Of a DNA stretch of 64,000 bases, positions 1 through 64,000 are shown one piece after another. Position 1 is the stretch's first letter. Every line of letters begins with the position of its first letter. A model generated the notes under the pieces. That model searched no databases. It was not told the origin of the DNA and was given only the letters and a program-made list of their open reading frames with translations. Both the position numbers and the translations under genes were made by a program. Source of the DNA: Cellvibrio sp. PSBB006 (GTDB taxonomy: Bacteria > Pseudomonadota > Gammaproteobacteria > Pseudomonadales > Cellvibrionaceae); assembly GCF_002162135.1 (NCBI RefSeq), contig NZ_CP021382.1, positions 3,904,001-3,968,000 on the forward strand, written 5' to 3'.

Positions 1-465
1 GACCTGTCGTGTACCCGACTCGTTATTCAAGGTCGGATCACCGCCGCGCGCCGGAGGCAGCAGCGCATCCAGAATGCGCTCTTCCGCCGCTTCTGCCGCG
101 CGGTGCTGGACAGTTTTCAGCGCATGCTCACGGTACATCTTGATCGATACATCAACCAGGTCGCGAATAATGGATTCCACATCGCGGCCGACATAACCGA
201 CTTCAGTGAATTTTGTGGCTTCCACTTTGATAAACGGCGCATTGGCCAGTTTTGCCAGACGACGTGCAATTTCGGTTTTGCCCACGCCGGTCGGACCAAT
301 CATCAAAATATTTTTTGGGGTGATTTCACTGCGCATGTCGGCGGGCACTTGCATGCGGCGCCAGCGATTGCGCAATGCGATAGCTACAGCACGCTTGGCA
401 TCCTGTTGGCCGACGATATGTTTATCCAGTTCGTGAACAATCTCACGGGGTGTCATGGTGGACAT
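1..465 (-). CDS. hslU: ATP-dependent protease ATPase subunit HslU (N-terminal part, cut by window edge)
   Basis: HslU is the AAA+ unfoldase that feeds substrates into the HslV peptidase in the cytoplasm. Only the first 155 codons are present; the frame is open to base 1, so the gene continues outside the window. The start reads [10 protein letters not shown], and the Walker A motif GPTGVGKT lies at about residues 57-64, followed by the [19 protein letters not shown] stretch typical of the family. The part seen ends inside the inserted I domain. It starts 18 bases downstream of the hslV stop on the same strand, as expected for an hslVU operon. The identification is firm; only the remaining length is unknown. 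Confidence 0.95.
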
Positions 466-483
466 AATCTGTATCCGAAAAAA

Positions 484-1008
484 TTAATATTCCAATGTTT
501 CGATGGTGTGGTTCTGGTTGGTAAAAACACAAATATCGCCCGCGATATGCAATCCTTTTTCCACGATGCTACGGGCGTCCAATTGTGTGTTTTCCAGCAG
601 CGCGCGCGCAGCTGCCTGCGCGAAAGGGCCGCCGGAGCCAATGGCAATCAAATCGTCTTCCGGTTGAATAACGTCACCATTGCCGGTGATGATGAGCGAG
701 GCTTCTTTATCGGCTACAGCGAGTAATGCTTCAAGTCGGCGCAATGCGCGATCCGTGCGCCAGTCTTTGGCCAATTCCACGGCGGCGCGCACCAACTGGC
801 CGTTGTGGGCTTCAAGCTTTGCTTCGAAGCGCTCGAACAGGGTGAAAGCATCGGCAGTTCCGCCAGCGAATCCGGCGATCACCTGATTTTTGTACAAGCG
901 GCGCACTTTGCGTGCATTGCCTTTCATCACCGTATTGCCGAGTGAAACCTGACCGTCGCCGCCAAGCACAACCTGGCCTTCACGGCGTACAGAGAGAATT
1001 GTGGTCAC
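484..1008 (-). CDS. hslV: ATP-dependent protease peptidase subunit HslV
   Basis: HslV is the proteasome-like threonine peptidase that pairs with HslU to degrade misfolded and regulatory proteins in the cytoplasm. The 174-residue length is normal. The N-terminus MTTILSVRR gives the catalytic Thr1 after removal of Met, and [14 protein letters not shown] and [17 protein letters not shown] are family hallmarks. It lies directly upstream of hslU. The 121 bases between it and the upstream SPOR gene contain a 7-bp GC hairpin (1039-1045 with 1052-1058) but no T-run, so it is unclear whether hslVU has its own promoter or is read through from the SPOR gene. Confidence 0.97.
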
Positions 1009-1129
1009 AGGGGAAATCCTTTGTTGAACTGTTGCGGACTGCGGCGCTAAGGCCGCAGGGATTCCCTGAAAAGTGGGGGCGGGGTGGGTAATTTCAAGCC
1101 GATTATGTTTATCTGGCGCGGATGCCGTA

Positions 1130-1714
1130 TCAGGGCGCTGCGTTTTTGTCGCGCTTTAACATGAGGGCGTTATATTGGTTCGCGACCAACGTGGAGCGAG
1201 CGCTGGCCAGTCGCGACTGATCCTGAAATGGGCCGACGATGACGCGATGCCACAATTCGCCATTGCGAATGGTCACCTTTTCAATCCGCGCATCGAGGTT
1301 AAGCAGGATCAGCTGCGCGCGCAATTTATCGGCATCTACATTGTTGCGGAAAGAGCCAACTTGCAGGATGTACTCCATCGAATCCGGTTGTGTCTCCACA
1401 ATTTTTTCAACGGTTTGTGCCGGCTCAGTGGCAGGTACGATGACCTCACTCTCCTGGAGCAATTTATAAAAATCAAAGCGCGGCTTGGGCACTTTTTCTT
1501 CTTCTGTTTCTGTGCGCGTGACTTTTGGCTTTTCGGCTACCGGCTTTTCCTGTGTCGCTGGTTGTGGCACTACATCAGCCAGGTAAACCAGAAACATGAT
1601 AAAAGCGCCCAGAATGCCGCCGATTAACAGCCACACCCAGCCCGGCACGGGCGGTTTCGCCGGTGCGCGACGACGATTCGGGGAACGATTTTTTTTGGCG
1701 TAATCTCGGGACAT
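1130..1714 (-). CDS. SPOR-domain cell-division protein, FtsN-like
   Basis: Likely inner-membrane division protein that binds septal peptidoglycan. The 194 residues have a short basic cytoplasmic start rich in Arg/Lys, one membrane helix (about residues 26-46, [20 protein letters not shown]), a Pro/Glu-rich periplasmic linker, and a C-terminal SPOR domain (about 110-190) starting [10 protein letters not shown] with the usual WHRVIVGPF ending. Being just upstream of hslVU and near priA and rpmE matches ftsN in Escherichia coli and the SPOR gene of Pseudomonas. The domain and position are clear; calling it true FtsN is an inference because the N-terminal essential region is poorly conserved between genera. 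Confidence 0.85.
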
Positions 1715-1787
1715 GGCGACTTCATCAAGCTCGGAGTGGGCGCAATTGTACTTGTGCTGTGCGGGTGAGTCACTATGAAGTGCGGCT

Positions 1788-4001
1788 CTAATTCATTTCC
1801 TGCGGATCTACATCAATGGACCAGCGAACCCGTTTACCCAATGCCTCGTTTTCCAATTGTGCAGTGAGTTGTGCGAGGAGTTGTTGCAGGGGTTTGCGCT
1901 GTGCACTGTTGAATTGCAATTGATAGCGAAAACGGTCGCCGCGTTTTTCCATCATGGCTGGCAAAGGGCCAAGGTAACTGAAATGGTGGCTGGATGGCTG
2001 CCATTGCTCAGCCTGAGCGCGAGCCAGACGTAAAAACTCCACGGCCAGTTCAGGCCGTTTGCTTTCTGCACGCAAGAGTGCGAGATGCCGATAGGGAGGT
2101 AATTGGGTAATGCGTCGCTCGTGCAATAACAGCTCGGCCAGCGCGTGATAACCCTGCAGCATCAAGGTTTGCACCAGAGGATGTTCAGTGTGGTGGCTCT
2201 GCAAGATAACCGTACCGGGCTTGTCGGCCCGGCCGGCTCGCCCGGCTACCTGAAGTAACAATTGTCCCATCCGCTCGGGGCCGCGAAAGTCGGCACTGAA
2301 CAAACCGGCGTCCGCATCAATGATAACGACCAGGGTGACCAGGGGAAAATGATGACCTTTAGCCAACATCTGTGTCCCCACCAGGATACAAGGCTCGCCG
2401 GATTGCACCTCGTCCAGCAAACGATGCATGGCATGTTTGCCGCGCGTGGAGTCGCGATCAACCCGCAGTATTCGCGTCTGTGGAAACAGCTGGCGCAAAG
2501 CTTCTTCACTGCGCTCCGTGCCCTGCCCTAAAGGTTGCAGTTGATGGCTGTGACAGCTTGGGCAGCGTGAGGGCAATGGGCGCTGGTGATCACAATGATG
2601 GCAATGCAGGTGGCGCGGCTGCTGATGAACCGTCATGCGTGCGTCACAGTGGTTGCAGTTAGCCAGCCAGCCACAATCGTGGCATTGGAGTGTGGGCGCG
2701 TAACCGCGCCGGTTGATAAATATCAGCACCTGATGGCGCGCCTGGATTTCCAATGCAATCGCTTTCAGGGTGTCTTGCGCGAAACCTTCATGCAAGGGTT
2801 GCGCGCGAATATCGAGCAGCTGAATGCTGGGGGGTACGGCTGAACCGGCACGGCGGGTCAGGCGCAAATATTGATAACGGCCTTGCTGGGCGTTATTGAG
2901 GCTTTCCAACGCCGGCGTGGCGGAACCGAGCAATAACGGAATCTTGAGCTGACTGGCGCGCATAACGGCTAGGTCGCGGGCAGAGTAGCGAAAACCGTCC
3001 TGTTGTTTGAAGGAGTTATCGTGCTCTTCATCAACAATGATGATTCCCGGCTCCTTGAGCGGTGTGAAGATAGCCGACCGGGTGCCGATAACTACCCGGG
3101 CAATGCCCTCACGCGCCTGTACCCAGGCATCCAGCCGTTCCCGATCATTGAGGCCGGAATGCAGGGCGACAACAGGCACCGCGAAACGCCGTTGGAATCG
3201 TTGTAGCGTTTGTGGCGTAAGCCCGATTTCGGGGATCAATACCAATGCCTGCTTGCCTTGGGCCAAGGTTCGGGCGATGGCTTGCAGATAGATTTCCGTC
3301 TTACCGCTGCCAGTGGCCCCATCCAGCAGACTTACCTGGAACTGGTCCAGGTTTATCTTTTCAAGAACCTCTGCCTGTTCCGGGTTTAGTATCAACGGCT
3401 GTTCGCGCAAGGTAGTCTGTGTCGATTCTGGTGTAAGTACTTGCTCACTGCAAGCAACCAGTCCTTTCTTCATCAGCGGCTTGATGGTGGTAGTGGGTAT
3501 GTCCAGTATTTGCAGATCGGCGCGCGTTAAATAAGGTGTATCTTGCAGTGCAGCCAGCAAAGCGGCCTGACGCGGAGCGCGTTTCAGGCTGCCGGCCGGC
3601 AAACCTTTTCCAGCTGTTGTGAGGTGATAGATCGGCTCCGTACGTAATCGGGCCATTTCTCCCTGGCGTAAGAGCGCCGGCAACGCGGTATGCAAGGCTT
3701 CACCGACCGGGCTTTGATAGTAGTCAGCGGCCCATAAGCACAATGCAAGCACATCGGGCATAAAAGCCGGTAGTTCATCAATGACGCCGAGCGCATGGCG
3801 CAATTGGTTGGCAGCCACGGAGGCTTCCTGATGTAGCGACAGTAATACACCGACGACTTCCTGGTGCCCGAAGGGTAAGCGTAAGAGTGTTCCGGGCCGC
3901 AAAAGCGCAACCTGCTCCAGCGGCATGTCCACCGGGGGTAGGTAGTCAAAGCGGCGACGCAAGGGAGTGGGGATTGCGACCTGAAGAAAAACCGTAGGCA
4001 T
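1788..4001 (-). CDS. priA: Primosomal protein N' (replication restart helicase PriA)
   Basis: PriA recognises stalled forks and D-loops and starts reloading of the replicative helicase. From the ATG at 4001 the protein has 737 residues, beginning MPTVFLQVAIPTPLRRRFDY, the usual 3'-DNA-binding domain. The frame extends 19 codons further to a TTG, but family alignment favours the ATG. Walker A GATGSGKT lies at about 228-235 and the DEEH box at 324-327. A cysteine cluster (CHDCGW, CNHCDA, CHHCDH, CPSCHS) forms the two zinc sites. It diverges from rpmE. The same window carries a triple-domain DnaT-like protein and a lambda P-like protein, which may act in the same restart pathway. Confidence 0.97.
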   Translation of the reverse strand: MPTVFLQVAIPTPLRRRFDYLPPVDMPLEQVALLRPGTLLRLPFGHQEVVGVLLSLHQEASVAANQLRHALGVIDELPAFMPDVLALCLWAADYYQSPVGEALHTALPALLRQGEMARLRTEPIYHLTTAGKGLPAGSLKRAPRQAALLAALQDTPYLTRADLQILDIPTTTIKPLMKKGLVACSEQVLTPESTQTTLREQPLILNPEQAEVLEKINLDQFQVSLLDGATGSGKTEIYLQAIARTLAQGKQALVLIPEIGLTPQTLQRFQRRFAVPVVALHSGLNDRERLDAWVQAREGIARVVIGTRSAIFTPLKEPGIIIVDEEHDNSFKQQDGFRYSARDLAVMRASQLKIPLLLGSATPALESLNNAQQGRYQYLRLTRRAGSAVPPSIQLLDIRAQPLHEGFAQDTLKAIALEIQARHQVLIFINRRGYAPTLQCHDCGWLANCNHCDARMTVHQQPRHLHCHHCDHQRPLPSRCPSCHSHQLQPLGQGTERSEEALRQLFPQTRILRVDRDSTRGKHAMHRLLDEVQSGEPCILVGTQMLAKGHHFPLVTLVVIIDADAGLFSADFRGPERMGQLLLQVAGRAGRADKPGTVILQSHHTEHPLVQTLMLQGYHALAELLLHERRITQLPPYRHLALLRAESKRPELAVEFLRLARAQAEQWQPSSHHFSYLGPLPAMMEKRGDRFRYQLQFNSAQRKPLQQLLAQLTAQLENEALGKRVRWSIDVDPQEMN

Positions 4002-4122
4002 CGGGTGATAAGTCTTGGTTGTTGGCGATGAGCTGCCGGGCAGGATACCCCATATCAACTGTCGTTTGGGTGTGCTTTTTGTGTGGTCGAGGGGAGTGTT
4101 GAAAACTGGTTATTTTTTCCCC

Positions 4123-4150
4123 TTGCGTTATGTATTGATTCTGATAGTAT
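4123..4150 (+). promoter_or_regulatory. Predicted sigma-70 promoter of rpmE
   Basis: TTGCGT, 16 bases, then TAGTAT lie in the priA-rpmE divergent gap, about 90 bases before the rpmE ATG. Prediction from sequence only. Confidence 0.5.
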
Positions 4151-4242
4151 CCCCGCTCCTTAAATTCCGCCCTATTACCAACCGTTGTGCGGTGCTCGAC
4201 AAATGCTCGGGTGGCGGCACAAAAAACGACAAGGCAATTATC

Positions 4243-4461
4243 ATGAAACCAGAAATTCATCCTAATTACGCTGACGTAGCTGTTAACTGCAGCTGTGGCA
4301 ACACCTTTAAAACTCGCTCTACCCTGGGTAAAGATTTCCACGTAGACGTCTGCAGTGAGTGCCACCCTTTTTACACCGGCAAGCAGAAGATGGTAGATAC
4401 CGGTGGTCGTATTGACCGCTTTACCAAGCGCTTCGCTAGCCGTATTGGTGGCAAAAAGTAA
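4243..4461 (+). CDS. rpmE: 50S ribosomal protein L31, zinc-binding form
   Basis: Large-subunit ribosomal protein L31. The 72 residues start [14 protein letters not shown]. The open frame continues upstream, but this ATG is the conserved start. The four cysteines (CSC near residues 16-18 and CSEC near 37-40) mark the zinc-binding type rather than the zinc-free paralogue. [18 protein letters not shown] is the conserved core. It diverges from priA, an arrangement shared with E. coli and Pseudomonas. A strong hairpin terminator follows 50 bases after the stop. Confidence 0.97.
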
Positions 4462-4501
4462 GACAGATGTAATGCTATTTTCTCGCTATCTGTCGGGAAA
4501 C

Positions 4502-5314
4502 ATGCTTCTAAAAACGCCGAAAGCAGTAGCTTTCGGCGTTTTTGTTTGCGCCTCCATCTGGAACAATATGGCGGTGGCTGCCTGCCCTGCCACCCGGATC
4601 GACGAAACCGTTCAGCTTGCCCAGGTGGTGGATGGCGATACGTTGCGTTTACAGGATGGTCGACGTGTGCGGGTTTTAGGTATCAATACCCCCGAAGTTG
4701 CGTGGGAAGGGCATGTTGGTCAGGCATTGGGTGTTGAAGCAACAGCCGCAAGCCGCCGGTTTCTGCCCCGCCATCAGAAGGTTCACCTCGTCTACGATCT
4801 GGACCATAAAGACCGCTATGGCCGGATGCTGGCACACGTTTATAACCAGCGACGTCAAAGTCTGGCAGCACATTTACTTGAGCAAGGATTGGCGCTACAG
4901 GTGGTCGTGCCTCCCAATGTAAGTGAAATGGGTTGCCTGACGCGTCAGGAAGATCTTGCTCGCCGGCAAAACCGTGGCATATGGCGAGAGAAGGCGTGGA
5001 ATTTGCGGCCCGCTGCTGAGCTTGCGCTCGATCAAACGGGTTTTAGTCGCATCCAGGGAAAAGTCACCAAGGTGAGTGTGCTGCGTGACGTCTGGTTGGA
5101 GCTTGATGGCCCAGTGGTGGTCAAGATTGCGCAACAGGATCGGCAGTATTTTGCCGATGACCAATGGCAGTCATGGCTTGGCAAATCTATCAAAGTGCGC
5201 GGTTGGCTGATCAACCGCGCCAGCGAATTCCAGCGCAAACGCGGTTTTAAACCTTTACAAATGCAGGTGCGTCATCCTCTTATGTTAGAGGAGTCACCGG
5301 GCGAGCAAAGGTAA
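4502..5314 (+). CDS. Exported thermonuclease-family (SNase-like) protein
   Basis: Probable secreted or periplasmic nuclease of the staphylococcal nuclease fold. From the ATG at 4502 it has 270 residues: a signal peptide of about 27 residues ending AVAA, then an SNase domain with DGDTLRL, RVRVLGINTPEV and DRYGRMLAHVY (catalytic Asp, Arg and Glu type positions), and a C-terminal region of about 100 residues that looks like an extra OB-type domain. Starts at 4403 or 4472 are open but less likely; 4502 has a GGGA a few bases upstream and gives a standard signal peptide. The rpmE terminator hairpin falls inside the signal peptide codons. P. aeruginosa has a nuclease gene at this place too. Confidence 0.85.
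   Translation: MLLKTPKAVAFGVFVCASIWNNMAVAACPATRIDETVQLAQVVDGDTLRLQDGRRVRVLGINTPEVAWEGHVGQALGVEATAASRRFLPRHQKVHLVYDLDHKDRYGRMLAHVYNQRRQSLAAHLLEQGLALQVVVPPNVSEMGCLTRQEDLARRQNRGIWREKAWNLRPAAELALDQTGFSRIQGKVTKVSVLRDVWLELDGPVVVKIAQQDRQYFADDQWQSWLGKSIKVRGWLINRASEFQRKRGFKPLQMQVRHPLMLEESPGEQR
4511..4542 (+). terminator. Rho-independent terminator after rpmE, inside the nuclease signal-peptide codons
   Basis: A perfect 14-bp stem (4511-4524 with 4529-4542), loop AGTA, followed by more T. The A-tract on the left arm means it could work in both directions. It overlaps the start of the nuclease coding region. Confidence 0.8.
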
Positions 5315-5369
5315 ATTCGAGGGAGTCTTTTAAAAATTGCCCGCCTCTCCAACATTTTTCAGGCGCTCC

Positions 5370-7850
5370 CTAAAACAGCTCCTCCGGCAAGATTTCATCT
5401 GCGGACTGTTCGCCATTGGGTGAGGTGCTATCACCTGCCTGGGGGGCATCTTCCACGCGAAAAATCTCAAATATTGCATCGGGATCTTCGGGTTGTGCCC
5501 GGGCACCAGTGTCGCGATTGATGCGTACGGTAACGATGCCATTAGGCTGTGATGGGATTTTTTCCTCAACACCATCCAGAGCGGTGCGCATAAAGTCAAT
5601 CCAGATCGGCAGTGCTGCTGAGCCGCCATACTCTGTTCGCCCCAGGAGCGTGTTTTGATCAAACCCTACCCAGCTGACGGCAACGACATCCGGACTATAG
5701 CCAGCAAACCAGGTATCTCTTGGACCATTGGTGGTGCCTGTCTTGCCGGCAATGTCACTGCGCTCCAGCTTGCGCGCCAACCGGCCGGTACCCAGCGTAA
5801 TGACGTCTTTTAACATCGAATCAATGATGTAAGCCACCCGTTCTTCGATGATGCGAGGGGCGTAGCGAGTGGTATCGATGGGCTGGGGAAGTATCTCGTT
5901 TGTCAGCGCTTCCTCGAAAGGTATGTAACCGGGCTCTTCTTCCGGCAATACGTTGAGCAAAGCGGCTGCCTGGCGTGCGGCCTCGGCCTGCTCGCACTCT
6001 TTGCAAACGATCATCGGTTGCGCTTCGTACACGACTTCGCCTGATGCGTCTTCAATGCGCGTGACCAGGTGCGGTTCTATCTTGAAGCCACCATTGGCAA
6101 AGGTAGCGTAGCCGGTAGCCATTTGCAGCGGTGTCAGTTCATGAGTGCCCAGTGCCAGTGTGAGGTCGCGGGGAAATTGGGTCTTGTCGAAACCAAAGCG
6201 TTCGAGGCTATCCAGCGCTTTGTCCAGGCCGAGGCTGCGCAGTAGCCGAATCGATACCAGATTGCGCGAGCGATACAGCGCCTGGCGCAAACGAATGGGT
6301 CCGGAAAACTTTCCATCGTCATTTTCCGGCCGCCAGGACGCGCCAATTGCCGTGTCTTCAATCACAATGGGCGCATCATTGATGACGGATGCTGGGGTAA
6401 AGCCATTTTCCAGGGCTGCCGTATAGAAAAAGGGTTTGAAACTGGAGCCCGGCTGCCGCGCACCTTGTACCGCGCGATTAAAGTGACTTTGGCGGAAATC
6501 GAAGCCGCCGACCAAGGCGAGGATCGCACCATCCTGAGGGTTTAGCGCTACCAGGGTTCCTTGTACCGCAGGCACCTGGCTCAAGCGCCAGGCGCCTTCT
6601 GTGTCTCTGGCGATGCGGATCACGTCGCCGTATTGAAGAAAATCTCCCGCCTTTGTGGGGGCGGGGCCGCGACTGTCTTCATTGATATAGGGGCGGGCAG
6701 TGGCCAAGCCTTGTTCCCAACCAAGTTCGATGATTTCTCCCGAAGCGGTAATCGCCTTTACTGCCTGTTCGGCAACCTCGGTAATCGCTGCTACCTCCAG
6801 CCCGCCAAAGTTGGGTATATCTCCCAACTTTTCTCGCCAGTCACTGAAATCATCCGTTGCAGATGGCTCAAATCGCTGCTCGGGGCCTCGATAGCCATGG
6901 CGTTGGTCATAACTGAGTAAGCCGCTGATAACAGATGTTTGAGCGCTTGCTTGCATCTCGCTATCGACGCTGGTGTAAACCCGATAACCATCGTTGTACG
7001 TATTTTCACCAAAGCGATCAAAGACTTCCTTGCGCGCCAGTTCCGCGACATAGGGCGCATACAGATCCAATGTCAGGCCGTGATAGCTGGTGAGGATGGA
7101 CTCACTGATAGCTGCGTCATGGGTAGCTTGATCAATGTATTTCAGTTTCAGCATACGACCGATGATCCAGTCGCGGCGAATCAGAGCGCGTTGGGGGTTT
7201 GCCAATGGGTTATAGGCCGAAGGGGCTTTCAGGCTGCCAACGATGGTGGCGTACTGGGCTAACGAAAGCTCACTCGCGTCTTTGCCATAATAGATCTGGG
7301 CGGCAGCCTGCAATCCATAAGCGCGGTTACCGAAAAACATCTTGTTGCTGAACAGCTCAAGTATCTCTTCTTTTGTGAGCTGGCGCTCAATTTGAAAAGA
7401 AAGCAGTATCTCATTGAACTTTCTCGAAAATACTTGTTTGCGGGTAAGGAAAAAATCACGTGCCAGCTGCATAGTGATGGTGCTGCCACCGGACTGGATT
7501 TGGCCTGTTTGCAATAATTGTGAACCCGCGCGCAATAGACCCCTTAGCGAAACGCCATGATGGTCGTAGAATTCGGCGTCTTCTGCAGCAAGTAAGGCTT
7601 TGATATATAAGGGTGGAAGCTGTTCGAAGGTTAACGGTGTGCGACGCTGTTCGCCAAATTCACCAATTAACTTATTGTCCCTTGAATAAACGCGTAAAGG
7701 GGTCTGTAATTTAACCTGCTTTAACGTTTCCACCGAAGGAAGATTGGGGCTCAGGTAGAGGTACATGCCAGCCAGTGTCACCAAAGTAACGCTGAAGCCG
7801 GACAGTAACAACCAGAAAAGGGCTTTCAACCAGGTTTTTTTAGTAGGCAT
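5370..7850 (-). CDS. mrcA: Penicillin-binding protein 1A (bifunctional transglycosylase/transpeptidase)
   Basis: Class A PBP that polymerises and cross-links peptidoglycan in the periplasm; called ponA in Pseudomonas. The 826 residues from ATG 7850 hold one N-terminal membrane helix (about 10-32), a GT51 transglycosylase with Glu90 in EDAEFYDHHG and GGSTITMQLARDFF, an OB-like insert (about 310-430), and a transpeptidase domain with SSFK (Ser469), SRN (528-530) and KTGT (703-706). An alternative ATG at 7901 would add 17 residues. The tail is acidic. It diverges from pilM, as in Pseudomonas, so wall synthesis and pilus machinery genes share the gap. All catalytic motifs are intact. Confidence 0.96.
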   Translation of the reverse strand: MPTKKTWLKALFWLLLSGFSVTLVTLAGMYLYLSPNLPSVETLKQVKLQTPLRVYSRDNKLIGEFGEQRRTPLTFEQLPPLYIKALLAAEDAEFYDHHGVSLRGLLRAGSQLLQTGQIQSGGSTITMQLARDFFLTRKQVFSRKFNEILLSFQIERQLTKEEILELFSNKMFFGNRAYGLQAAAQIYYGKDASELSLAQYATIVGSLKAPSAYNPLANPQRALIRRDWIIGRMLKLKYIDQATHDAAISESILTSYHGLTLDLYAPYVAELARKEVFDRFGENTYNDGYRVYTSVDSEMQASAQTSVISGLLSYDQRHGYRGPEQRFEPSATDDFSDWREKLGDIPNFGGLEVAAITEVAEQAVKAITASGEIIELGWEQGLATARPYINEDSRGPAPTKAGDFLQYGDVIRIARDTEGAWRLSQVPAVQGTLVALNPQDGAILALVGGFDFRQSHFNRAVQGARQPGSSFKPFFYTAALENGFTPASVINDAPIVIEDTAIGASWRPENDDGKFSGPIRLRQALYRSRNLVSIRLLRSLGLDKALDSLERFGFDKTQFPRDLTLALGTHELTPLQMATGYATFANGGFKIEPHLVTRIEDASGEVVYEAQPMIVCKECEQAEAARQAAALLNVLPEEEPGYIPFEEALTNEILPQPIDTTRYAPRIIEERVAYIIDSMLKDVITLGTGRLARKLERSDIAGKTGTTNGPRDTWFAGYSPDVVAVSWVGFDQNTLLGRTEYGGSAALPIWIDFMRTALDGVEEKIPSQPNGIVTVRINRDTGARAQPEDPDAIFEIFRVEDAPQAGDSTSPNGEQSADEILPEELF

Positions 7851-7940
7851 TTTTTCTAACAGAATTAATGAGTTAGCAGTTTTGCGACAAGTGGCGGGCA
7901 TTATACGGGCTTTTTCCCTGTTTACATATCGGCTGGTTTG

Positions 7941-7968
7941 TTGCAGGCTTAAGTTAAAGTGCTATAAC
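7941..7968 (+). promoter_or_regulatory. Predicted sigma-70 promoter of pilMNOPQ
   Basis: TTGCAG, 16 bases, TATAAC, located 37 bases before the pilM start in the gap divergent from the PBP1A gene. Prediction only. Confidence 0.45.
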
Positions 7969-7983
7969 ATAAACAGCGTCTAA

Positions 7984-9071
<1,088 letters not shown>

Positions 9072-9072
<1 letters not shown>

Positions 9073-9653
9073 TGGCAAAGATTAACTTATTACCCTGGCG
9101 CGAAGCCTATCGCAAAGAAAAGAAAGACCAGTTCATTGCCATATTGATCGGCGTTTTTATCGTGTCGGCGCTGTTAGCTTATGTGTGGATTTCCAGCGTG
9201 GAAGCAGCCATCGATAATCAAAATTCGCGTAATCGCCTATTGGAGACTGAAATTGCCGCGCTTGAAAAACAAGTGCAGGAAATCGCTGAGCTGAAAAAGG
9301 TCCGCGACGATCTGCTGACCCGCATTAAGGTCATTCAAGATCTTGAGGGAACGCGTCCCGTTATCGTCCGTTACTTTGATGATCTGGTTCGCTCCGTCCC
9401 CGATGGTGTACATCTGAATTCGGTGGTGCGTACCGGTGACACCATCAGTATTGAAGGTATTGCCGAATCGACTAACCGTGTATCCAGCTTTATGCGCAAC
9501 CTTGATCAGTCCGACTGGTTTGCATCTCCCAATTTGACGTCCGTGACTGCTGCGCCTGAAGAGGGCGAACAGGCCAATTCATTCAAGATGACCGTGCGCA
9601 CCTCTGCTCCTCAGGATCAGATTGATGCGGCTGCAAATGAGGAGGGTAAATAA
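9072..9653 (+). CDS. pilN: Type IV pilus assembly protein PilN
   Basis: Inner-membrane protein that links PilM in the cytoplasm to PilO in the periplasm. It has 193 residues. The N-terminus carries the INLLPWRE motif (about 4-11) that docks into PilM, followed by a membrane helix (about 22-43) and a coiled coil (about 50-90) leading to a ferredoxin-like periplasmic domain. It sits between pilM (one-base overlap) and pilO (next start two bases after its stop). Confidence 0.97.
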
Positions 9654-9654
9654 G

Positions 9655-10266
9655 ATGTCATTTGCAGAATCCATGGAGCAACTCAAAAACTTTGACGTGA
9701 ATGATATTGATTTTGAAAAAATCGGTATCTGGCCTGTGCCAGCCAAGATTTTTGTGGCAGTACTGTTGATTGCTGTTGTGTTTGCGGCGACCTATTACGT
9801 ATGGATCAAAGATCTGAATATGCAGCTCGACACAATTGTCAAAAAAGAGGCTACATTAAAAGAGACCTACAGAAAGAAAAGTTTCGAAGCCGCTAACCTT
9901 GATGCTTATCGGGCGCAGATGGTGGAGATGAAAAGCACCTTTGATTCGCTGTTGTCGCGGTTGCCGACTGACACTGAAGTTCCAGGGTTGTTGGAAGATA
10001 TCGATACTCGCGGTTCTGAAAGTGGTTTGACTATCAACAGTATCAAGTTGGAAGCAGAGCGCACAGCTGAATATTACATCGAACTGCCTATCAGCATTGA
10101 TGTAGAAGGCGGATATCACGATCTCGGTGGGTTTGTCAGCGGCGTAGCGGGTATGCCGCGTATCGTTACCTTGCACGATTATTCAATCACCCGGAAAAAA
10201 GACAGCGCCGAATTAGCAATGAAAATCTCTGCTAAAACCTATCGTTATAAGTCGCAGGAGCAATAG
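9655..10266 (+). CDS. pilO: Type IV pilus assembly protein PilO
   Basis: Periplasmic partner of PilN in the pilus alignment complex, anchored by one membrane helix (about residues 35-55, AKIFVAVLLIAVVFAATYYVW). From the ATG at 9655 it has 203 residues. GAGGAGGG just upstream is a strong ribosome binding site and decides this start over an in-frame ATG 33 bases earlier inside pilN. A coiled-coil segment is followed by the PilO core with LEDIDTRGSESGL and GGYHDLGGFVSGVAGMPRIV. Part of the pilMNOPQ run. Confidence 0.97.
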   Translation: MSFAESMEQLKNFDVNDIDFEKIGIWPVPAKIFVAVLLIAVVFAATYYVWIKDLNMQLDTIVKKEATLKETYRKKSFEAANLDAYRAQMVEMKSTFDSLLSRLPTDTEVPGLLEDIDTRGSESGLTINSIKLEAERTAEYYIELPISIDVEGGYHDLGGFVSGVAGMPRIVTLHDYSITRKKDSAELAMKISAKTYRYKSQEQ

Positions 10267-10268
10267 AA

Positions 10269-10802
10269 ATGAAGAAAATTTCTTACGCTCTCATTTCCGG
10301 TTTGTGCGTTTTTTTGCTGACAGCCTGTGACTCATCGTCTCAGCACCAGGACTTGCATGATTTTATGGCGGAAACCAAGCGCCGTCCGCAAGGGCAAATT
10401 GAACCGTTGCCAGCGTTTCGTCCATACCGCCCGTTTGCTTATAGTGCGATGACCTTGCGCAGTCCTTTTGATCCGCCTGTGCGAGAAGAAGATAAAGCAT
10501 CGATAAAAGGCGGCCGGACGGTTGAGCCGGATATGAACCGCGAACGCGAATATCTTGAAAGCTTCAACATTGCCGGCCTGACAATGGTGGGAACCTTGAC
10601 CAAGTCTGGACGCCTCTGGGCATTAATTGACGATGGGCAAGGTGGCGTGCACTCGGTCACCATCGGTAATTACATGGGCAAAAACCATGGCAAGATCGTT
10701 ACAGCGGATCGCGCGCAAATAGAAGTGCTCGAAATTGTCTCTGATGGCGCGAACGGTTGGGTTGAGCGTCCCAGAATTATCAAATTAGAAGAAAAGGAAT
10801 AA
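10269..10802 (+). CDS. pilP: Type IV pilus lipoprotein PilP
   Basis: Lipoprotein that connects the PilN/PilO complex to the PilQ secretin. It has 177 residues with a lipobox LLTAC (Cys20), an unstructured region containing the RSPFDPP motif (about 65-70) common in PilP, and a C-terminal beta domain with VGTLTKSGRLWALI and YMGKNHGKI. Starts two bases after pilO and ends six bases before pilQ. Confidence 0.97.
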   Translation: MKKISYALISGLCVFLLTACDSSSQHQDLHDFMAETKRRPQGQIEPLPAFRPYRPFAYSAMTLRSPFDPPVREEDKASIKGGRTVEPDMNREREYLESFNIAGLTMVGTLTKSGRLWALIDDGQGGVHSVTIGNYMGKNHGKIVTADRAQIEVLEIVSDGANGWVERPRIIKLEEKE

Positions 10803-10808
10803 ACCATC

Positions 10809-12884
10809 ATGGGTGCTTTGTTCTCATTGGGGTTAAAAATGCGAAATATAGCCTTATTACTTGTTTGTCTGTTGGCCCCTGTCACCTGGGCAAATACACT
10901 TGATGATATTCGTTTTGCTGAACTTCCCGGTGAGCGGTTTGAAGTCAGGATGACGTTTTCAGGGCCGCCACCGGAACCTGCCGGTTACACTATTGAAAGG
11001 CCTGCGCGCATTGTCCTGGACTTTCCTCAGGTAGTCAGTGCGCTGGAAGAGCGTCGTTATCCTTTATCGTTTGACAATGGTCAGAGTGCCATGGTGTTAA
11101 CGACGGAGGGTAGAACCCGGTTGATTTTAAATCTGGATGATTTGACGTCTTACACCAGTCGTGCCGAAGGTAATACCTACATTGTTGAAGTGGGTGCTAG
11201 TGACGGTGGTTATGCAAATAACACGGTGACTCCCAGCGTTACGGTTCCATCGGCACCAACAGCTCAAACCGCTGCAGCTCAAGGGCCTGCAATCACCAAT
11301 ATTGACTTCCGTCGTGGCACTACAGGTGAGGGTCGTATCATTATTGCGCTGTCAGATCCTGGTATAAGTGCCGAGATGTCGAGCACTGGCGCAGGGGTTC
11401 GGTTAACCTTTAACGATGTCTGGCTGCCGCCGGAATTGCGCCGCCGACTGGACGTAGTGGATTTCGCGACGCCGGTTTCATTGGTATCGGCGACACTTGA
11501 TGGTGGCGACACCGTACTGAATATAGCTGCGTCGGGTGACTACGATTATCTGGCCTACCAAGCGGACAAAGAATATGTCGTTAGCATTAAGCCGCTGACG
11601 GCTCAGGAAATTAAAGAGAAAAAAGAAGAATTTGAATTTACCGGTGAAAAGCTGTCACTGAACTTCCAGGATATTGAAGTGCGTGCGGTGCTGCAAATCA
11701 TTGCCGACTTTACTGAATTGAATCTTGTAGCCAGTGACACTGTGCAAGGCCGTATTACTTTGCGTCTTGATAACGTGCCTTGGGATCAAGCGCTCAGCCT
11801 GGTATTAAAAACCAAAGGGCTGGATAAGCGTCAGGTGGGTAATGTTCTAATGGTTGCGCCTGCTGCGGAAATTGCCGAACGTGAACGTCAGGAACTGACT
11901 ACCAAGAAACAATTGGAAGAATTAGCACCATTGCGCACGGAATATATTCGTGTTCGTTATGCTAATGCTAAAGAGATGTTTGAGTTGTTCCGTGGTGAGT
12001 CTGGTGAGCGGTCTGGTGGAAGTGGGGCCGGTAGAGGCGGTAGCCAATCTACCGGCAGTGTTCTCTCTGAGCGTGGACAAGCGATTGTTGATGAGCGAAC
12101 TAACTCTATCATTATTACTGATACCGCCGACCGTATCGAAGCCTTCAGGCGATTGATCGATCAAATTGATATCCCGATTCGCCAAGTGATGATTGAAGCG
12201 CGGATTGTGATTGCTAACACCGATTTCCGTAGAGAGTTGGGTATCCGTTGGGGGGCGGGTGGTACTGATCAGTCTTCTGATACGGTTACCGACGTTGAAG
12301 GTTCGGTGGATTTAGGTGTGACGACCAGTCCTGCTGGTACTCTTGCGCTTGGTGTTCTGACTGATAATGAGTTTCTAGACATGGAATTGTCAGCACTTGA
12401 GAATACCGGTTTTGCTGAAATAGTCTCTCAGCCGAAAGTTATCACTGGCGATAAACAGCGTGCCACTATTTCTTCAGGCACTGAAATCCCTTATCAAGAA
12501 GCTTCTGCCAGTGGCGCTACCACTACGTCATTCAAGGAAGCAGTTCTGAAGCTGGATGTGACTCCCCAAATTACGCCGGATAATCGCATTATTATGGACT
12601 TGGTGATAAATCAGGACACGGTTGGGCAAATTATCGTGGCCAGCGGGATTCCCACTCTTGATGTGACAGAGTTGACCACGAAAGTCTTGGTGGCCAATGG
12701 GCAAACCGTAGTATTGGGTGGTGTATTCACCGTGGAATCTATCAAGGGTGAGAACAAGGTACCTCTCCTCGGTGATATCCCGTACCTGGGTCGTTTGTTC
12801 AGACGCGACGTTAATGAAAATAATAAAACAGAATTGCTGTTGTTCATCACCCCCAAAATCATGGCTGAAAGCCTGACAAACTGA
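10809..12884 (+). CDS. pilQ: Type IV pilus secretin PilQ
   Basis: Outer-membrane multimeric pore through which the pilus is extruded. It has 691 residues; an alternative ATG at 10839 ([12 protein letters not shown]) would give a tighter signal peptide ending TWA. After the signal come two AMIN-type peptidoglycan-binding regions (about 30-130 and 155-265), an STN/N0 domain (about 285-355, [18 protein letters not shown]), an N1 domain with a Gly/Ser-rich loop near 400, and the secretin core (about 460-690) with [10 protein letters not shown] and [14 protein letters not shown]. Its TGA overlaps the aroK ATG by one base, so the pilus and shikimate genes are coupled, as in Pseudomonas. Confidence 0.97.
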
Positions 12885-13402
12885 TGCTCCGCTCGAATAT
12901 TTTCCTTGTCGGCCCCATGGGGGCCGGCAAATCTACCATAGGACGTCTTCTTGCCTCGGAACTAAACCTATCTTTCCGCGATAGTGATCGTGTGATTGAA
13001 GAACGTACCGGCGCTGATATTCCATGGATTTTTGATATGGAAGGTGAGGAGGGGTTTCGTGAACGGGAAGCAGCAGTATTAACAGAGCTCTCTACTGAGG
13101 CAAATGTTGTGATTGCGACAGGTGGTGGAATCATCCTGCGCGAACAAAATCGCACGATCATGAAGTCATCCGGGTTCGTTTGCTATCTCACTGCCTCCAT
13201 TGACCAACTGGTAGAAAGAACATCCCGCGATAAAAAGCGCCCGCTATTGCAGGTGGAAAACCCTCGTCAAAAAATTATTGATTTGTTATCTCTTCGTGAT
13301 CCCCTCTATCGTGATGCTGCTGATTTTGTTATCAACACAGATCGTCGATCACCCAAAGCGGTCGCTCAGGAAATCGCAGGTTTGGTGACTGCTGCTCAGT
13401 GA
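12884..13402 (+). CDS. aroK: Shikimate kinase
   Basis: Phosphorylates shikimate at the 3-position in the aromatic amino acid pathway. The 172 residues start [10 protein letters not shown]. Walker A GPMGAGKS lies at about 10-17, the shikimate-binding Asp in [14 protein letters not shown] near 33-46, and the GGG motif in ATGGGIIL. The ATG overlaps the pilQ stop (TGATG). aroB follows after 70 bases. Confidence 0.96.
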
Positions 13403-13472
13403 GCCTCCCGGCGGCTTATGGTAAAGTGCGCCCTGCACATTCCTTACTTTCACTATCAGGCAAAGTCTCGTT

Positions 13473-14549
13473 ATGCGTCAGTTAAATGTCGATCTGGGTG
13501 ATCGAAGTTACCCTATCTATATCGGTGAAAAGCTTTTAGCTAACAAGCAATTTCTCGCCCCCCATATCCAAGGACGCCAAATATGCATTGTGACCAACGA
13601 AACCATTGCGCCTCTGTATTTATCATCACTACAAGACATGTTGACCGGTTATCAGCTAGACACCGTTGTGCTTCCTGACGGTGAAGCGCATAAAAATCTG
13701 GAAACACTGAACCTGATTTTCGATGGATTATTGCGGGCTCGCCATAATCGTACAACGACATTGATTGCTTTGGGTGGTGGTGTTGTGGGCGACATGACTG
13801 GTTTCGCTGCCGCTTGTTATCAGCGAGGTGTGGATTTTATCCAGGTACCAACCACCCTGTTATCAATGGTGGATTCTTCGGTGGGTGGTAAAACGGGCGT
13901 TAATCACACGCTGGGCAAAAATATGATCGGGGCTTTTTATCAGCCCCGTTGTGTCATTGCGGACACTGGATTATTGGAAACGCTGCCGTCCCGCGAATTG
14001 TCCGCAGGTATTGCGGAAGTAGTTAAATATGGATTGATAGCCGATTACGCTTTCTTCGAATGGCTCGAAGCCAATATGCCAGCGTTGATGGCGCGCGATA
14101 AGCGTGCCCTTGCGTATGCTGTCGAGCGTTCCTGTCAAATTAAAGCCGATGTGGTGGCTCAGGATGAACGCGAAGGTGGGATTCGGGCCATTCTCAATTT
14201 GGGTCACACCTTCGGGCACGCTATCGAGACAGCTCAGGGCTACGGCAACTGGTTGCACGGCGAAGCGGTGGCCGCCGGTATGGTGATGGCTGCTGATTTG
14301 TCCTGGCGTCGCGGAGCTATCAGTCAGGCTGATTTGGAACGCACAATAGCGTTATTGAAGCAGGCCAAACTGCCTGTTAAAGCACCGGCTGATATGACGA
14401 GCGAAACATTTTTGACCCTGATGGGTGTCGATAAAAAAATACTTGATGGTCGCCTGCGCCTGGTGCTGCTGGAGTCCATGGGCAAAGCCGTAATTACCAG
14501 CGATGTCGAGGCTGAGCTGCTGGCTCAGACATTTGTCGCTTGTCGCTAA
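13473..14549 (+). CDS. aroB: 3-dehydroquinate synthase
   Basis: Converts DAHP to 3-dehydroquinate, the second shikimate pathway step, using NAD and a divalent metal. The 358-residue length is normal. [14 protein letters not shown] and [21 protein letters not shown] carry the NAD and substrate contacts. The metal ligands are Glu in AEVVKYG and the His residues in [10 protein letters not shown] and HGEAVAAGM. Located between aroK and the DamX-like gene, the order known from E. coli and Pseudomonas. Confidence 0.97.
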
Positions 14550-14599
14550 GCGGCCGGACGAATTTTAATTATTGCCGTTGATTGTTTGTGGAGGTGCGT

Positions 14600-16189
14600 A
14601 TGGTTCCAGAATCCCCGATCAATGCTGATCCGGATGGTCGTATCGGTGGGCGTCCGGCGGCAGCTAAAGGCGGAGCAGAACATGAGCATCTCGCCGATTA
14701 CCGGCAACGCTATGGTCTTGCTCTGGACCCTTTTGCGGATGATCCGGATTTCCCGCTGTTTACCGGCGCCCAACGGCGTGAGTTGCTGGATCAGTTGCTC
14801 CACCTTTGCCAATTCGGAAAGAGTTTACTGGTTGTCTTGGGTGACCAAGGTGTGGGCAAAACCCGTTTGGCTCATGCGCTGCTCGACTCCATGGCCGAAT
14901 CGGATGAGCTTTGCCTGATCACGGCGCAGCCTGGGCAGGGCTTGGATCGGGTTTTGATCCAGATTGCTCACGCATTCTCTTTGCGCCGGGAAGGCGTTGA
15001 GACCGCTGGACAACTACTGGCTGCTTTACGAAGTTTTAGCCAACCCATTATGGGTGGCGGTGATATTGCTTTAGTCGTGATTGACGATGCGCACCATCTT
15101 GACGACCAAGCGCTTGCTGCGCTGCTCAGTCTTCTACAGGGGCGCGATGAAGACAATCGTCGCCTGCATATCGCATTTTTTGCTGAACCAACATTAATCC
15201 GGCGTCTCGATGAGCTGGATATGCAAGATGTCATGATCAATGACTTCCCGCTTGCGCCTTTCACCCTGTATGAAACAGTTGATTACCTGAATTTCCGTAT
15301 GGAAATGGCAGATTATCTGGGTCCGGAAATATTCAATGAGTCTTTGGTGGAGCCTTGGTGGCGAGAAGCTCAGGGGCAGTTACCCATAATTCATGAGTAT
15401 GCGCGGAGCTGTCTGCTTGAGTCGGTTATTCCTCAGGAAAACGCCAACAAAAAATCATTTCCGATGCTCCATATTGTCGCGGCTGCTGTGCTGGGGGCGA
15501 TATTTCTGATGACGTTTTTCTACAGCAGCGATGATGAAGAGCCAGCAGGAGATCAAATATTCTCCCAGCCTTTGCCGATAAATCCTGTGAAACCTGCTGC
15601 GAGTTCATTCTCAGCTGCATCAGAGGCCTCTTCAGTCAGTGTTGAGGCTGTAGCGAGTGTACCTGTTCAACCGGTTGAAAACCTCTCCCTGCCAGAAAGT
15701 TTACCGGTGCAAACCGGGGAGAAACTCGATCCACTGAGGCCCGAACAGCTTCCGCCTGCTGAGCAGTCAGCTGCATCGGCACGTGCGGAGGTCTCTACAA
15801 GTACTGAACCGGCGGCATCCCAGCGAGCCGCCACATCCAGTGCAGCAAAATCCGAAAGCATTGCTCAATCCAAGGCTGTTAATTTTTCAGAAGACGAGCA
15901 AATCCTTCTCTCCTGGCGCGCCTCGGAGTTTACCTTGCAGTTATTGGGTGTAAGTACTGAAAAAGCTGCGCGTGATTACATAGCGGCTCAGCCCAATCGG
16001 GCCGATTTGTTGATGTTCAAAACCCTGCGACAAAATAAAGACTGGTTTGTCGTCGTGGCGGGACGTTACTCATCAGCTGCTACTGCTCGCCAAGCTGTTG
16101 CAGGCTTGCCCGCAACGCAACGCAAAGCTGGGCCTTGGCCGAGGGAGTTGAGAGTAATACAGCAGGAGATTGCCTCTCGTCGTCTATAA
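14600..16189 (+). CDS. DamX-like AAA ATPase with C-terminal SPOR domain
   Basis: Probable inner-membrane division-associated protein. From the ATG at 14600, preceded by GGAGGT, it has 529 residues; a TTG 18 bases earlier is in frame. The first half is an ExeA-like AAA module (YGLALDPFADDPDFPLF, Walker A GDQGVGKT, Walker B ALVVIDDAH). One membrane helix follows (about 290-308), then a Ser/Ala/Pro-rich periplasmic linker and a SPOR domain (about 435-525, FTLQLLGVST and WFVVVAGRYSSAATA). The gene sits after aroB, like damX in E. coli and its Pseudomonas counterpart. A terminator follows about 160 bases downstream, so aroK-aroB-damX probably ends here. Confidence 0.88.
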   Translation: MVPESPINADPDGRIGGRPAAAKGGAEHEHLADYRQRYGLALDPFADDPDFPLFTGAQRRELLDQLLHLCQFGKSLLVVLGDQGVGKTRLAHALLDSMAESDELCLITAQPGQGLDRVLIQIAHAFSLRREGVETAGQLLAALRSFSQPIMGGGDIALVVIDDAHHLDDQALAALLSLLQGRDEDNRRLHIAFFAEPTLIRRLDELDMQDVMINDFPLAPFTLYETVDYLNFRMEMADYLGPEIFNESLVEPWWREAQGQLPIIHEYARSCLLESVIPQENANKKSFPMLHIVAAAVLGAIFLMTFFYSSDDEEPAGDQIFSQPLPINPVKPAASSFSAASEASSVSVEAVASVPVQPVENLSLPESLPVQTGEKLDPLRPEQLPPAEQSAASARAEVSTSTEPAASQRAATSSAAKSESIAQSKAVNFSEDEQILLSWRASEFTLQLLGVSTEKAARDYIAAQPNRADLLMFKTLRQNKDWFVVVAGRYSSAATARQAVAGLPATQRKAGPWPRELRVIQQEIASRRL

Positions 16190-16347
16190 GCATGTATTTC
16201 AAAGGATTTGTGATACTGATATTTACTCTAAAGCCATAGGATATGCTGCCTGCGAGACATTGGAGGCAAGATCGGGCAAGTTCAAGACCTCTTCATATAT
16301 TGCCATTACAGCCTCCAGCGGGTAATATCCTGCGCCCATTTGTCTAT

Positions 16348-16372
16348 AGCCCCTACCCTAAGGGGCTTTTTT
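16348..16372 (+). terminator. Rho-independent terminator after the aroB/DamX-like unit
   Basis: Stem AGCCCCT (16348-16354) with AGGGGCT (16361-16367), six-base loop, then a T-run. It lies in the 282-base gap before gltB. Confidence 0.8.
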
Positions 16373-16471
16373 GTCTGGAGTGCGATTTTTTGCCCGGCAG
16401 CTATCGTGGTGCTGCCAATGTTGTGGGTGTCGCGCTCAGTAATAATGATTGCATTGATTGAGAAACAGCCT

Positions 16472-19400
16472 ATGACCACTGGCCTTTACCGGTTGGACGA
16501 ATTCAAAGACAACTGCGGCTTTGGCTTGATTGCTCACTTGAAGGGCAAGACAAGTCACCGTTTGTTGAGAACGGCTATCGAAGCATTGACCTGTATGACC
16601 CATCGCGGCGGTATTGCGGCGGATGGCAAGACGGGCGATGGCTGCGGTCTGTTGCTCCAGAAACCGGATTCTTTCCTGCGCACTGTGGCCAAAGAAGCCT
16701 GCGGTGCTGACCTGACGCCTGTTTATGGCGTGGGCGCTGTTATGTTGAGTCGCGATGCCGCTCAAGCTGACGCCGCGCGTGCGATTCTGTCAGAAGAGCT
16801 GGTTGCCCAGGGTTTAGTGGTTGCCGGTTGGCGTGAAGTGCCGGTCGACAGCAGCTGCCTTGGACCAATCGCGCTCAAATCTCTGCCAGTCTTCAATCAC
16901 GTCTTTGTGAACAATACAGACCTGCCTCTGGAGCAGGTGAATGCGCGCTTGTTTATGGCGCGCCGCAAGGCGGAGCTGCGCCTTGCTGAAGATAAGTCTT
17001 TTTATATTGCCAGCCTGAGCACCGGTATCCTTTCCTATAAAGGTTTGATGATGCCGGTGGACTTGCCGCAATTCTTTGCGGATCTGGCTGATCCTCGCCT
17101 GGAAACAGCCATTTGTGTCTTCCACCAGCGCTTCTCCACCAACACCATGCCGCAGTGGCCCTTGGCGCAGCCCTTCCGCATGTTGGCGCACAATGGTGAG
17201 ATCAACACGGTGGTGGGTAACCGTAACTGGTCGGTAGCACGCACTCCCAAATTCTGTACGCCGCTGTTGCCTGAGTTGCAAAGCGTGACGCCGCTTGTAA
17301 ATCGCACCGGTTCCGACTCCTCCAGCCTTGATAATATGCTGGAGATATTGACGCTGGGCGGTATGGAGCTGCATCGTGCTATCCGCATGCTGGTGCCGCC
17401 GGCCTGGCAGAATGTGGATCATATGGACCCGGATCTGCGCGCTTTCTATGAGTACAATTCCATGCATATTGAGCCGTGGGATGGTCCTGCCGGTCTGGTT
17501 ATTACCGATGGTCGCTATGCTGTGTGCACACTTGACCGGAATGGGCTGCGTCCTTCGCGGTGGGTAATCACCAAGGACGACATAATTACGGTGGCCTCTG
17601 AGGTTGGCGTCTATGCCTATAAGCCAGAGGATGTCGTAGCCAAAGGTCGTCTCGGCCCAGGCCAAATTATGTCTATCGATACGGCGACCGGTACCTTGCA
17701 CCACACCAGGGACATCGATCAACAGCTCAAGTCCAGTCAGCCCTACAAACAATGGCTGAAAGATCGCGCCTTGCGCGTTGAATCCACCCTGGTGGCGGAC
17801 GATAAGGAAAACGGTATCGACCGTATTCAGCTCAAGTCCTACATGAAGATGTTCCAGGTTTCCTTTGAGGAGCGTGATCAGTTGTTGCGTCCTCTGGCCG
17901 AAGGCGGTCAGGAAGCTGTGGGATCTATGGGTGACGACACGCCCATGGCTGTGTTGTCTCGCCAGCAGCGTTCCATCTACGATTATTTCCGCCAGCAATT
18001 CGCCCAGGTGACCAATCCACCTATCGACCCTTTGCGTGAAGCGATTGTTATGTCGCTGGAGACGTGTCTGGGGCGTGAGCTATCTGTGTATGAAGAAACG
18101 GCGGAGCATGCTGATCGGGTGATTTTGTCATCTCCGGTGCTCTCGCCAGCCAAATTCCGCGCATTGCTCAATATGAATCGCCCGGGTTACGAAGTAGCGG
18201 AATTCCCGTTGCATTACGACCCGGCTCAGATGAACCTCCAGCAGGCCATTACGCTGTTATGCAAGGGCGTGGCGGAGGCGGTCAAATCCGGCAAGGTTCT
18301 GATGGTATTGAGCGATAACAGCCTGCAAAAAGGTTTGTTGCCCATTCAGGCGTTGCTCGCTGTGGGCGCTGTGCATCAGCATTTAACCAACGTGGGGCTG
18401 CGCTGTGATGCAAATATCATCATCGAAACCGGCAGCGCGCGCGATCCTCATCAGGTTGCGGCCTTGATCGGTTATGGCGCTACGGCCGTCTACCCCTACC
18501 TCAGCTATCACGTGCTCAATGATCTCGTTGAGACTGGCGAACTGCTGACCGGTATTGACGATGCCTACAAAAATTACCGCAAAGGTATTGATAAGGGGCT
18601 GATGAAGATTTTGTCCAAGATGGGCATTTCTACCATTACGTCTTATCGCGGTGCGCAATTATTTGAAGCCGTTGGACTGTCTGAGGAAGTGGTTAATACC
18701 TGCTTCGAAAGCACGCCCTCCCGTATCAAAGGTGCGCGTTTTGAAGATCTGGAAGCCGACCAGAAAGTACTCGCCCAAAATGCCTGGGTAGAGCGCAAGC
18801 CGATTGTGCAGGGCGGCTTGTTCAAGTATGTGCATGGTTCCGAGTATCACGCGTTCAACCCGGATGTAGTGCAGACGCTGCAAAAGGCGGTGCAAAGTGG
18901 TAATTACGCATTATGGCGAAACTATGCGGACCTGGTAAATCAGCGTCCGGTTTCGATGCTGCGTGATTTGCTGGCGTTGCGCGAGGATATGTGTACGCCG
19001 GTTCCTCTGAGTGAAGTGGAGTCTGTCGAAGCTATCATCAAACGTTTTGACTCCGCAGGCATGTCACTCGGTGCGCTTTCTCCCGAGGCTCATGAAGCAT
19101 TGGCTGAGGCCATGAATCGCTTGGGCGGGCGCTCGAACAGTGGTGAGGGCGGCGAAGATCCGGCCCGTTACGGCACGGTGAAAAGCTCCAAAATCAAACA
19201 GGTGGCATCGGGTCGCTTTGGTGTAACCCCGGCTTATCTGGTGAATGCCGAGGTATTGCAGATCAAAGTCGCCCAAGGCGCCAAGCCCGGTGAGGGTGGC
19301 CAGTTGCCGGGTGGCAAGGTCAACAGTTTGATTGCGCGGTTGCGTTACTCCGTGCCTGGCGTGACCTTGATTTCGCCACCGCCGCATCACGATATCTATT

Positions 19401-20923
19401 CCATCGAAGACCTGGCGCAGTTGATCTTCGATCTCAAACAAGTCAATCCGGATGCCTTGGTCTCCGTGAAGCTGGTATCGCGCCCTGGTGTGGGCACGAT
19501 TGCTGCCGGTGTTGCCAAAGCCTATGCGGACTTGATTACCATCTCCGGTTACGACGGCGGTACAGCGGCGAGTCCGCTGTCATCCATTCGTTACGCAGGC
19601 TCGCCCTGGGAGCTGGGCTTGTCGGAGACACATCAAACTCTGCGCGCCAACGACTTGCGCGACAAGGTTCGCGTGCAAACTGATGGTGGGTTGAAGACGG
19701 GCCTCGACGTTGTTAAAGCCGCGATGCTGGGCGCTGAGAGTTTCGGTTTTGGTACCGGCCCGATGGTTGCATTAGGTTGTAAGTACCTGCGTATCTGCCA
19801 CCTTAACAACTGCGCTACCGGCGTGGCGACCCAACAGGATAAGCTGCGTAAAGACCATTACATCGGCACGGTTGACATGGCCATGAATTTCTTCAGGTTC
19901 ATGGCGGAGGAAACTCGCGAGTGGATGGCGCGCCTGGGTGTGCGTTCGCTGGCAGAACTGGTGGGACGTGTGGATCTGTTGCAGGTTCTCGAAGGGCAGA
20001 CGGAAAAGCAGAAACAGCTTGATCTCAGCCCCATCATTTATACCGACGACTATCTGGCAACCAAGCCGCAAACATGTGCTGTAGACAAAAATCATCCTTT
20101 TGATAAAGGTGAGTTGGCGGAAGCCATGGTGCGTACCGTGTTGCCAGCTATCGAAGGCAAAGCCGGTGGCGAATTTGAATTCCGTATCACCAACTGTGAT
20201 CGTTCCATTGGTGCGCGTATCAGTGGTGAGATTGCCAAACGCTACGGTAACCAAGGCATGGCCGACACGCCGATCACCTTGAAGTTGCACGGTATCGCCG
20301 GTCAAAGCTTTGGTGTCTGGAACGCTGGTGGCCTGAATATGTATCTGGAAGGTGACGCCAACGATTACGTCGGTAAAGGTATGGCCGGCGGTAAGCTGGT
20401 CATTCGTCCACCGCGTAATTCCGAGTTTAAATCCAACACCACTAGCATCATGGGTAACACCTGTCTGTATGGTGCTACGGGCGGCAAGTTGTTTGCAGCC
20501 GGTACCGCTGGTGAGCGTTGCGGGGTGCGTAACTCCGGTGCTCACGTTGTCGTAGAGGGTGCGGGTGATCACTGTTGTGAATACATGACCGGTGGTGTGG
20601 TGACTGTGCTGGGTCAAACCGGGGTCAACTTCGGCGCAGGTATGACCGGCGGTTTCGCCTATGTATTGGATGAAGCCAATGACTTTGTGGATCGCTACAA
20701 CCACGAATTGGTGGATATTCACCGCATCAACACTGAAGCACTGGAAGCTCATCGCAACCATCTGCGCAGTGTGATCGAGGAATTTACCCGCGAAACCGAG
20801 AGCGAGTGGGGCAAGCATCTGTTGGCGAATTTTGATGATTACGTCGGCAAATTCTGGTTAGTAAAACCCAAGGCAGCGAGCTTGGCCGGGCTGTTAGTCA
20901 GCTTCAAGCAACGCGGCGAATAA
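16472..20923 (+). CDS. gltB: Glutamate synthase (NADPH), large subunit
   Basis: Makes two glutamates from glutamine and 2-oxoglutarate with GltD. From ATG 16472 it has 1483 residues; the frame is open 44 codons further upstream but that stretch contains the preceding terminator. After a short propeptide comes the catalytic N-terminal Cys15 in [11 protein letters not shown], giving the class II amidotransferase domain (about 15-430). The central domain follows, then the FMN synthase domain ([24 protein letters not shown]) with the 3Fe-4S cysteines in CRYL-type context [15 protein letters not shown], and a C-terminal GXGXG beta-helix. gltD starts 29 bases downstream. Confidence 0.97.
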
Positions 20924-20937
20924 TCACCTTGGGCTAA

Positions 20938-22371
<1,434 letters not shown>

Positions 22372-22406
22372 TCCAGGTGTGTGTGACCCGAGTTACTTGT
22401 TTGAAT

Positions 22407-22436
22407 AAAGCCATTCGTACATCATCGAATGGCTTT
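22407..22436 (+). terminator. Terminator-like hairpin after gltD
   Basis: A perfect 11-bp stem (22407-22417 with 22426-22436) with an eight-base loop. It ends in TTT but has no long T-run, so strength is uncertain. Confidence 0.55.
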
Positions 22437-22529
22437 CATAATGTTTAACAAAGCCGTTGCTCGAATCCATCCTGCAAATAAAAATAGGTGCATCGGCTAT
22501 CGACCTGCCTGAGTCTCGTCAGCTGATTA

Positions 22530-22558
22530 TTGAGATGGCATTTAATAACCAAGATAAG
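22530..22558 (+). promoter_or_regulatory. Predicted promoter of hemE
   Basis: TTGAGA, 17 bases, GATAAG, ending 25 bases before the hemE ATG. Prediction from sequence only. Confidence 0.4.
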
Positions 22559-22583
22559 TCATTAGCGAGCAGAGACTGATTTC

Positions 22584-23648
22584 ATGGCTGAGCTTAAAAA
22601 CGATCGTTTCCTACGTGCCCTTTTAAAACAACCGGTTGATGTCACGCCTGTCTGGATGATGCGCCAGGCCGGGCGTTATTTGCCTGAGTATCGTGCAACC
22701 CGCGAAAAGGCGGGTGACTTTATGGGGTTGTGTACCAACCCTGAGCTTGCCTGTGAAGTCACCTTGCAACCTCTTGAGCGCTATCCGCTGGATGCCGCTA
22801 TTCTGTTTTCCGATATTCTCACCATTCCCGATGCAATGGGTTTGGGTCTTTACTTTGAAACAGGCGAAGGCCCCAAATTCAGAAAACCGGTGCGTACCGA
22901 AGCAGATATTAATGCCTTGCAGGTGATTGATCCCGAGCGGGATTTGCCTTATGTGCTTAATGCAGTAAAAACCATACGGCGAGAGTTAAATGGTCGCGTA
23001 CCTTTGATTGGTTTTTCCGGCAGTCCCTGGACTTTGGCGACGTATATGATCGAAGGCGGATCAAGCCGCGATTTTCGGCGCGCCAAAGAAATGCTCTATA
23101 ACCAGCCTGAACTGATGCATCGCCTGCTCGATGTATTGGCGCAATCGGTGATTGGTTATCTCAACGGCCAAATTCTTGCCGGTGCTCAAGCGGTGCAAAT
23201 TTTTGATACCTGGGGTGGTGCGCTTTCGCATCAGGCGTATCAGGAATTTTCCTTGCGTTATATGCAGCAAATTGTTTCGGGCTTGATTCGCGAACATGAA
23301 GGCCGCCAGGTGCCGGTAATTTTATTTACCAAAGGCGGCGGGCAATGGCTGGAATTGATGGCTGCTACTGGAGCAAATTGTCTCGGACTCGACTGGACAA
23401 CTGATATCGGTGATGCGCGGGCGCGGGTCGGCAATCAGGTAGCGCTGCAAGGCAATATGGACCCAAGCATCCTTTACGCCTCCCCCGAACGTATTCGTAC
23501 AGAAGTTAACACCATTCTCAAGCGTTATGGTGCAGGCTCCGGGCACGTATTTAATTTAGGTCACGGTATTACGCCCGAAGTCGATCCCGCACATGCCGGC
23601 GCTTTTATTCGTGCGGTGCACGAGTTGTCTGCGTCCTATCATTCATAA
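22584..23648 (+). CDS. hemE: Uroporphyrinogen decarboxylase
   Basis: Decarboxylates uroporphyrinogen III to coproporphyrinogen III in haem synthesis. The 354 residues start [16 protein letters not shown], and [16 protein letters not shown] (about 22-37) holds the substrate-binding Arg residues. The catalytic Asp is in [22 protein letters not shown] and the C-terminal [13 protein letters not shown] are family signatures. It follows gltBD, as in Pseudomonas. Confidence 0.97.
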
Positions 23649-23769
23649 TATTTTGTCACAAGGGCTCCCGACGGAGCGGCGCCTCTGGTGTGTTGATCAT
23701 TTCTTAACTAAACTGGGCGTCATCTGTGGATGGGTTCTGCTCAGGAACAGTTGGTGATGAGGATTCACT

Positions 23770-25146
23770 GTGGGAATTAAACAGGTCAAACTGAACGTCA
23801 ACGAGCTGACCATTGGCATGTATGTGTCTGGCTTGGACAGGCCATGGTCGCAAACCCCCTTTCCTCTGCAAGGTTTCTATATCCGCGATCTGGGTGAAAT
23901 TACCCAACTCAAAACGCTCTGCAATCACGTTTATATCGATGTTGAAAAAGGCCGTGGGCCAGTGTCCGCCAACCTTAAAACACTGACGCCGCAGGGGCGT
24001 GTTAAAGGTGGTGCCGGGCGCGAACCACACAAGAACAGCTTTCTGACCGAACCCGTCGCTCCCCTCAAGATTCAGCGCAACCTTTATCGCGAAGTCCAAC
24101 CGCTGCAAAAAGAAGTCAAAAAAGCCCGGCAATTGCACCAAAAAGTTTACGGTGCGGTGGGCGAGGTGCTCGACCAACTGGAGCGCAACCAACTGCAAAC
24201 TGCATCGATTGGTGAAACCAAGCGAGTAGCCAGCGAGATGGTGGACAGTGTGCTGCGCAACCCGGACGCATTTACCTGGTTGTCCCGGGTGCAGGAAAAA
24301 GACGAATACACTTACAGTCACGCGGTGAGGTCATCGGTGTGGGCAATCCTGTTTGGACGTCATATCGGTCTGCCCAAGCGTGATCTGGATGTACTCGCGT
24401 TGGGGGTGTTATTGAAAGATGTCGGTAAAGTCATGCTCGACAGCGAGCTTTTGACGAAGGCCGAGCGCACTGCCACCGAAGAAAAAGCCTATGAAAGCTT
24501 TGTTGAGTTGGGTGCGGATATTTTGCGCAAGACACCGGGGGTTGAACCGCGCGTGATCAGTGTGGTGAAAACCCACTGCGAACGTCTCAACGGCAGCGGC
24601 TTTCCACAAGGCTTGCGCGGTGACAAGATTCCTCTGCTGGGCAAGATCGCCGGTATCGTTACCTACTACGATTACGTCACCAACCCGAGAGGGTCCCGTC
24701 ATCCCATTGCGCCCTCCAAGGCGGTAGCCAAGCTCTATGAGCTGCGCAATATTCAGTTTCAGGAAGAGTTGGTGGTGGAATTTATCCGCGCCATTGGTCT
24801 TTACCCCACTGGCACCCTGGTGGAGTTGAGCACGGGTGAAGTTGGCGTGGTGGTAGAGCAGAACTTTGAGCGCCGCTTGAAGCCGAAGGTGATGCTGGTA
24901 TTGGATGCCTGTAAGCAACCTATGGCCGAATGCAGCCTGCTGGACCTTTCCGAAGATGACAAGCGCAAACAAGCACTGCTCGACTCGGGTAAAAAAACCC
25001 GCTATGAGATAGAAAAGGTGGAAATCGCCCGTGATCTGGAGCCTGGCAGCTACGATGTCGATATCGCCAACATCCGCGATCAATATCTGATGAAGACCGA
25101 AAAGCGCGGCCTCATGGCATTGCTGAGTCGCTTGCAGCGAAGCTGA
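23770..25146 (+). CDS. DUF3391/HD-GYP-family protein with degenerate active site
   Basis: HD-GYP proteins normally hydrolyse c-di-GMP. The 458 residues start at a GTG with GAGGATT upstream. The N-terminal part (about 5-130) is the DUF3391 module often found before HD-GYP domains; the HD-GYP-like domain spans about 165-330. The HD pair reads Lys216-Asp217 (LLKDVGK), and the HHExxDGxGYP motif reads HCERLNGSGFP at 269-279, so several metal-binding positions are changed. The first His (184, SHAVRSS) remains. The protein is therefore probably not a standard phosphodiesterase and may act as a c-di-GMP or protein-binding effector. Monocistronic by its terminator. Confidence 0.85.
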   Translation: MGIKQVKLNVNELTIGMYVSGLDRPWSQTPFPLQGFYIRDLGEITQLKTLCNHVYIDVEKGRGPVSANLKTLTPQGRVKGGAGREPHKNSFLTEPVAPLKIQRNLYREVQPLQKEVKKARQLHQKVYGAVGEVLDQLERNQLQTASIGETKRVASEMVDSVLRNPDAFTWLSRVQEKDEYTYSHAVRSSVWAILFGRHIGLPKRDLDVLALGVLLKDVGKVMLDSELLTKAERTATEEKAYESFVELGADILRKTPGVEPRVISVVKTHCERLNGSGFPQGLRGDKIPLLGKIAGIVTYYDYVTNPRGSRHPIAPSKAVAKLYELRNIQFQEELVVEFIRAIGLYPTGTLVELSTGEVGVVVEQNFERRLKPKVMLVLDACKQPMAECSLLDLSEDDKRKQALLDSGKKTRYEIEKVEIARDLEPGSYDVDIANIRDQYLMKTEKRGLMALLSRLQRS

Positions 25147-25170
25147 TGAGTTCTCGTATATATCAGGCAT

Positions 25171-25198
25171 AAAAAAACCACCCGTAGGTGGTTTTTTT
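25171..25198. terminator. Bidirectional terminator between the HD-GYP gene and the cold-shock gene
   Basis: Seven A, ACCACC-type stem (25178-25182 with 25187-25191), loop CGTA, then seven T. The symmetric A and T runs suit the convergent genes on both sides. Confidence 0.85.
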
Positions 25199-25236
25199 AT
25201 GCTCATTGCCCACTGCTGGGCAAGTCGCCGTTCAGC

Positions 25237-25443
25237 TTAGATGGGCTGTACGTCAGAAGCTTGTGGGCCTTTAGGACCTTTTTCCACGTTGAACTTAACG
25301 CGTTGGCCTTCTGCCAGGGTTTTGAAGCCTGAACCAGCGATAGCGCTGAAATGTACAAATACATCTTGACCGTTGTCTTGTTCCAGAAAACCAAAACCTT
25401 TAGCTTCGTTGAACCACTTAACAGAACCAGTTGCGGCTGCCAT
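25237..25443 (-). CDS. CspA-family cold-shock protein
   Basis: Small single-stranded nucleic-acid-binding protein acting as an RNA chaperone. The 68 residues contain the RNP1 motif KGFGFL (about 15-20) and RNP2 DVFVHF (about 27-32). A CTGGAGA Shine-Dalgarno lies six bases before the ATG. The upstream gap of about 410 bases leaves room for the long leader seen in many csp genes, though no cold box could be identified by eye. Which Csp paralogue it is, and whether it is cold-induced, cannot be told from the sequence. Confidence 0.95.
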
Positions 25444-25853
25444 AAAAATCTCCAGAGCAAATAATTGCTACGTTGTAAAAGAAATAAACCCGAATAGGGC
25501 GGTGTACTGACCTAAGAAGAATTGATGACTAAAACAAAATGAAGTGCTACGGAGTATTCAGCGGCCTTTCGAGCAACAGGATCATTGCAGGAGAGGAGCG
25601 GTGGTACGGTGTATTCATCGAAATTGTAGTGACAAGTATCAGCTGTATTCTTCACCAGCCGGGGCAGTATGGGCTGGTGTGTTTATCTTGTAAAGGGAAA
25701 TTAGCGGGGCTGGTCAATAATGTTGGCATCCACCCATAAAGGCTACTTTCAGGCGTCAGTCGATTACGAGCGTTGTATCGGCAGCGTTACAGACAGCATG
25801 GAGCGACCATTTTCCGCCGATGATCACGTCTTTGATCGCTCCTGAATTCTGCA
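25444..25853. other. Noncoding gap between the cold-shock gene and psd
   Basis: About 410 bases without a convincing gene. It contains the cold-shock gene leader on the minus strand and an 8-bp hairpin (CACCAGCC 25653-25660 with GGCTGGTG 25672-25679). A 66-codon plus-strand frame has no ribosome site or family likeness and is not called. Confidence 0.5.
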
Positions 25854-26714
25854 TTAATGCCGTATATGGCCCATGCACTGTCCCATGACGGTAGGTGAGC
25901 CTGCCCGAAATTGCGTATCCCATTCGACACGATCCTTGGCAAACAACACGATGGCCGTTGAGCCCAATTTAAAGCGTCCCATCTCTGCACCCTTGGCTAA
26001 CTTAATCTCCGCGGCGGGTGTTGCGACATAATCTGTCGTTTGAATCTGGCGTTTAATGGGCGCTACTTCACCGGCCCAGACAGTTTCAATGCCTGCCACA
26101 ATCATTGCGCCCACCATCACCACGGCCATCGGGCCTATATCGGTATCAAAGATGGCGGCAACGCGCTCGTTGCGGGAGAAGAGGCGCGGTACCCCCTTGG
26201 CGGTGGCATCATTAACAGAAAACAAATCACCGGGGATGGCGACCATTTTGCGCAGCTTGCCGTGATAAGGCATGTGCACACGATGATAATCGCGCGGTGA
26301 AAGATAAACCGTCGCGAATTTTCCGCCTGCAAATTCGTTGGCCAGCGCAGGATCGCCACCCAGTAATTCGACGGTGGTGTAGCCCTGCCCTTTGGCTTGG
26401 AAAATTCTGCCGTCAGCGATATCGCCGAGCTGGCTGATGGCGCCATCAGCGGGAAATACGATACTCGTTGCCTCGGCATCAATCGGACGTGCCCCGTCTT
26501 TTAAGGCGCGGGTAAAAAAGTCATTGAAACAGGCATAAGCCAGCGGATTTTCTTCTTGCGCCAGTGACATATCCACGTTGTAGCGCTTCACGAACCATTC
26601 AATAAACGTGTTCCTGATCCAGGGGGTCTGTGAGCGTGCGACCCAACCGGCGGCCCGGGATAGGGCATGGTGGGGGATCAGGTATTGCATCAAGACAAAC
26701 AATTTTTCTTTCAT
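25854..26714 (-). CDS. psd: Phosphatidylserine decarboxylase proenzyme
   Basis: Converts phosphatidylserine to phosphatidylethanolamine at the inner membrane. The 286 residues start MKEKLFVLMQYLIPHHALSR. FPADGAISQLG carries the catalytic Asp, YLSPRDYHRVHMP the conserved His residues, and LGST near the C-terminus (FKLGSTAIVLF) is the self-cleavage site that creates the pyruvoyl group. In Pseudomonas psd lies near the rhodanese-rsgA-orn genes; here those are about 32 kb away at 58939-61453. Confidence 0.96.
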   Translation of the reverse strand: MKEKLFVLMQYLIPHHALSRAAGWVARSQTPWIRNTFIEWFVKRYNVDMSLAQEENPLAYACFNDFFTRALKDGARPIDAEATSIVFPADGAISQLGDIADGRIFQAKGQGYTTVELLGGDPALANEFAGGKFATVYLSPRDYHRVHMPYHGKLRKMVAIPGDLFSVNDATAKGVPRLFSRNERVAAIFDTDIGPMAVVMVGAMIVAGIETVWAGEVAPIKRQIQTTDYVATPAAEIKLAKGAEMGRFKLGSTAIVLFAKDRVEWDTQFRAGSPTVMGQCMGHIRH

Positions 26715-26977
26715 AACGACAATCTTACGCAGAGTAAATTAATGGGTAGCGATGAGCACGCATGGAGGCAGATCGAATATAGACCCCACCTGCCGAAAAA
26801 ACCCGGCCATGGTAGCAAAAACTGGCGGCTGCCAAGGAGATCTCTGTCTTTGTGTGCGATAAGATCCGGTAAATCCTTTGCCGGATGCTATGCTAAAGCC
26901 AATGAAAACCCGCTTCTATGCGCCATATTTGGCTTCGTCGGATCAATGTGTAGCTGATTTTCCTGGGATTCTCTTGC

Positions 26978-28090
26978 ATGCCTTTCTCTCCTGTTGTCCT
27001 GAATAAAAGTGATCTCGCCTGTTTTCCCGGGACTTATGCCCTGGCGCAAAGTCGCTGGCTGGAAGGCCTGGCCGCTAATATTGAGTTGGTGAAACAACAC
27101 CTCAAGTTTCCGGTGCGCGGTGTGCAAGGGCCGCAGTTTGAGGCATTGATGACTCGGGTCGCCTGGCTGGGTAATGAGGATGCCGGCAAAGTCATGGTGT
27201 TGATCGCCGGTACCCACGGCGTTGAAGGTCATGCGGGCAGCGCTGTGCAAATCGATTTATGGGGATTGATTGAGCAACACAAGGTGAACTTGCCGGAAGA
27301 TGTCGCCATCCTGATGATTCATCCGCTCAACCCCTTTGGATACGCCTGGAGCCGACGGTGCGACGAACAGGGTATCGATCTTAATCGTAACTTCATCGAT
27401 TTTTCCCAACCCTTGCCTCACAGTGATGGTTATTCGCTCCTGCAGCCGCTGCTCAAGCGGGCGCAGACCACTGCGCAACGGCAGAAGCTCTTTCAGCAGT
27501 TTGCCCATGATCACGGACAGCGGGCCTTTGAGCGCGCGCTGAGCGGTGGACAGTATGTGGACCCGCAAGGGCCGTTTTACGGCGGTGCGGAGCCGGCGCA
27601 TGGACGCCAGGTGATCGCCAATATCATTGAACGTTTTCAACTGGATCAACGCCTGCTGGCAGTGGTTGATGTTCACACGGGACTGGGGCCATACGGGCAT
27701 GGTGAGCTGATTTGTGACCATCCGCTTAACAGTCGAGGCAGCGGACAGGCGCAAGCCTGGTATGGCGCCAGCGTGACCATGCCGGCACGCGGCGATTCCA
27801 GCTCCGTGCCCAAGCTGGGGTTGCTGGATTATGCCTGGCACGCGTTGATGGAGCAGCGTGGCTGCTTTGTCACACTTGAATTTGGCAGCTACGGCACCGA
27901 TTCCCTGTTTGATGTGTTGTTGCAGGAGCATCATGATTGGAGCAGCGCTGGTCCCTTGGCAATTGATCATCCCGCCAGTGCGGCCATGCGTGAACATTTT
28001 TGTCCGGGCGATGCCTACTGGCGGGAACTGGTGTTGGTCAAGGCGCGCCAGGTGATCCATCAAGCATTAGCAGGTCTGGCGGCAAACTGA
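26978..28090 (+). CDS. DUF2817 M14-like zinc carboxypeptidase-family protein
   Basis: A cytoplasmic hydrolase-like protein of 370 residues without a signal peptide. Metal and substrate motifs of the M14/DUF2817 fold are visible: GTHGVEGHAGS (about 89-99, His and Glu ligands), DLNRNF (about 137), VDVHTGLG (about 237, third His ligand) and a late VTLEFGSYG with the probable catalytic Glu. The natural substrate is unknown. It heads a co-directional run with short gaps (43, 21, 91 and 12 bases) that includes two more peptidase-like proteins, so a role in peptide processing is a reasonable inference. Confidence 0.85.
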   Translation: MPFSPVVLNKSDLACFPGTYALAQSRWLEGLAANIELVKQHLKFPVRGVQGPQFEALMTRVAWLGNEDAGKVMVLIAGTHGVEGHAGSAVQIDLWGLIEQHKVNLPEDVAILMIHPLNPFGYAWSRRCDEQGIDLNRNFIDFSQPLPHSDGYSLLQPLLKRAQTTAQRQKLFQQFAHDHGQRAFERALSGGQYVDPQGPFYGGAEPAHGRQVIANIIERFQLDQRLLAVVDVHTGLGPYGHGELICDHPLNSRGSGQAQAWYGASVTMPARGDSSSVPKLGLLDYAWHALMEQRGCFVTLEFGSYGTDSLFDVLLQEHHDWSSAGPLAIDHPASAAMREHFCPGDAYWRELVLVKARQVIHQALAGLAAN

Positions 28091-28132
28091 TCGCTGTCCG
28101 CTCCGGTAACTTCCACTGGTTAACAGGCTTTT

Positions 28133-29299
28133 ATGCAAATATCCCAGCACATCCCCAGATCCCCGTTTGCCCCCGTGCCCAAGGCACCAGAAGGCTTTCG
28201 CTGGACGGAAGCCGACCTGACTGACCTGGATGCCTTGGTGGATCTGGAGCAACGCTGTTTCAGTGGTGATCGGCTTAGTCGACGCAGCTTCCGCCGCTGG
28301 CTGACCGCCCCGCAGGACATTTTCCTGTTGGCGTGGAAGGAACAGCAACTGGCGGGTTATATCCTGATCTTGTGCCACCGGGGCACCCGGTTGGCCCGTG
28401 TCTATTCGTTGGCAGTTGATCCGGACTTTCGCGGCCGTGGCATTGCAGGTTGGTTGATGCAGCTGGGTGAGCAGCATGCACGGGACAGCGGAAGGCTGTA
28501 TATGCGTCTGGAAGTCAGCAGCGAGAATAAAAATGCCATCCGCCTATACGAATCCCTGGGTTACAAGCAATTTGGCCTTTACCACGATTATTACGAGGAC
28601 CACAGCGACGCCTTGCGTTACCAGAAACGTATCCGGGTGTTTCATGAGAAGACTCAACAAAGTGCGATTCCATGGATGTGTCAGAACACCCGTTTCACCT
28701 GCGGCCCTGCATCGCTGATGATGGCGTTGACATCGCTCGATCCGGATTATCAGCCTTCCTTGCAGGAAGAGCTGCGCCTGTGGCGTGAAGCCACCACGAT
28801 TTTTATGACGTCCGGCCACGGTGGTTGCCACCCGATGGGCCTGGCCCTGGCGGCGCGAACGCGTGGATTTTCCACCTCAGTGTGGATAAACCAAACCGGC
28901 CCGCTGTTTCTGGACGGCGTGCGCGATGAAACCAAAAAGCCGATCATGACGGCGGTCCACAATGACTTTTGTGCACAGTTGCAGGCGCTGGATGTTCCGG
29001 TGCACTATCGCGACATTCGCCAGCAGGATTTGATTGATGCCTTTCGGGAAGGCGCGGTGCCCATCATCCTGATCAGTACCTATCGTATGGACAGCAAAAA
29101 GGCACCGCATTGGGTGGTGATGAGCGGCTTTGATGATGAATGTATCTACGTGCATGATCCCGACCCGGAAACCTACGGGCAAACCGCGATTGACTGCCAA
29201 TTCATTCCCCTGGCGCGCAACGATTTTGAGTTGATGACCAGCTTTGGGCGTACCCGCCTGCGTACAGCGGTTATTATTCACGCCAAGGCAACCGGCTGA
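28133..29299 (+). CDS. GNAT acetyltransferase fused to a C39-like peptidase domain
   Basis: A 388-residue two-domain protein. Residues about 20-170 form a RimI-like GNAT domain with the acetyl-CoA loop DPDFRGRGIAGWLM and the later ENKNAIRLYESLGY. Residues about 180-385 are a papain-like C39-type domain with Cys in FTCGPASLMMAL, His in PHWVVMSGF and Asp in YVHDPDPE, which would form the triad. Fusions of this kind occur in other gammaproteobacteria, often beside a RimK-like ATP-grasp gene; none is seen next to it here. Substrates of either half are unknown. Lies between the DUF2817 and YgjP-type genes. Confidence 0.85.
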   Translation: MQISQHIPRSPFAPVPKAPEGFRWTEADLTDLDALVDLEQRCFSGDRLSRRSFRRWLTAPQDIFLLAWKEQQLAGYILILCHRGTRLARVYSLAVDPDFRGRGIAGWLMQLGEQHARDSGRLYMRLEVSSENKNAIRLYESLGYKQFGLYHDYYEDHSDALRYQKRIRVFHEKTQQSAIPWMCQNTRFTCGPASLMMALTSLDPDYQPSLQEELRLWREATTIFMTSGHGGCHPMGLALAARTRGFSTSVWINQTGPLFLDGVRDETKKPIMTAVHNDFCAQLQALDVPVHYRDIRQQDLIDAFREGAVPIILISTYRMDSKKAPHWVVMSGFDDECIYVHDPDPETYGQTAIDCQFIPLARNDFELMTSFGRTRLRTAVIIHAKATG

Positions 29300-29320
29300 C
29301 AGAGAAAACAGGTAAACCTG

Positions 29321-30055
29321 ATGTTGAAGACGCGCACGAGCTGTGTGGCGGAAACCCGCATAATCCCATTTCCTTTTGAGTTCACCATTCTGCGCTCGCG
29401 CCGCCGCAGTATCAGTATTGAAGTGCAATCTGCACGCGTGCTTATCCGCGCACCGCAGCAGGTGGCGGACAGCGTGTTGCATGATTTCCTGCGCGAAAAA
29501 ACCCACTGGGTGCAGGAAAAAATTCATGAACAACAGCAAGCATTGTCAGCTATCCCGCAACACACCTATGCAGCAGGTAGTTTTTTACCTTATCTCGGCC
29601 AGGAAATTCGCTTGGTGTTAGGCAGTGGTTCGGCGGCGCGTGTGGTCTTGTACGATCAACAATTGCACGTGCTGTTGTCGCGCCGGCGACGCATGAGTGC
29701 ACCGGAGCAAACCCGCCGCCTGGTGCAGGGTTGGTATCAACAGCAGGCATTAAAATTGTTAACGGAAAAGACTGACCAACTTTGCCTGGCCATGGGGCTA
29801 CAACACACCGGCGTCAGCATTCGGGCAACGCGAACCAAATGGGGTCACTGCACCAGTCGCGGGGCCATTCAATACAATTGGCAAATTATTCTGGCGCCGG
29901 AGCCTATTGTGGATTATCTTGTCGCCCACGAAGTAAGCCATTTGCGCCACCACAATCACAGCCGTGCTTTCTGGCAACTGGTAGAAAGTGTCTGTCCCGA
30001 TTATGTGCGATGCCGCGCCTGGTTAAAGGCCAATGGCCAGCAACTGGTGCTATAG
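29321..30055 (+). CDS. YgjP/DUF45-type metal-dependent hydrolase
   Basis: A 244-residue predicted zinc metallopeptidase related to SprT-like proteins. The active site HEVSH (in VAHEVSHLRHHNHSRAFW) lies near residue 205 with a third His following, and TKWGHCTSRGAIQYNW just before it is the family signature. The N-terminal half is an Arg-rich beta region of the DUF45 family. The start has AGGTAAACCTG upstream. It begins 21 bases after the GNAT-C39 gene. The family's cellular role is not well defined. Confidence 0.88.
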   Translation: MLKTRTSCVAETRIIPFPFEFTILRSRRRSISIEVQSARVLIRAPQQVADSVLHDFLREKTHWVQEKIHEQQQALSAIPQHTYAAGSFLPYLGQEIRLVLGSGSAARVVLYDQQLHVLLSRRRRMSAPEQTRRLVQGWYQQQALKLLTEKTDQLCLAMGLQHTGVSIRATRTKWGHCTSRGAIQYNWQIILAPEPIVDYLVAHEVSHLRHHNHSRAFWQLVESVCPDYVRCRAWLKANGQQLVL

Positions 30056-30146
30056 GTATACAACACACCGATAGGTTTACACCTGACTGTCCCTTAGTGT
30101 TGTGTAAGCATTTCCCGAATCCTGAACAAACAAAGTGTCTGCCATC

Positions 30147-30512
30147 ATGACTGAACTCAGCGATGACTTTAGTGAAAACATCGACCGCTTTATTGTCGAG
30201 GCTATGGAAAATGGTTGCGTCTGGGGCCTGCAAGGTGAGGAGGGCTGGGCGCTCTGTGCATCAGAAGATTACGACGATATGGATGTGATGCCGCTCTGGT
30301 CGCAGGAGGCTTTTGCGCAATTTCATTGCCGCGATGAGTGGGCCGCATATGCGCCGGTAGCGATTGAGCTGGAAGAGTTTCTGGAAGAATGGTTGCCCGG
30401 TATGCATGAGGATGTGCTCTTGGTCGGCGTCAACTGGAACGATGATCTCGAAGGCGAGGAGATGGAGCCCCTGGATCTGCTCGAAGAGTTTGAACAGGAA
30501 CTTCAGGATTGA
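30147..30512 (+). CDS. DUF2750 domain protein
   Basis: Small acidic protein of 121 residues from ATG 30147; a GTG at 30135 is also in frame. The pattern VWGLQGEEGWAL, MPLWSQEAFA, DEWAAYAP and LEEFLEEWLPGM is typical of DUF2750, a family of unknown function often found near general metabolism genes. No catalytic residues are evident. It ends 12 bases before the DUF4105 gene. Confidence 0.85.
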   Translation: MTELSDDFSENIDRFIVEAMENGCVWGLQGEEGWALCASEDYDDMDVMPLWSQEAFAQFHCRDEWAAYAPVAIELEEFLEEWLPGMHEDVLLVGVNWNDDLEGEEMEPLDLLEEFEQELQD

Positions 30513-30524
30513 TCGTCATTCACA

Positions 30525-31379
30525 ATGAACACAACTGCCTCCGTTGTTCGCCGCTTGCTAGTCCGAATCCTGCTCGGGCTTTTTATTTTATTCTCCATGT
30601 ATCTTTTTTCCCGCACACCAACCCATGAGGGCGAGTGGTCGGCCTTGCAAACGCGTTTGCCTCAGGTAGAGTGGCGACAAGACGGCACGACCTCCTATTA
30701 CCACATCGATAATTTGCGCGATTTCCGTTACAACGCCGATGGCAGTGTGCAACGGGCCGATTACCGCGCCGCTGACTTTTCTCCGGCAGATTTACAACAG
30801 GTCTGGCTAGGCATTTCGCATTTCGGTGGCTATGGTCTTGCACACACCTTTTTAAGTTTTGAGTTTAAACACGATCAATTTCTATCGGCCTCGGTAGAGG
30901 CGCGCCTGCGTCCCGACCAAAATTACAATCCTTTTCTGGGATTGTTACGCCAATACAACAAGATGGTTGTATTGGGCACTGAAGCTGACATCATCGGATT
31001 GCGCACCCACATTCGCAAAGAACGCTTCTTGCTGTATCCATTACAGCTGACCGAACAAGAGCGTGATTATTTATTCAATGCGATGATGGCTGATGCGCAA
31101 CAAATCGCGCAGCAGCCGGATTTTTACAACACCTTGCTTGATAACTGCACGACGAATTTATTAAAGCATGATCCGAACTACCGTTTTTATACCAGCTTGT
31201 TGGATTACCGCTTATTGCTGCCCGGCTATTCCGATGAAGTGATACAGGAAAAAGGTTGGTTAACGGCCGAAGAGCCCATCATTGATCTGCGCGCAAAAGC
31301 GCTTATCAATGCTGAACTAATGTCTCTTGATGCAGAAGATTTTTCGCGCGTTATCCGCCGCCGGTATCAGTCTGAATGA
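30525..31379 (+). CDS. DUF4105 (Lnb N-terminal periplasmic domain) protein
   Basis: A 284-residue membrane-anchored periplasmic protein. One N-terminal hydrophobic helix (about 12-28, LVRILLGLFILFSMYLF) is followed by a soluble domain with HFGGYGLAHTFLSFEF and LDNCTTNLL. The Cys-containing NCTTNLL motif and the upstream His are the conserved positions of DUF4105, a papain-like fold candidate. Function unknown. Last gene of the run starting at 26978; the next gene is convergent. Confidence 0.82.
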   Translation: MNTTASVVRRLLVRILLGLFILFSMYLFSRTPTHEGEWSALQTRLPQVEWRQDGTTSYYHIDNLRDFRYNADGSVQRADYRAADFSPADLQQVWLGISHFGGYGLAHTFLSFEFKHDQFLSASVEARLRPDQNYNPFLGLLRQYNKMVVLGTEADIIGLRTHIRKERFLLYPLQLTEQERDYLFNAMMADAQQIAQQPDFYNTLLDNCTTNLLKHDPNYRFYTSLLDYRLLLPGYSDEVIQEKGWLTAEEPIIDLRAKALINAELMSLDAEDFSRVIRRRYQSE

Positions 31380-31381
31380 CA

Positions 31382-31732
31382 TCAGCCTGCGCTGGATGCA
31401 TCCTCATTCGTCGCGCCGAACAGATAATCATGCAGGATATCCACTTGATGGCGGGTGACATGCTCTTCCAGCTTGCTGAGCGTATCGCAGATGGGGGTGA
31501 TGGCCGGTGTATCGTTGGTGCGATAGTCCTGCGTTGTTAACACAAACGCCTGTGAATCGGACAGATAGCGATTGGTAATGTGGCTGTATACCTTGCGTTG
31601 TAATTGCAACACGCAAAAATCAAAATCCATGCACATCCGCATAAGGTTGGGATAGTTGGATTCCTTGCGGTCAATGAAACGAATTTCCCTGCTGCCGAGC
31701 AGTTCTTCAGTTTTGAGCGATTGGTTGGGCAT
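31382..31732 (-). CDS. Hypothetical protein, not recognised
   Basis: A 116-residue soluble protein from ATG 31732 (MPNQSLKTEELLGS); an upstream ATG at 31777 would add 15 residues, and neither has a clear ribosome site. It has no signal peptide or membrane helix. It contains a Met/Cys/Phe-rich patch (MRMCMDFDFCVLQLQ) and an N-terminal IRFIDRKE stretch. It is convergent with the DUF4105 gene, its stop being two bases past that gene's stop. A perfect CRP/Vfr-type site lies about 270 bases upstream, but is closer to the opposite gene. Confidence 0.6.
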   Translation of the reverse strand: MPNQSLKTEELLGSREIRFIDRKESNYPNLMRMCMDFDFCVLQLQRKVYSHITNRYLSDSQAFVLTTQDYRTNDTPAITPICDTLSKLEEHVTRHQVDILHDYLFGATNEDASSAG

Positions 31733-32093
31733 AGTGTTAAGGGCTAACCTGTCAGGTATCTGCTGTTTTTCAGGCATCTACGGTTTTCGGGCATGCTTGT
31801 TATCGGACGTGGGTTTATAACACTTGGCCGGTTAAAAATGCAGCCCTGACACGCGCGTCGAATAATGGGTGTTTTTTGTTGTCCCTTAGGGGGCGAGGTT
31901 GATGTCGCAAAGGTGTTAAATCCTACAAAAAACACTAGCTTGTATACCAGCATTTGCAAGGACCAGGCGCGCCGGATAGTCGCGTTTGCTTGATGCATGT
32001 GAAGCGGATCACAATTTCCCATGACTCCTCTGCTCGGCAGTAGCCTGGCCTGCGCTGTGGACACCTGAATACAATTTATACAGGAGATATTGA
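31733..32093. other. Divergent noncoding gap holding a CRP/Vfr-type site
   Basis: About 360 bases between a minus-strand hypothetical gene and the LEA-like lipoprotein gene. A perfect CRP-type palindrome and the lipoprotein ribosome site AGGAGATATTG are visible; nothing else stands out. Confidence 0.5.
31998..32013. promoter_or_regulatory. Perfect CRP/Vfr-type binding site
   Basis: TGTGA-AGCGGA-TCACA matches the CRP/Vfr consensus in all ten key positions, about 80 bases before the lipoprotein ATG at 32094. That is a workable activator position if transcription starts near 32050. No other equally good site was noticed in the window. Confidence 0.65.
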
Positions 32094-32597
32094 ATGCCAA
32101 ATCCACGTGGATTTTTCAGTTTGCTTGTTTTGTCTTTTTTCCTGGTGTCGCTGGGCGGTTGTGCCGCATTTCAACCTGGCCTGGAAAAGCCAACCGTTAA
32201 AGTAACCGGGTTACGCCTGCTGCCCTCCCAGGGTGGTTTGAATCAGCGTATCGGGGTCGACCTGGCCATCCTTAATCCTAATGATCGGGATTTGTCCCTG
32301 CGTGGAATCTCTTATACGATTGGCATCGAAAATTTCTCGGTGCTCAGTGGTGTGACTGATAATGTACCGGTATTGAAAGGTTATCAGGAGACACCGGTAA
32401 GCCTGGAGGTATCCGCCAACATGCTGCAAGTCGTGCGGTTAATCGAGTACTTCAGCCGCGCCGGTGTTAAAGACAGCGTCAATTATAATTTTGATGCAAA
32501 GCTGGACTTCAGTGCGCTCTTGCCTGCCATGCGCGTTAAAGAAAGCGGCAGTATTCCACTGGTACAAGGCTCACCGTCACAAGGTGTGCGGCCTTAA
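32094..32597 (+). CDS. LEA14-like (WHy-domain) lipoprotein
   Basis: Outer- or inner-membrane lipoprotein of 167 residues. Signal peptide with lipobox LGGC (Cys23), then one LEA type 2/WHy domain (about 35-160) with GVDLAILNPNDRDLSLRGISY, the usual N-P-N signature. The family is linked to desiccation and envelope stress in some organisms, but the role here is unknown. A strong ribosome site AGGAGATATTG precedes the ATG, and a perfect CRP-type site lies about 80 bases upstream, suggesting control by carbon or cAMP signals. Confidence 0.85.
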   Translation: MPNPRGFFSLLVLSFFLVSLGGCAAFQPGLEKPTVKVTGLRLLPSQGGLNQRIGVDLAILNPNDRDLSLRGISYTIGIENFSVLSGVTDNVPVLKGYQETPVSLEVSANMLQVVRLIEYFSRAGVKDSVNYNFDAKLDFSALLPAMRVKESGSIPLVQGSPSQGVRP

Positions 32598-32667
32598 TTT
32601 GCCCTTGGATGTTTGACGGCTCCACGAGTAGCGAAATAAAAATTATACTTTTGATTCAGGATATTTC

Positions 32668-34929
32668 ATGACCGAAGTAATTTCCCCACCCGATGCGGAT
32701 GAACGCATTTCCCTGAAAGATTACACCGAGAAAGCGTACCTGGATTATTCCATGTACGTGATTCTTGACCGCGCCTTACCGAACATTGGCGATGGATTAA
32801 AACCAGTGCAACGTCGCATCGTTTATGCGATGAGTGAGCTGGGATTAAAGGCCAGTGCAAAATATAAAAAGTCCGCGCGTACCGTGGGTGATGTGATCGG
32901 TAAATTCCATCCGCACGGTGACTCCGCCGCCTACGAAGCCATGGTGCTGATGGCGCAGCCTTTTTCCTATCGCTATCCCTTGGTAGACGGCCAGGGTAAC
33001 TGGGGTTCGCCGGACGATCCGAAATCCTTTGCGGCCATGCGCTATACCGAATCGCGCCTCACCAAATACAGTGAAGTGCTGTTGGAAGAGTTGGGGCAAG
33101 GCACTGTGGAATGGCAGCCCAACTTTGACGGCACACTTGATGAACCTGTGGTGTTGCCCTCGCGCGTTCCCAATGTTTTGTTGAATGGCACCACCGGTAT
33201 TGCGGTGGGTATGGCGACCGATATTCCACCCCATAACCTGCGCGAAGTCGTCAACGCTTGTGTGCATATGCTCGACAACCCCAAAGCGACAGTGACCGAG
33301 TTGTGTGAGCATGTGCTCGGCCCGGATATGCCGACAGATGCCGAGATCATTACGCCGCGTAGCGAACTGATCAAGTTGTACGAAACCGGACGCGGCAGCG
33401 TGCGCATGCGCGCGGTGTGGATCAAAGATGCTGACACCGGCGATATCATCGTGACCGCCTTGCCGCATCAGGTATCCGGCGCAAAAATTCTGGAGCAGAT
33501 TGCGGCACAGATGCAGGCCAAAAAATTGCCTATGGTAGCCGACCTGCGCGATGAGTCGGATCATGAAAATCCTACGCGTCTGGTAATTACGCCGCGTTCC
33601 AATCGGGTCGACCTCGAACAGGTTATGCAACATTTATTTGCAACGACCGAATTGGAGCGTACCTACCGCGTCAACATGAATATGATCGGCATTGACGGTC
33701 GTCCGGCGGTGAAGTCGCTTGATAAAATTTTGACGGAGTGGCTGAGCTTCCGCACCGTCACGACGCGTCGCCGTCTGCAATATCGTCTGGAGCGCGTTGA
33801 AGAACGTTTGCTGCGTTTGGCGGCCTTGATGATTGTGTTCCTTAATGTGGATGAAGTGATTCGTATCATCCGCGAAGAAGAACATCCCAAACCGGTTTTG
33901 ATGGAACGCTTCAATCTTATTGATATGCAAGCGGAATATATTCTTGAAACCAAGTTGCGTCAGTTGGCGCGACTGGAAGAAATGAAGATTCGCCAGGAGC
34001 AGCAAGACCTGGAAAAAGAGCGCGACAATCTGAAAAAAATTCTCGACTCTGCCGTCAAGCTGAAAAACCTGGTGCGCAAGGAATTGATTGAGGTGGCACA
34101 GCAATACGGCGACGACCGACGTTCACCGATTGTGGAGCGCGCTGAAGCACAGGCTTTCAGTGAAACGGAATTAATGAGTGTTGATCCGGTAACGGTGGTT
34201 ATTTCCGATAAAGGCTGGATTCGTTCTGCCAAGGGTCATGACATCGATCCCGCTGGCTTGAGTTATAAAGCCGGTGACAGCTTTAAATTTGCGCTTCACG
34301 GCAAGAGCAATCAGAACGTTATCCTGCTCGACTCTACCGGTCGCAGTTATTCGCTGCCTGCCCACAATCTTCCGTCGGCGCGCGGTCAGGGCGAGCCGCT
34401 TAGTGGCCGGATCAATCCGCCCAGTGGCGCTACGTTTGAAGGCGCGTTGATGGGTAATGATGAGCAGCCGGTGTTACTGACTTCAGATGCCGGCTACGGA
34501 TTTGTCGCCACCCTTGCCGACCTCGTCAGCAAAAACAAAGCCGGTAAAGCCTTGCTGAGCTTGCCGGATGGTGCGCGAGTATTGCCGCCGCAAATCCTGA
34601 CCGGCGATCCGGCCCAAACCTTATTGGCAGCCGTCAGCAATGATGGTCGTCTGTTAGTGTTCCTGGTTACCGAGCTACCGCAATTGGCGCGCGGCAAGGG
34701 CAACAAGATCATGAATATTCCCTCGGCACGGGTGAAAAGTCGTGAAGAATTTGTGTTGGCCGTGGCCGTGATCAATCCTGGACAAATGCTTACGCTATAC
34801 TCAGGCAAACGTCATATCACCCTGAAGCCGGCGGATCTTGATCATTATCGCGGTGAACGCGGACGACGCGGCAATAAATTGCCTCGTGGATTCCAGAAAG
34901 TGGATCAGGTTGAGGTGGTTGAGAAATAA
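32668..34929 (+). CDS. parC: DNA topoisomerase IV subunit A
   Basis: Breakage-and-reunion subunit of topoisomerase IV, which decatenates daughter chromosomes. It has 753 residues. The catalytic Tyr126 lies in [10 protein letters not shown]. The quinolone-determining region [13 protein letters not shown] has the susceptible-type Ser86 and Glu90. [15 protein letters not shown] and coiled-coil gate regions follow, and the C-terminal beta-pinwheel lacks a GyrA box, which separates it from GyrA. No parE is present in the window. Preceded by the LEA-like lipoprotein gene and followed by a nested hairpin. Confidence 0.96.
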
Positions 34930-34969
34930 TTATCCGCACCTGTGGCGGTGTTGCTGAAATAATTAGAAG

Positions 34970-35012
34970 CCATCTCACAAACCATCTGGTGACCAGCTGA
35001 TTTGTGAGATGG
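34970..35012. repeat. Nested hairpin between parC and the PilZ gene
   Basis: CCATCTCACAAA (34970-34981) pairs perfectly with TTTGTGAGATGG (35001-35012). The 19-base loop contains a second small palindrome CTGGTGACCAG. No T-run follows, so it may be an attenuator, an operator or an mRNA-stability element rather than a classical terminator. Confidence 0.5.
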
Positions 35013-35050
35013 ATCGAGCTGAATTTCTGACAATAACAAAGGTTCTTTCC

Positions 35051-35326
35051 ATGAGTGATCAGCGTCGCCATGTTCGCACACCATTTTCCTGTTCGATCAA
35101 GATTCGCCATGAAAGTATCGGAGAATTGATGGTTAAAACCCGGGATATTTCTGATGGTGGAGTATTTGTCATCCTTGATCCGCAACATGTACCACCCATC
35201 GGTTCGGTCGTGACGGGTCAGGTGCAGGGATTGATGGGTGATGCGCCGGAGTTGAAGATGGAAGTCGTGCGGGTTGAGCCAACGGGTGTTGGTCTGCGCT
35301 TTATCGCGGCGGACGCTACCGATTGA
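35051..35326 (+). CDS. PilZ-domain protein
   Basis: Small cytoplasmic c-di-GMP receptor candidate of 91 residues from ATG 35051; the frame is open 14 codons upstream. Both c-di-GMP contacts are present: RxxxR (Arg5 to Arg9) near the start and the D/NxSxxG motif as DISDGGVF. Single-domain PilZ proteins often affect pili or motility, but its partner is unknown. In Pseudomonas and relatives such small PilZ genes occur near pilus genes; here it lies between parC and a polysaccharide deacetylase. Confidence 0.9.
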   Translation: MSDQRRHVRTPFSCSIKIRHESIGELMVKTRDISDGGVFVILDPQHVPPIGSVVTGQVQGLMGDAPELKMEVVRVEPTGVGLRFIAADATD

Positions 35327-35434
35327 GTCATCACGCCAGCGGATGTTATTGATCAGATAATGCTACTGAAGAGGTTGCTCGTGTTGAAATTTTCAGGTTT
35401 GCATAACTGTTGGGCCAAGGTTTTTTTATCTTTA

Positions 35435-36535
35435 ATGAAATTTGATTGGCGTATTGGCCAACGAATATTATTGGCAGCCACCGTGCTGATACTTGCCTCT
35501 GTCAGCCTTTCCTCTCGTGCTGCCGTCGTTCTGCAATATCATCACGTCAGTGAATCAACTCCCGCCTCTACCAGTATTACCCCGGATTTATTCAAACAAC
35601 ATATGGATTACCTGTCCGAGCACGACTTTAAGATCGTGCCCTTGCCGGAACTGGTGAAGCAACTTAAATCAGGCAAAGCCTTGCCGGATAGAGCCGTAGC
35701 GATTACGTTTGATGACGCCTATGAATCGGTATACAACGAAGCCTACCCGCTGCTGAAAAAGCGTGGCTGGCCTTTCACGGTTTTTATCAATACCGACCCG
35801 CATGATCAAAACAAAAAATCCTTTGCGACCTGGGCACAGATCCAGGAATTGGCCAAGCAAGGCGTAACCATTGCCAACCACACGACCAAACACGGGCATC
35901 TGCTGCGCTTACGCGATAATGAAAGTCGCGCGCAGTGGCGCGAGCGAATCAAGCAGGAAATTCTCGATGCGGAGCAGCGCATAACGGAGAAAACCGGACA
36001 GAAGCATCGCCTGCTGGCCTACCCTTACGGCGAGTACGACAATCATGTAAAAGACGTGTTAAAGGAATTGGATTTTGTTGCCTTCGGCCAACAATCCGGT
36101 CCCCTGTTTGCATTAAACGATTTGCTCGCCTTACCGCGCTTCCCCTTTGGCGGCAGCTATGGTGACCTACAGGATTTTTCTACCAAAGTGAATACCCGCC
36201 CGTTTGCCATTGCTTCTGTTGAGCTTTATGAAGATGCAGTGCTGAAAAAACCACTCAAGGATCTCGTATTGGCTCACGGGAAAAAGCCGGTACTGGTCAT
36301 AACGTTGGAAGACCAAAAATTATTACCGCGCGTAAATTGTTTTGCTTCCGGTCAAGGCGCGATTAAAACAGAGGTGCGCGATGGCAAGTTGATTGTACAA
36401 GCCAATAAGCCATTACAAGCCGGGCGCGCGCGCTACAATTGCACAGCACCCACGGGAGAGAAAGGACGCTTTTTCTGGTTCTCCCAACAGTGGTTAACCA
36501 AAGGCAAAGATGGACGTTGGGCTCACGAGGATTAA
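35435..36535 (+). CDS. Exported polysaccharide deacetylase (NodB-type, CE4)
   Basis: Probable deacetylase of an N- or O-acetylated envelope polysaccharide. From ATG 35435 it has 366 residues with a signal peptide ending SSRA; ATG 35360 gives 25 more residues and cannot be excluded. The NodB core spans about 35-245: AITFDDAYESVY (metal Asp and catalytic Asp), NHTTKHGHL (His ligands, H-x3-H) and LAYPYGEYDNHV. A C-terminal region of about 120 residues is unassigned and contains two Cys (NCFASG, YNCTAP) that could form a disulphide. The substrate is not evident. Confidence 0.85.
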   Translation: MKFDWRIGQRILLAATVLILASVSLSSRAAVVLQYHHVSESTPASTSITPDLFKQHMDYLSEHDFKIVPLPELVKQLKSGKALPDRAVAITFDDAYESVYNEAYPLLKKRGWPFTVFINTDPHDQNKKSFATWAQIQELAKQGVTIANHTTKHGHLLRLRDNESRAQWRERIKQEILDAEQRITEKTGQKHRLLAYPYGEYDNHVKDVLKELDFVAFGQQSGPLFALNDLLALPRFPFGGSYGDLQDFSTKVNTRPFAIASVELYEDAVLKKPLKDLVLAHGKKPVLVITLEDQKLLPRVNCFASGQGAIKTEVRDGKLIVQANKPLQAGRARYNCTAPTGEKGRFFWFSQQWLTKGKDGRWAHED

Positions 36536-36576
36536 TAAAAGCTCGTTCATTCTTTTGATTGTGATGCACGAAAAAC

Positions 36577-37452
36577 TTATTGCGGTGCGGGGATGGCTTC
36601 CATCGGAGAGGGCTCCACATCCGCCGCACTCAGCTGCAAGTTTTCAAAATCATTCACGCGAATAACTGTGCGTAATTCATTGATATACACGTCGCCGCGA
36701 CCGGAGTATTTCCCCAATCCTTCCACCAACTCTGTCCCTGTTAATTCGCCATCCTGCGCGCGTAATGTCGCGCGCAGTTGGCGAAATTCACGGTAGGCGT
36801 TGTGCGTGTTGATGTTGCGATAGTAGGCATCTACCGATGCTTCCACGCTATCGAATTTCTGTACTTCGTGGGTAGCGTTGGGTGGGCGGCGCTCAGGTAC
36901 TAATCCGCAGCCAGGTTTGTAGCACCATTGGCCGAAAAGATTGTGTGCTTCTACAGCAAATCGCGATGTGCCCCAACCGGATTCAATAGCGGCTTGGGCG
37001 AGCACCATGGAAGAGGGAATGATGTCGGCGCGTAACAATAAAATTTCGATAGCTCTCGCTGTTTCGGGATAGGTTTCATGGCGGACACGATAACGTTCGC
37101 GCAGTTGCTCCAGTTTGGTCAGCTGTTTTTCCGTTAGCGGTTTTCCTTCTGCCAGTTGCAGTTTCATTTTGTAGAGCGACTTGCGATTTTTCTGGATGTA
37201 ATTATTTTTCTGCTCCACCATCGGCAACAACAAATCCACAAAGGCTTTTTTGCGCTCAGGTGTTTGTTCAATACTGACGAAATCCGGGAGCGGCGTGCTG
37301 CTGACGAGATCGGTAACTTCGGGCTCAGCAGGTAATAACGGCGCATCCTGTTTGGGTAATGAGAAGTGGGCAAGGAAAAGAATCAGCGCCAGAGAGCCAA
37401 CGGCGTAGCCAAGCAGGGCCAGACCCAGAAGCCAGGATGCGTTTTTTTGCAT
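36577..37452 (-). CDS. Bax-like glucosaminidase (GH73 family)
   Basis: Membrane-anchored peptidoglycan N-acetylglucosaminidase candidate of 291 residues. N-terminal helix about 8-30, an alpha-helical Lys/Glu-rich stretch (about 65-125), then the glucosaminidase domain (about 135-270). It contains the catalytic Glu in LAQAAIESGWGTSRFA and the NLFGQWCYKPGCG insert seen in the Bax subgroup. Convergent with the polysaccharide deacetylase gene, so two cell-surface polysaccharide enzymes lie end to end. Confidence 0.88.
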   Translation of the reverse strand: MQKNASWLLGLALLGYAVGSLALILFLAHFSLPKQDAPLLPAEPEVTDLVSSTPLPDFVSIEQTPERKKAFVDLLLPMVEQKNNYIQKNRKSLYKMKLQLAEGKPLTEKQLTKLEQLRERYRVRHETYPETARAIEILLLRADIIPSSMVLAQAAIESGWGTSRFAVEAHNLFGQWCYKPGCGLVPERRPPNATHEVQKFDSVEASVDAYYRNINTHNAYREFRQLRATLRAQDGELTGTELVEGLGKYSGRGDVYINELRTVIRVNDFENLQLSAADVEPSPMEAIPAPQ

Positions 37453-37507
37453 AATTCAACGGACTCAAAAGTTTCAACAATAAAATACTGTTACGTCGCG
37501 AGTGGGG

Positions 37508-38179
37508 TCACAGATCCATCTGTTTGCGCAGCGCATCAAGGCGTTGCTGATTTTCTTCGCGTGACAAGGGTGTTTCGATGGTTTCCGGCAGGGCGGGGGC
37601 GTCGGGCACGGGTAGCTCTGTGCCGTTCATGACTTTTTCGCACAGCCGCTGATAGTGACGTTCGAATACGGGGAAGGCGACTTTTTCGCTGTTATTGGCC
37701 AGAAAAAACCAGTCGCTCGCAACACCAGCGTGATATATCGCTGCGTGACTCCAGTGCCAGGCCGATTTAGGGCTGGGGGCACGGCACGCTTCAATGTAGG
37801 CGGTGTGAGCATCGGGCAAACCGAAACTTTCCGGATCGCCCTGACACGCGCGGATCATGCGGTTAAGGGTGGGAAGATATTCAGATTCTTCAATCACCTT
37901 GCGCGCGCCGCGCAAGATGGTTTGCGGTTCAAATTGCACCAGACTTTCCAGCCACAATTTTTTTATTTGCGCGAGCACGCCAGCGTCGTTATAGGCTTTG
38001 TAATACTGGTTGTGATAATTAATGCGGAACAGCGCAAAGACTTCATTCAATGCATCGATATGCGCATCAGTCGGGCGCTGGCGCTGCGGCTCAGTTGGCC
38101 CAGCTTCTGTCGGTGAGGTCTTCGACAAGGCTGCGATCTCTTGTGCTGCGCGTTGAAGTAGGGTGTTGCTGTCCTGCAT
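37508..38179 (-). CDS. Phage lambda P-like replication protein (putative helicase loader)
   Basis: A 223-residue cytoplasmic protein whose layout matches lambda replication protein P. An N-terminal helical region (IDALNEVFALFRINY) is followed by the ARKVIEESEYLPTLNRMIRAC stretch, which corresponds to the lambda ARRQNRPFLPSPGQFVAWC region. Then come a SAWHWSHAAIYHAG Trp/His segment and a C-terminal helix with SREENQQRLDALRKQ. Lambda P captures DnaB helicase and delivers it to the origin. The likeness was recognised by eye. The gene starts 89 bases inside the end of the DnaT-like gene upstream, so the two are tightly coupled. No phage structural genes are nearby, so this looks like a domesticated chromosomal gene. 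Confidence 0.75.
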   Translation of the reverse strand: MQDSNTLLQRAAQEIAALSKTSPTEAGPTEPQRQRPTDAHIDALNEVFALFRINYHNQYYKAYNDAGVLAQIKKLWLESLVQFEPQTILRGARKVIEESEYLPTLNRMIRACQGDPESFGLPDAHTAYIEACRAPSPKSAWHWSHAAIYHAGVASDWFFLANNSEKVAFPVFERHYQRLCEKVMNGTELPVPDAPALPETIETPLSREENQQRLDALRKQMDL

Positions 38180-39227
38180 GGCTGTTAACCTGTTGCGAAT
38201 TAACGGTGGTCAGGGCGTGTTGTTTGGCCCAGTGATATTTTACGTGTTGCAAGAATTTGGTATTCCACGAGCTGTAAACCTGGTTGCTCTCGCGCCAGAA
38301 CAATAAAAACTCCGGCACCTGGCGTTTGGCAAATTCCAGGTCGATATTGGCCAGGCGCAATACATCGTAGACATCGGCGCCGGGTTGCCAGTTCTCCGGA
38401 ATCCGGCGCGGTTCGCTGTCGTGCTCCAATGCGGAATGGTAACGGACCCATTGGCGCTTCACATGCTGAATAAACTTGCTGTTCCAGGTGCGACTCACTT
38501 CGCCGCGTTCCTGCCAATACAGCACAAACTCGGGGATAGCATCCTCCACAAACGCCAGGCTGATATTGGCGTGTTTTACCAGGACTTCAAGGGCATCCCG
38601 GCTGGGGCGCCACTGGCTGTGCATGGCAACTTCCAGGTCGCGACGCAGGAAGTCATTACCGTCGTCGCGTTGCTGGCGGGCTAGGCTGGTCTGGTATTCA
38701 CGCCATTGGTGCAGCACGTGTTTCAGGAATTTCGCGCCCCAGGAATGACTGATCTCACCCCGTTCGCGCCAGTAGGTAATAAATTCGGGAATTTGCTGGC
38801 GAATAAATGACTCGGGAATGTTGTGTTCCGCCACGCGCCGCAACAGCTCCTGATCCGGCTGCCAATTAGGGGCGATCAGATTGGCGCTGGCGATAGGCGG
38901 TGTTATCGGCGGAGCCTGGAACGATGAATTTGCCTCGCCCTCGTTAAAGGCCACCCGCAGCATGCGGCTGCCGGTATAGGGCGCCGAATCCAGCAGGATA
39001 ATGCCTTTATCCTTGAGGTTTTTGCTGATGCGCTGGATGTCGTAATCGGTCCAGAAGGGCATCAGTCGGCTGATTAGCGCCTCATCCAGATCCAGCCAAT
39101 TACCTGATGCCTGCCGGTAAGTGGCTACTTCGCTCAATAGTGAGAGCATGCAAGCTTCTTCGAGGCCAATGGTGGCGGCCAGCGAGGGTGATATCAGCAG
39201 CGGCTTTTCGGGAATCAGGGATGACAT
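38091..39227 (-). CDS. Primosomal DnaT-like protein with three DnaT domains
   Basis: A 378-residue protein. Residues 1-95 form a winged-helix-like module. Three copies of the DnaT ssDNA-binding domain follow at about 122-178, 206-263 and 280-333, each with a WxP start, a PEFxxYWxE centre and a WxxKFLxHVxxxW end. E. coli DnaT has a single such domain and works with PriA and DnaC in replication restart. The last 40 residues are basic and Ser/Thr-rich, and the final 89 bases overlap the lambda P-like gene in another frame. Together they look like a loader pair for the restart pathway. The tandem triplication is seen directly; the role is inferred. Confidence 0.8.
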   Translation of the reverse strand: MSSLIPEKPLLISPSLAATIGLEEACMLSLLSEVATYRQASGNWLDLDEALISRLMPFWTDYDIQRISKNLKDKGIILLDSAPYTGSRMLRVAFNEGEANSSFQAPPITPPIASANLIAPNWQPDQELLRRVAEHNIPESFIRQQIPEFITYWRERGEISHSWGAKFLKHVLHQWREYQTSLARQQRDDGNDFLRRDLEVAMHSQWRPSRDALEVLVKHANISLAFVEDAIPEFVLYWQERGEVSRTWNSKFIQHVKRQWVRYHSALEHDSEPRRIPENWQPGADVYDVLRLANIDLEFAKRQVPEFLLFWRESNQVYSSWNTKFLQHVKYHWAKQHALTTVNSQQVNSHAGQQHPTSTRSTRDRSLVEDLTDRSWAN

Positions 39228-39567
39228 AACGGCACTTTAGCACTGATGACCTGTGGACTGAACAGGAGCGGGATTGTAGTTGATTCTTTCACTCGCCGCT
39301 GCCGGCTTCTAATAACGGATTTGCAAGAAAACGCTCATTTGTCTCAAATTTTGGCTATCCTTGTTGGCGAGTGGGACGTTGGCGAATAGAAAATGTCCGG
39401 GAATGAATATTCCGTCGATATCTGGAATGGTGATTGCATCGCGCTGACAATGCCTTGCTGGCAACTCGTTGGGAGAGCCCTGCTCGCCCAATTATTAAAA
39501 CGACATGGGGAGTTGCTCGCCGACGCGAGTTTTCCGGGACTGACCACACTTGGGATTTTTCAAACGC
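39228..39567. other. Noncoding gap before the TonB receptor
   Basis: About 340 bases between divergent genes. Several short frames of about 60-67 codons exist on both strands, but none has a ribosome site or recognisable likeness. No clear promoter or operator was found. Confidence 0.4.
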
Positions 39568-41805
39568 ATGCTAACTAAACCACACCTGACCGCACCACGT
39601 TTTCGCCTTCATCCATTATGTTACTTGTTTAGCCTGATACCTTCATTTGCGCTGGCTGATTCTGCGATGCCTCAAATGGAGGAAATTATTGTTACTGCAT
39701 CCAAACGTGAACAGACTTTGAATGAGTTCTCCGGTTCTGTTACGGCAATTAGCTCAGACGCCCTGGATTTTTCATCCGGTATTCACGATATCGCCAGACT
39801 GGTGCCGGGCTTTGCGGTATTGGATACAGGACCGCGTGACTCCAGCTCGCTGATTATTCGCGGTCTGCGTGTTGAGGAGGTTGGTGAAAATGACCTGGGT
39901 GGTGATGGCGGCAGTGTCGCCAGCTATGTAGATAATATTCCGCTGCAAGGCTACTTCCTGCCGCCAGCGTTTGGCTTAAAAGATCTTGAACGCGTGGAAG
40001 TGTTGCGTGGCCCGCAAGGTACTCTGTACGGGAATGCTTCGATTGGTGGTTTGGTTCGTTACATTACGGCAAAGCCGGACCTCACCAAGTCATCATTGAC
40101 GGCATCGATGAAGGTATCCCAAACAAAAGAAAGCGATGATTTGAACTATGACACTGATCTGGTTATTAATGCGCCCTTGATCAATGACACTTTGGGTGTG
40201 CGGTTAATGCTTGGCAAAACTGAAAATCAGGGGTTTATCGATAATCCTTATTTACTCGGCGGCGCACAAAAAGATATTAACGACGATGAAACAGAACAGG
40301 CACGTGTGAGTGTGTTATGGCAAGCCACCGATGAGTTTTCACTAGCGGGAAGTTACCACTACCAAAAAAATGAAGTGGGTGATCGTCAGGCGACCAATGA
40401 AAGTTTTACCGGTGATAAATATACCGTCGCCAGTCGATATCGCCAGCCGATGGAAGGTGAGCTGGAGTTACTGAGCCTGGACGCTGATTATGATTTTCAG
40501 TGGGCCAGCCTGACGGTGAGTGCCAGCCGCTACGAGTATGAAAATAACAAGGCCGCTGACCAAACAGATTTATATACCCTATTCGATCCCGACGGGGAGT
40601 TTTACTTTCAATACGAAGATTTTTCCGCGATCAATGCCAGTAATGTTACGGTTGATAAAGACAATCTGGAGGTGCGGCTGGTTTCCCCTGATACACAGGC
40701 ATTTCGTTGGCTGGTTGGTGCATTTTACAGTACCGATGATGCCGATTTAATCCGCGCTGACATTGTCCCCGGCTTTGCGGATTTTCTGGGGCTCAATCGG
40801 CCGGATGATATTGATCTCTTCGAGCTTCAAACGGAAGATTTAAAAGAGCGTTCAGTATATGGCGAGCTCGCTTACGACCTCACCTCCAAATGGGAGGTTT
40901 TAGTTGGGGCGCGTAGCTTCCGGTACGAAGATGAATTTACGGCTTGTTATGTTTTTCCGCTATTCATAGAAGGGACTGACTTGCCTTTAGACTGTGTTGA
41001 AAATAACGATGATCATGATGGCACCTTAGGTAAGTTCAGTACCAAGTACCAATTTACGCCAGAGCAAAATATCTATTTCACGATTGCCGAAGGGTATCGG
41101 CGCGGTGGAGCAAACCCGATCCCCGCAGAGGTTGCGCAAAACCTTATGTATGCACCGGATACCTCCGTTAACTATGAGCTGGGCTCTCACAGTTATTTTC
41201 TTGATAAAAAACTGCATATCAGTGCCTCAATATATTATATCGATTGGGAAGATATTCAGGTTTCCGGCGTTGTTGAGCAAGCATATAACGCAATCTTGAA
41301 TGCAAAAAGCGCCCGTTCAAAAGGGGTTGAATTGGAGGTGACTGGCAATTTGTCTGATCGGTTTTCTGTGTGGACCAATTTTTCATACACCAATGCTGAA
41401 TTAACTGAGGATGTTATTAACTTCAACGGAAATGGTGAAAATATCTATGCGGGTGACCGGCTCCCAGGCTCTCCAGAGCAACAATGGAGTGTGGGGCTGG
41501 ATTACTCTCAGCCTATCAATACCGCAAGCCTGGATGCCGGTTTGAGCATTTCCCGCAGTGATGAGGTATACACGATGTTGAATGATGAGTTGGCCAACTA
41601 TGACCGGTTGAGTGGATTTACGACGGCAAATGCGCGCATTTTTCTCACCTTTGATCAATGGCGCTTGGGAGCTTTTGTTAACAATATCAGCAACACTCGC
41701 GGCATAACCGGTAAGCGCACGACGGAATGGTACGGCGAACGAGGCCAATTTGAATACATCACTCGCCCGCGCACCATTGGGGTTTCATTGCGCTACCGCT
41801 ATTAA
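39568..41805 (+). CDS. TonB-dependent outer-membrane receptor
   Basis: Active-transport outer-membrane receptor of 745 residues from ATG 39568; a TTG 18 bases earlier is in frame. Signal peptide of about 30 residues ending ALA, then the TonB box MEEIIVTASKRE. The plug domain has LVPGF, SSLIIRGLR and VEVLRGPQGTLYGNASIGGLVRYI. A 22-strand-type barrel ends in the aromatic C-terminus SLRYRY. The Fe/siderophore-type plug wording does not fix the ligand. No adjacent periplasmic or ABC transport genes point to a substrate. The next genes downstream are of unknown function. Confidence 0.92.
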   Translation: MLTKPHLTAPRFRLHPLCYLFSLIPSFALADSAMPQMEEIIVTASKREQTLNEFSGSVTAISSDALDFSSGIHDIARLVPGFAVLDTGPRDSSSLIIRGLRVEEVGENDLGGDGGSVASYVDNIPLQGYFLPPAFGLKDLERVEVLRGPQGTLYGNASIGGLVRYITAKPDLTKSSLTASMKVSQTKESDDLNYDTDLVINAPLINDTLGVRLMLGKTENQGFIDNPYLLGGAQKDINDDETEQARVSVLWQATDEFSLAGSYHYQKNEVGDRQATNESFTGDKYTVASRYRQPMEGELELLSLDADYDFQWASLTVSASRYEYENNKAADQTDLYTLFDPDGEFYFQYEDFSAINASNVTVDKDNLEVRLVSPDTQAFRWLVGAFYSTDDADLIRADIVPGFADFLGLNRPDDIDLFELQTEDLKERSVYGELAYDLTSKWEVLVGARSFRYEDEFTACYVFPLFIEGTDLPLDCVENNDDHDGTLGKFSTKYQFTPEQNIYFTIAEGYRRGGANPIPAEVAQNLMYAPDTSVNYELGSHSYFLDKKLHISASIYYIDWEDIQVSGVVEQAYNAILNAKSARSKGVELEVTGNLSDRFSVWTNFSYTNAELTEDVINFNGNGENIYAGDRLPGSPEQQWSVGLDYSQPINTASLDAGLSISRSDEVYTMLNDELANYDRLSGFTTANARIFLTFDQWRLGAFVNNISNTRGITGKRTTEWYGERGQFEYITRPRTIGVSLRYRY

Positions 41806-41961
41806 TCTTTGATGTTGCGAGTGTAAGTTGATGTAATTTAATTCTATGATTTGCCTCTGCATAATTTATGCAAGGATGAGAATCATGGAGAATCTGGTTC
41901 TATCAGTTGTTTTTCGATGGATAAGTTGTTTAACGAAATATTCATGTATAGGAAAAAAATT

Positions 41962-42561
41962 ATGGCAGCAGATAAAAAGAAATCCGGTGAAAAAGTGGGT
42001 AAAAAGGCAGCGGGCAAGACCAAGCCAAAACCCAAGGCCCCTGAGGCGTGTCCTCCTGTAGATCCAGCAAATATCGTTGTGCCTAAAGGTGGGCAGGTTA
42101 TCCAGTTTTATGAACTGACGCCTGTTCTTCCAAAAGCAAATTCAAACGGCACCTTGGTGGCGCAACCGTGGATCTTGGTTCCGCAAGACTCCAGCACGCC
42201 AATACAAGGAGATATTGGTGTTGGTTTTCATGAAAATAGTAACAAGCTGGAGCGCAGCTTTGAGCGGGCGATTCTGGTGATTACCATGAGTCAGGAAGCA
42301 TGCTCGTGCAATGACGGCACCTGGCGTTTTGCCTTGGGTGGCATTGCCACTGATCTGGCGAACAGCGATCCTGATGATGACATCTATGTGGAGATTATTG
42401 ACAACGGCTTGACCATGTTGGTCTTTGTCCATGTTTTGCAGGAAGTGTCCGAGGAAGATATTGGATTCCGGTTCGTGGCGTCCTTTGCCGATGCTACGTC
42501 GGGCGTAGTCAATATTTATGAGTCGAAAGATCCCGGCTTTATTCCCAAGCGCCCGCTGTAA
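41962..42561 (+). CDS. Protein of unknown function with a basic Lys/Pro-rich N-terminal tail
   Basis: A 199-residue protein from ATG 41962. AGGAA eight bases upstream supports this start over open codons further upstream. Residues 1-32 are Lys/Ala/Pro-rich and histone-tail-like (MAADKKKSGEKVGKK). The rest is a beta-rich domain (about 40-195) with VPKGGQVIQFYELTP, an acidic DLANSDPDDDIYVEI stretch and a CSC pair near 112-114. No signal peptide or membrane helix is seen. I do not recognise the family. It may be a nucleic-acid- or polymer-binding cytoplasmic protein, but that is a guess from composition only. Confidence 0.7.
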   Translation: MAADKKKSGEKVGKKAAGKTKPKPKAPEACPPVDPANIVVPKGGQVIQFYELTPVLPKANSNGTLVAQPWILVPQDSSTPIQGDIGVGFHENSNKLERSFERAILVITMSQEACSCNDGTWRFALGGIATDLANSDPDDDIYVEIIDNGLTMLVFVHVLQEVSEEDIGFRFVASFADATSGVVNIYESKDPGFIPKRPL

Positions 42562-42875
42562 TATCTACTGATCGGGTTTAAAGAACCCGGAATTGCCTTT
42601 TGCTCCCGTTAAGGGGGCTATTTATATGGCTAGTCTTCTAGGAAGGCTGGCCATGTGTCCCCTCATCCGCAAAGAAAAAACATCTGCCACATGTTTTAAA
42701 GCCTTACAAACCTCCAAGATAATAACTTGACACCAGTTGAAAGTTAAAATAAGTTCCCTTCCGGATTGAGTCCAACGGATGGATTTTATGCTTCTCCTGC
42801 CTACGGAATTCAATCGTCTGTCGTTAAAACTCCCTTGGGATTTATCAAACATATGGATAAAGGGAAAAATGGATC
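42562..42875. other. Noncoding leader region before the small exported protein gene
   Basis: About 314 bases. Starts with a small hairpin CGGGTT-TAAAG-AACCCG (42573-42589) that may end the upstream gene, and contains a promoter candidate at 42726-42754. No gene seen. Confidence 0.45.
42726..42754 (+). promoter_or_regulatory. Predicted promoter of the small exported protein/partner unit
   Basis: A consensus -35 TTGACA, 17 bases, then a weak -10 TAAGTT, about 120 bases before the ATG at 42876. Prediction only. Confidence 0.4.
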
Positions 42876-43472
42876 ATGCGTAATGTAACTGTTAGTAAAT
42901 TTATACTAGGTGCTCTTACCTTAACAGCAAATTTTTCGTGGGCGACCGTCATCGAAGATATTCTTGTAACTGGACAACAGCCTACCTATACCGGAGGCAA
43001 TCCGAATTACAACAATATTTCTACTCCGGTAAATCGAACGATGTACGGCACAACCTATTCGAGTGCGGCGTATCAGCAGATGCAACAAGCAAAAGCAGCC
43101 GCAAAGAAACAATGTGAGGCTACAGTTAAGAAAAAGTTCTTTGATGAATGCGCCTATCAAGCTGAAATTATTCAATCAAATGATCATAAAGCGTGCAGTA
43201 CACAAATTGCAGTTGGTGCTACCAGTGCGGCTGTTGGTGGGGTTGTTGCCGGTGCCGTGGCTGGCGTGGTCATAGTTGCCTCTGCGCCGGTTTCTGTGCC
43301 TATTATTGTACTTGGGTCAGTTGGGTTGGTAGGGCTGGGCGGCGGCACATATGCTGCAAGCGTGGGCGCAAACGAATGTAAAGACGACGCAAACTTGCTT
43401 TTCAAAGAAAATGTGAGAACCTGTGAAACCTTAACTCCCAAGGCTGTCGCTAAAGCCTGCGGTTACATGTGA
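42876..43472 (+). CDS. Small exported protein with TonB-box-like N-terminus and glycine-zipper hairpin
   Basis: A 198-residue protein of unrecognised family. Signal peptide of about 23 residues (ending FSWA) is followed at once by TVIEDILVTGQQ, which resembles the TonB box of outer-membrane receptors (compare MEEIIVTASKR in the receptor at 39568). No barrel follows. Instead there is a helical Lys/Ala/Cys segment (about 65-105), then two hydrophobic Gly/Ala/Val-rich helices (about 112-135 and 140-162) forming a glycine-zipper hairpin, and a Cys-rich tail. Seven cysteines remain after the signal peptide. Its stop is 10 bases before the next gene. Function unknown; a TonB-interacting or membrane-inserting factor is possible. 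Confidence 0.7.
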   Translation: MRNVTVSKFILGALTLTANFSWATVIEDILVTGQQPTYTGGNPNYNNISTPVNRTMYGTTYSSAAYQQMQQAKAAAKKQCEATVKKKFFDECAYQAEIIQSNDHKACSTQIAVGATSAAVGGVVAGAVAGVVIVASAPVSVPIIVLGSVGLVGLGGGTYAASVGANECKDDANLLFKENVRTCETLTPKAVAKACGYM

Positions 43473-43482
43473 GGGAGGATAT

Positions 43483-44361
43483 ATGAATACTGAAAAACCC
43501 ACTCATTTGTTGAGCCCAAAACGGTTCGTGCTATTAATAGGTGTTGTACTTGTTATAGGCATAGGTTATTTGGTTTTAGATGACGATGATGCAGTAGCAA
43601 CGACAAGCCAAACCGCAACGGTTGAAAATGTTGAAGGCCAAGGTCAACAACCTGTCAACAACTCGTCCGCTCCGGTAAAAGCACCATCACCATCAGCCGT
43701 TAAACAGCGCACCGCCGCCGATGTGGCCATCGTGGATAGCTGGTTTGATGAAGTTGGCTACAGTACTGAGCTACGAAAAACTTATGACCAGCAGTATTCC
43801 GATGAGCAGTTAAAAGATTTGGCTGATACCGGTGATATCATTGCGATAGATACTTTGCTAGAAAGAATATTCCGAAAGAATAATCTGGAGTTTGAAGCGA
43901 AATTGAAAGCGCTTATTGATGCGGGCGATTATGTTGGCATTCAACAGTTGGGCACCATCGATAAAGAGTATATCGCCTTGGCTGAAAAAGGCATTGTTTA
44001 TGGTTCTTACAATGCTATCTCGGCGTTAGCTCGAAGTGTGGGACAAGTGCCATCACCAGATGACTCGCCAGAACAGAAACAACAGAATATACAGTCGCTG
44101 AGAGAACAGCTTGCATTCATGGGTGTTATGAAGATGCGCGGTGGTGGTGAGCTGTATTCAACGGATATTCTCAAAGAACACATGTTGAATTGGTACAGAA
44201 AAGACTATGGTGAGGAACCTTTATCTGCGGAAGATCATGAATGGATTAACAATCGCACCCATGAACTGTACAACCATTATCAGGCTAAGCGACATGAACT
44301 AGGTTTGGGCGATTTTGATAATGAGCCGCCGAAAGAGGTAAAAGAGTTTCTGGGTGAATGA
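43483..44361 (+). CDS. Membrane-anchored protein of unknown function with Sel1/TPR-like helices
   Basis: A 292-residue protein with GAGGGAGGAT as a strong ribosome site. Short cytoplasmic N-terminus, one membrane helix (about 15-31), an acidic DDDD turn, a Ser/Pro/Gln-rich linker (about 38-75), then an alpha-helical periplasmic domain. That domain has repeated LADTGDIIAIDTL, LIDAGDYVGIQQL and LAEKGIVYGSYNAI units resembling Sel1-like repeats. It is almost certainly co-transcribed with the small exported protein and ends at a strong terminator. It could act as its partner, chaperone or protector, but nothing in the sequence proves this. Confidence 0.7.
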   Translation: MNTEKPTHLLSPKRFVLLIGVVLVIGIGYLVLDDDDAVATTSQTATVENVEGQGQQPVNNSSAPVKAPSPSAVKQRTAADVAIVDSWFDEVGYSTELRKTYDQQYSDEQLKDLADTGDIIAIDTLLERIFRKNNLEFEAKLKALIDAGDYVGIQQLGTIDKEYIALAEKGIVYGSYNAISALARSVGQVPSPDDSPEQKQQNIQSLREQLAFMGVMKMRGGGELYSTDILKEHMLNWYRKDYGEEPLSAEDHEWINNRTHELYNHYQAKRHELGLGDFDNEPPKEVKEFLGE

Positions 44362-44400
44362 TAAATAGTTTACGAATATGGTTAATGGATTGATCTAATG

Positions 44401-44427
44401 CGCCGGGCTTTCGTCCGGCGTTTTTTT
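44401..44427 (+). terminator. Rho-independent terminator after the two-gene exported-protein unit
   Basis: CGCCGG (44401-44406) pairs with CCGGCG (44415-44420), followed by seven T. It ends the unit at 42876-44361 and may also serve the convergent kinase gene. Confidence 0.8.
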
Positions 44428-44464
44428 ATTGCATATATAAGTTTTAGCCAACAATTTGATAGGG

Positions 44465-47116
44465 TTAAAAATTCTGGAGAGCGCATCGATCTGGCTCTCC
44501 ATGCTTCTCCATTAATGCCTGGAAAGATGATTCGTTGCACAGAGGATCAAACCAGGAAACTCTGAACCACACGGAATTCAGGCCATTCGTTAAGCTTTTT
44601 TCAATGTTGAATATGGCTGAGCGGGTGTTCTCTGCCAAAGTGTGTACCAAGGCCGCAGTATAAAAAGTTTCGATGTTTTGCGAATCAGCTTTTTCCAGTT
44701 GCTGTAGCGCGTTAAGCGCCTCCGAAAATCGGTTCAGATGCGCATAGGACTGCGCAAGGTTCCGCAAGGTTGTTTCATCTTTCTGTCTGCTTTCTGCTAT
44801 TGAAATAATTTTTTCATAGAGACGCTTCGATTCACCCATATTCCCCTGTAAATTTTCTGCGTCTGCCTGATTCAACAGGATAGTGGGATTGTCGGGACTT
44901 ATTTTGAGTGCTGCGATGAACATCTTCCTGGCTTCAGCGTAATCCGGTTTGAGTAAATTGGATAATCCCAAATGCGTGAGATTACTGATATCGCTGGGAT
45001 TTTGTTTCACCGCTTTTTCAAATGACACAATCGCATGATCAATATTGCCGTTAAGCAGAGCGATAAAACCGAGCAGGCTGTTAGCCTGATGCAGCTTGGG
45101 CGATAGGGTTAAGGCTTGTTCGGCGTAGCTTTTGGCGAGATCATTATTGCCGTAGTATCGGTAAGCATTGGCAATATTGTAGAGATTGTTGGCTGTCTTC
45201 CTGATGCTTAAAGAGGCCTCATAGTAACTGATGGCTTTCTGGTAGTCGTTATTTGCCATTGCAGAGTAGGCATGCAGCTCATACATGGCTGAGTCGTTGT
45301 TGGTCAGCCCCTCCAGCTTTTGAATAATCCCGGTAGCTTGAGCGAGATTTCCTTTGGCCACCTCCAGGTAGAAAAGATTATATAACCCGAGGTTATCCAT
45401 AGAGCTTTGTTGACGCACACGCGTATCCAATTTTTCCAGATAGAGAGACGTGCCTGTTTCGTAGTACAAATCGAGCGCGATGTCTTTATATAACGCAGTG
45501 ACGATGGGATTTCTTTTGATCTCTGATGGCAGTTCGTCCAGGGTATTCAGCAACTCGGGTGTTGCACCGCTGTCACGGTAGGTCAGGCCAGTATTAATAA
45601 ACGATTGGTACTCTTGTTCGGATGCCGCATCTAATGTGCTGGTGAGTTTGGTTGAATACAGTAGACCAATATTATCCTGAACCGCTTTCATTACCGACGT
45701 GTACCGATTCGTCAGCACATCCAGCCTTTTAATATCTTTTGCCACCAGGCGACTGTCGGCCTCGGTGCCGCTCGGGACTAAACGTGTCAAGGTAATAGCG
45801 CAGGCTTCCACCTGGCATTGGATGTCGGTGGTGACCAATTCATCCGCGGCAGTGGCGCGATGCACTGCCGTGCTGTCGGTGTCAGTCACTTCGGTGCGGG
45901 GAATTAAATAGTAGCCGTCCAGTTGCACCATGCTTTGTTGAATTGCGTCATAGATGGCTGCTTTGACCAGTGCCTGTTGCGACTCATGCATGCCATTCGC
46001 CGTCATGCTGGGTTGAATCACCGCGACATATTTGGGTGGTGCCGGTTGCAGTAGCCAGATGCTAAAACTGATTAATACCGATATAAAAACAACACCGACG
46101 ATGATGTTCCGTTTTTGTTGGCGGATAAATTCTGCAAGGCTGTTTGAATGTAGTGCTGGTTTCTCAAGGTGGCGAGTATCAAAGGTCGCGTGGGTGTCAT
46201 TGGTTGGATGTCTGCGCAGTTGACTCAAGCTCGCCTGCTGCGGCGTCATCTCGGTATCGTTGGACCATTCCGGCGCACTGATAACTAACTGGCTTAATTT
46301 TTCAAACTGGCTGGCGACCCAATGGGTGTTATCCGGACGGTTGTCGACATTTTTGGAGAGGAGTTGTCCGAGCAGATCGCAAACTTCTGGTGGTAATGTC
46401 GGGTTATGTTTGGTCGGTGGAACCGGCGGATGGGAGATGATCCGCTGCATTAACTGCAATTTGTTTGCCGTGTCGCCAAAGGGATGCGCGCCGCACAGCA
46501 TTTGATAAGCGAGGATGCCAAAGGAAAACAAATCGCTTTTGAAATCCAACGCTTCACCCATGGCCTGTTCCGGTGACATGGACGCGTAACTGCCAGCGAC
46601 ATGATCGGTAATCGTTGCATTGAAGTCCTGTGACTTGGCGATGCCGAGGTCGGAAATTTTGGCGGTGTTGCGTTGGTTGATCAGAATATTTTCAGCTTTT
46701 AAATCCCGATGAATAATGCCCGAGTCATGCGCAACAGCAAGGCCTTGGGCAATTTGCGTCAACCAGGTCATGCGTTGCGCCATAGGCACCAGGTGTTCGC
46801 GCAGGCGCGCTTGTAAGTTCTGGCCATCGACGTATTCCATCACCAAGGCAAGTTGGTCCGGCGTCTCGATAAAATCGTAGATCTGGACAATGTTGGGATG
46901 GTTCAGCTTGGCGAGCAACAGGGCCTCGCGCTTGAAGCGCTCGCGATAGTGGGGCTCAAATAATTCGGTACGCAGACACTTGATCGCTACCTGTCGATCC
47001 AGCCGTGTGTCGCGGGCCAGATAAACCAGGCCCATGCCTCCCCGTCCGATACAGTCGAGGATGTCGTAATGTCCTATGCGCGTCATCTCCATGATGTTAT
47101 GCGGGGAGAGACTCAT
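44465..47116 (-). CDS. Transmembrane Ser/Thr protein kinase with TPR domain
   Basis: An 883-residue kinase. Hanks-type kinase domain at about 17-275: Gly loop GRGGMG, Lys46 in VAIKC, HRDLKAEN (Asp138), SDLG in place of DFG (Asp156), and SYASMSPEQA. A membrane helix lies at about 335-352. The outer part (about 355-560) is beta/alpha mixed, resembling domains that sense envelope stress or compute small-molecule signals, and about 565-860 are TPR repeats (NLYNIANAYRYYGN, GNIDHAIVSFEKAV). The catalytic residues are intact, so it should be active. Its ATG overlaps the FHA gene stop by four bases. Confidence 0.9.
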   Translation of the reverse strand: MSLSPHNIMEMTRIGHYDILDCIGRGGMGLVYLARDTRLDRQVAIKCLRTELFEPHYRERFKREALLLAKLNHPNIVQIYDFIETPDQLALVMEYVDGQNLQARLREHLVPMAQRMTWLTQIAQGLAVAHDSGIIHRDLKAENILINQRNTAKISDLGIAKSQDFNATITDHVAGSYASMSPEQAMGEALDFKSDLFSFGILAYQMLCGAHPFGDTANKLQLMQRIISHPPVPPTKHNPTLPPEVCDLLGQLLSKNVDNRPDNTHWVASQFEKLSQLVISAPEWSNDTEMTPQQASLSQLRRHPTNDTHATFDTRHLEKPALHSNSLAEFIRQQKRNIIVGVVFISVLISFSIWLLQPAPPKYVAVIQPSMTANGMHESQQALVKAAIYDAIQQSMVQLDGYYLIPRTEVTDTDSTAVHRATAADELVTTDIQCQVEACAITLTRLVPSGTEADSRLVAKDIKRLDVLTNRYTSVMKAVQDNIGLLYSTKLTSTLDAASEQEYQSFINTGLTYRDSGATPELLNTLDELPSEIKRNPIVTALYKDIALDLYYETGTSLYLEKLDTRVRQQSSMDNLGLYNLFYLEVAKGNLAQATGIIQKLEGLTNNDSAMYELHAYSAMANNDYQKAISYYEASLSIRKTANNLYNIANAYRYYGNNDLAKSYAEQALTLSPKLHQANSLLGFIALLNGNIDHAIVSFEKAVKQNPSDISNLTHLGLSNLLKPDYAEARKMFIAALKISPDNPTILLNQADAENLQGNMGESKRLYEKIISIAESRQKDETTLRNLAQSYAHLNRFSEALNALQQLEKADSQNIETFYTAALVHTLAENTRSAIFNIEKSLTNGLNSVWFRVSWFDPLCNESSFQALMEKHGEPDRCALQNF

Positions 47117-48120
47117 GCGCTTGATATATCAGTGGCCAATGGCAAGGCTGTGGTGAGCTGATCACCTTTATAAATTTTGAAGCGATCACAGCCAAAGCGA
47201 ATCTTGCCGCCGCGGCGCTCCAACAAACATTGGTGATCGGAAGAATCCGGCAGGCAATCAGCCAATTGTTTGCGTGCGCGAAAGATATGGATATTCATGT
47301 GCGTCGAATCCAGCCCCAATTCATTGGCCAATTGATCGGCATAAACCCAGCCCTGGCTCTTGGCATCCAGACCTTGTGCGGCGTCGTCGGCGCGATGACG
47401 TGCAAGTTGCAGCATTAAGTAATGATGGCTGCGCACCGCGAGGTCGATGCTGTGTTGTGATTGGCGCAATTCCAATTGGGTTGTTTCTTCATCCAGGCTG
47501 AGGTTGAACACAAATTCGAAATCACTGAGTTTATGGGAGCTGCGCACGCGCGCTTCGGTGGGGCCGTAAACCTGCGCACTGATAAACTGCCAGCGCAGAT
47601 TATCAAACTGCAATATGTCACCGTGTTGAATGGTCTCGCGGCGTTGCTCTTGCGTGGCGCTACTCATCAGCTCGGCGTACCACGCCTGATCCTGATGATC
47701 AAAATACAACGCCAATTCCGGCGTCTGGGTATCGGGTAGCAAGTGATAGCGTTCTAGCGGGATGGGTTGCACCTGGGAGGGCATTTGCTCGGACGACATA
47801 TCCAACGGCCAGAGCATATCCGAGGGCGGTGCAAGATCAATCACTCTAAAACCCGGTTCAGCCTGTTCTGCCAGATGAATGTGGTCGTTCACATTCAGGT
47901 CGGCCATTTCCCCTTGCCCCAGTTGCACATCATTTATCCAGGTGCCGTTGAGCCCGAGATTTTTAATACGCCAACAGCGGCCATTCCATTCAATGGCGGA
48001 ATGTAATTTGGAGATATAAGGCTTATCCAGTTGGGTGTCCACACTGGCGAGTCTGCCAAAGGTGTGATGTGGAGCCAGGGGAAAAAAGGTTTCCGCAGCG
48101 ACATCAAATAAATAAGCCAT
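47113..48120 (-). CDS. FHA-domain protein with C-terminal winged-helix domain
   Basis: A 335-residue cytoplasmic protein. The N-terminal FHA domain (about 1-95) has the phosphothreonine contacts: Gly-Arg in HTFGRLAS, Ser/His in ISKLHSAIEW and Asn in LGLNGTWIND. The C-terminal third (about 225-330) looks like an OmpR-type winged helix (ELRQSQHSIDLAVRSHHYLMLQLAR, LANELGLDSTHMNIHIFRARKQL). A second FHA-like beta segment may lie at about 125-200. The stop overlaps the kinase start (ATGA), so the two are made together and this protein is a likely kinase target or reader. Confidence 0.85.
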   Translation of the reverse strand: MAYLFDVAAETFFPLAPHHTFGRLASVDTQLDKPYISKLHSAIEWNGRCWRIKNLGLNGTWINDVQLGQGEMADLNVNDHIHLAEQAEPGFRVIDLAPPSDMLWPLDMSSEQMPSQVQPIPLERYHLLPDTQTPELALYFDHQDQAWYAELMSSATQEQRRETIQHGDILQFDNLRWQFISAQVYGPTEARVRSSHKLSDFEFVFNLSLDEETTQLELRQSQHSIDLAVRSHHYLMLQLARHRADDAAQGLDAKSQGWVYADQLANELGLDSTHMNIHIFRARKQLADCLPDSSDHQCLLERRGGKIRFGCDRFKIYKGDQLTTALPLATDISSA

Positions 48121-48328
48121 AGGGTGTGCTCGTGTCTTACAGCATGTTGAAACTTATTTTTTGCGAGTCCTTATGAGAAAACCGGGGGGATAAATCATGA
48201 CCTCCAGACAGTTGCCCCTGTAATTCCTTGTAATGGGCAAATAATCGCGCAGGCCATAGATTGCCACAGGATGGGCTCGGTTTCACCCGTTAACCGTGTC
48301 GGTTTTAGTCTTTGATGGTAATAATGGC

Positions 48329-49603
48329 ATGATTTATGAACCCAAACCGCCGGTAGCTTCCGCATCGGCAGACGCGCTGTCGTCAACCCACAAACCGCTG
48401 CATCACAAGCCGGTTGCCAAGGCGATTCATCCGCTCAATCAGGCGGCCAACGCCAAATGGGTGCCGATCAATAAAAGTTTTATTACCCTGACCCGGATCA
48501 TTCTGAACGCCGCCCTTGAGCGTTTCGGTCTGGTGAACATCGCTATTACCCTGCGCTGTGTAACACAACAGGGTTACCGTCATCTTATTTTGGTCAATGA
48601 TGATCGGGATATCCAGATTGCAGCGGTAGGTCGGGTAGAAGAATTTATTATCTCTACGGAAATGCCCATGACGCCGCCGGCTGAACGCCTGAACGCGTCG
48701 GAAGCGGTAACCTTTCCCGTGGACTTTCAGGGGCAGCGATTAGGTTATCTGGTGGCGTTGGTGCGTAACGCCCGTGTCGATCCCGGTGATGACATTCCGG
48801 GCAGTCCCTCCGCCGATGACATCAAACGCAGTCTGACCCGGATTGCCGATGAAATGGTAGGCGTTATCAAACGCTACCAAACGCGCTACCGCGCCATCTA
48901 TGTCTATGGCGATCAATGTTACTGGATTGGTAACAGCACAGCTCTGCGTCAACTGGATCAAGGGATTGACGCCTTGGCCACCTCCGCATTACCGGTGTTG
49001 ATTCGTGGCGATAAAGGTACCGGCAAGATCATTGCGGCGCGCGCGCTCCATTGTGAGCGCCACTCCGAGATAGTGCCGTTCATCGAGTCGGGCTGTCACG
49101 AGTGGCAGGAGGATGCCGCCACCAGCATCCTGCAGGCACTCTTCGCCTACGCCAAAGGCGGCACCTTGTTTTTGCGCAATATCGATAAGCTGTCTGCCGA
49201 TAACCTGCGGGTTCTACAGGAATTCTGCACTCAGCGCACTCTGGAAAAAACCACCAAAGGTCACAGAGAATCCGTGGACCTCATCTTCAGTCTCAGTCGG
49301 CGTAATGCTGAACTGTCGGTATCGCTGCAGCGCTGGCTGTCGATAAATGCCGTGGAATTATGTTTGCCCGACCTGGGCGAACGGCAGGAGGATATTCGTG
49401 ATCTCACCCGCTTTTTTATCCGCGAATGCGCCCTGGGGAAAGAGTTTGATCTAACCGAATCTGCCTGGCAGCGGCTGGAAGCTTTTTCCTGGGTCGACAA
49501 TGTCGAGGGACTGAAACGCCTGGTCGTGCAGCTCTCGGCGCGGGCAGAACATCCGTTGGTAGACCTCGATGTGCTCGACACACTATTGGCTCATCTCGAT
49601 TAA
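48329..49603 (+). CDS. Degenerate sigma-54-activator-like AAA protein
   Basis: A 424-residue protein from ATG 48329; a GTG at 48296 is also possible. Residues about 45-185 may form a GAF-like sensor. The AAA domain (about 195-420) has a changed Walker A, GDKGTGKI (227-234), and Walker B reads GGTLFLRNID rather than LDEI. The segment that holds GAFTGA in real sigma-54 activators is absent, since FAYAKGG runs straight into TLFL. There is no C-terminal Fis-type helix-turn-helix. It is therefore unlikely to activate sigma-54 polymerase in the standard way. Divergent from the FHA/kinase pair and probably part of the same signalling unit. Confidence 0.75.
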   Translation: MIYEPKPPVASASADALSSTHKPLHHKPVAKAIHPLNQAANAKWVPINKSFITLTRIILNAALERFGLVNIAITLRCVTQQGYRHLILVNDDRDIQIAAVGRVEEFIISTEMPMTPPAERLNASEAVTFPVDFQGQRLGYLVALVRNARVDPGDDIPGSPSADDIKRSLTRIADEMVGVIKRYQTRYRAIYVYGDQCYWIGNSTALRQLDQGIDALATSALPVLIRGDKGTGKIIAARALHCERHSEIVPFIESGCHEWQEDAATSILQALFAYAKGGTLFLRNIDKLSADNLRVLQEFCTQRTLEKTTKGHRESVDLIFSLSRRNAELSVSLQRWLSINAVELCLPDLGERQEDIRDLTRFFIRECALGKEFDLTESAWQRLEAFSWVDNVEGLKRLVVQLSARAEHPLVDLDVLDTLLAHLD

Positions 49604-49611
49604 TCCCACTG

Positions 49612-49642
49612 ACTGACACGACTGTTCTGCGGGCGTGTCAGT
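49612..49642 (+). terminator. Terminator-like hairpin after the AAA protein gene
   Basis: ACTGACACG (49612-49620) pairs with CGTGTCAGT (49634-49642) around a 13-base loop. Only a short T-rich tail follows, so activity is uncertain. Confidence 0.45.
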
Positions 49643-49723
49643 TATTTGTGCGCAATAGCTATCAGCGCATTTCCTTCCCTTGTTTGCTCCTTTAATAACC
49701 AGATCAACGAAACGGCGGCGTAA

Positions 49724-49902
49724 ATCCGTATTTTTTGTGCCATTTCGTTCTTTGGATGTTAGTAAATATCTTTATATAGTGTGTGGCGTTGTCGAATTTA
49801 TTTCAGGGTGGTTTGCTGAATAAAGTGGCAACGGCGAAGGATGTGCTATCGGAGAGCTGACATAAGGGGTTTGCATCCCGGGACTTTATAAAAAATACGG
49901 AT
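49724..49902. repeat. Widely spaced perfect inverted repeat upstream of chitinase
   Basis: ATCCGTATTTTTT (49724-49736) is repeated in reverse complement at 49890-49902. The unit of 179 bases contains the promoter candidate and no reading frame. It may be a small nonautonomous mobile element or a paired operator; no clear target-site duplication was seen. Confidence 0.4.
49752..49780 (+). promoter_or_regulatory. Promoter candidate upstream of chitinase
   Basis: TTGGAT, 17 bases, TATAGT, about 250 bases before the chitinase ATG. If real, the transcript has a long leader. Prediction only. Confidence 0.4.
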
Positions 49903-50033
49903 CAAGACCGTCAGCCATTCGCCACCTGACCTGACACGGCGGATGCTGATCATAACAGTCAGGATTTTGGTCCTGATAAGGCGTCTCTTTGGCAAAGGGA
50001 CATAATCGGTCAAATTACTATCGGCTAATAATT

Positions 50034-51452
50034 ATGAAACCATCAATCAAAAAATATCTGCTCCCGCTTTTGGGTTGCAGTCTCAGTCTCGGTGTTGCGC
50101 TCAGTGCCCAGGCTGTTGTCTTCCAGGCAGAAAATTACAACGCGTTTTATGACACCACGCCCGGCAATCAGGGCGGTGCTTACCGCAATGAAGGTGTTGA
50201 TATCGAAGCCACCACCGACAGCGGTGGCGGCCACAATGTCGGCTGGATCGAGCCCAATGAATGGCTGGCGTATTACAACCTCTCGATACCGAGTTCCGGC
50301 AATTACACCGTGCGTATGCGCGTTGCCAGTCAATCCGGCGGTACGGCGTCGGTAGATTTAAATGCGGGTGCGATTGTGCTGGGAGATTTTAATATCGGCG
50401 CAACTGGCGGCTGGCAAAGCTGGGCGACGGTTTCCAAAACCGTCCACATTAACGCCGGTACCTACAACCTCGGCGTATTTGCCAAAACCGGCGGCTGGAA
50501 TTTCAACTGGATTGAAATTGTCTCTGCCGGTGGTGGTGGCAGTACCGGCCCGGTAACGCTTTATGAACACTGCAATTACGGCGGATGGTCTGCGGGCTTC
50601 CCCACGGGCTCATACAACCTCAATGCGATGATCGCACGCGGTGCGCGGAATGATCAGACCTCGTCTATCCGTGTCAATGCGGGTTATGAAGTCGTGCTTT
50701 ACGAACACGATAATTTCGGTGGCGCATCCCATGTGGTCAATGCGTCAAGCGGCTGTTTAACTAACTTGCACGATCGTGCCAGCTCCATTGTGGTGCGCAC
50801 GGCGGGCAGCGGTGGTGGTGGCGCAACCGGCTTTGCAGCGATTGTCAGCCAGGCCCAGTTCAATCAGATGTTCCCCAACCGCAATCCGTTCTACACCTAC
50901 GCTGGCTTGGTGGAAGCGGCCAAGACCTATCCGGCGTTTGCGGGCACTGGTGACCTGGCCACCAAAAAACGCGAAGCTGCTGCCGCACTGGCTAACTTCC
51001 ATCACGAAACCGGTGGACTGGTACATATCACCGAAATTGCCAAAGGTGAATACTGCGGTGATTGGGATGGTAATCCGTCAACCTGTCCGTGTGAGCCGGG
51101 CAAGCGTTACTACGGTCGCGGCCCAATCCAGTTAAGTTGGAATGGCAACTATTGCGCGGCAGGTGATGCATTAGGTTTGGATCTGCGTCGTTATCCCGAG
51201 CAGGTTGAGCAAAACGCAACAACGGCCTGGAAAACGGCTTTATGGTTCTGGATGACCCAGTCAGGTGCCGGTTACTGGCCAGCCCATACGTCCATGGCAA
51301 ATGGCTACGGCTTTGGTGAAACCATTCGTACCATTAATGGTGCTTTGGAATGTAATGGTGCGAATCCGGGGCAGGTGCAGAGCCGGGTGAATTTGTATAA
51401 CCAGTTTATAAATATTCTGGGGACTACGCCGGGTAGTAATGTAAGTTGTTGA
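50034..51452 (+). CDS. Exported GH19 chitinase with CBM6 and beta/gamma-crystallin domains
   Basis: A secreted chitin hydrolase of 472 residues from ATG 50034. Signal peptide 1-27 (ending SAQA). CBM6 carbohydrate-binding module about 28-163, with FQAENYNAF, DIEATTDSGGG and WNFNWIEI. A Gly linker leads to a beta/gamma-crystallin domain at about 173-254, with two Greek-key motifs (LYEHCNYGG and LYEHDNFGG). A second Gly linker leads to the GH19 catalytic domain (about 266-472). Glu325 in HHETGG and Glu334 in HITEIAK are nine apart, as in bacterial loopless GH19 enzymes such as Streptomyces ChiC. KRYYGRGPIQLSWNGNYC is the family signature. Followed by a large inverted repeat. Confidence 0.93.
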   Translation: MKPSIKKYLLPLLGCSLSLGVALSAQAVVFQAENYNAFYDTTPGNQGGAYRNEGVDIEATTDSGGGHNVGWIEPNEWLAYYNLSIPSSGNYTVRMRVASQSGGTASVDLNAGAIVLGDFNIGATGGWQSWATVSKTVHINAGTYNLGVFAKTGGWNFNWIEIVSAGGGGSTGPVTLYEHCNYGGWSAGFPTGSYNLNAMIARGARNDQTSSIRVNAGYEVVLYEHDNFGGASHVVNASSGCLTNLHDRASSIVVRTAGSGGGGATGFAAIVSQAQFNQMFPNRNPFYTYAGLVEAAKTYPAFAGTGDLATKKREAAAALANFHHETGGLVHITEIAKGEYCGDWDGNPSTCPCEPGKRYYGRGPIQLSWNGNYCAAGDALGLDLRRYPEQVEQNATTAWKTALWFWMTQSGAGYWPAHTSMANGYGFGETIRTINGALECNGANPGQVQSRVNLYNQFINILGTTPGSNVSC

Positions 51453-51476
51453 TGTATAGATTTTTGCGTTGAATAC

Positions 51477-51585
51477 GTTTGACGTGAGGTGGGGATGTTT
51501 CGAAAACGCGGTGAATACATCCCTGTAGCTCCCTCACGTCGTCCCTGACGTGAGGGTTTCGAAACATCCCCACCTCACGTCAAAC
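51477..51585. repeat. 29-bp perfect inverted repeat with nested hairpin
   Basis: The arms 51477-51505 and 51557-51585 are exact reverse complements over 29 bases and begin GTTTGACGTGAGGTGGGG. Inside lies a second perfect stem CCCTCACGTC (51531-51540) with GACGTGAGGG (51547-51556). The core, with its AATACATCCCTGTAGCTCC piece, resembles palindromic intergenic repeats that occur many times in some gammaproteobacterial genomes. It sits between the convergent chitinase and isomerase genes and may end both transcripts. Confidence 0.75.
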
Positions 51586-51611
51586 TCACATCTCAGTGGT
51601 GGCGAGAAAAC

Positions 51612-53960
51612 TCAACGATTTTCCAGGCGGTTGTAATCCAGAATGCCGGCGTCGTTTGGTTGGGTTGCGTGATAATACGCATGAATTTCGTCGCTGATCT
51701 GCCAGAAGTCCGGGTCGGTGCGGCGGATGCCGTAGCGATCGCGCAGGGCTTGATAGTCTGCCTCACTTGTTAACTGTTGAACACGAGCAACAAAATCCGG
51801 TAATTGTTTTTTATCGACCAGCATAAATGCATTGGGGTAGGCGCCGATAATACCGCGCACCAGGGTGATGTCATCTTCGGCGGGAACACGGCGATGTTCT
51901 TCGCGGAATAGTGATGACAGGTTGGTGTAAGCGTTGTTGTGCAGCAGGGTAAATACCCCGACATCCGGTACGCGAATGAATGTGGTTTGTGGTAAGAAAC
52001 TGATAGGTTCTCCACTGACGGCGTGTAATTTATTCAGTGCATCCTGGGTTGCTTTTGGTAAACGAGTGCTGACAATGTCGTGTTGACGGTCGAGCACCGG
52101 TTGCAGGTGCGCCTTTAGCATGCCGAATAATTCTGCTTTGTGTTGATCCGTTTTATACGGAATAGCATTTTTTACGTGCAGATTTTTTTGATACAAATCC
52201 AGGTATTCGTGCACTTCCTTTTCGGCATTCCTGTACCAGAAAGTCAGCTCGGCTTGGCGTGTTTCCGGCGGCAACATATCGAGAAAAGTAATCTCGCCTT
52301 CCATGCGTAAAAAGTCCATATATAAACGGCTGAGTAACTGGTGAGATAAATTGCCGTACACATCGAACCCGGCCACCAGCAAATAATGAATGCGTTCCAA
52401 TAAGGGATAGCCAATGACCCAGGCGGTCTTCGGGTTTTGGCCAATCAATCCCTGATTGACGCTGGCGCTGTCACTGTGACGAAAAACGGTTAACGCCGCG
52501 TTCTGATTATTGCCGTCACCATCCCAGATCATATCGAGCGTGACAGCGCCTTGGCGCTCCACTTTTTCCTGCACATAATTGGCTTTTGCCACCAGATAAT
52601 CTTTTTGCAAACTGGAATAGCGCGACCAGTTGGTCATCGGCAGTAAGGTGCTGCCGACCGAGGCGGGCAGTTGCAAATGGCTGCTGTTTTGCGCGAGGAA
52701 CATGGCATCCAGTTCGGATGACATGAGTTTCGGGTCGACAAAAAATACCCAGAAGTGATCCTGAATGACATTGAGTGCTACCTGCCCGCGACACACCGGG
52801 CCTTTAATAAAATTCATGATGGTGAACTGCGCTTCATCCAGCAAAAAGCGATAGCGCGAGCCCACGGGTAATTCCATAAAGGTTGCGAACGGATTGGCTG
52901 CCGTGTCCGGGTGATATGACGGCAATTTACTGACCTGGTATTCCGTCTCGTAAAACCATGTTTGCCACTTCGACCGACGAGCACTATTCAACGCATAAGG
53001 CAAGAAATTTTTCGCCACGATGGTGGATGGATCGCGCCAGAAGCGATAGTAAACCCGCTCTACGTTAGGATCATCGAAAGGACGACGGGTGCTGATGCGC
53101 TGGATTGGTTCGCCCGGCGGTGTGCTGGAGCGCACCAGTCGAAAATAATGTTGTGGCGCTGCATCGAAGTACACGTGCGCCAGGAACAAATGTTCGAAGA
53201 GGTAGCGATTGACTAATTGGGATTTGATGTCATCACCATTGAGAAAACTTTCCCAGTCAGCAATTACAGCTTCCAATTGCGCATCCATTTTTTTGGCTGG
53301 ACCCGGCTGCGCACCTTCCGCCAGCCAACGCATCAACAGGTTATATTCATCCTGCTCCAAACCGGGTAAACCGTAGGGCATGCCCCAGAGGGGATAATTT
53401 TTTTCGTACCGCTCCAACTGTTCCAGTTTGGGACATTGCTGGTCGCGATTAAGGTCGAAGGTAAAACTCTCGGGAAGAATGGCCATTTTGGGCAGTGGAT
53501 GTTGTTGTTTCAGCATCAGCATACGCGCCATAACGCTGCCTTCAATATTGGCTTCGGTCATATTCAGGCGCTCGTTGAGCACCGGGAAAAAGCCTTTATC
53601 ACGCCACTCCTGAGTCGTAGTGGCATCTTCAAATAAACGGGTGAGATTCGCGGCGAGCAAGCGTGAACCGTCATACACTTTTTCTGTGCTCGCGCCGCGC
53701 AGCAAGCCCTTGAATGATTCCAGTTTTAATTGGCAGGGAGCGTCGTAACAGGCGTGACAAACAATGCAACGCTGCTCGAAAACCTGTTGCACATCGGCAT
53801 GGTAATCAATGCCAGTGCTGGTGTGTTGCGGTACATACTCGCGTGCTTGCGGTTTTCCATAACGTTGGTCCCACAAGGAACCGCCGATCATACTGCAACC
53901 AATGACCAATAACGAAAGCAGTACAAGGCTGCTGCGCGAACAAGAGCGGATAAAACCCAT
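51612..53960 (-). CDS. cti: Fatty acid cis/trans isomerase (haem-containing, periplasmic)
   Basis: Converts cis- to trans-unsaturated fatty acids in membrane lipids, stiffening the membrane under solvent, heat or other stress. From ATG 53960 it has 782 residues; a TTG six bases upstream is in frame. N-terminal signal with a lipobox-like LVIGC (Cys22) and a c-type haem site CIVCH (65-69). Conserved blocks such as RISTRRPFDDPNVERVYYRFW and GPVCRGQVALNVIQDHFWVFF identify the family. It is next to a histidine kinase gene on the same strand, but about 115 bases separate them and regulation by that pair is only a possibility. Confidence 0.93.
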   Translation of the reverse strand: MGFIRSCSRSSLVLLSLLVIGCSMIGGSLWDQRYGKPQAREYVPQHTSTGIDYHADVQQVFEQRCIVCHACYDAPCQLKLESFKGLLRGASTEKVYDGSRLLAANLTRLFEDATTTQEWRDKGFFPVLNERLNMTEANIEGSVMARMLMLKQQHPLPKMAILPESFTFDLNRDQQCPKLEQLERYEKNYPLWGMPYGLPGLEQDEYNLLMRWLAEGAQPGPAKKMDAQLEAVIADWESFLNGDDIKSQLVNRYLFEHLFLAHVYFDAAPQHYFRLVRSSTPPGEPIQRISTRRPFDDPNVERVYYRFWRDPSTIVAKNFLPYALNSARRSKWQTWFYETEYQVSKLPSYHPDTAANPFATFMELPVGSRYRFLLDEAQFTIMNFIKGPVCRGQVALNVIQDHFWVFFVDPKLMSSELDAMFLAQNSSHLQLPASVGSTLLPMTNWSRYSSLQKDYLVAKANYVQEKVERQGAVTLDMIWDGDGNNQNAALTVFRHSDSASVNQGLIGQNPKTAWVIGYPLLERIHYLLVAGFDVYGNLSHQLLSRLYMDFLRMEGEITFLDMLPPETRQAELTFWYRNAEKEVHEYLDLYQKNLHVKNAIPYKTDQHKAELFGMLKAHLQPVLDRQHDIVSTRLPKATQDALNKLHAVSGEPISFLPQTTFIRVPDVGVFTLLHNNAYTNLSSLFREEHRRVPAEDDITLVRGIIGAYPNAFMLVDKKQLPDFVARVQQLTSEADYQALRDRYGIRRTDPDFWQISDEIHAYYHATQPNDAGILDYNRLENR

Positions 53961-54074
53961 GAGCAAAAAACCTGTTGATAAGTCCGGGGGAAAATACGGT
54001 TTATTGTGTCATAAAAACGACATAAGCAACGTGCTGATCAACACAGAGTGATACAGAGCGGAGATGATGCAGTA

Positions 54075-55451
54075 CTAAATCGGACCATCGGCAGCCGACA
54101 TGGGAAAAATAATAATAAATGTTGCGCCGAGGCCCAGCTGTGATTCGATGTTGATCTTGCCGCGCAGTTTTTGCGTCACCAGGTTGTACACAATGGATAG
54201 TCCCAATCCCGATCCGCCGGTTTTACGCGCAGTAGTAAAAAACGGTTCAAAAATTTTATCCTGAATCTCGGGCGCAACGCCACAGCCGTTATCGCTATAA
54301 CTTAAATGCACCTGACCCTGCTGTGCGGCCACGTGGATATTGATCGAGCCTTTCTCCATGCCCGCAAAGCCGTGATGAATACTGTTGGTGACCAGGTTGG
54401 TGATGATCTGCGCTATCGCACCGGGATAACTGCTCAGGCGAATGGCCTCATCGCTGGCGTAGTGGCAATTGAGCGTGTGCTGTTTAAGCAGGGGTTGCAA
54501 ACTTTTGATGATGATATCCAGGCAATTATTGAGTTCAAATTCCTCCTCTTCGGATGAGGTTTGAATGGCCCCGGTCAATTTGAAATTGTGTACCAGGTTG
54601 GCCGCACGATTGAGATTATGCGATACCAGAGCAATGCCTTCGGTGAGCGACATTAAAAATTGCTTGAAATCATCTTCCGCCAGATCGCCTTGGGTATAGA
54701 GTTTTTGCACGCGCCGTAATTCACTTTCACAGTGGGTTGCCGAGGTGACGGCAATACCCAGTGGTGTATTAATTTCATGGGCCAGGCCCGACACCATACG
54801 CCCCACAGACGCCAGTTTTTCACTTTCGATTAATTTGGCCTGGGTGTGGGTCAGGTTGCGCAATGCATTCTCCAACCATTGGGTCCGTTCTTTAACTTTC
54901 TCTTCCAGTAGTTCGTTGCTTTGTTGTAATTGCTTTGCATAATTGTTGCGTTGTTCGGCGCTCAACGCACGGCCGTAAAGATCCGCCAGGGCGCTGACAA
55001 AAGCGACTTCATCATCCGTCCACACACGTGTGGGGCCCTGATGTTCACAACAAATAATACCGGTCATTTCTCCGCGATGATGAATGGGGGCATCGAGCAT
55101 GGCGCTGATGCCCAGCGGAGTGAGGTAACTCGCACTGAACTCGCTGGTGCTTTCATCGCTGTGAGCATCGTGCGCCACAATGGCACGATCCTGATCGAGG
55201 GCGGCAAAATAGCGGGGATAATCCTGCCGGAAAAGCTGCGGTGTTTCCTCTGGCTGGTTGGCCTGATCGATGAGCAAACGGCACTCCATCGCCTGGCGAT
55301 CCTCTGACAACAACCAGATGCCGGCGCGTTTGATCTTTAAGCCTTCAATAACCGAATTGAGAATCAGGGAATTGGCTGCGTGCAGATCACCGTTATCAAT
55401 AACATGTGATTTTGAAACCTGATGAAGAATATTATAAAAAGTTTGCGTCAT
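54075..55451 (-). CDS. GAF-domain sensor histidine kinase
   Basis: A 458-residue soluble kinase with no membrane helix. GAF domain at about 15-165, a coiled coil (about 170-210), the dimerisation/phosphoacceptor region with His225 in GLAHEINTPLG, and an HATPase domain (about 330-450) with N-box LVTNSIHHG, G1 DNGCGVAP and G2 GGSGLGLSIV. The cytoplasmic GAF suggests it senses a small molecule or redox state. It starts 11 bases after the HD-GYP regulator gene and forms a two-component pair with it. Confidence 0.9.
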   Translation of the reverse strand: MTQTFYNILHQVSKSHVIDNGDLHAANSLILNSVIEGLKIKRAGIWLLSEDRQAMECRLLIDQANQPEETPQLFRQDYPRYFAALDQDRAIVAHDAHSDESTSEFSASYLTPLGISAMLDAPIHHRGEMTGIICCEHQGPTRVWTDDEVAFVSALADLYGRALSAEQRNNYAKQLQQSNELLEEKVKERTQWLENALRNLTHTQAKLIESEKLASVGRMVSGLAHEINTPLGIAVTSATHCESELRRVQKLYTQGDLAEDDFKQFLMSLTEGIALVSHNLNRAANLVHNFKLTGAIQTSSEEEEFELNNCLDIIIKSLQPLLKQHTLNCHYASDEAIRLSSYPGAIAQIITNLVTNSIHHGFAGMEKGSINIHVAAQQGQVHLSYSDNGCGVAPEIQDKIFEPFFTTARKTGGSGLGLSIVYNLVTQKLRGKINIESQLGLGATFIIIFPMSAADGPI

Positions 55452-55462
55452 GGCAACCCAGA

Positions 55463-57004
55463 TTAGTCCGGCAACTGGCGGCGAATAGTTTTAAAGGTGG
55501 TGAATAAATCCAGTGCGGCATCCACCAGTTTTGGATCAAATTGACGGCCGCGTCGCTCGCGAACATAGGTGCGAATATCCGCTTCATTCCACGGTTTTTT
55601 ATAGGAGCGTGTTGAGCCCAATGCATCGATGACATCAATGATGGCCACAATCCTTCCTTCGAGTGGAATGTCTTCGCCCGCCAGACCGCGCGGATAACCA
55701 TTGCCATCCCAGTGCTCGTGATGGGTGTAAGCAATGCGCGCGCCCATCTTGGCGATGATCTGGTTGGAGTCTTTTAATAATTCATAACCGATAGTGGCGT
55801 GGGTTTTCATGATTTCCCACTCGTCCGGATCAAGCTTGCCCGGCTTGTGCAAAATACTTTCAGGAATACCGATTTTGCCCACGTCATGCAGCGGTGATGC
55901 ATAACGCAAGGTTTCGGCATACTCGTGTGACATACCGATCTTAAGAGCCATCAATTCGCACATCAGTGAAACACGGCGCACGTGAGCGCCGGTTTCCTTG
56001 GAGCGTTGCTCAATCGCATCACCCAAAATCAACAACAATTCTTTTTGGGTTTCCTGCACCGTTTCGCGTCCGGCAAGATTCTGGAAAATCAATGTGATAT
56101 TGGCGGCAAACAGTTTGAGGATGTCTTCCTGGATATCGGAATCCGGCTGGCGAAAATGGGTGTACAGAACACTTTCGGTGCGGGGGTTGGTATTGTAATA
56201 ACCAATAAAAATACCGTCGCCACTGAGTGAGGTCTTGCGTTCCAGGGTTTGCAATATTTGTTCTTTGATCGCTTCCGGAATAATGGACGTATCCCAGCGG
56301 TTATAGAGTTCCACCGCTGCACCGGTGGCGGCCAGTAAACGGATTTCGGTATCGCCATATAGGTCTTCATGGCGACTGACCAGATACATTTCAGTGGTGT
56401 CGATTCCGAGTAGCTGGATCATATGTTCCAGCACCGCGTTACCAAATTGGTGCAAAGTCTGGCTGAGCAGCACCGAGTCCGAGGCGGTGATGACTTTGCG
56501 CATCCCGCGTTGGCTGGCTTCGATAGTGATAATGTCGCGATAAGAGCGGATGCAGGAATAGGTACAGGTTTTGAGTTTGGTATCCGTCAGCTCGGTTTTG
56601 CTTTTGTAATCGTTGATGTCGTAAGTGCGTATTACCGTTTCTTCCGGTGACGACCCCGGTTGCCCGGTGCGCAATACGATGCGGGTGGTGTGATTTTGCA
56701 ATTCGTTGCGTATCTGGTGAATCAGATTGAGGCCGGCATCGTCCTGCTCCATCACCACATCGATAAATGCCAGGGCAATGTCAGGGTGATCCTGAAACAG
56801 GCGCAAGCCATCGACAGCGCTATAAGCACTGAGAAACTCCAGCGGAATGTCGTCGATGCGCGTATTGCCCAATACCAACTTGGTAACGGCATGTACCTGG
56901 CGCTCATCGTCAATGATGGCCACCTTCCAACTGCGCAGGCTCTGGGGCAGGCTGGTGGGTGTAGTGCGCGTGACGGTCTTGGGCGATTTTTTTAGAAATT
57001 CCAT
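55463..57004 (-). CDS. Response regulator with DUF3369 and HD-GYP c-di-GMP phosphodiesterase domains
   Basis: A 513-residue regulator from ATG 57004; a GTG at 57019 is also open. The receiver domain (about 25-155) has acidic residues IIDDE near 31-34 and phosphoacceptor Asp82 in FIDVV. The DUF3369 middle (about 165-330) is the usual insert of this class. The HD-GYP domain (about 335-500) is intact, with HDVGKIGIP and HHEHWDGNGYPRGL, so it should degrade c-di-GMP. It is the first gene of a pair with the GAF histidine kinase, and the kinase phosphate probably controls the phosphodiesterase. Confidence 0.92.
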   Translation of the reverse strand: MEFLKKSPKTVTRTTPTSLPQSLRSWKVAIIDDERQVHAVTKLVLGNTRIDDIPLEFLSAYSAVDGLRLFQDHPDIALAFIDVVMEQDDAGLNLIHQIRNELQNHTTRIVLRTGQPGSSPEETVIRTYDINDYKSKTELTDTKLKTCTYSCIRSYRDIITIEASQRGMRKVITASDSVLLSQTLHQFGNAVLEHMIQLLGIDTTEMYLVSRHEDLYGDTEIRLLAATGAAVELYNRWDTSIIPEAIKEQILQTLERKTSLSGDGIFIGYYNTNPRTESVLYTHFRQPDSDIQEDILKLFAANITLIFQNLAGRETVQETQKELLLILGDAIEQRSKETGAHVRRVSLMCELMALKIGMSHEYAETLRYASPLHDVGKIGIPESILHKPGKLDPDEWEIMKTHATIGYELLKDSNQIIAKMGARIAYTHHEHWDGNGYPRGLAGEDIPLEGRIVAIIDVIDALGSTRSYKKPWNEADIRTYVRERRGRQFDPKLVDAALDLFTTFKTIRRQLPD

Positions 57005-57248
57005 TTGTACTGCTCTCACTGCAGATCGTTATTTACTGAGTATAGAAGAGTTCAATGTCATTGCCGGTTTCTCTCTTATAACTTTTTGCTAGCGCAGTAA
57101 ATTAAATTAACAACAGCTTTTTTTAAACTATCGGTTGATATCAGGCCATCTGACGCCATGAATAACCTTTTGGCAGTTATAGCTACAAGGTATATCGGCC
57201 GCGATAAAGCTACACTGACGTAAAGATTTGCCAAGACAGGAGAAGAAG

Positions 57249-58832
57249 ATGCCGAAGTCCCCCAATCACCTGCGCGACCCGTCCACCCACTTGATTGTGC
57301 GCAACGCCACCTTGCAGGATGTGCCTGCCATCGTTGCCTTGTCGGAACGTGTTTACAAGCCCTTGCAGATGGAAACCTATACCCCGGCGGCCGTGACCGG
57401 GCAGATTAACAATTTTCCGCGCGGACAGATTGTGGTGTTGGTGGGCGAGAACCTGGTGGGGTATTGCGCGACTTTCCGCATCGCCGAAAAAATTGCGATG
57501 AAGGCGCACACCTGGAATGAAATTACCGGTAATGGTTATGCGTCGCGCCATGATATTAACGGCGACTGGCTCTACGGTATGGAAGTGTGCATTGATGACA
57601 GCTGTCGCGGTTATCGTATTGGACAACGGCTTTACAATGAACGCAAAAAATTGTGTCAGTCCCTCGGGCTAAAGGGCGTGGTGTTTGCGGGACGCTTGCC
57701 GAACCTGGCCAAGCGCATCAAAAAAATGAAAACCGTGGACAATTATATTGATCAGGTGGTGCATAAAAAAATCAAAGACCCGGTGCTGTCCTTTCAACTG
57801 CGCAACGGGTTTGAAGTGATTGGCGTCATTGAAAATTATTTACCGGACGACACCCAATCCATGGGTTACGCCGCGCACCTTATCTGGCGCAATCCCAAGG
57901 TGCAGCTTAAGGAAGAAAAGCCCATTAAAAAGTTTGGTGTGCACATGCCGGATACCGTGCGTATCGCCACCGTTCAATACATGTTGCGCAAGGTCAGTTC
58001 GTTCAGTGAATTTATCAAGAATATTGAATACTTTGTGGATGTGGTGGCGGATTACAAAAGCGATTTTGTGGTGTTTCCGGAGTTGTTTACGCTGCAATTA
58101 TTATCCATTGAAGATCAGGAGTTGTCGCCTTTCGAGTCTATTGAAGCGCTGACCAAATACACGCCGCGTTTTAAAGAAGCCATGCGCAATATGGCGCTGA
58201 GTTACAACGTCAATATCATCGCCGGCTCGCACCCGACACGCGTGGAAAACGGACGCATTGAAAATATCAGCTACGTGTTTCTGCGCGATGGCCGCATGTT
58301 TGAACAACCGAAAATCCACCCCACGCCCAACGAGCGTTACTGGTGGGATATCGAAGGCGGTAGCACCTTAAGTGCGATTGATACGGATTGCGGACCCATT
58401 GGTGTACTGGTGTGCTACGACTCGGAATTCCCTGAATTGGCGCGGCATTTAGTGGACCAGGGCGTGCAGATTTTATTTGTGCCCTTTTGTACCGACGAAC
58501 GCCAGAGTTATTTGCGCGTGCGTTATTGCTGCCAGGCGCGGGCAGTGGAAAATCAGATTTATGTGGTGATGTCGGGCAATGTCGGCAACCTGCCCAACGT
58601 GGCGAACCTGGATATTCAATACGCGCAGAGTTGCATCCTGACGCCCTGCGATTTTCCGTTTGCGCGCGATGGCGTTGCCGCCGATACCACGCCCAATGCC
58701 GAGATGGTCGCCTTCGCTGACTTGCGTCCGGAAACTTTGATCATGGCGCGTAACAGCGGCACAGTCCAAAACCTCAAAGACCGTCGCCACGATTTATACC
58801 GCGTGCAATGGCGGGGCGATAAGAAGAAGTAA
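57249..58832 (+). CDS. GNAT acetyltransferase fused to carbon-nitrogen hydrolase
   Basis: A 527-residue bifunctional-looking protein from ATG 57249, preceded by AGGAGAAG. The N-terminal GNAT domain (about 15-210) has VCIDDSCRGYRIGQRLYNERKKL. The C-terminal nitrilase-superfamily domain (about 235-510) has the Glu-Lys-Cys triad in FPELFTL, KIHPTPNE and VCYDSEFPE. Similar fusions are known in many bacteria, and the nitrilase half is of the aliphatic amidase/omega-amidase-like group. The substrate is unknown. A REP-like palindrome begins eight bases past the stop. Confidence 0.9.
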   Translation: MPKSPNHLRDPSTHLIVRNATLQDVPAIVALSERVYKPLQMETYTPAAVTGQINNFPRGQIVVLVGENLVGYCATFRIAEKIAMKAHTWNEITGNGYASRHDINGDWLYGMEVCIDDSCRGYRIGQRLYNERKKLCQSLGLKGVVFAGRLPNLAKRIKKMKTVDNYIDQVVHKKIKDPVLSFQLRNGFEVIGVIENYLPDDTQSMGYAAHLIWRNPKVQLKEEKPIKKFGVHMPDTVRIATVQYMLRKVSSFSEFIKNIEYFVDVVADYKSDFVVFPELFTLQLLSIEDQELSPFESIEALTKYTPRFKEAMRNMALSYNVNIIAGSHPTRVENGRIENISYVFLRDGRMFEQPKIHPTPNERYWWDIEGGSTLSAIDTDCGPIGVLVCYDSEFPELARHLVDQGVQILFVPFCTDERQSYLRVRYCCQARAVENQIYVVMSGNVGNLPNVANLDIQYAQSCILTPCDFPFARDGVAADTTPNAEMVAFADLRPETLIMARNSGTVQNLKDRRHDLYRVQWRGDKKK

Positions 58833-58840
58833 AAAGACAC

Positions 58841-58876
58841 GTAGGTCGGATTAGCGGCAACGCCGCGCAATCCGAC
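58841..58876. repeat. REP-like palindrome, copy 1
   Basis: GTAGGTCGGATTAGCGGCAA begins it; GTCGGATT (58845-58852) pairs with AATCCGAC (58869-58876), with an inner GCGGC/GCCGC stem. A close second copy lies at 61491-61523 in the same orientation. Confidence 0.7.
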
Positions 58877-58938
58877 ATGACCAAGGGGGTTTTAATTCGT
58901 CATTCAAATCGCAAAATTTGCCCCACAACACTCCCGAC

Positions 58939-59745
58939 CTAAACCTCCACCGGCGTATCCGGATGGCTACCCCATTCCGCCCAGGAACCATGGTATCCCC
59001 GGATATTAAACCTCAATGCCTTGCCCACCAGATAGGTAAAGCCGGAGCGATGGTGGCTTTGGCAGTGGGTGACAATACGTTTATCCGCCGTAATCCCCAA
59101 ATCCGCCAGATATTCCCGCGCGTCTTCACGGATGCGCAAACCATTATTCGGGTCCATCAGGTTGGTCCAGTCACAATTGATCGCGCCGGGGATATGGCCG
59201 AGCTTGGGCGTACTGCCGCGCTGGCCGTGATATTCCGCCGGACTGCGCGCATCCCACACCACAAAATCCGCCTTATCCAGATCGCACAGGATGTCGCGCA
59301 CTTCGATCACCACATTCGGGTCGAGGGTTACGCTGACCTGGCTCGGTTTGACGGCGGGAATCTTGGTGGTCAGCGGCAGTTTTGACGCCTTCCAGGCATG
59401 GATACCGCCATTCAGATAGGAATACCGCTTATGTCCGATGGCATCCAGCGTCCAGATAAACCGGCCGGCCCAACCACCACCTTCATCGTCATACACCACC
59501 ACATGGGTATCCGGTGTTAGCCCCAAAAAGGAAAACAATCGATTCAGTTGATCCACACTGGCAATCTTGCCCGGTACCGGAGGCTGGTTACACAGCAGCA
59601 ATTGCGGTGGCACATGCACCGCCTCATCAATGTGGCCTTGTTGGTAGGTGGCATCGCTGCTCAGATCCACCACCAACAAATGATTGGGTTGGGCCAGCAG
59701 CGCCGCCAATTGGGTCGGCTCAATCACAAAGGGTAATGCGGCCAT
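58939..59745 (-). CDS. Thiosulfate sulfurtransferase (rhodanese), two-domain
   Basis: Transfers sulfane sulphur from thiosulfate or 3-mercaptopyruvate to thiophilic acceptors. From ATG 59745, with AAGGAG upstream, it has 268 residues; the frame is open 11 codons further. The N-terminal inactive rhodanese domain (about 14-125) lacks the Cys. The C-terminal domain (about 145-265) carries Cys228 in THCQSHHRSG. The loop length and context resemble Pseudomonas RhdA, which sits in the same psd-rsgA-orn neighbourhood. It follows rsgA after 39 bases on the same strand and may be co-transcribed. Confidence 0.9.
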   Translation of the reverse strand: MAALPFVIEPTQLAALLAQPNHLLVVDLSSDATYQQGHIDEAVHVPPQLLLCNQPPVPGKIASVDQLNRLFSFLGLTPDTHVVVYDDEGGGWAGRFIWTLDAIGHKRYSYLNGGIHAWKASKLPLTTKIPAVKPSQVSVTLDPNVVIEVRDILCDLDKADFVVWDARSPAEYHGQRGSTPKLGHIPGAINCDWTNLMDPNNGLRIREDAREYLADLGITADKRIVTHCQSHHRSGFTYLVGKALRFNIRGYHGSWAEWGSHPDTPVEV

Positions 59746-59784
59746 GGAAAAGCTCCTTGATCGTGGAAAAGCGGACACACGGAA

Positions 59785-60804
59785 TCAAGACTGATCCAGC
59801 GTGCTCAAGATGTAACGATAACTGTCCATACGTGTCTGGCTGATGTCACCCGCCGCCAGCGCCCGCAAGATCGCACAACCCGGTTCATGGCGGTGGCTGC
59901 AATCGCGGAATTTGCAGTGGCCGATAAAGGGCCGGAATTCCACAAACCCCTCCAGCACCTCATCGGCCTCCATATGCCAAAGGCCAAACTCGCGAATGCC
60001 GGGGGAATCAATCAAATGGCCGCCACCGGGAAAATGAAACAACTGGGCGTTGGTGGTGGTATGACTGCCCTGTTGCCTGTCGGACAGCTCACCCACGCGC
60101 AGGTTGCAGTCCGGCAAGAGCGCATTCACGAGAGATGATTTGCCCACCCCCGACTGGCCCACAAACACGCTGGTAAAGTCCGCGAGATAACGCGTCAACT
60201 CATCCAGACCGGTGTTCGCCTTGGTCGACACCTTAAGCACCTGATAGCCCAGATGGCGATAGGTTTGTTCGAGGTAAGTGATCTTTTCGCGCGTCGCGTC
60301 ATCAATGCGGTCCACTTTATTGATAAGCACGGCCGGTTCGATGCCGATGCCTCTCGCCGCCACCAGATAGCGATCAATCAGATTGGCGTGAGGTTCGGGA
60401 TAGGGAGCGACCACAATGATGATGCGGTCGATATTGGCGGCGATGGTCTTCATATCGCCATGGGGATCGGGCCGGCACAGTGCCGACTCGCGCGGCAAGA
60501 CCGCGACCACCACGCCGTAAGGATTGCCGTCGCGCCACACCACACGGTCGCCAGTCACCAGCGAGCCGAGGTTACTGCGAAAATGGCAACGTTTATGCTG
60601 CCCGGCGTTATCGCCTTCCGTTGCTTCCACCACCACCTGTGTGCCGTAGTGGGTAATCACCAACCCATGCTCCTCCGGCCCCAGCTCACCCTCGGTCAGA
60701 TGCTCATCCGCCAGGCTATCGCGCCGCGCCGCACGCGCACTGCGTTCCGCCTGAATTTTTTCAATGCGCCAGGACTGGCGCCGGGTGAGTTTGCGTTTGC
60801 TCAT
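59785..60804 (-). CDS. rsgA: Ribosome small-subunit biogenesis GTPase RsgA
   Basis: Circularly permuted GTPase that checks late 30S ribosome assembly. It has 339 residues: a basic N-terminal OB-fold (about 45-110), the permuted GTPase with G4 NKVD (162-165) before G1 GQSGVGKS (216-223) and G3 DSPGIREF, and a C-terminal zinc site in CKFRDCSHRHEPGC. Divergent from orn across about 105 bases, as in E. coli and Pseudomonas. Confidence 0.97.
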   Translation of the reverse strand: MSKRKLTRRQSWRIEKIQAERSARAARRDSLADEHLTEGELGPEEHGLVITHYGTQVVVEATEGDNAGQHKRCHFRSNLGSLVTGDRVVWRDGNPYGVVVAVLPRESALCRPDPHGDMKTIAANIDRIIIVVAPYPEPHANLIDRYLVAARGIGIEPAVLINKVDRIDDATREKITYLEQTYRHLGYQVLKVSTKANTGLDELTRYLADFTSVFVGQSGVGKSSLVNALLPDCNLRVGELSDRQQGSHTTTNAQLFHFPGGGHLIDSPGIREFGLWHMEADEVLEGFVEFRPFIGHCKFRDCSHRHEPGCAILRALAAGDISQTRMDSYRYILSTLDQS

Positions 60805-60910
60805 CAGGGAGTTTCATTACCGGTTGTGGGGACAGGAGTGACACGTTAATCTGGCCGGCAATTGTGCCCTGCTAACCCTCCACTGCCAATGTTTTTAAGA
60901 GGTTTCATAA

Positions 60911-61453
60911 ATGCAAAACGAAAACAACCTGATCTGGATTGACCTGGAGATGACCGGTCTTGATCCGGACAACGACGTGATCATCGAAATCGCCACCCTG
61001 ATCACCGACGCCGACCTCAACATCCTCGCCGAAGGCCCCACCTACGCTGTCCATCAACCCGACAGCATCCTCGACACCATGGACGAGTGGAACACCAACC
61101 AACACGGCAAATCCGGCCTCACCCAACGCGTGCGCGACAGCAAGATCAGCCCGGCGCAAGCCGAAGCGGAAACCATCGCGTTTCTGGAAAAGTGGGTACC
61201 CAAAGGCAAGTCGCCCATCTGCGGCAATTCAATTTGCCAGGACCGCCGCTTCCTCGTGCGTGGCATGCCCACACTCGAAGCCTATTTCCACTATCGCAAC
61301 CTCGACGTCTCCACCATCAAAGAGCTCGCCCGCCGCTGGCGCCCCGACGTACTTGCTGGCGTAAAAAAATCCAGCGCGCATTTAGCGCTTGATGACATCA
61401 AGGACTCTATCGCTGAACTGCAACACTACCGCGACACTTTCTTTAAACTCTAA
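60911..61453 (+). CDS. orn: Oligoribonuclease
   Basis: Essential 3'-5' exoribonuclease that degrades dinucleotides, including pGpG, the end product of c-di-GMP breakdown. The 180 residues have the DEDDh active site: Asp and Glu in [11 protein letters not shown] (about 12-14), Asp in CQDRRFL, and late His and Asp in [14 protein letters not shown]. This is relevant because the window also encodes an active HD-GYP protein whose product route can end in pGpG and GMP. Followed by a REP-like palindrome. Confidence 0.97.
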
Positions 61454-61490
61454 ACCGTGCGGCTTCGCACTCGTTACCGTAATACATCCC

Positions 61491-61523
61491 GTAGGTCGGA
61501 TTAGCCGCACGGCGTAATCCGAC
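61491..61523. repeat. REP-like palindrome, copy 2
   Basis: Starts with the same GTAGGTCGGATTAG as the copy at 58841. The stem is GTCGGATTA (61495-61503) with TAATCCGAC (61515-61523); the inner loop differs (GCCGCACGGC). The two copies flank the sulfurtransferase-rsgA-orn cluster. Confidence 0.7.
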
Positions 61524-61569
61524 ACTGCCCTCGAAAACACCCACCAATAACAAAGTCCATCAACGCGTC

Positions 61570-61591
61570 ACAAAATATTGCGATATTTTGT
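61570..61591. repeat. AT-rich perfect palindrome after orn
   Basis: ACAAAATAT (61570-61578) pairs with ATATTTTGT (61583-61591), loop TGCG. No T-run follows. It could be an operator or a weak terminator between the convergent orn and porin-like genes. Confidence 0.45.
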
Positions 61592-61660
61592 ATTCAAGCG
61601 ATTGAGCGAAAGCGTTGGATAATATTTCTATGGCGATAAGGAATTATTGAGAGATTCTTA

Positions 61661-62512
61661 TTAAAACCGCACATCAATTCCAATGTTATAGGTGTCTATA
61701 AAGTCGCTGGAAATATAGTTTGCATGGATGCTGAATCTATCAGTAAAGAATTTTCGCGTGCGTAGAATATAACTGTTATCGGAATCAGCGGCATCGATAT
61801 AACTAACGCCGGCGCCAACACTGAATGTGCGATCGAGGTAGTAGTCGCTCACAACATAGATAGAGTAATCACCGTCGTAGTCGTTGTATCCACCTTCGAT
61901 GTTTATGGCATTGCCGTTCCAGTCGGTGACATATTTGGCATTGAGGTTCCAATGCTCGTCGAGATCTACATCTTCGTAGAAATCAGACCAAATCAGCAAG
62001 CCATCAATGGGTGTTACACCCAGTGAGCCGTGCCAACTGTTATCGCTGTCCGTCTCCGTGTCTGTTTCCACTCCTGGATTCAGGTCGTCCTCCATGTAAA
62101 ACACTGTGGTGCGATACTTTGATTCATCCCGGGTCATACCCGCAGCGACATAAAACATCTTGTTCGGGATAAACAGTTCAATGTCAGCGTTGAGGTTTTC
62201 TTCCGTAACAAAGGTTTCATAACGGAAACTGCCATAGGTATCACTGTAGTCCCACTCCTCGTGGAGGTAGCTGACGCTGAGATTGCTGGCTTTTTCCAGG
62301 AATGCCGCTTCAGCCAAGGGATGATTGGCAGTATTCACCGGCGAAAAATAGTAGGTTCCGCTGACCCTCCAGGTATCGCTTTCGGAGTCTGGCAATGCTT
62401 CTCGGTCACGACGCAGATAATCGAGGCTGATTTCAGAACGGTAGGTTTGGGCGATGGATATATCGGTAGCAAGTAACAGTGCAATAGCCGAGCCGAGCAG
62501 GTAATTACGCAT
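61661..62512 (-). CDS. Putative outer-membrane beta-barrel (porin-like) protein
   Basis: A 283-residue exported protein. AAGGAG lies six bases before the ATG. Signal peptide of about 21 residues (ending SIAQ or SISIAQ), then alternating aromatic/polar beta strands throughout (TYRSEISLDYLRR, YEDVDLDEHWNLNAKY) and a C-terminal Phe in NIGIDVRF, the classic outer-membrane barrel end. Predicted strand number fits a barrel of about 12-16 strands. It is rich in Asp and Tyr. It may be a member of the putative-porin families common in Cellvibrionaceae and relatives; substrate unknown. Confidence 0.75.
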   Translation of the reverse strand: MRNYLLGSAIALLLATDISIAQTYRSEISLDYLRRDREALPDSESDTWRVSGTYYFSPVNTANHPLAEAAFLEKASNLSVSYLHEEWDYSDTYGSFRYETFVTEENLNADIELFIPNKMFYVAAGMTRDESKYRTTVFYMEDDLNPGVETDTETDSDNSWHGSLGVTPIDGLLIWSDFYEDVDLDEHWNLNAKYVTDWNGNAINIEGGYNDYDGDYSIYVVSDYYLDRTFSVGAGVSYIDAADSDNSYILRTRKFFTDRFSIHANYISSDFIDTYNIGIDVRF

Positions 62513-62738
62513 GAAAATCTCCTTAATTTCATAAAAGATAAACGCTCTTCCGAGCGGCGCGCAGTTTACCCTTGAGTATGTAAAGTGTCATGAATTAAAA
62601 GCGGGTATAGCTGTATCCTTAGGGTCATCGGGAATATAACTTTTTGCAATTCGGTTGGCGTGAAGGCTGCGGCGAGTTAATCTGGCCAAAAGTTGCTCTT
62701 ATCTGCAAACAACAAATACTGAAAAACAGGAGTGGGTT

Positions 62739-63917
62739 ATGAACGCCGTTAAAAGGGGTATGGGATTTGTTGGTGTGACACATTGGCTGTTGTGTTTGTT
62801 GACAATACTTTTGACCATGCACAGCGCGCAGGCAAACGATGCGACCCAAGGTATGAATGCATACGATACGTTGGGCGAGCAGCTGGCGGATGTCATCAAC
62901 CAGCAGGATGATAAGCGCATGGTCAAGATCTTTAACCTCAAGGATTTTTTTCGTCGCGCGGCAAAATCGGTGTTCACGCTTGAGCGGGATGTCAATGCTT
63001 ATGTTGCAGGGAGCATGAAAAATGGGGAAGTGCATCTGTCCAAAGTGTTATTTACGTCGACCTATCAACGAAACCCGAATGCGAAATTTATCCGTACCAT
63101 CAAGGATAACCAGCCCGTGGTCAGGCTTGACTATAGCGACGGTGGACATGAGTACTTGCTGCTGGTGGTGGAAAAGCAAGATGGTGGAAAACTGCAAATA
63201 GTCGATTTTTTTCCGCTTTCATCAGGGCAAATGATGAGTGAAACCCTGGGGATCGTATCGCAAATGCTGTACAACCCGAGTGAGTCCTTGCTCAAACGGT
63301 TGTTTGGCAGTGTTGAATACAATGAGGCGCTGGGAGAAGCGTTTAAGCGAATCGCTAAATTCAGAGCGGCGGGTAATTACAAAGCAGCCTACCGGGTTTT
63401 GCAGGCACAGCCGGAAAATATCAGAACCCGAAGAATTATGTTGCATTCGGCAATCAATCTGGCGGGACAGATTGGTGAGACGGAATACCGCGAACAATTA
63501 GCGTTGTTGGACAAATATTATGGCAACGAAGAGTCGGCGGGCTTTTTATTGATTGATCATCATATTTATAACGGCAACTTCAGGCGGGCACAAAAAAGCC
63601 TTGATGGTATCGTCGGTTTAATCGGTGAAGATGGTGTATTGATGCTTTTGAAGGCCAACACATGTCTTATCGCGGAAGACTTCGCCTGTTCCGAACAATA
63701 TGCTCGCAAAGCTATCGCGATAGAACCGGACCTGGAAGATCCGTATTGGACATTAATAAACTGTCAGGTGCATACAGAAAAATATGCACAGGTGGTTGAA
63801 ACATTGAAGTATCTTGAAGAGAATTTTGACTATGAATTTACCGAAGAGGCTTTTGCTGGCGAGGCACTCTATCAGGATTTTATTCAGTCGCCGGAGTATA
63901 AACGTTGGCTGTTGTAG
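62739..63917 (+). CDS. Exported TPR-like protein of unknown function
   Basis: A 392-residue protein with AGGAG and a signal peptide of about 32 residues (ending SAQA). The first half (about 40-180) has a mixed alpha/beta domain with VLFTSTYQRNPNAKFIRTI and YLLLVVEKQDGGKLQIVDFFPLSSG. The second half (about 200-390) consists of TPR-like helical pairs such as ANTCLIAEDFACSEQYARKAI. It has a strong terminator. It is not recognised beyond this, and the divergent neighbour is the porin-like gene. Confidence 0.75.
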   Translation: MNAVKRGMGFVGVTHWLLCLLTILLTMHSAQANDATQGMNAYDTLGEQLADVINQQDDKRMVKIFNLKDFFRRAAKSVFTLERDVNAYVAGSMKNGEVHLSKVLFTSTYQRNPNAKFIRTIKDNQPVVRLDYSDGGHEYLLLVVEKQDGGKLQIVDFFPLSSGQMMSETLGIVSQMLYNPSESLLKRLFGSVEYNEALGEAFKRIAKFRAAGNYKAAYRVLQAQPENIRTRRIMLHSAINLAGQIGETEYREQLALLDKYYGNEESAGFLLIDHHIYNGNFRRAQKSLDGIVGLIGEDGVLMLLKANTCLIAEDFACSEQYARKAIAIEPDLEDPYWTLINCQVHTEKYAQVVETLKYLEENFDYEFTEEAFAGEALYQDFIQSPEYKRWLL

Positions 63918-63931
63918 TTGAGTTCAGCGCA

Positions 63932-63962
63932 TAAAAAGGGGTGCGATTAGCACCCCTTTTTA
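63932..63962. terminator. Bidirectional Rho-independent terminator
   Basis: A perfect 13-bp stem (63932-63944 with 63950-63962), loop GATTA, with A and T runs on the outer ends. Suits convergent genes at the right window edge. Confidence 0.85.
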
Positions 63963-63977
63963 CTGGTGGGAACGAAA

Positions 63978-64000
63978 CTATTTATCCATCTCCGCAATCA
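63978..64000 (-). CDS. Possible C-terminal end of a gene running in from the right
   Basis: On the minus strand the last bases read IAEMDK followed by a TAG at 63980-63978, 16 bases beyond the bidirectional terminator. Only seven codons are visible, so this is a guess from position and the terminator. Confidence 0.25.

Follow-up and report, generated by a model that had tools for sequence, protein, structure and literature searches.

A lambda P-type helicase-loader gene overlapping a gene for a triple-DnaT protein, a probable chromosomal stand-in for DnaC and DciA in Cellvibrio

Results

Two overlapping genes and their surroundings

The window, i.e. the whole stretch of 64,000 nucleotides of Cellvibrio sp. 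PSBB006 DNA that was analysed, carries on its minus strand two overlapping genes (Table 1). The larger encodes a DnaT-bearing protein of 378 amino acids, which we take to be DopC, and the smaller a P-like protein of 223 amino acids, which we take to be DopE; the names dopC and dopE, and a derivation from lambda O and P, reportedly go back to Brezellec et al. (2017), who are said to have proposed domesticated lambda genes as a third type of loader. The original prediction of two open reading frames (378 and 223 residues) with an 89-base overlap is confirmed by the coordinates: the 223-aa gene starts inside the 378-aa gene, and the shared bases are read in different frames.

Table 1. Features of the gene pair and of priA (positions within the window)
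Feature	Position	Strand	Basis or description
dopC-like gene, 378 aa	38091..39227	minus	encodes a winged-helix-like N-terminus, then DnaT domains 1-3, a disordered linker and the acidic Trp tail
N-terminal winged-helix-like domain, residues about 14-94	38946..39188	minus	AlphaFold2 model, weak similarity to phrog_6493
DnaT domain 1	38685..38876	minus	PF17948, 82.3 bits
DnaT domain 2	38427..38627	minus	PF17948, 98 bits
DnaT domain 3	38214..38405	minus	PF17948, 80.8 bits
C-terminal acidic Trp tail, residues 367-378, candidate docking peptide for the P-like partner	38094..38129	minus	[DEN]-x(1,2)-W pattern
Gene overlap, 89 bp	38091..38179	minus	ORF coordinates
dopE-like gene, 223 aa, putative lambda-P-type DnaB loader	37508..38179	minus	profile, fold
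PF06992-matched part of the P-like protein, residues 44-191	37607..38050	minus	Pfam
priA	1788..4058	minus	Pfam PriA_C, PriA_3primeBD, Zn_ribbon_PriA

The pair is found in the same order and with an overlap of 86-89 bp in named Cellvibrio, Microbulbifer and Haliea records, the closest named relatives being Cellvibrio records with 69-73% identity. As both the order and the similar overlap recur in these relatives, the arrangement is not due to chance. Among 50 three-domain pairs, a set that includes close relatives and leaves out the pair of the window, the overlap measures 68-119 bp in 47 and exactly 89 bp in 26.

The genome consists of one contig of 5.26 Mb, i.e. the pair is chromosomal, and it is present in a single copy, a profile search having found no other P-like or DnaT genes in the same genome. 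In line with the expectation that no phage genes are near, no phage family was detected by Pfam among 20 scanned proteins of the window, including ten neighbouring proteins at 30.5-47.1 kb, two of which have no Pfam match at all. A glucosaminidase gene lies downstream of the pair in 9 of 11 Cellvibrio-type loci, the contigs of the other two ending at or soon after the pair, and is not seen beside the pair in three more distant loci (L055-L057). The gene for PriA, also predicted, is indeed located in the window, about 33 kb from the pair and thus not linked to it; PriA is a probable partner of the pair in restart. PriB and PriC, which diverge fast, are likely missing from this genome, where their models reach 15.7 bits (cut-off 72) and 14.7 bits (cut-off 23.3), respectively. 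Two other gene pairs on the minus strand of the window are likely signalling pairs, namely a TPR-repeat protein kinase and a protein with an FHA domain, encoded by genes overlapping by 4 bp (44465-48120), and a GAF/HATPase (histidine-kinase-type) gene adjoining a DUF3369/HD-domain gene (54075-57019).

The large protein carries three DnaT domains

The 378-aa protein matches the DnaT domain family PF17948 in three stretches (Pfam, E = 1e-71, 237 bits), each far above the cut-off of 25 bits per domain used in the whole-genome search. The three DnaT-type domains had been predicted at about residues 122-178, 206-263 and 280-333, and the profile search recovers all of them, the predicted limits lying 4-9 residues inside those of the profile built in this analysis. 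Moreover, the best PDB matches of the protein, searched as a single sequence, are to DnaT (E = 2.5e-4), and, as regards a possible likeness to the lambda O initiator, a match to phrog_1032, annotated as 'replication initiation protein' (E = 3.9e-13), has its best stretch at residues 199-260, i.e. in DnaT domain 2. The full-length DnaT ortholog model NCBIfam NF002770 gives 24.5 bits, far under its cut-off of 201, and tblastn against phage records yielded no match at E<=1e-5.

The AlphaFold2 model (mean pLDDT 73.9, pTM 0.29, 14 sequences) starts with a winged-helix-like N-terminus; three bundles of three helices each come next, in keeping with DnaT domains, and a disordered segment then leads to a short helix at the end. 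We read the N-terminal domain as winged-helix-like from its predicted order of elements, H-H-E-H-H-E-(short H)-E. This domain resembles weakly the phage 'DnaD-like helicase loader' phrog_6493 (E = 0.0088 for the protein of the window, which has no other PHROG match there), and the similarity recurs at E<=1 in 17 of 26 aligned large proteins (best E = 2.3e-7). Judged from its sequence, the large protein is thus a multi-domain DnaT-type protein.

The small protein resembles phage lambda P

The predicted likeness of the 223-residue protein to lambda P is borne out by PF06992, the lambda P family (Pfam, E = 9.2e-10, 39 bits, curated cut-off 26), and by phrog_109, 'P-like helicase loader', which matches residues 12-221 (E = 5.3e-21, 76.6 bits). 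Searching the PDB with a profile built from 41 P-like proteins, some of them viral, retrieves the lambda P of 8v9t/9oa1/9oa2 (E = 1.3e-18) and of 6bbm (E = 1.9e-11). The fold agrees: in a Foldseek search of the PDB with the AlphaFold2 model (mean pLDDT 84.4, pTM 0.55, 41 sequences) ranks 1-5 are all lambda P bound to E. coli DnaB, with probabilities of 0.99-1.00, moderate TM-scores of 0.29-0.53 and E values from 2.7e-5 to 0.19, only that of rank 1 being <=0.001. Identity to lambda P in the fold alignments is low (14-19%). The DciA domain PF05258 has no Pfam match in either protein of the pair. Profile matches, the sequence search of the PDB and the predicted fold all identify the 223-aa protein as a lambda-P-type loader, for which binding and opening of DnaB are predicted.

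An acidic Trp tail ends the large protein

Of 78 genome-derived large proteins, a few prophage-like copies included, 77 have a [DEN]-x(1,2)-W pattern in their C-terminal 25 residues, the sole one without it being the interrupted L053; so do 11 of 16 partner proteins from viral contigs. Random windows of the same proteins contain it in 223 of 1920 cases (12%). The gene overlap also gives rise to an SxTxAG sequence close to the N-terminus of the small protein, which we considered as a functional motif and rejected. It is encoded by the same bases as the Trp tail of the large protein, is absent from three pairs without overlap (L020, L022, L055) and lies at residues 22-29, in a part of the model with pLDDT <50. 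Third-position entropy is 0.87 in the tail vs 1.70 nearby, in a comparison region that is possibly misaligned, and also points toward SxTxAG being a by-product of the tail, which it probably is.

DnaT domains in relatives

A comparison of domain number in relatives, suggested by the original prediction, gives mostly three: 59 of 89 genomes have three DnaT matches, 20 have one, 5 four, 3 two and 2 six, these counts being genome-wide sums to which extra copies add. In Microbulbifer four DnaT domains are found in one protein (L056). In several loci of families f2, f8 and f34 (L138, L141, L155, L157, L175, L176) the DnaT partner is short (143-152 aa), with one DnaT domain starting at residue 52-58 and without the N-terminal winged-helix-like domain.

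E. coli DnaT binds single-stranded DNA (ssDNA) via the aromatic residues F124, Y127 and W128 (PMC4132743). Expressed as F-x-x-[YFHW]-[WYF], this pattern is present in 49/51 first, 51/51 second and 51/51 third domains, in 19/22 single DnaT domains from genomes and in 14/16 from viral contigs, and is absent from both middle domains in the two four-domain proteins (2/2). Further ssDNA contacts of E. coli DnaT, K133 and F135, are replaced in the window's protein by E158 and S160 (domain 1), which, like the middle domains without the pattern, speaks against the loader reading.

Domains sort by position in trees, and the triplication is therefore probably old. In a FastTree tree of 207 domains all second and all third domains (51/51 each) fall into groups of their own kind, and 49/51 first domains group with 7 single domains, with moderate support in each case. 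In a tree of 67 domains, taken from 18 hand-chosen proteins with three domains and 13 with a single one, one branch sets apart the second domains (support 53) and another the third domains (support 88), neither branch being starred, and domain 1 needs four changes, a single group not being rejected (p 0.272); for each position, 0 of 500 shuffles cluster as well.

The pair and DciA exclude each other in the order

In the genome of the window DciA (PF05258) has no match at E<=1 in a profile search. The DnaC/IstB model PF01695 gives 20 matches at E<=1, only one of them above the cut-off (27.1 bits), and no clear DnaC was found by this search; of the two matches read by eye, the one above the cut-off is DnaA and the other, a weaker one, PhoH-like. 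Such weak matches are expected, as the model also matches all 14 control genomes. The genome search for dnaC and dciA proposed at the outset thus came back without DciA and without a clear DnaC.

Among 145 genomes of the order, a P-like protein (alignment A1) is found in 92, DnaT in 89, all of them among the 92, and DciA in 45 (E<=0.001). DciA occurs in 0/89 genomes with DnaT and the P-like protein, DnaT in 0/45 genomes with DciA. The three genomes with the P-like protein only all contain DciA and look like prophage cases, and 11/145 genomes have neither the pair nor DciA. Fisher's test of pair vs DciA gives p 2e-27, a descriptive value only because the genomes are related, which also means that the exclusion counts fewer independent events than is apparent. 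The adjacency of the two genes was checked in loci fetched from part of the 89 genomes. Profile searches can miss divergent proteins, and 3/45 DciA matches lie under the curated cut-off. PF06992 alone was discarded as a survey tool: it detected 31/145 genomes and under-counts, since it missed the window's own genome, which is found when searched singly. Alignment A1 was used instead; many of its 32 rows come from the 145 genomes, which helped recall at the cost of independence.

Among 274 genomes of the class, a P-like match (E<=1e-10) was obtained in 15, the window's own included, and DciA in 221; the other 14 P-like genomes divide into 8 that appear in the DciA list and 6 that do not. Outside the order, G318 (1.2 Mb, one contig), which is not in the DciA list, harbours a complete pair (L177, G318:C1:189900-192400) with two DnaT domains and a 35-bp overlap. 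Five more genomes outside the order (G147, G189, G246, G304, G362) have a P-like match and no DciA match.

Viral relatives and ancestry of the pair

A gene with a DnaT match (lenient, E<=0.01) directly precedes the P-like gene in 16 of 80 viral loci, so viral contigs, too, can have a P loader gene behind a gene with one DnaT domain. P-like genes also occur in 11 Pseudomonas phage records, and in family f34 of the same order four genomes contain 3-10 P-like copies each.

Two separate domestications were suggested by a first FastTree tree of 126 P-like proteins (from 160 after near-copies had been dropped), which put a one-domain group (f6, f26, f37) with phage P proteins. An AU test on 83 of the 126, chosen by dropping nine odd or long rows (L177 included) and many close three-domain rows, does not reject a single chromosomal clade (p 0.746), and the clade-constrained tree is the likelier one; L019 and L058 were counted on neither side. 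In the 83-protein tree the three-domain group and one one-domain group form one branch (support 95), with the long branch L019 outside it and the viral L058 inside. We therefore do not put forward two domestications; the simplest reading of these sequences is one domestication followed by vertical descent.

L058 (L058:3977-4549 on IMGVR_UViG_3300003318_000003) is a P-like loader gene adjoining an O-like/DnaD-like gene on a contig whose portal, head and Mu-Gam-like genes mark it as phage. Judged by its position inside the chromosomal clade it may have been taken back by a phage from a host; we did not adopt such a recapture of DopE as a finding, as a placement outside is not rejected (p 0.276).

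Discussion

The pair appears to be the system already proposed in 2017 (Brezellec et al., doi 10.1093/gbe/evx111), and the domesticated lambda genes as a third loader are, reportedly, no novelty. Like the host of this pair, the bacteria of that proposed Dop system reportedly carry domesticated lambda-type genes and lack DnaC/I and DciA. That the pair is new is thus not supported: the Cellvibrionales were already described in 2016 as lacking both dnaC/I and dciA, which are mutually exclusive (PMC5109545), and 'DopE protein families' are mentioned in PMC13326638. The literature searched, in which few subscription papers are represented, contained no experiments on the pair and, in titles and abstracts, no DnaT triplication, which is weak evidence of absence; nor did the widely kept overlap or the acidic Trp tail turn up there.

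DopE is similar to lambda P (6bbm, 8v9t, 9oa1, 9oa2) in profile and fold, but, in contrast to lambda P, it is chromosomal, only 14-19% identical to it and partnered by a protein with DnaT domains. DopC shares with E. coli DnaT the ssDNA-binding three-helix domain with its aromatic pattern and a gene adjoining a loader gene, E. coli dnaT lying in one operon with dnaC (PMC13377028); E. coli DnaT, however, has one domain instead of three, a different N-terminal domain and an AAA+ rather than a P-type loader as partner. DciA (PF05258) and DnaC/DnaI presumably do the same job as the pair, bringing DnaB to DNA, yet neither protein of the pair matches them.

Based on the homology of both proteins, the predicted fold of the small one, the overlapping pair, the lack of DciA and of a clear DnaC and the mutual exclusion with DciA across the order, we consider it very probable that the phage-derived pair dopC-dopE has replaced DnaC/DciA as chromosomal DnaB loader. 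The original prediction of a domesticated P-type loader with a multi-domain DnaT in place of DnaC or DciA is thus probably correct, DciA being found in none of the 89 genomes with the pair. Its emphasis on replication restart in particular is not supported, as no other loader was found and the pair should serve oriC as well as restart.

A pair devoted to restart only, i.e. an analogue of PriA-DnaT-DnaC that leaves loading at oriC to an unrecognised loader or to DnaB itself, would fit with the role of DnaT as a restart protein in E. coli (PMC13377028) and with the presence of PriA in the window. We nevertheless regard it as improbable, as one would expect an accessory for restart to be found alongside a general loader, whereas the pair and DciA never occur together in the 89 genomes; moreover, PriB and PriC do not exceed their cut-offs here, so the restart proteins of E. 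coli are not conserved as a set. That the genes are a prophage remnant or a recently gained phage replication module without a host role might be suspected from the P-like genes, and the DnaT-bearing genes before them, on viral contigs, from the Pseudomonas phage records and from the multiple copies in family f34, but with no phage family among the 20 window proteins, a single copy, a conserved downstream neighbour, an occurrence in 89/145 genomes, the exclusion with DciA and one chromosomal clade that is not rejected, this is hardly plausible. The least plausible of all is that the pair regulates or inhibits DnaB instead of loading it: lambda P does keep DnaB in an inactive open spiral (PMC6391071), and the P-like protein's model has a weak match to the loader/inhibitor G39P of SPP1 (Foldseek rank 30, E 3.1), yet inhibition would leave the absence of DciA alongside the pair unexplained.

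If the pair is the chromosomal loader, known systems offer a possible route. Lambda P opens the DnaB ring and keeps DnaB inactive until it is expelled (PMC6391071). DnaB's linker-helix/docking-helix module is used by lambda P as well as by DnaC and DciA (PMC9912922). As a P-type protein DopE may grip the same module and, like lambda P, keep the ring open. At forks bound by PriA, the DnaT domains of E. coli polymerise on ssDNA with two nucleotides per junction; the filament was visualised by cryo-EM in 2026, and DnaB-DnaC may be recruited by it (PMC13377028). The three linked DnaT domains of DopC could form a short ready-made filament of this kind on ssDNA and so tag the place of loading, both at an oriC that DnaA has opened and at forks bound by PriA. 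There the acidic Trp tail of DopC would dock the DopE-DnaB complex; after loading, DopE would depart and DnaB close on the strand. Both the tail contact and the pre-linked filament are what we infer from the triplication, the kept overlap and the Trp tail common with phage initiators, which together suggest a pre-linked DnaT filament handing over DnaB via the tail. Families with one DnaT domain manage without triplication, which counts against a need for pre-linking. Thus, we put forward only tentatively, and rather as a doubtful possibility, that DopC is a covalently pre-linked DnaT filament whose tail hands DnaB-DopE to ssDNA at oriC and PriA-bound forks, replacing both stepwise DnaT polymerisation and PriB.

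Bacterial replication depends centrally on the loading of DnaB, and a stand-in for DciA/DnaC that stems from phage offers a clear example of gene domestication in this machinery. Our survey, with the pair in 89/145 genomes, supports the 2017 proposal and adds to it the exclusion of DciA in a larger sample, a DnaT triplication that is probably old, a conserved gene overlap and a Trp tail shared with phage initiators. The triplication connects the pair, concretely and testably, with the cryo-EM filament of DnaT (PMC13377028). Should the pre-linked filament prove true, one phage-derived module would have replaced DciA and would do alone the jobs of E. coli DnaC, DnaT and PriB, a replacement that would span a large part of the order.
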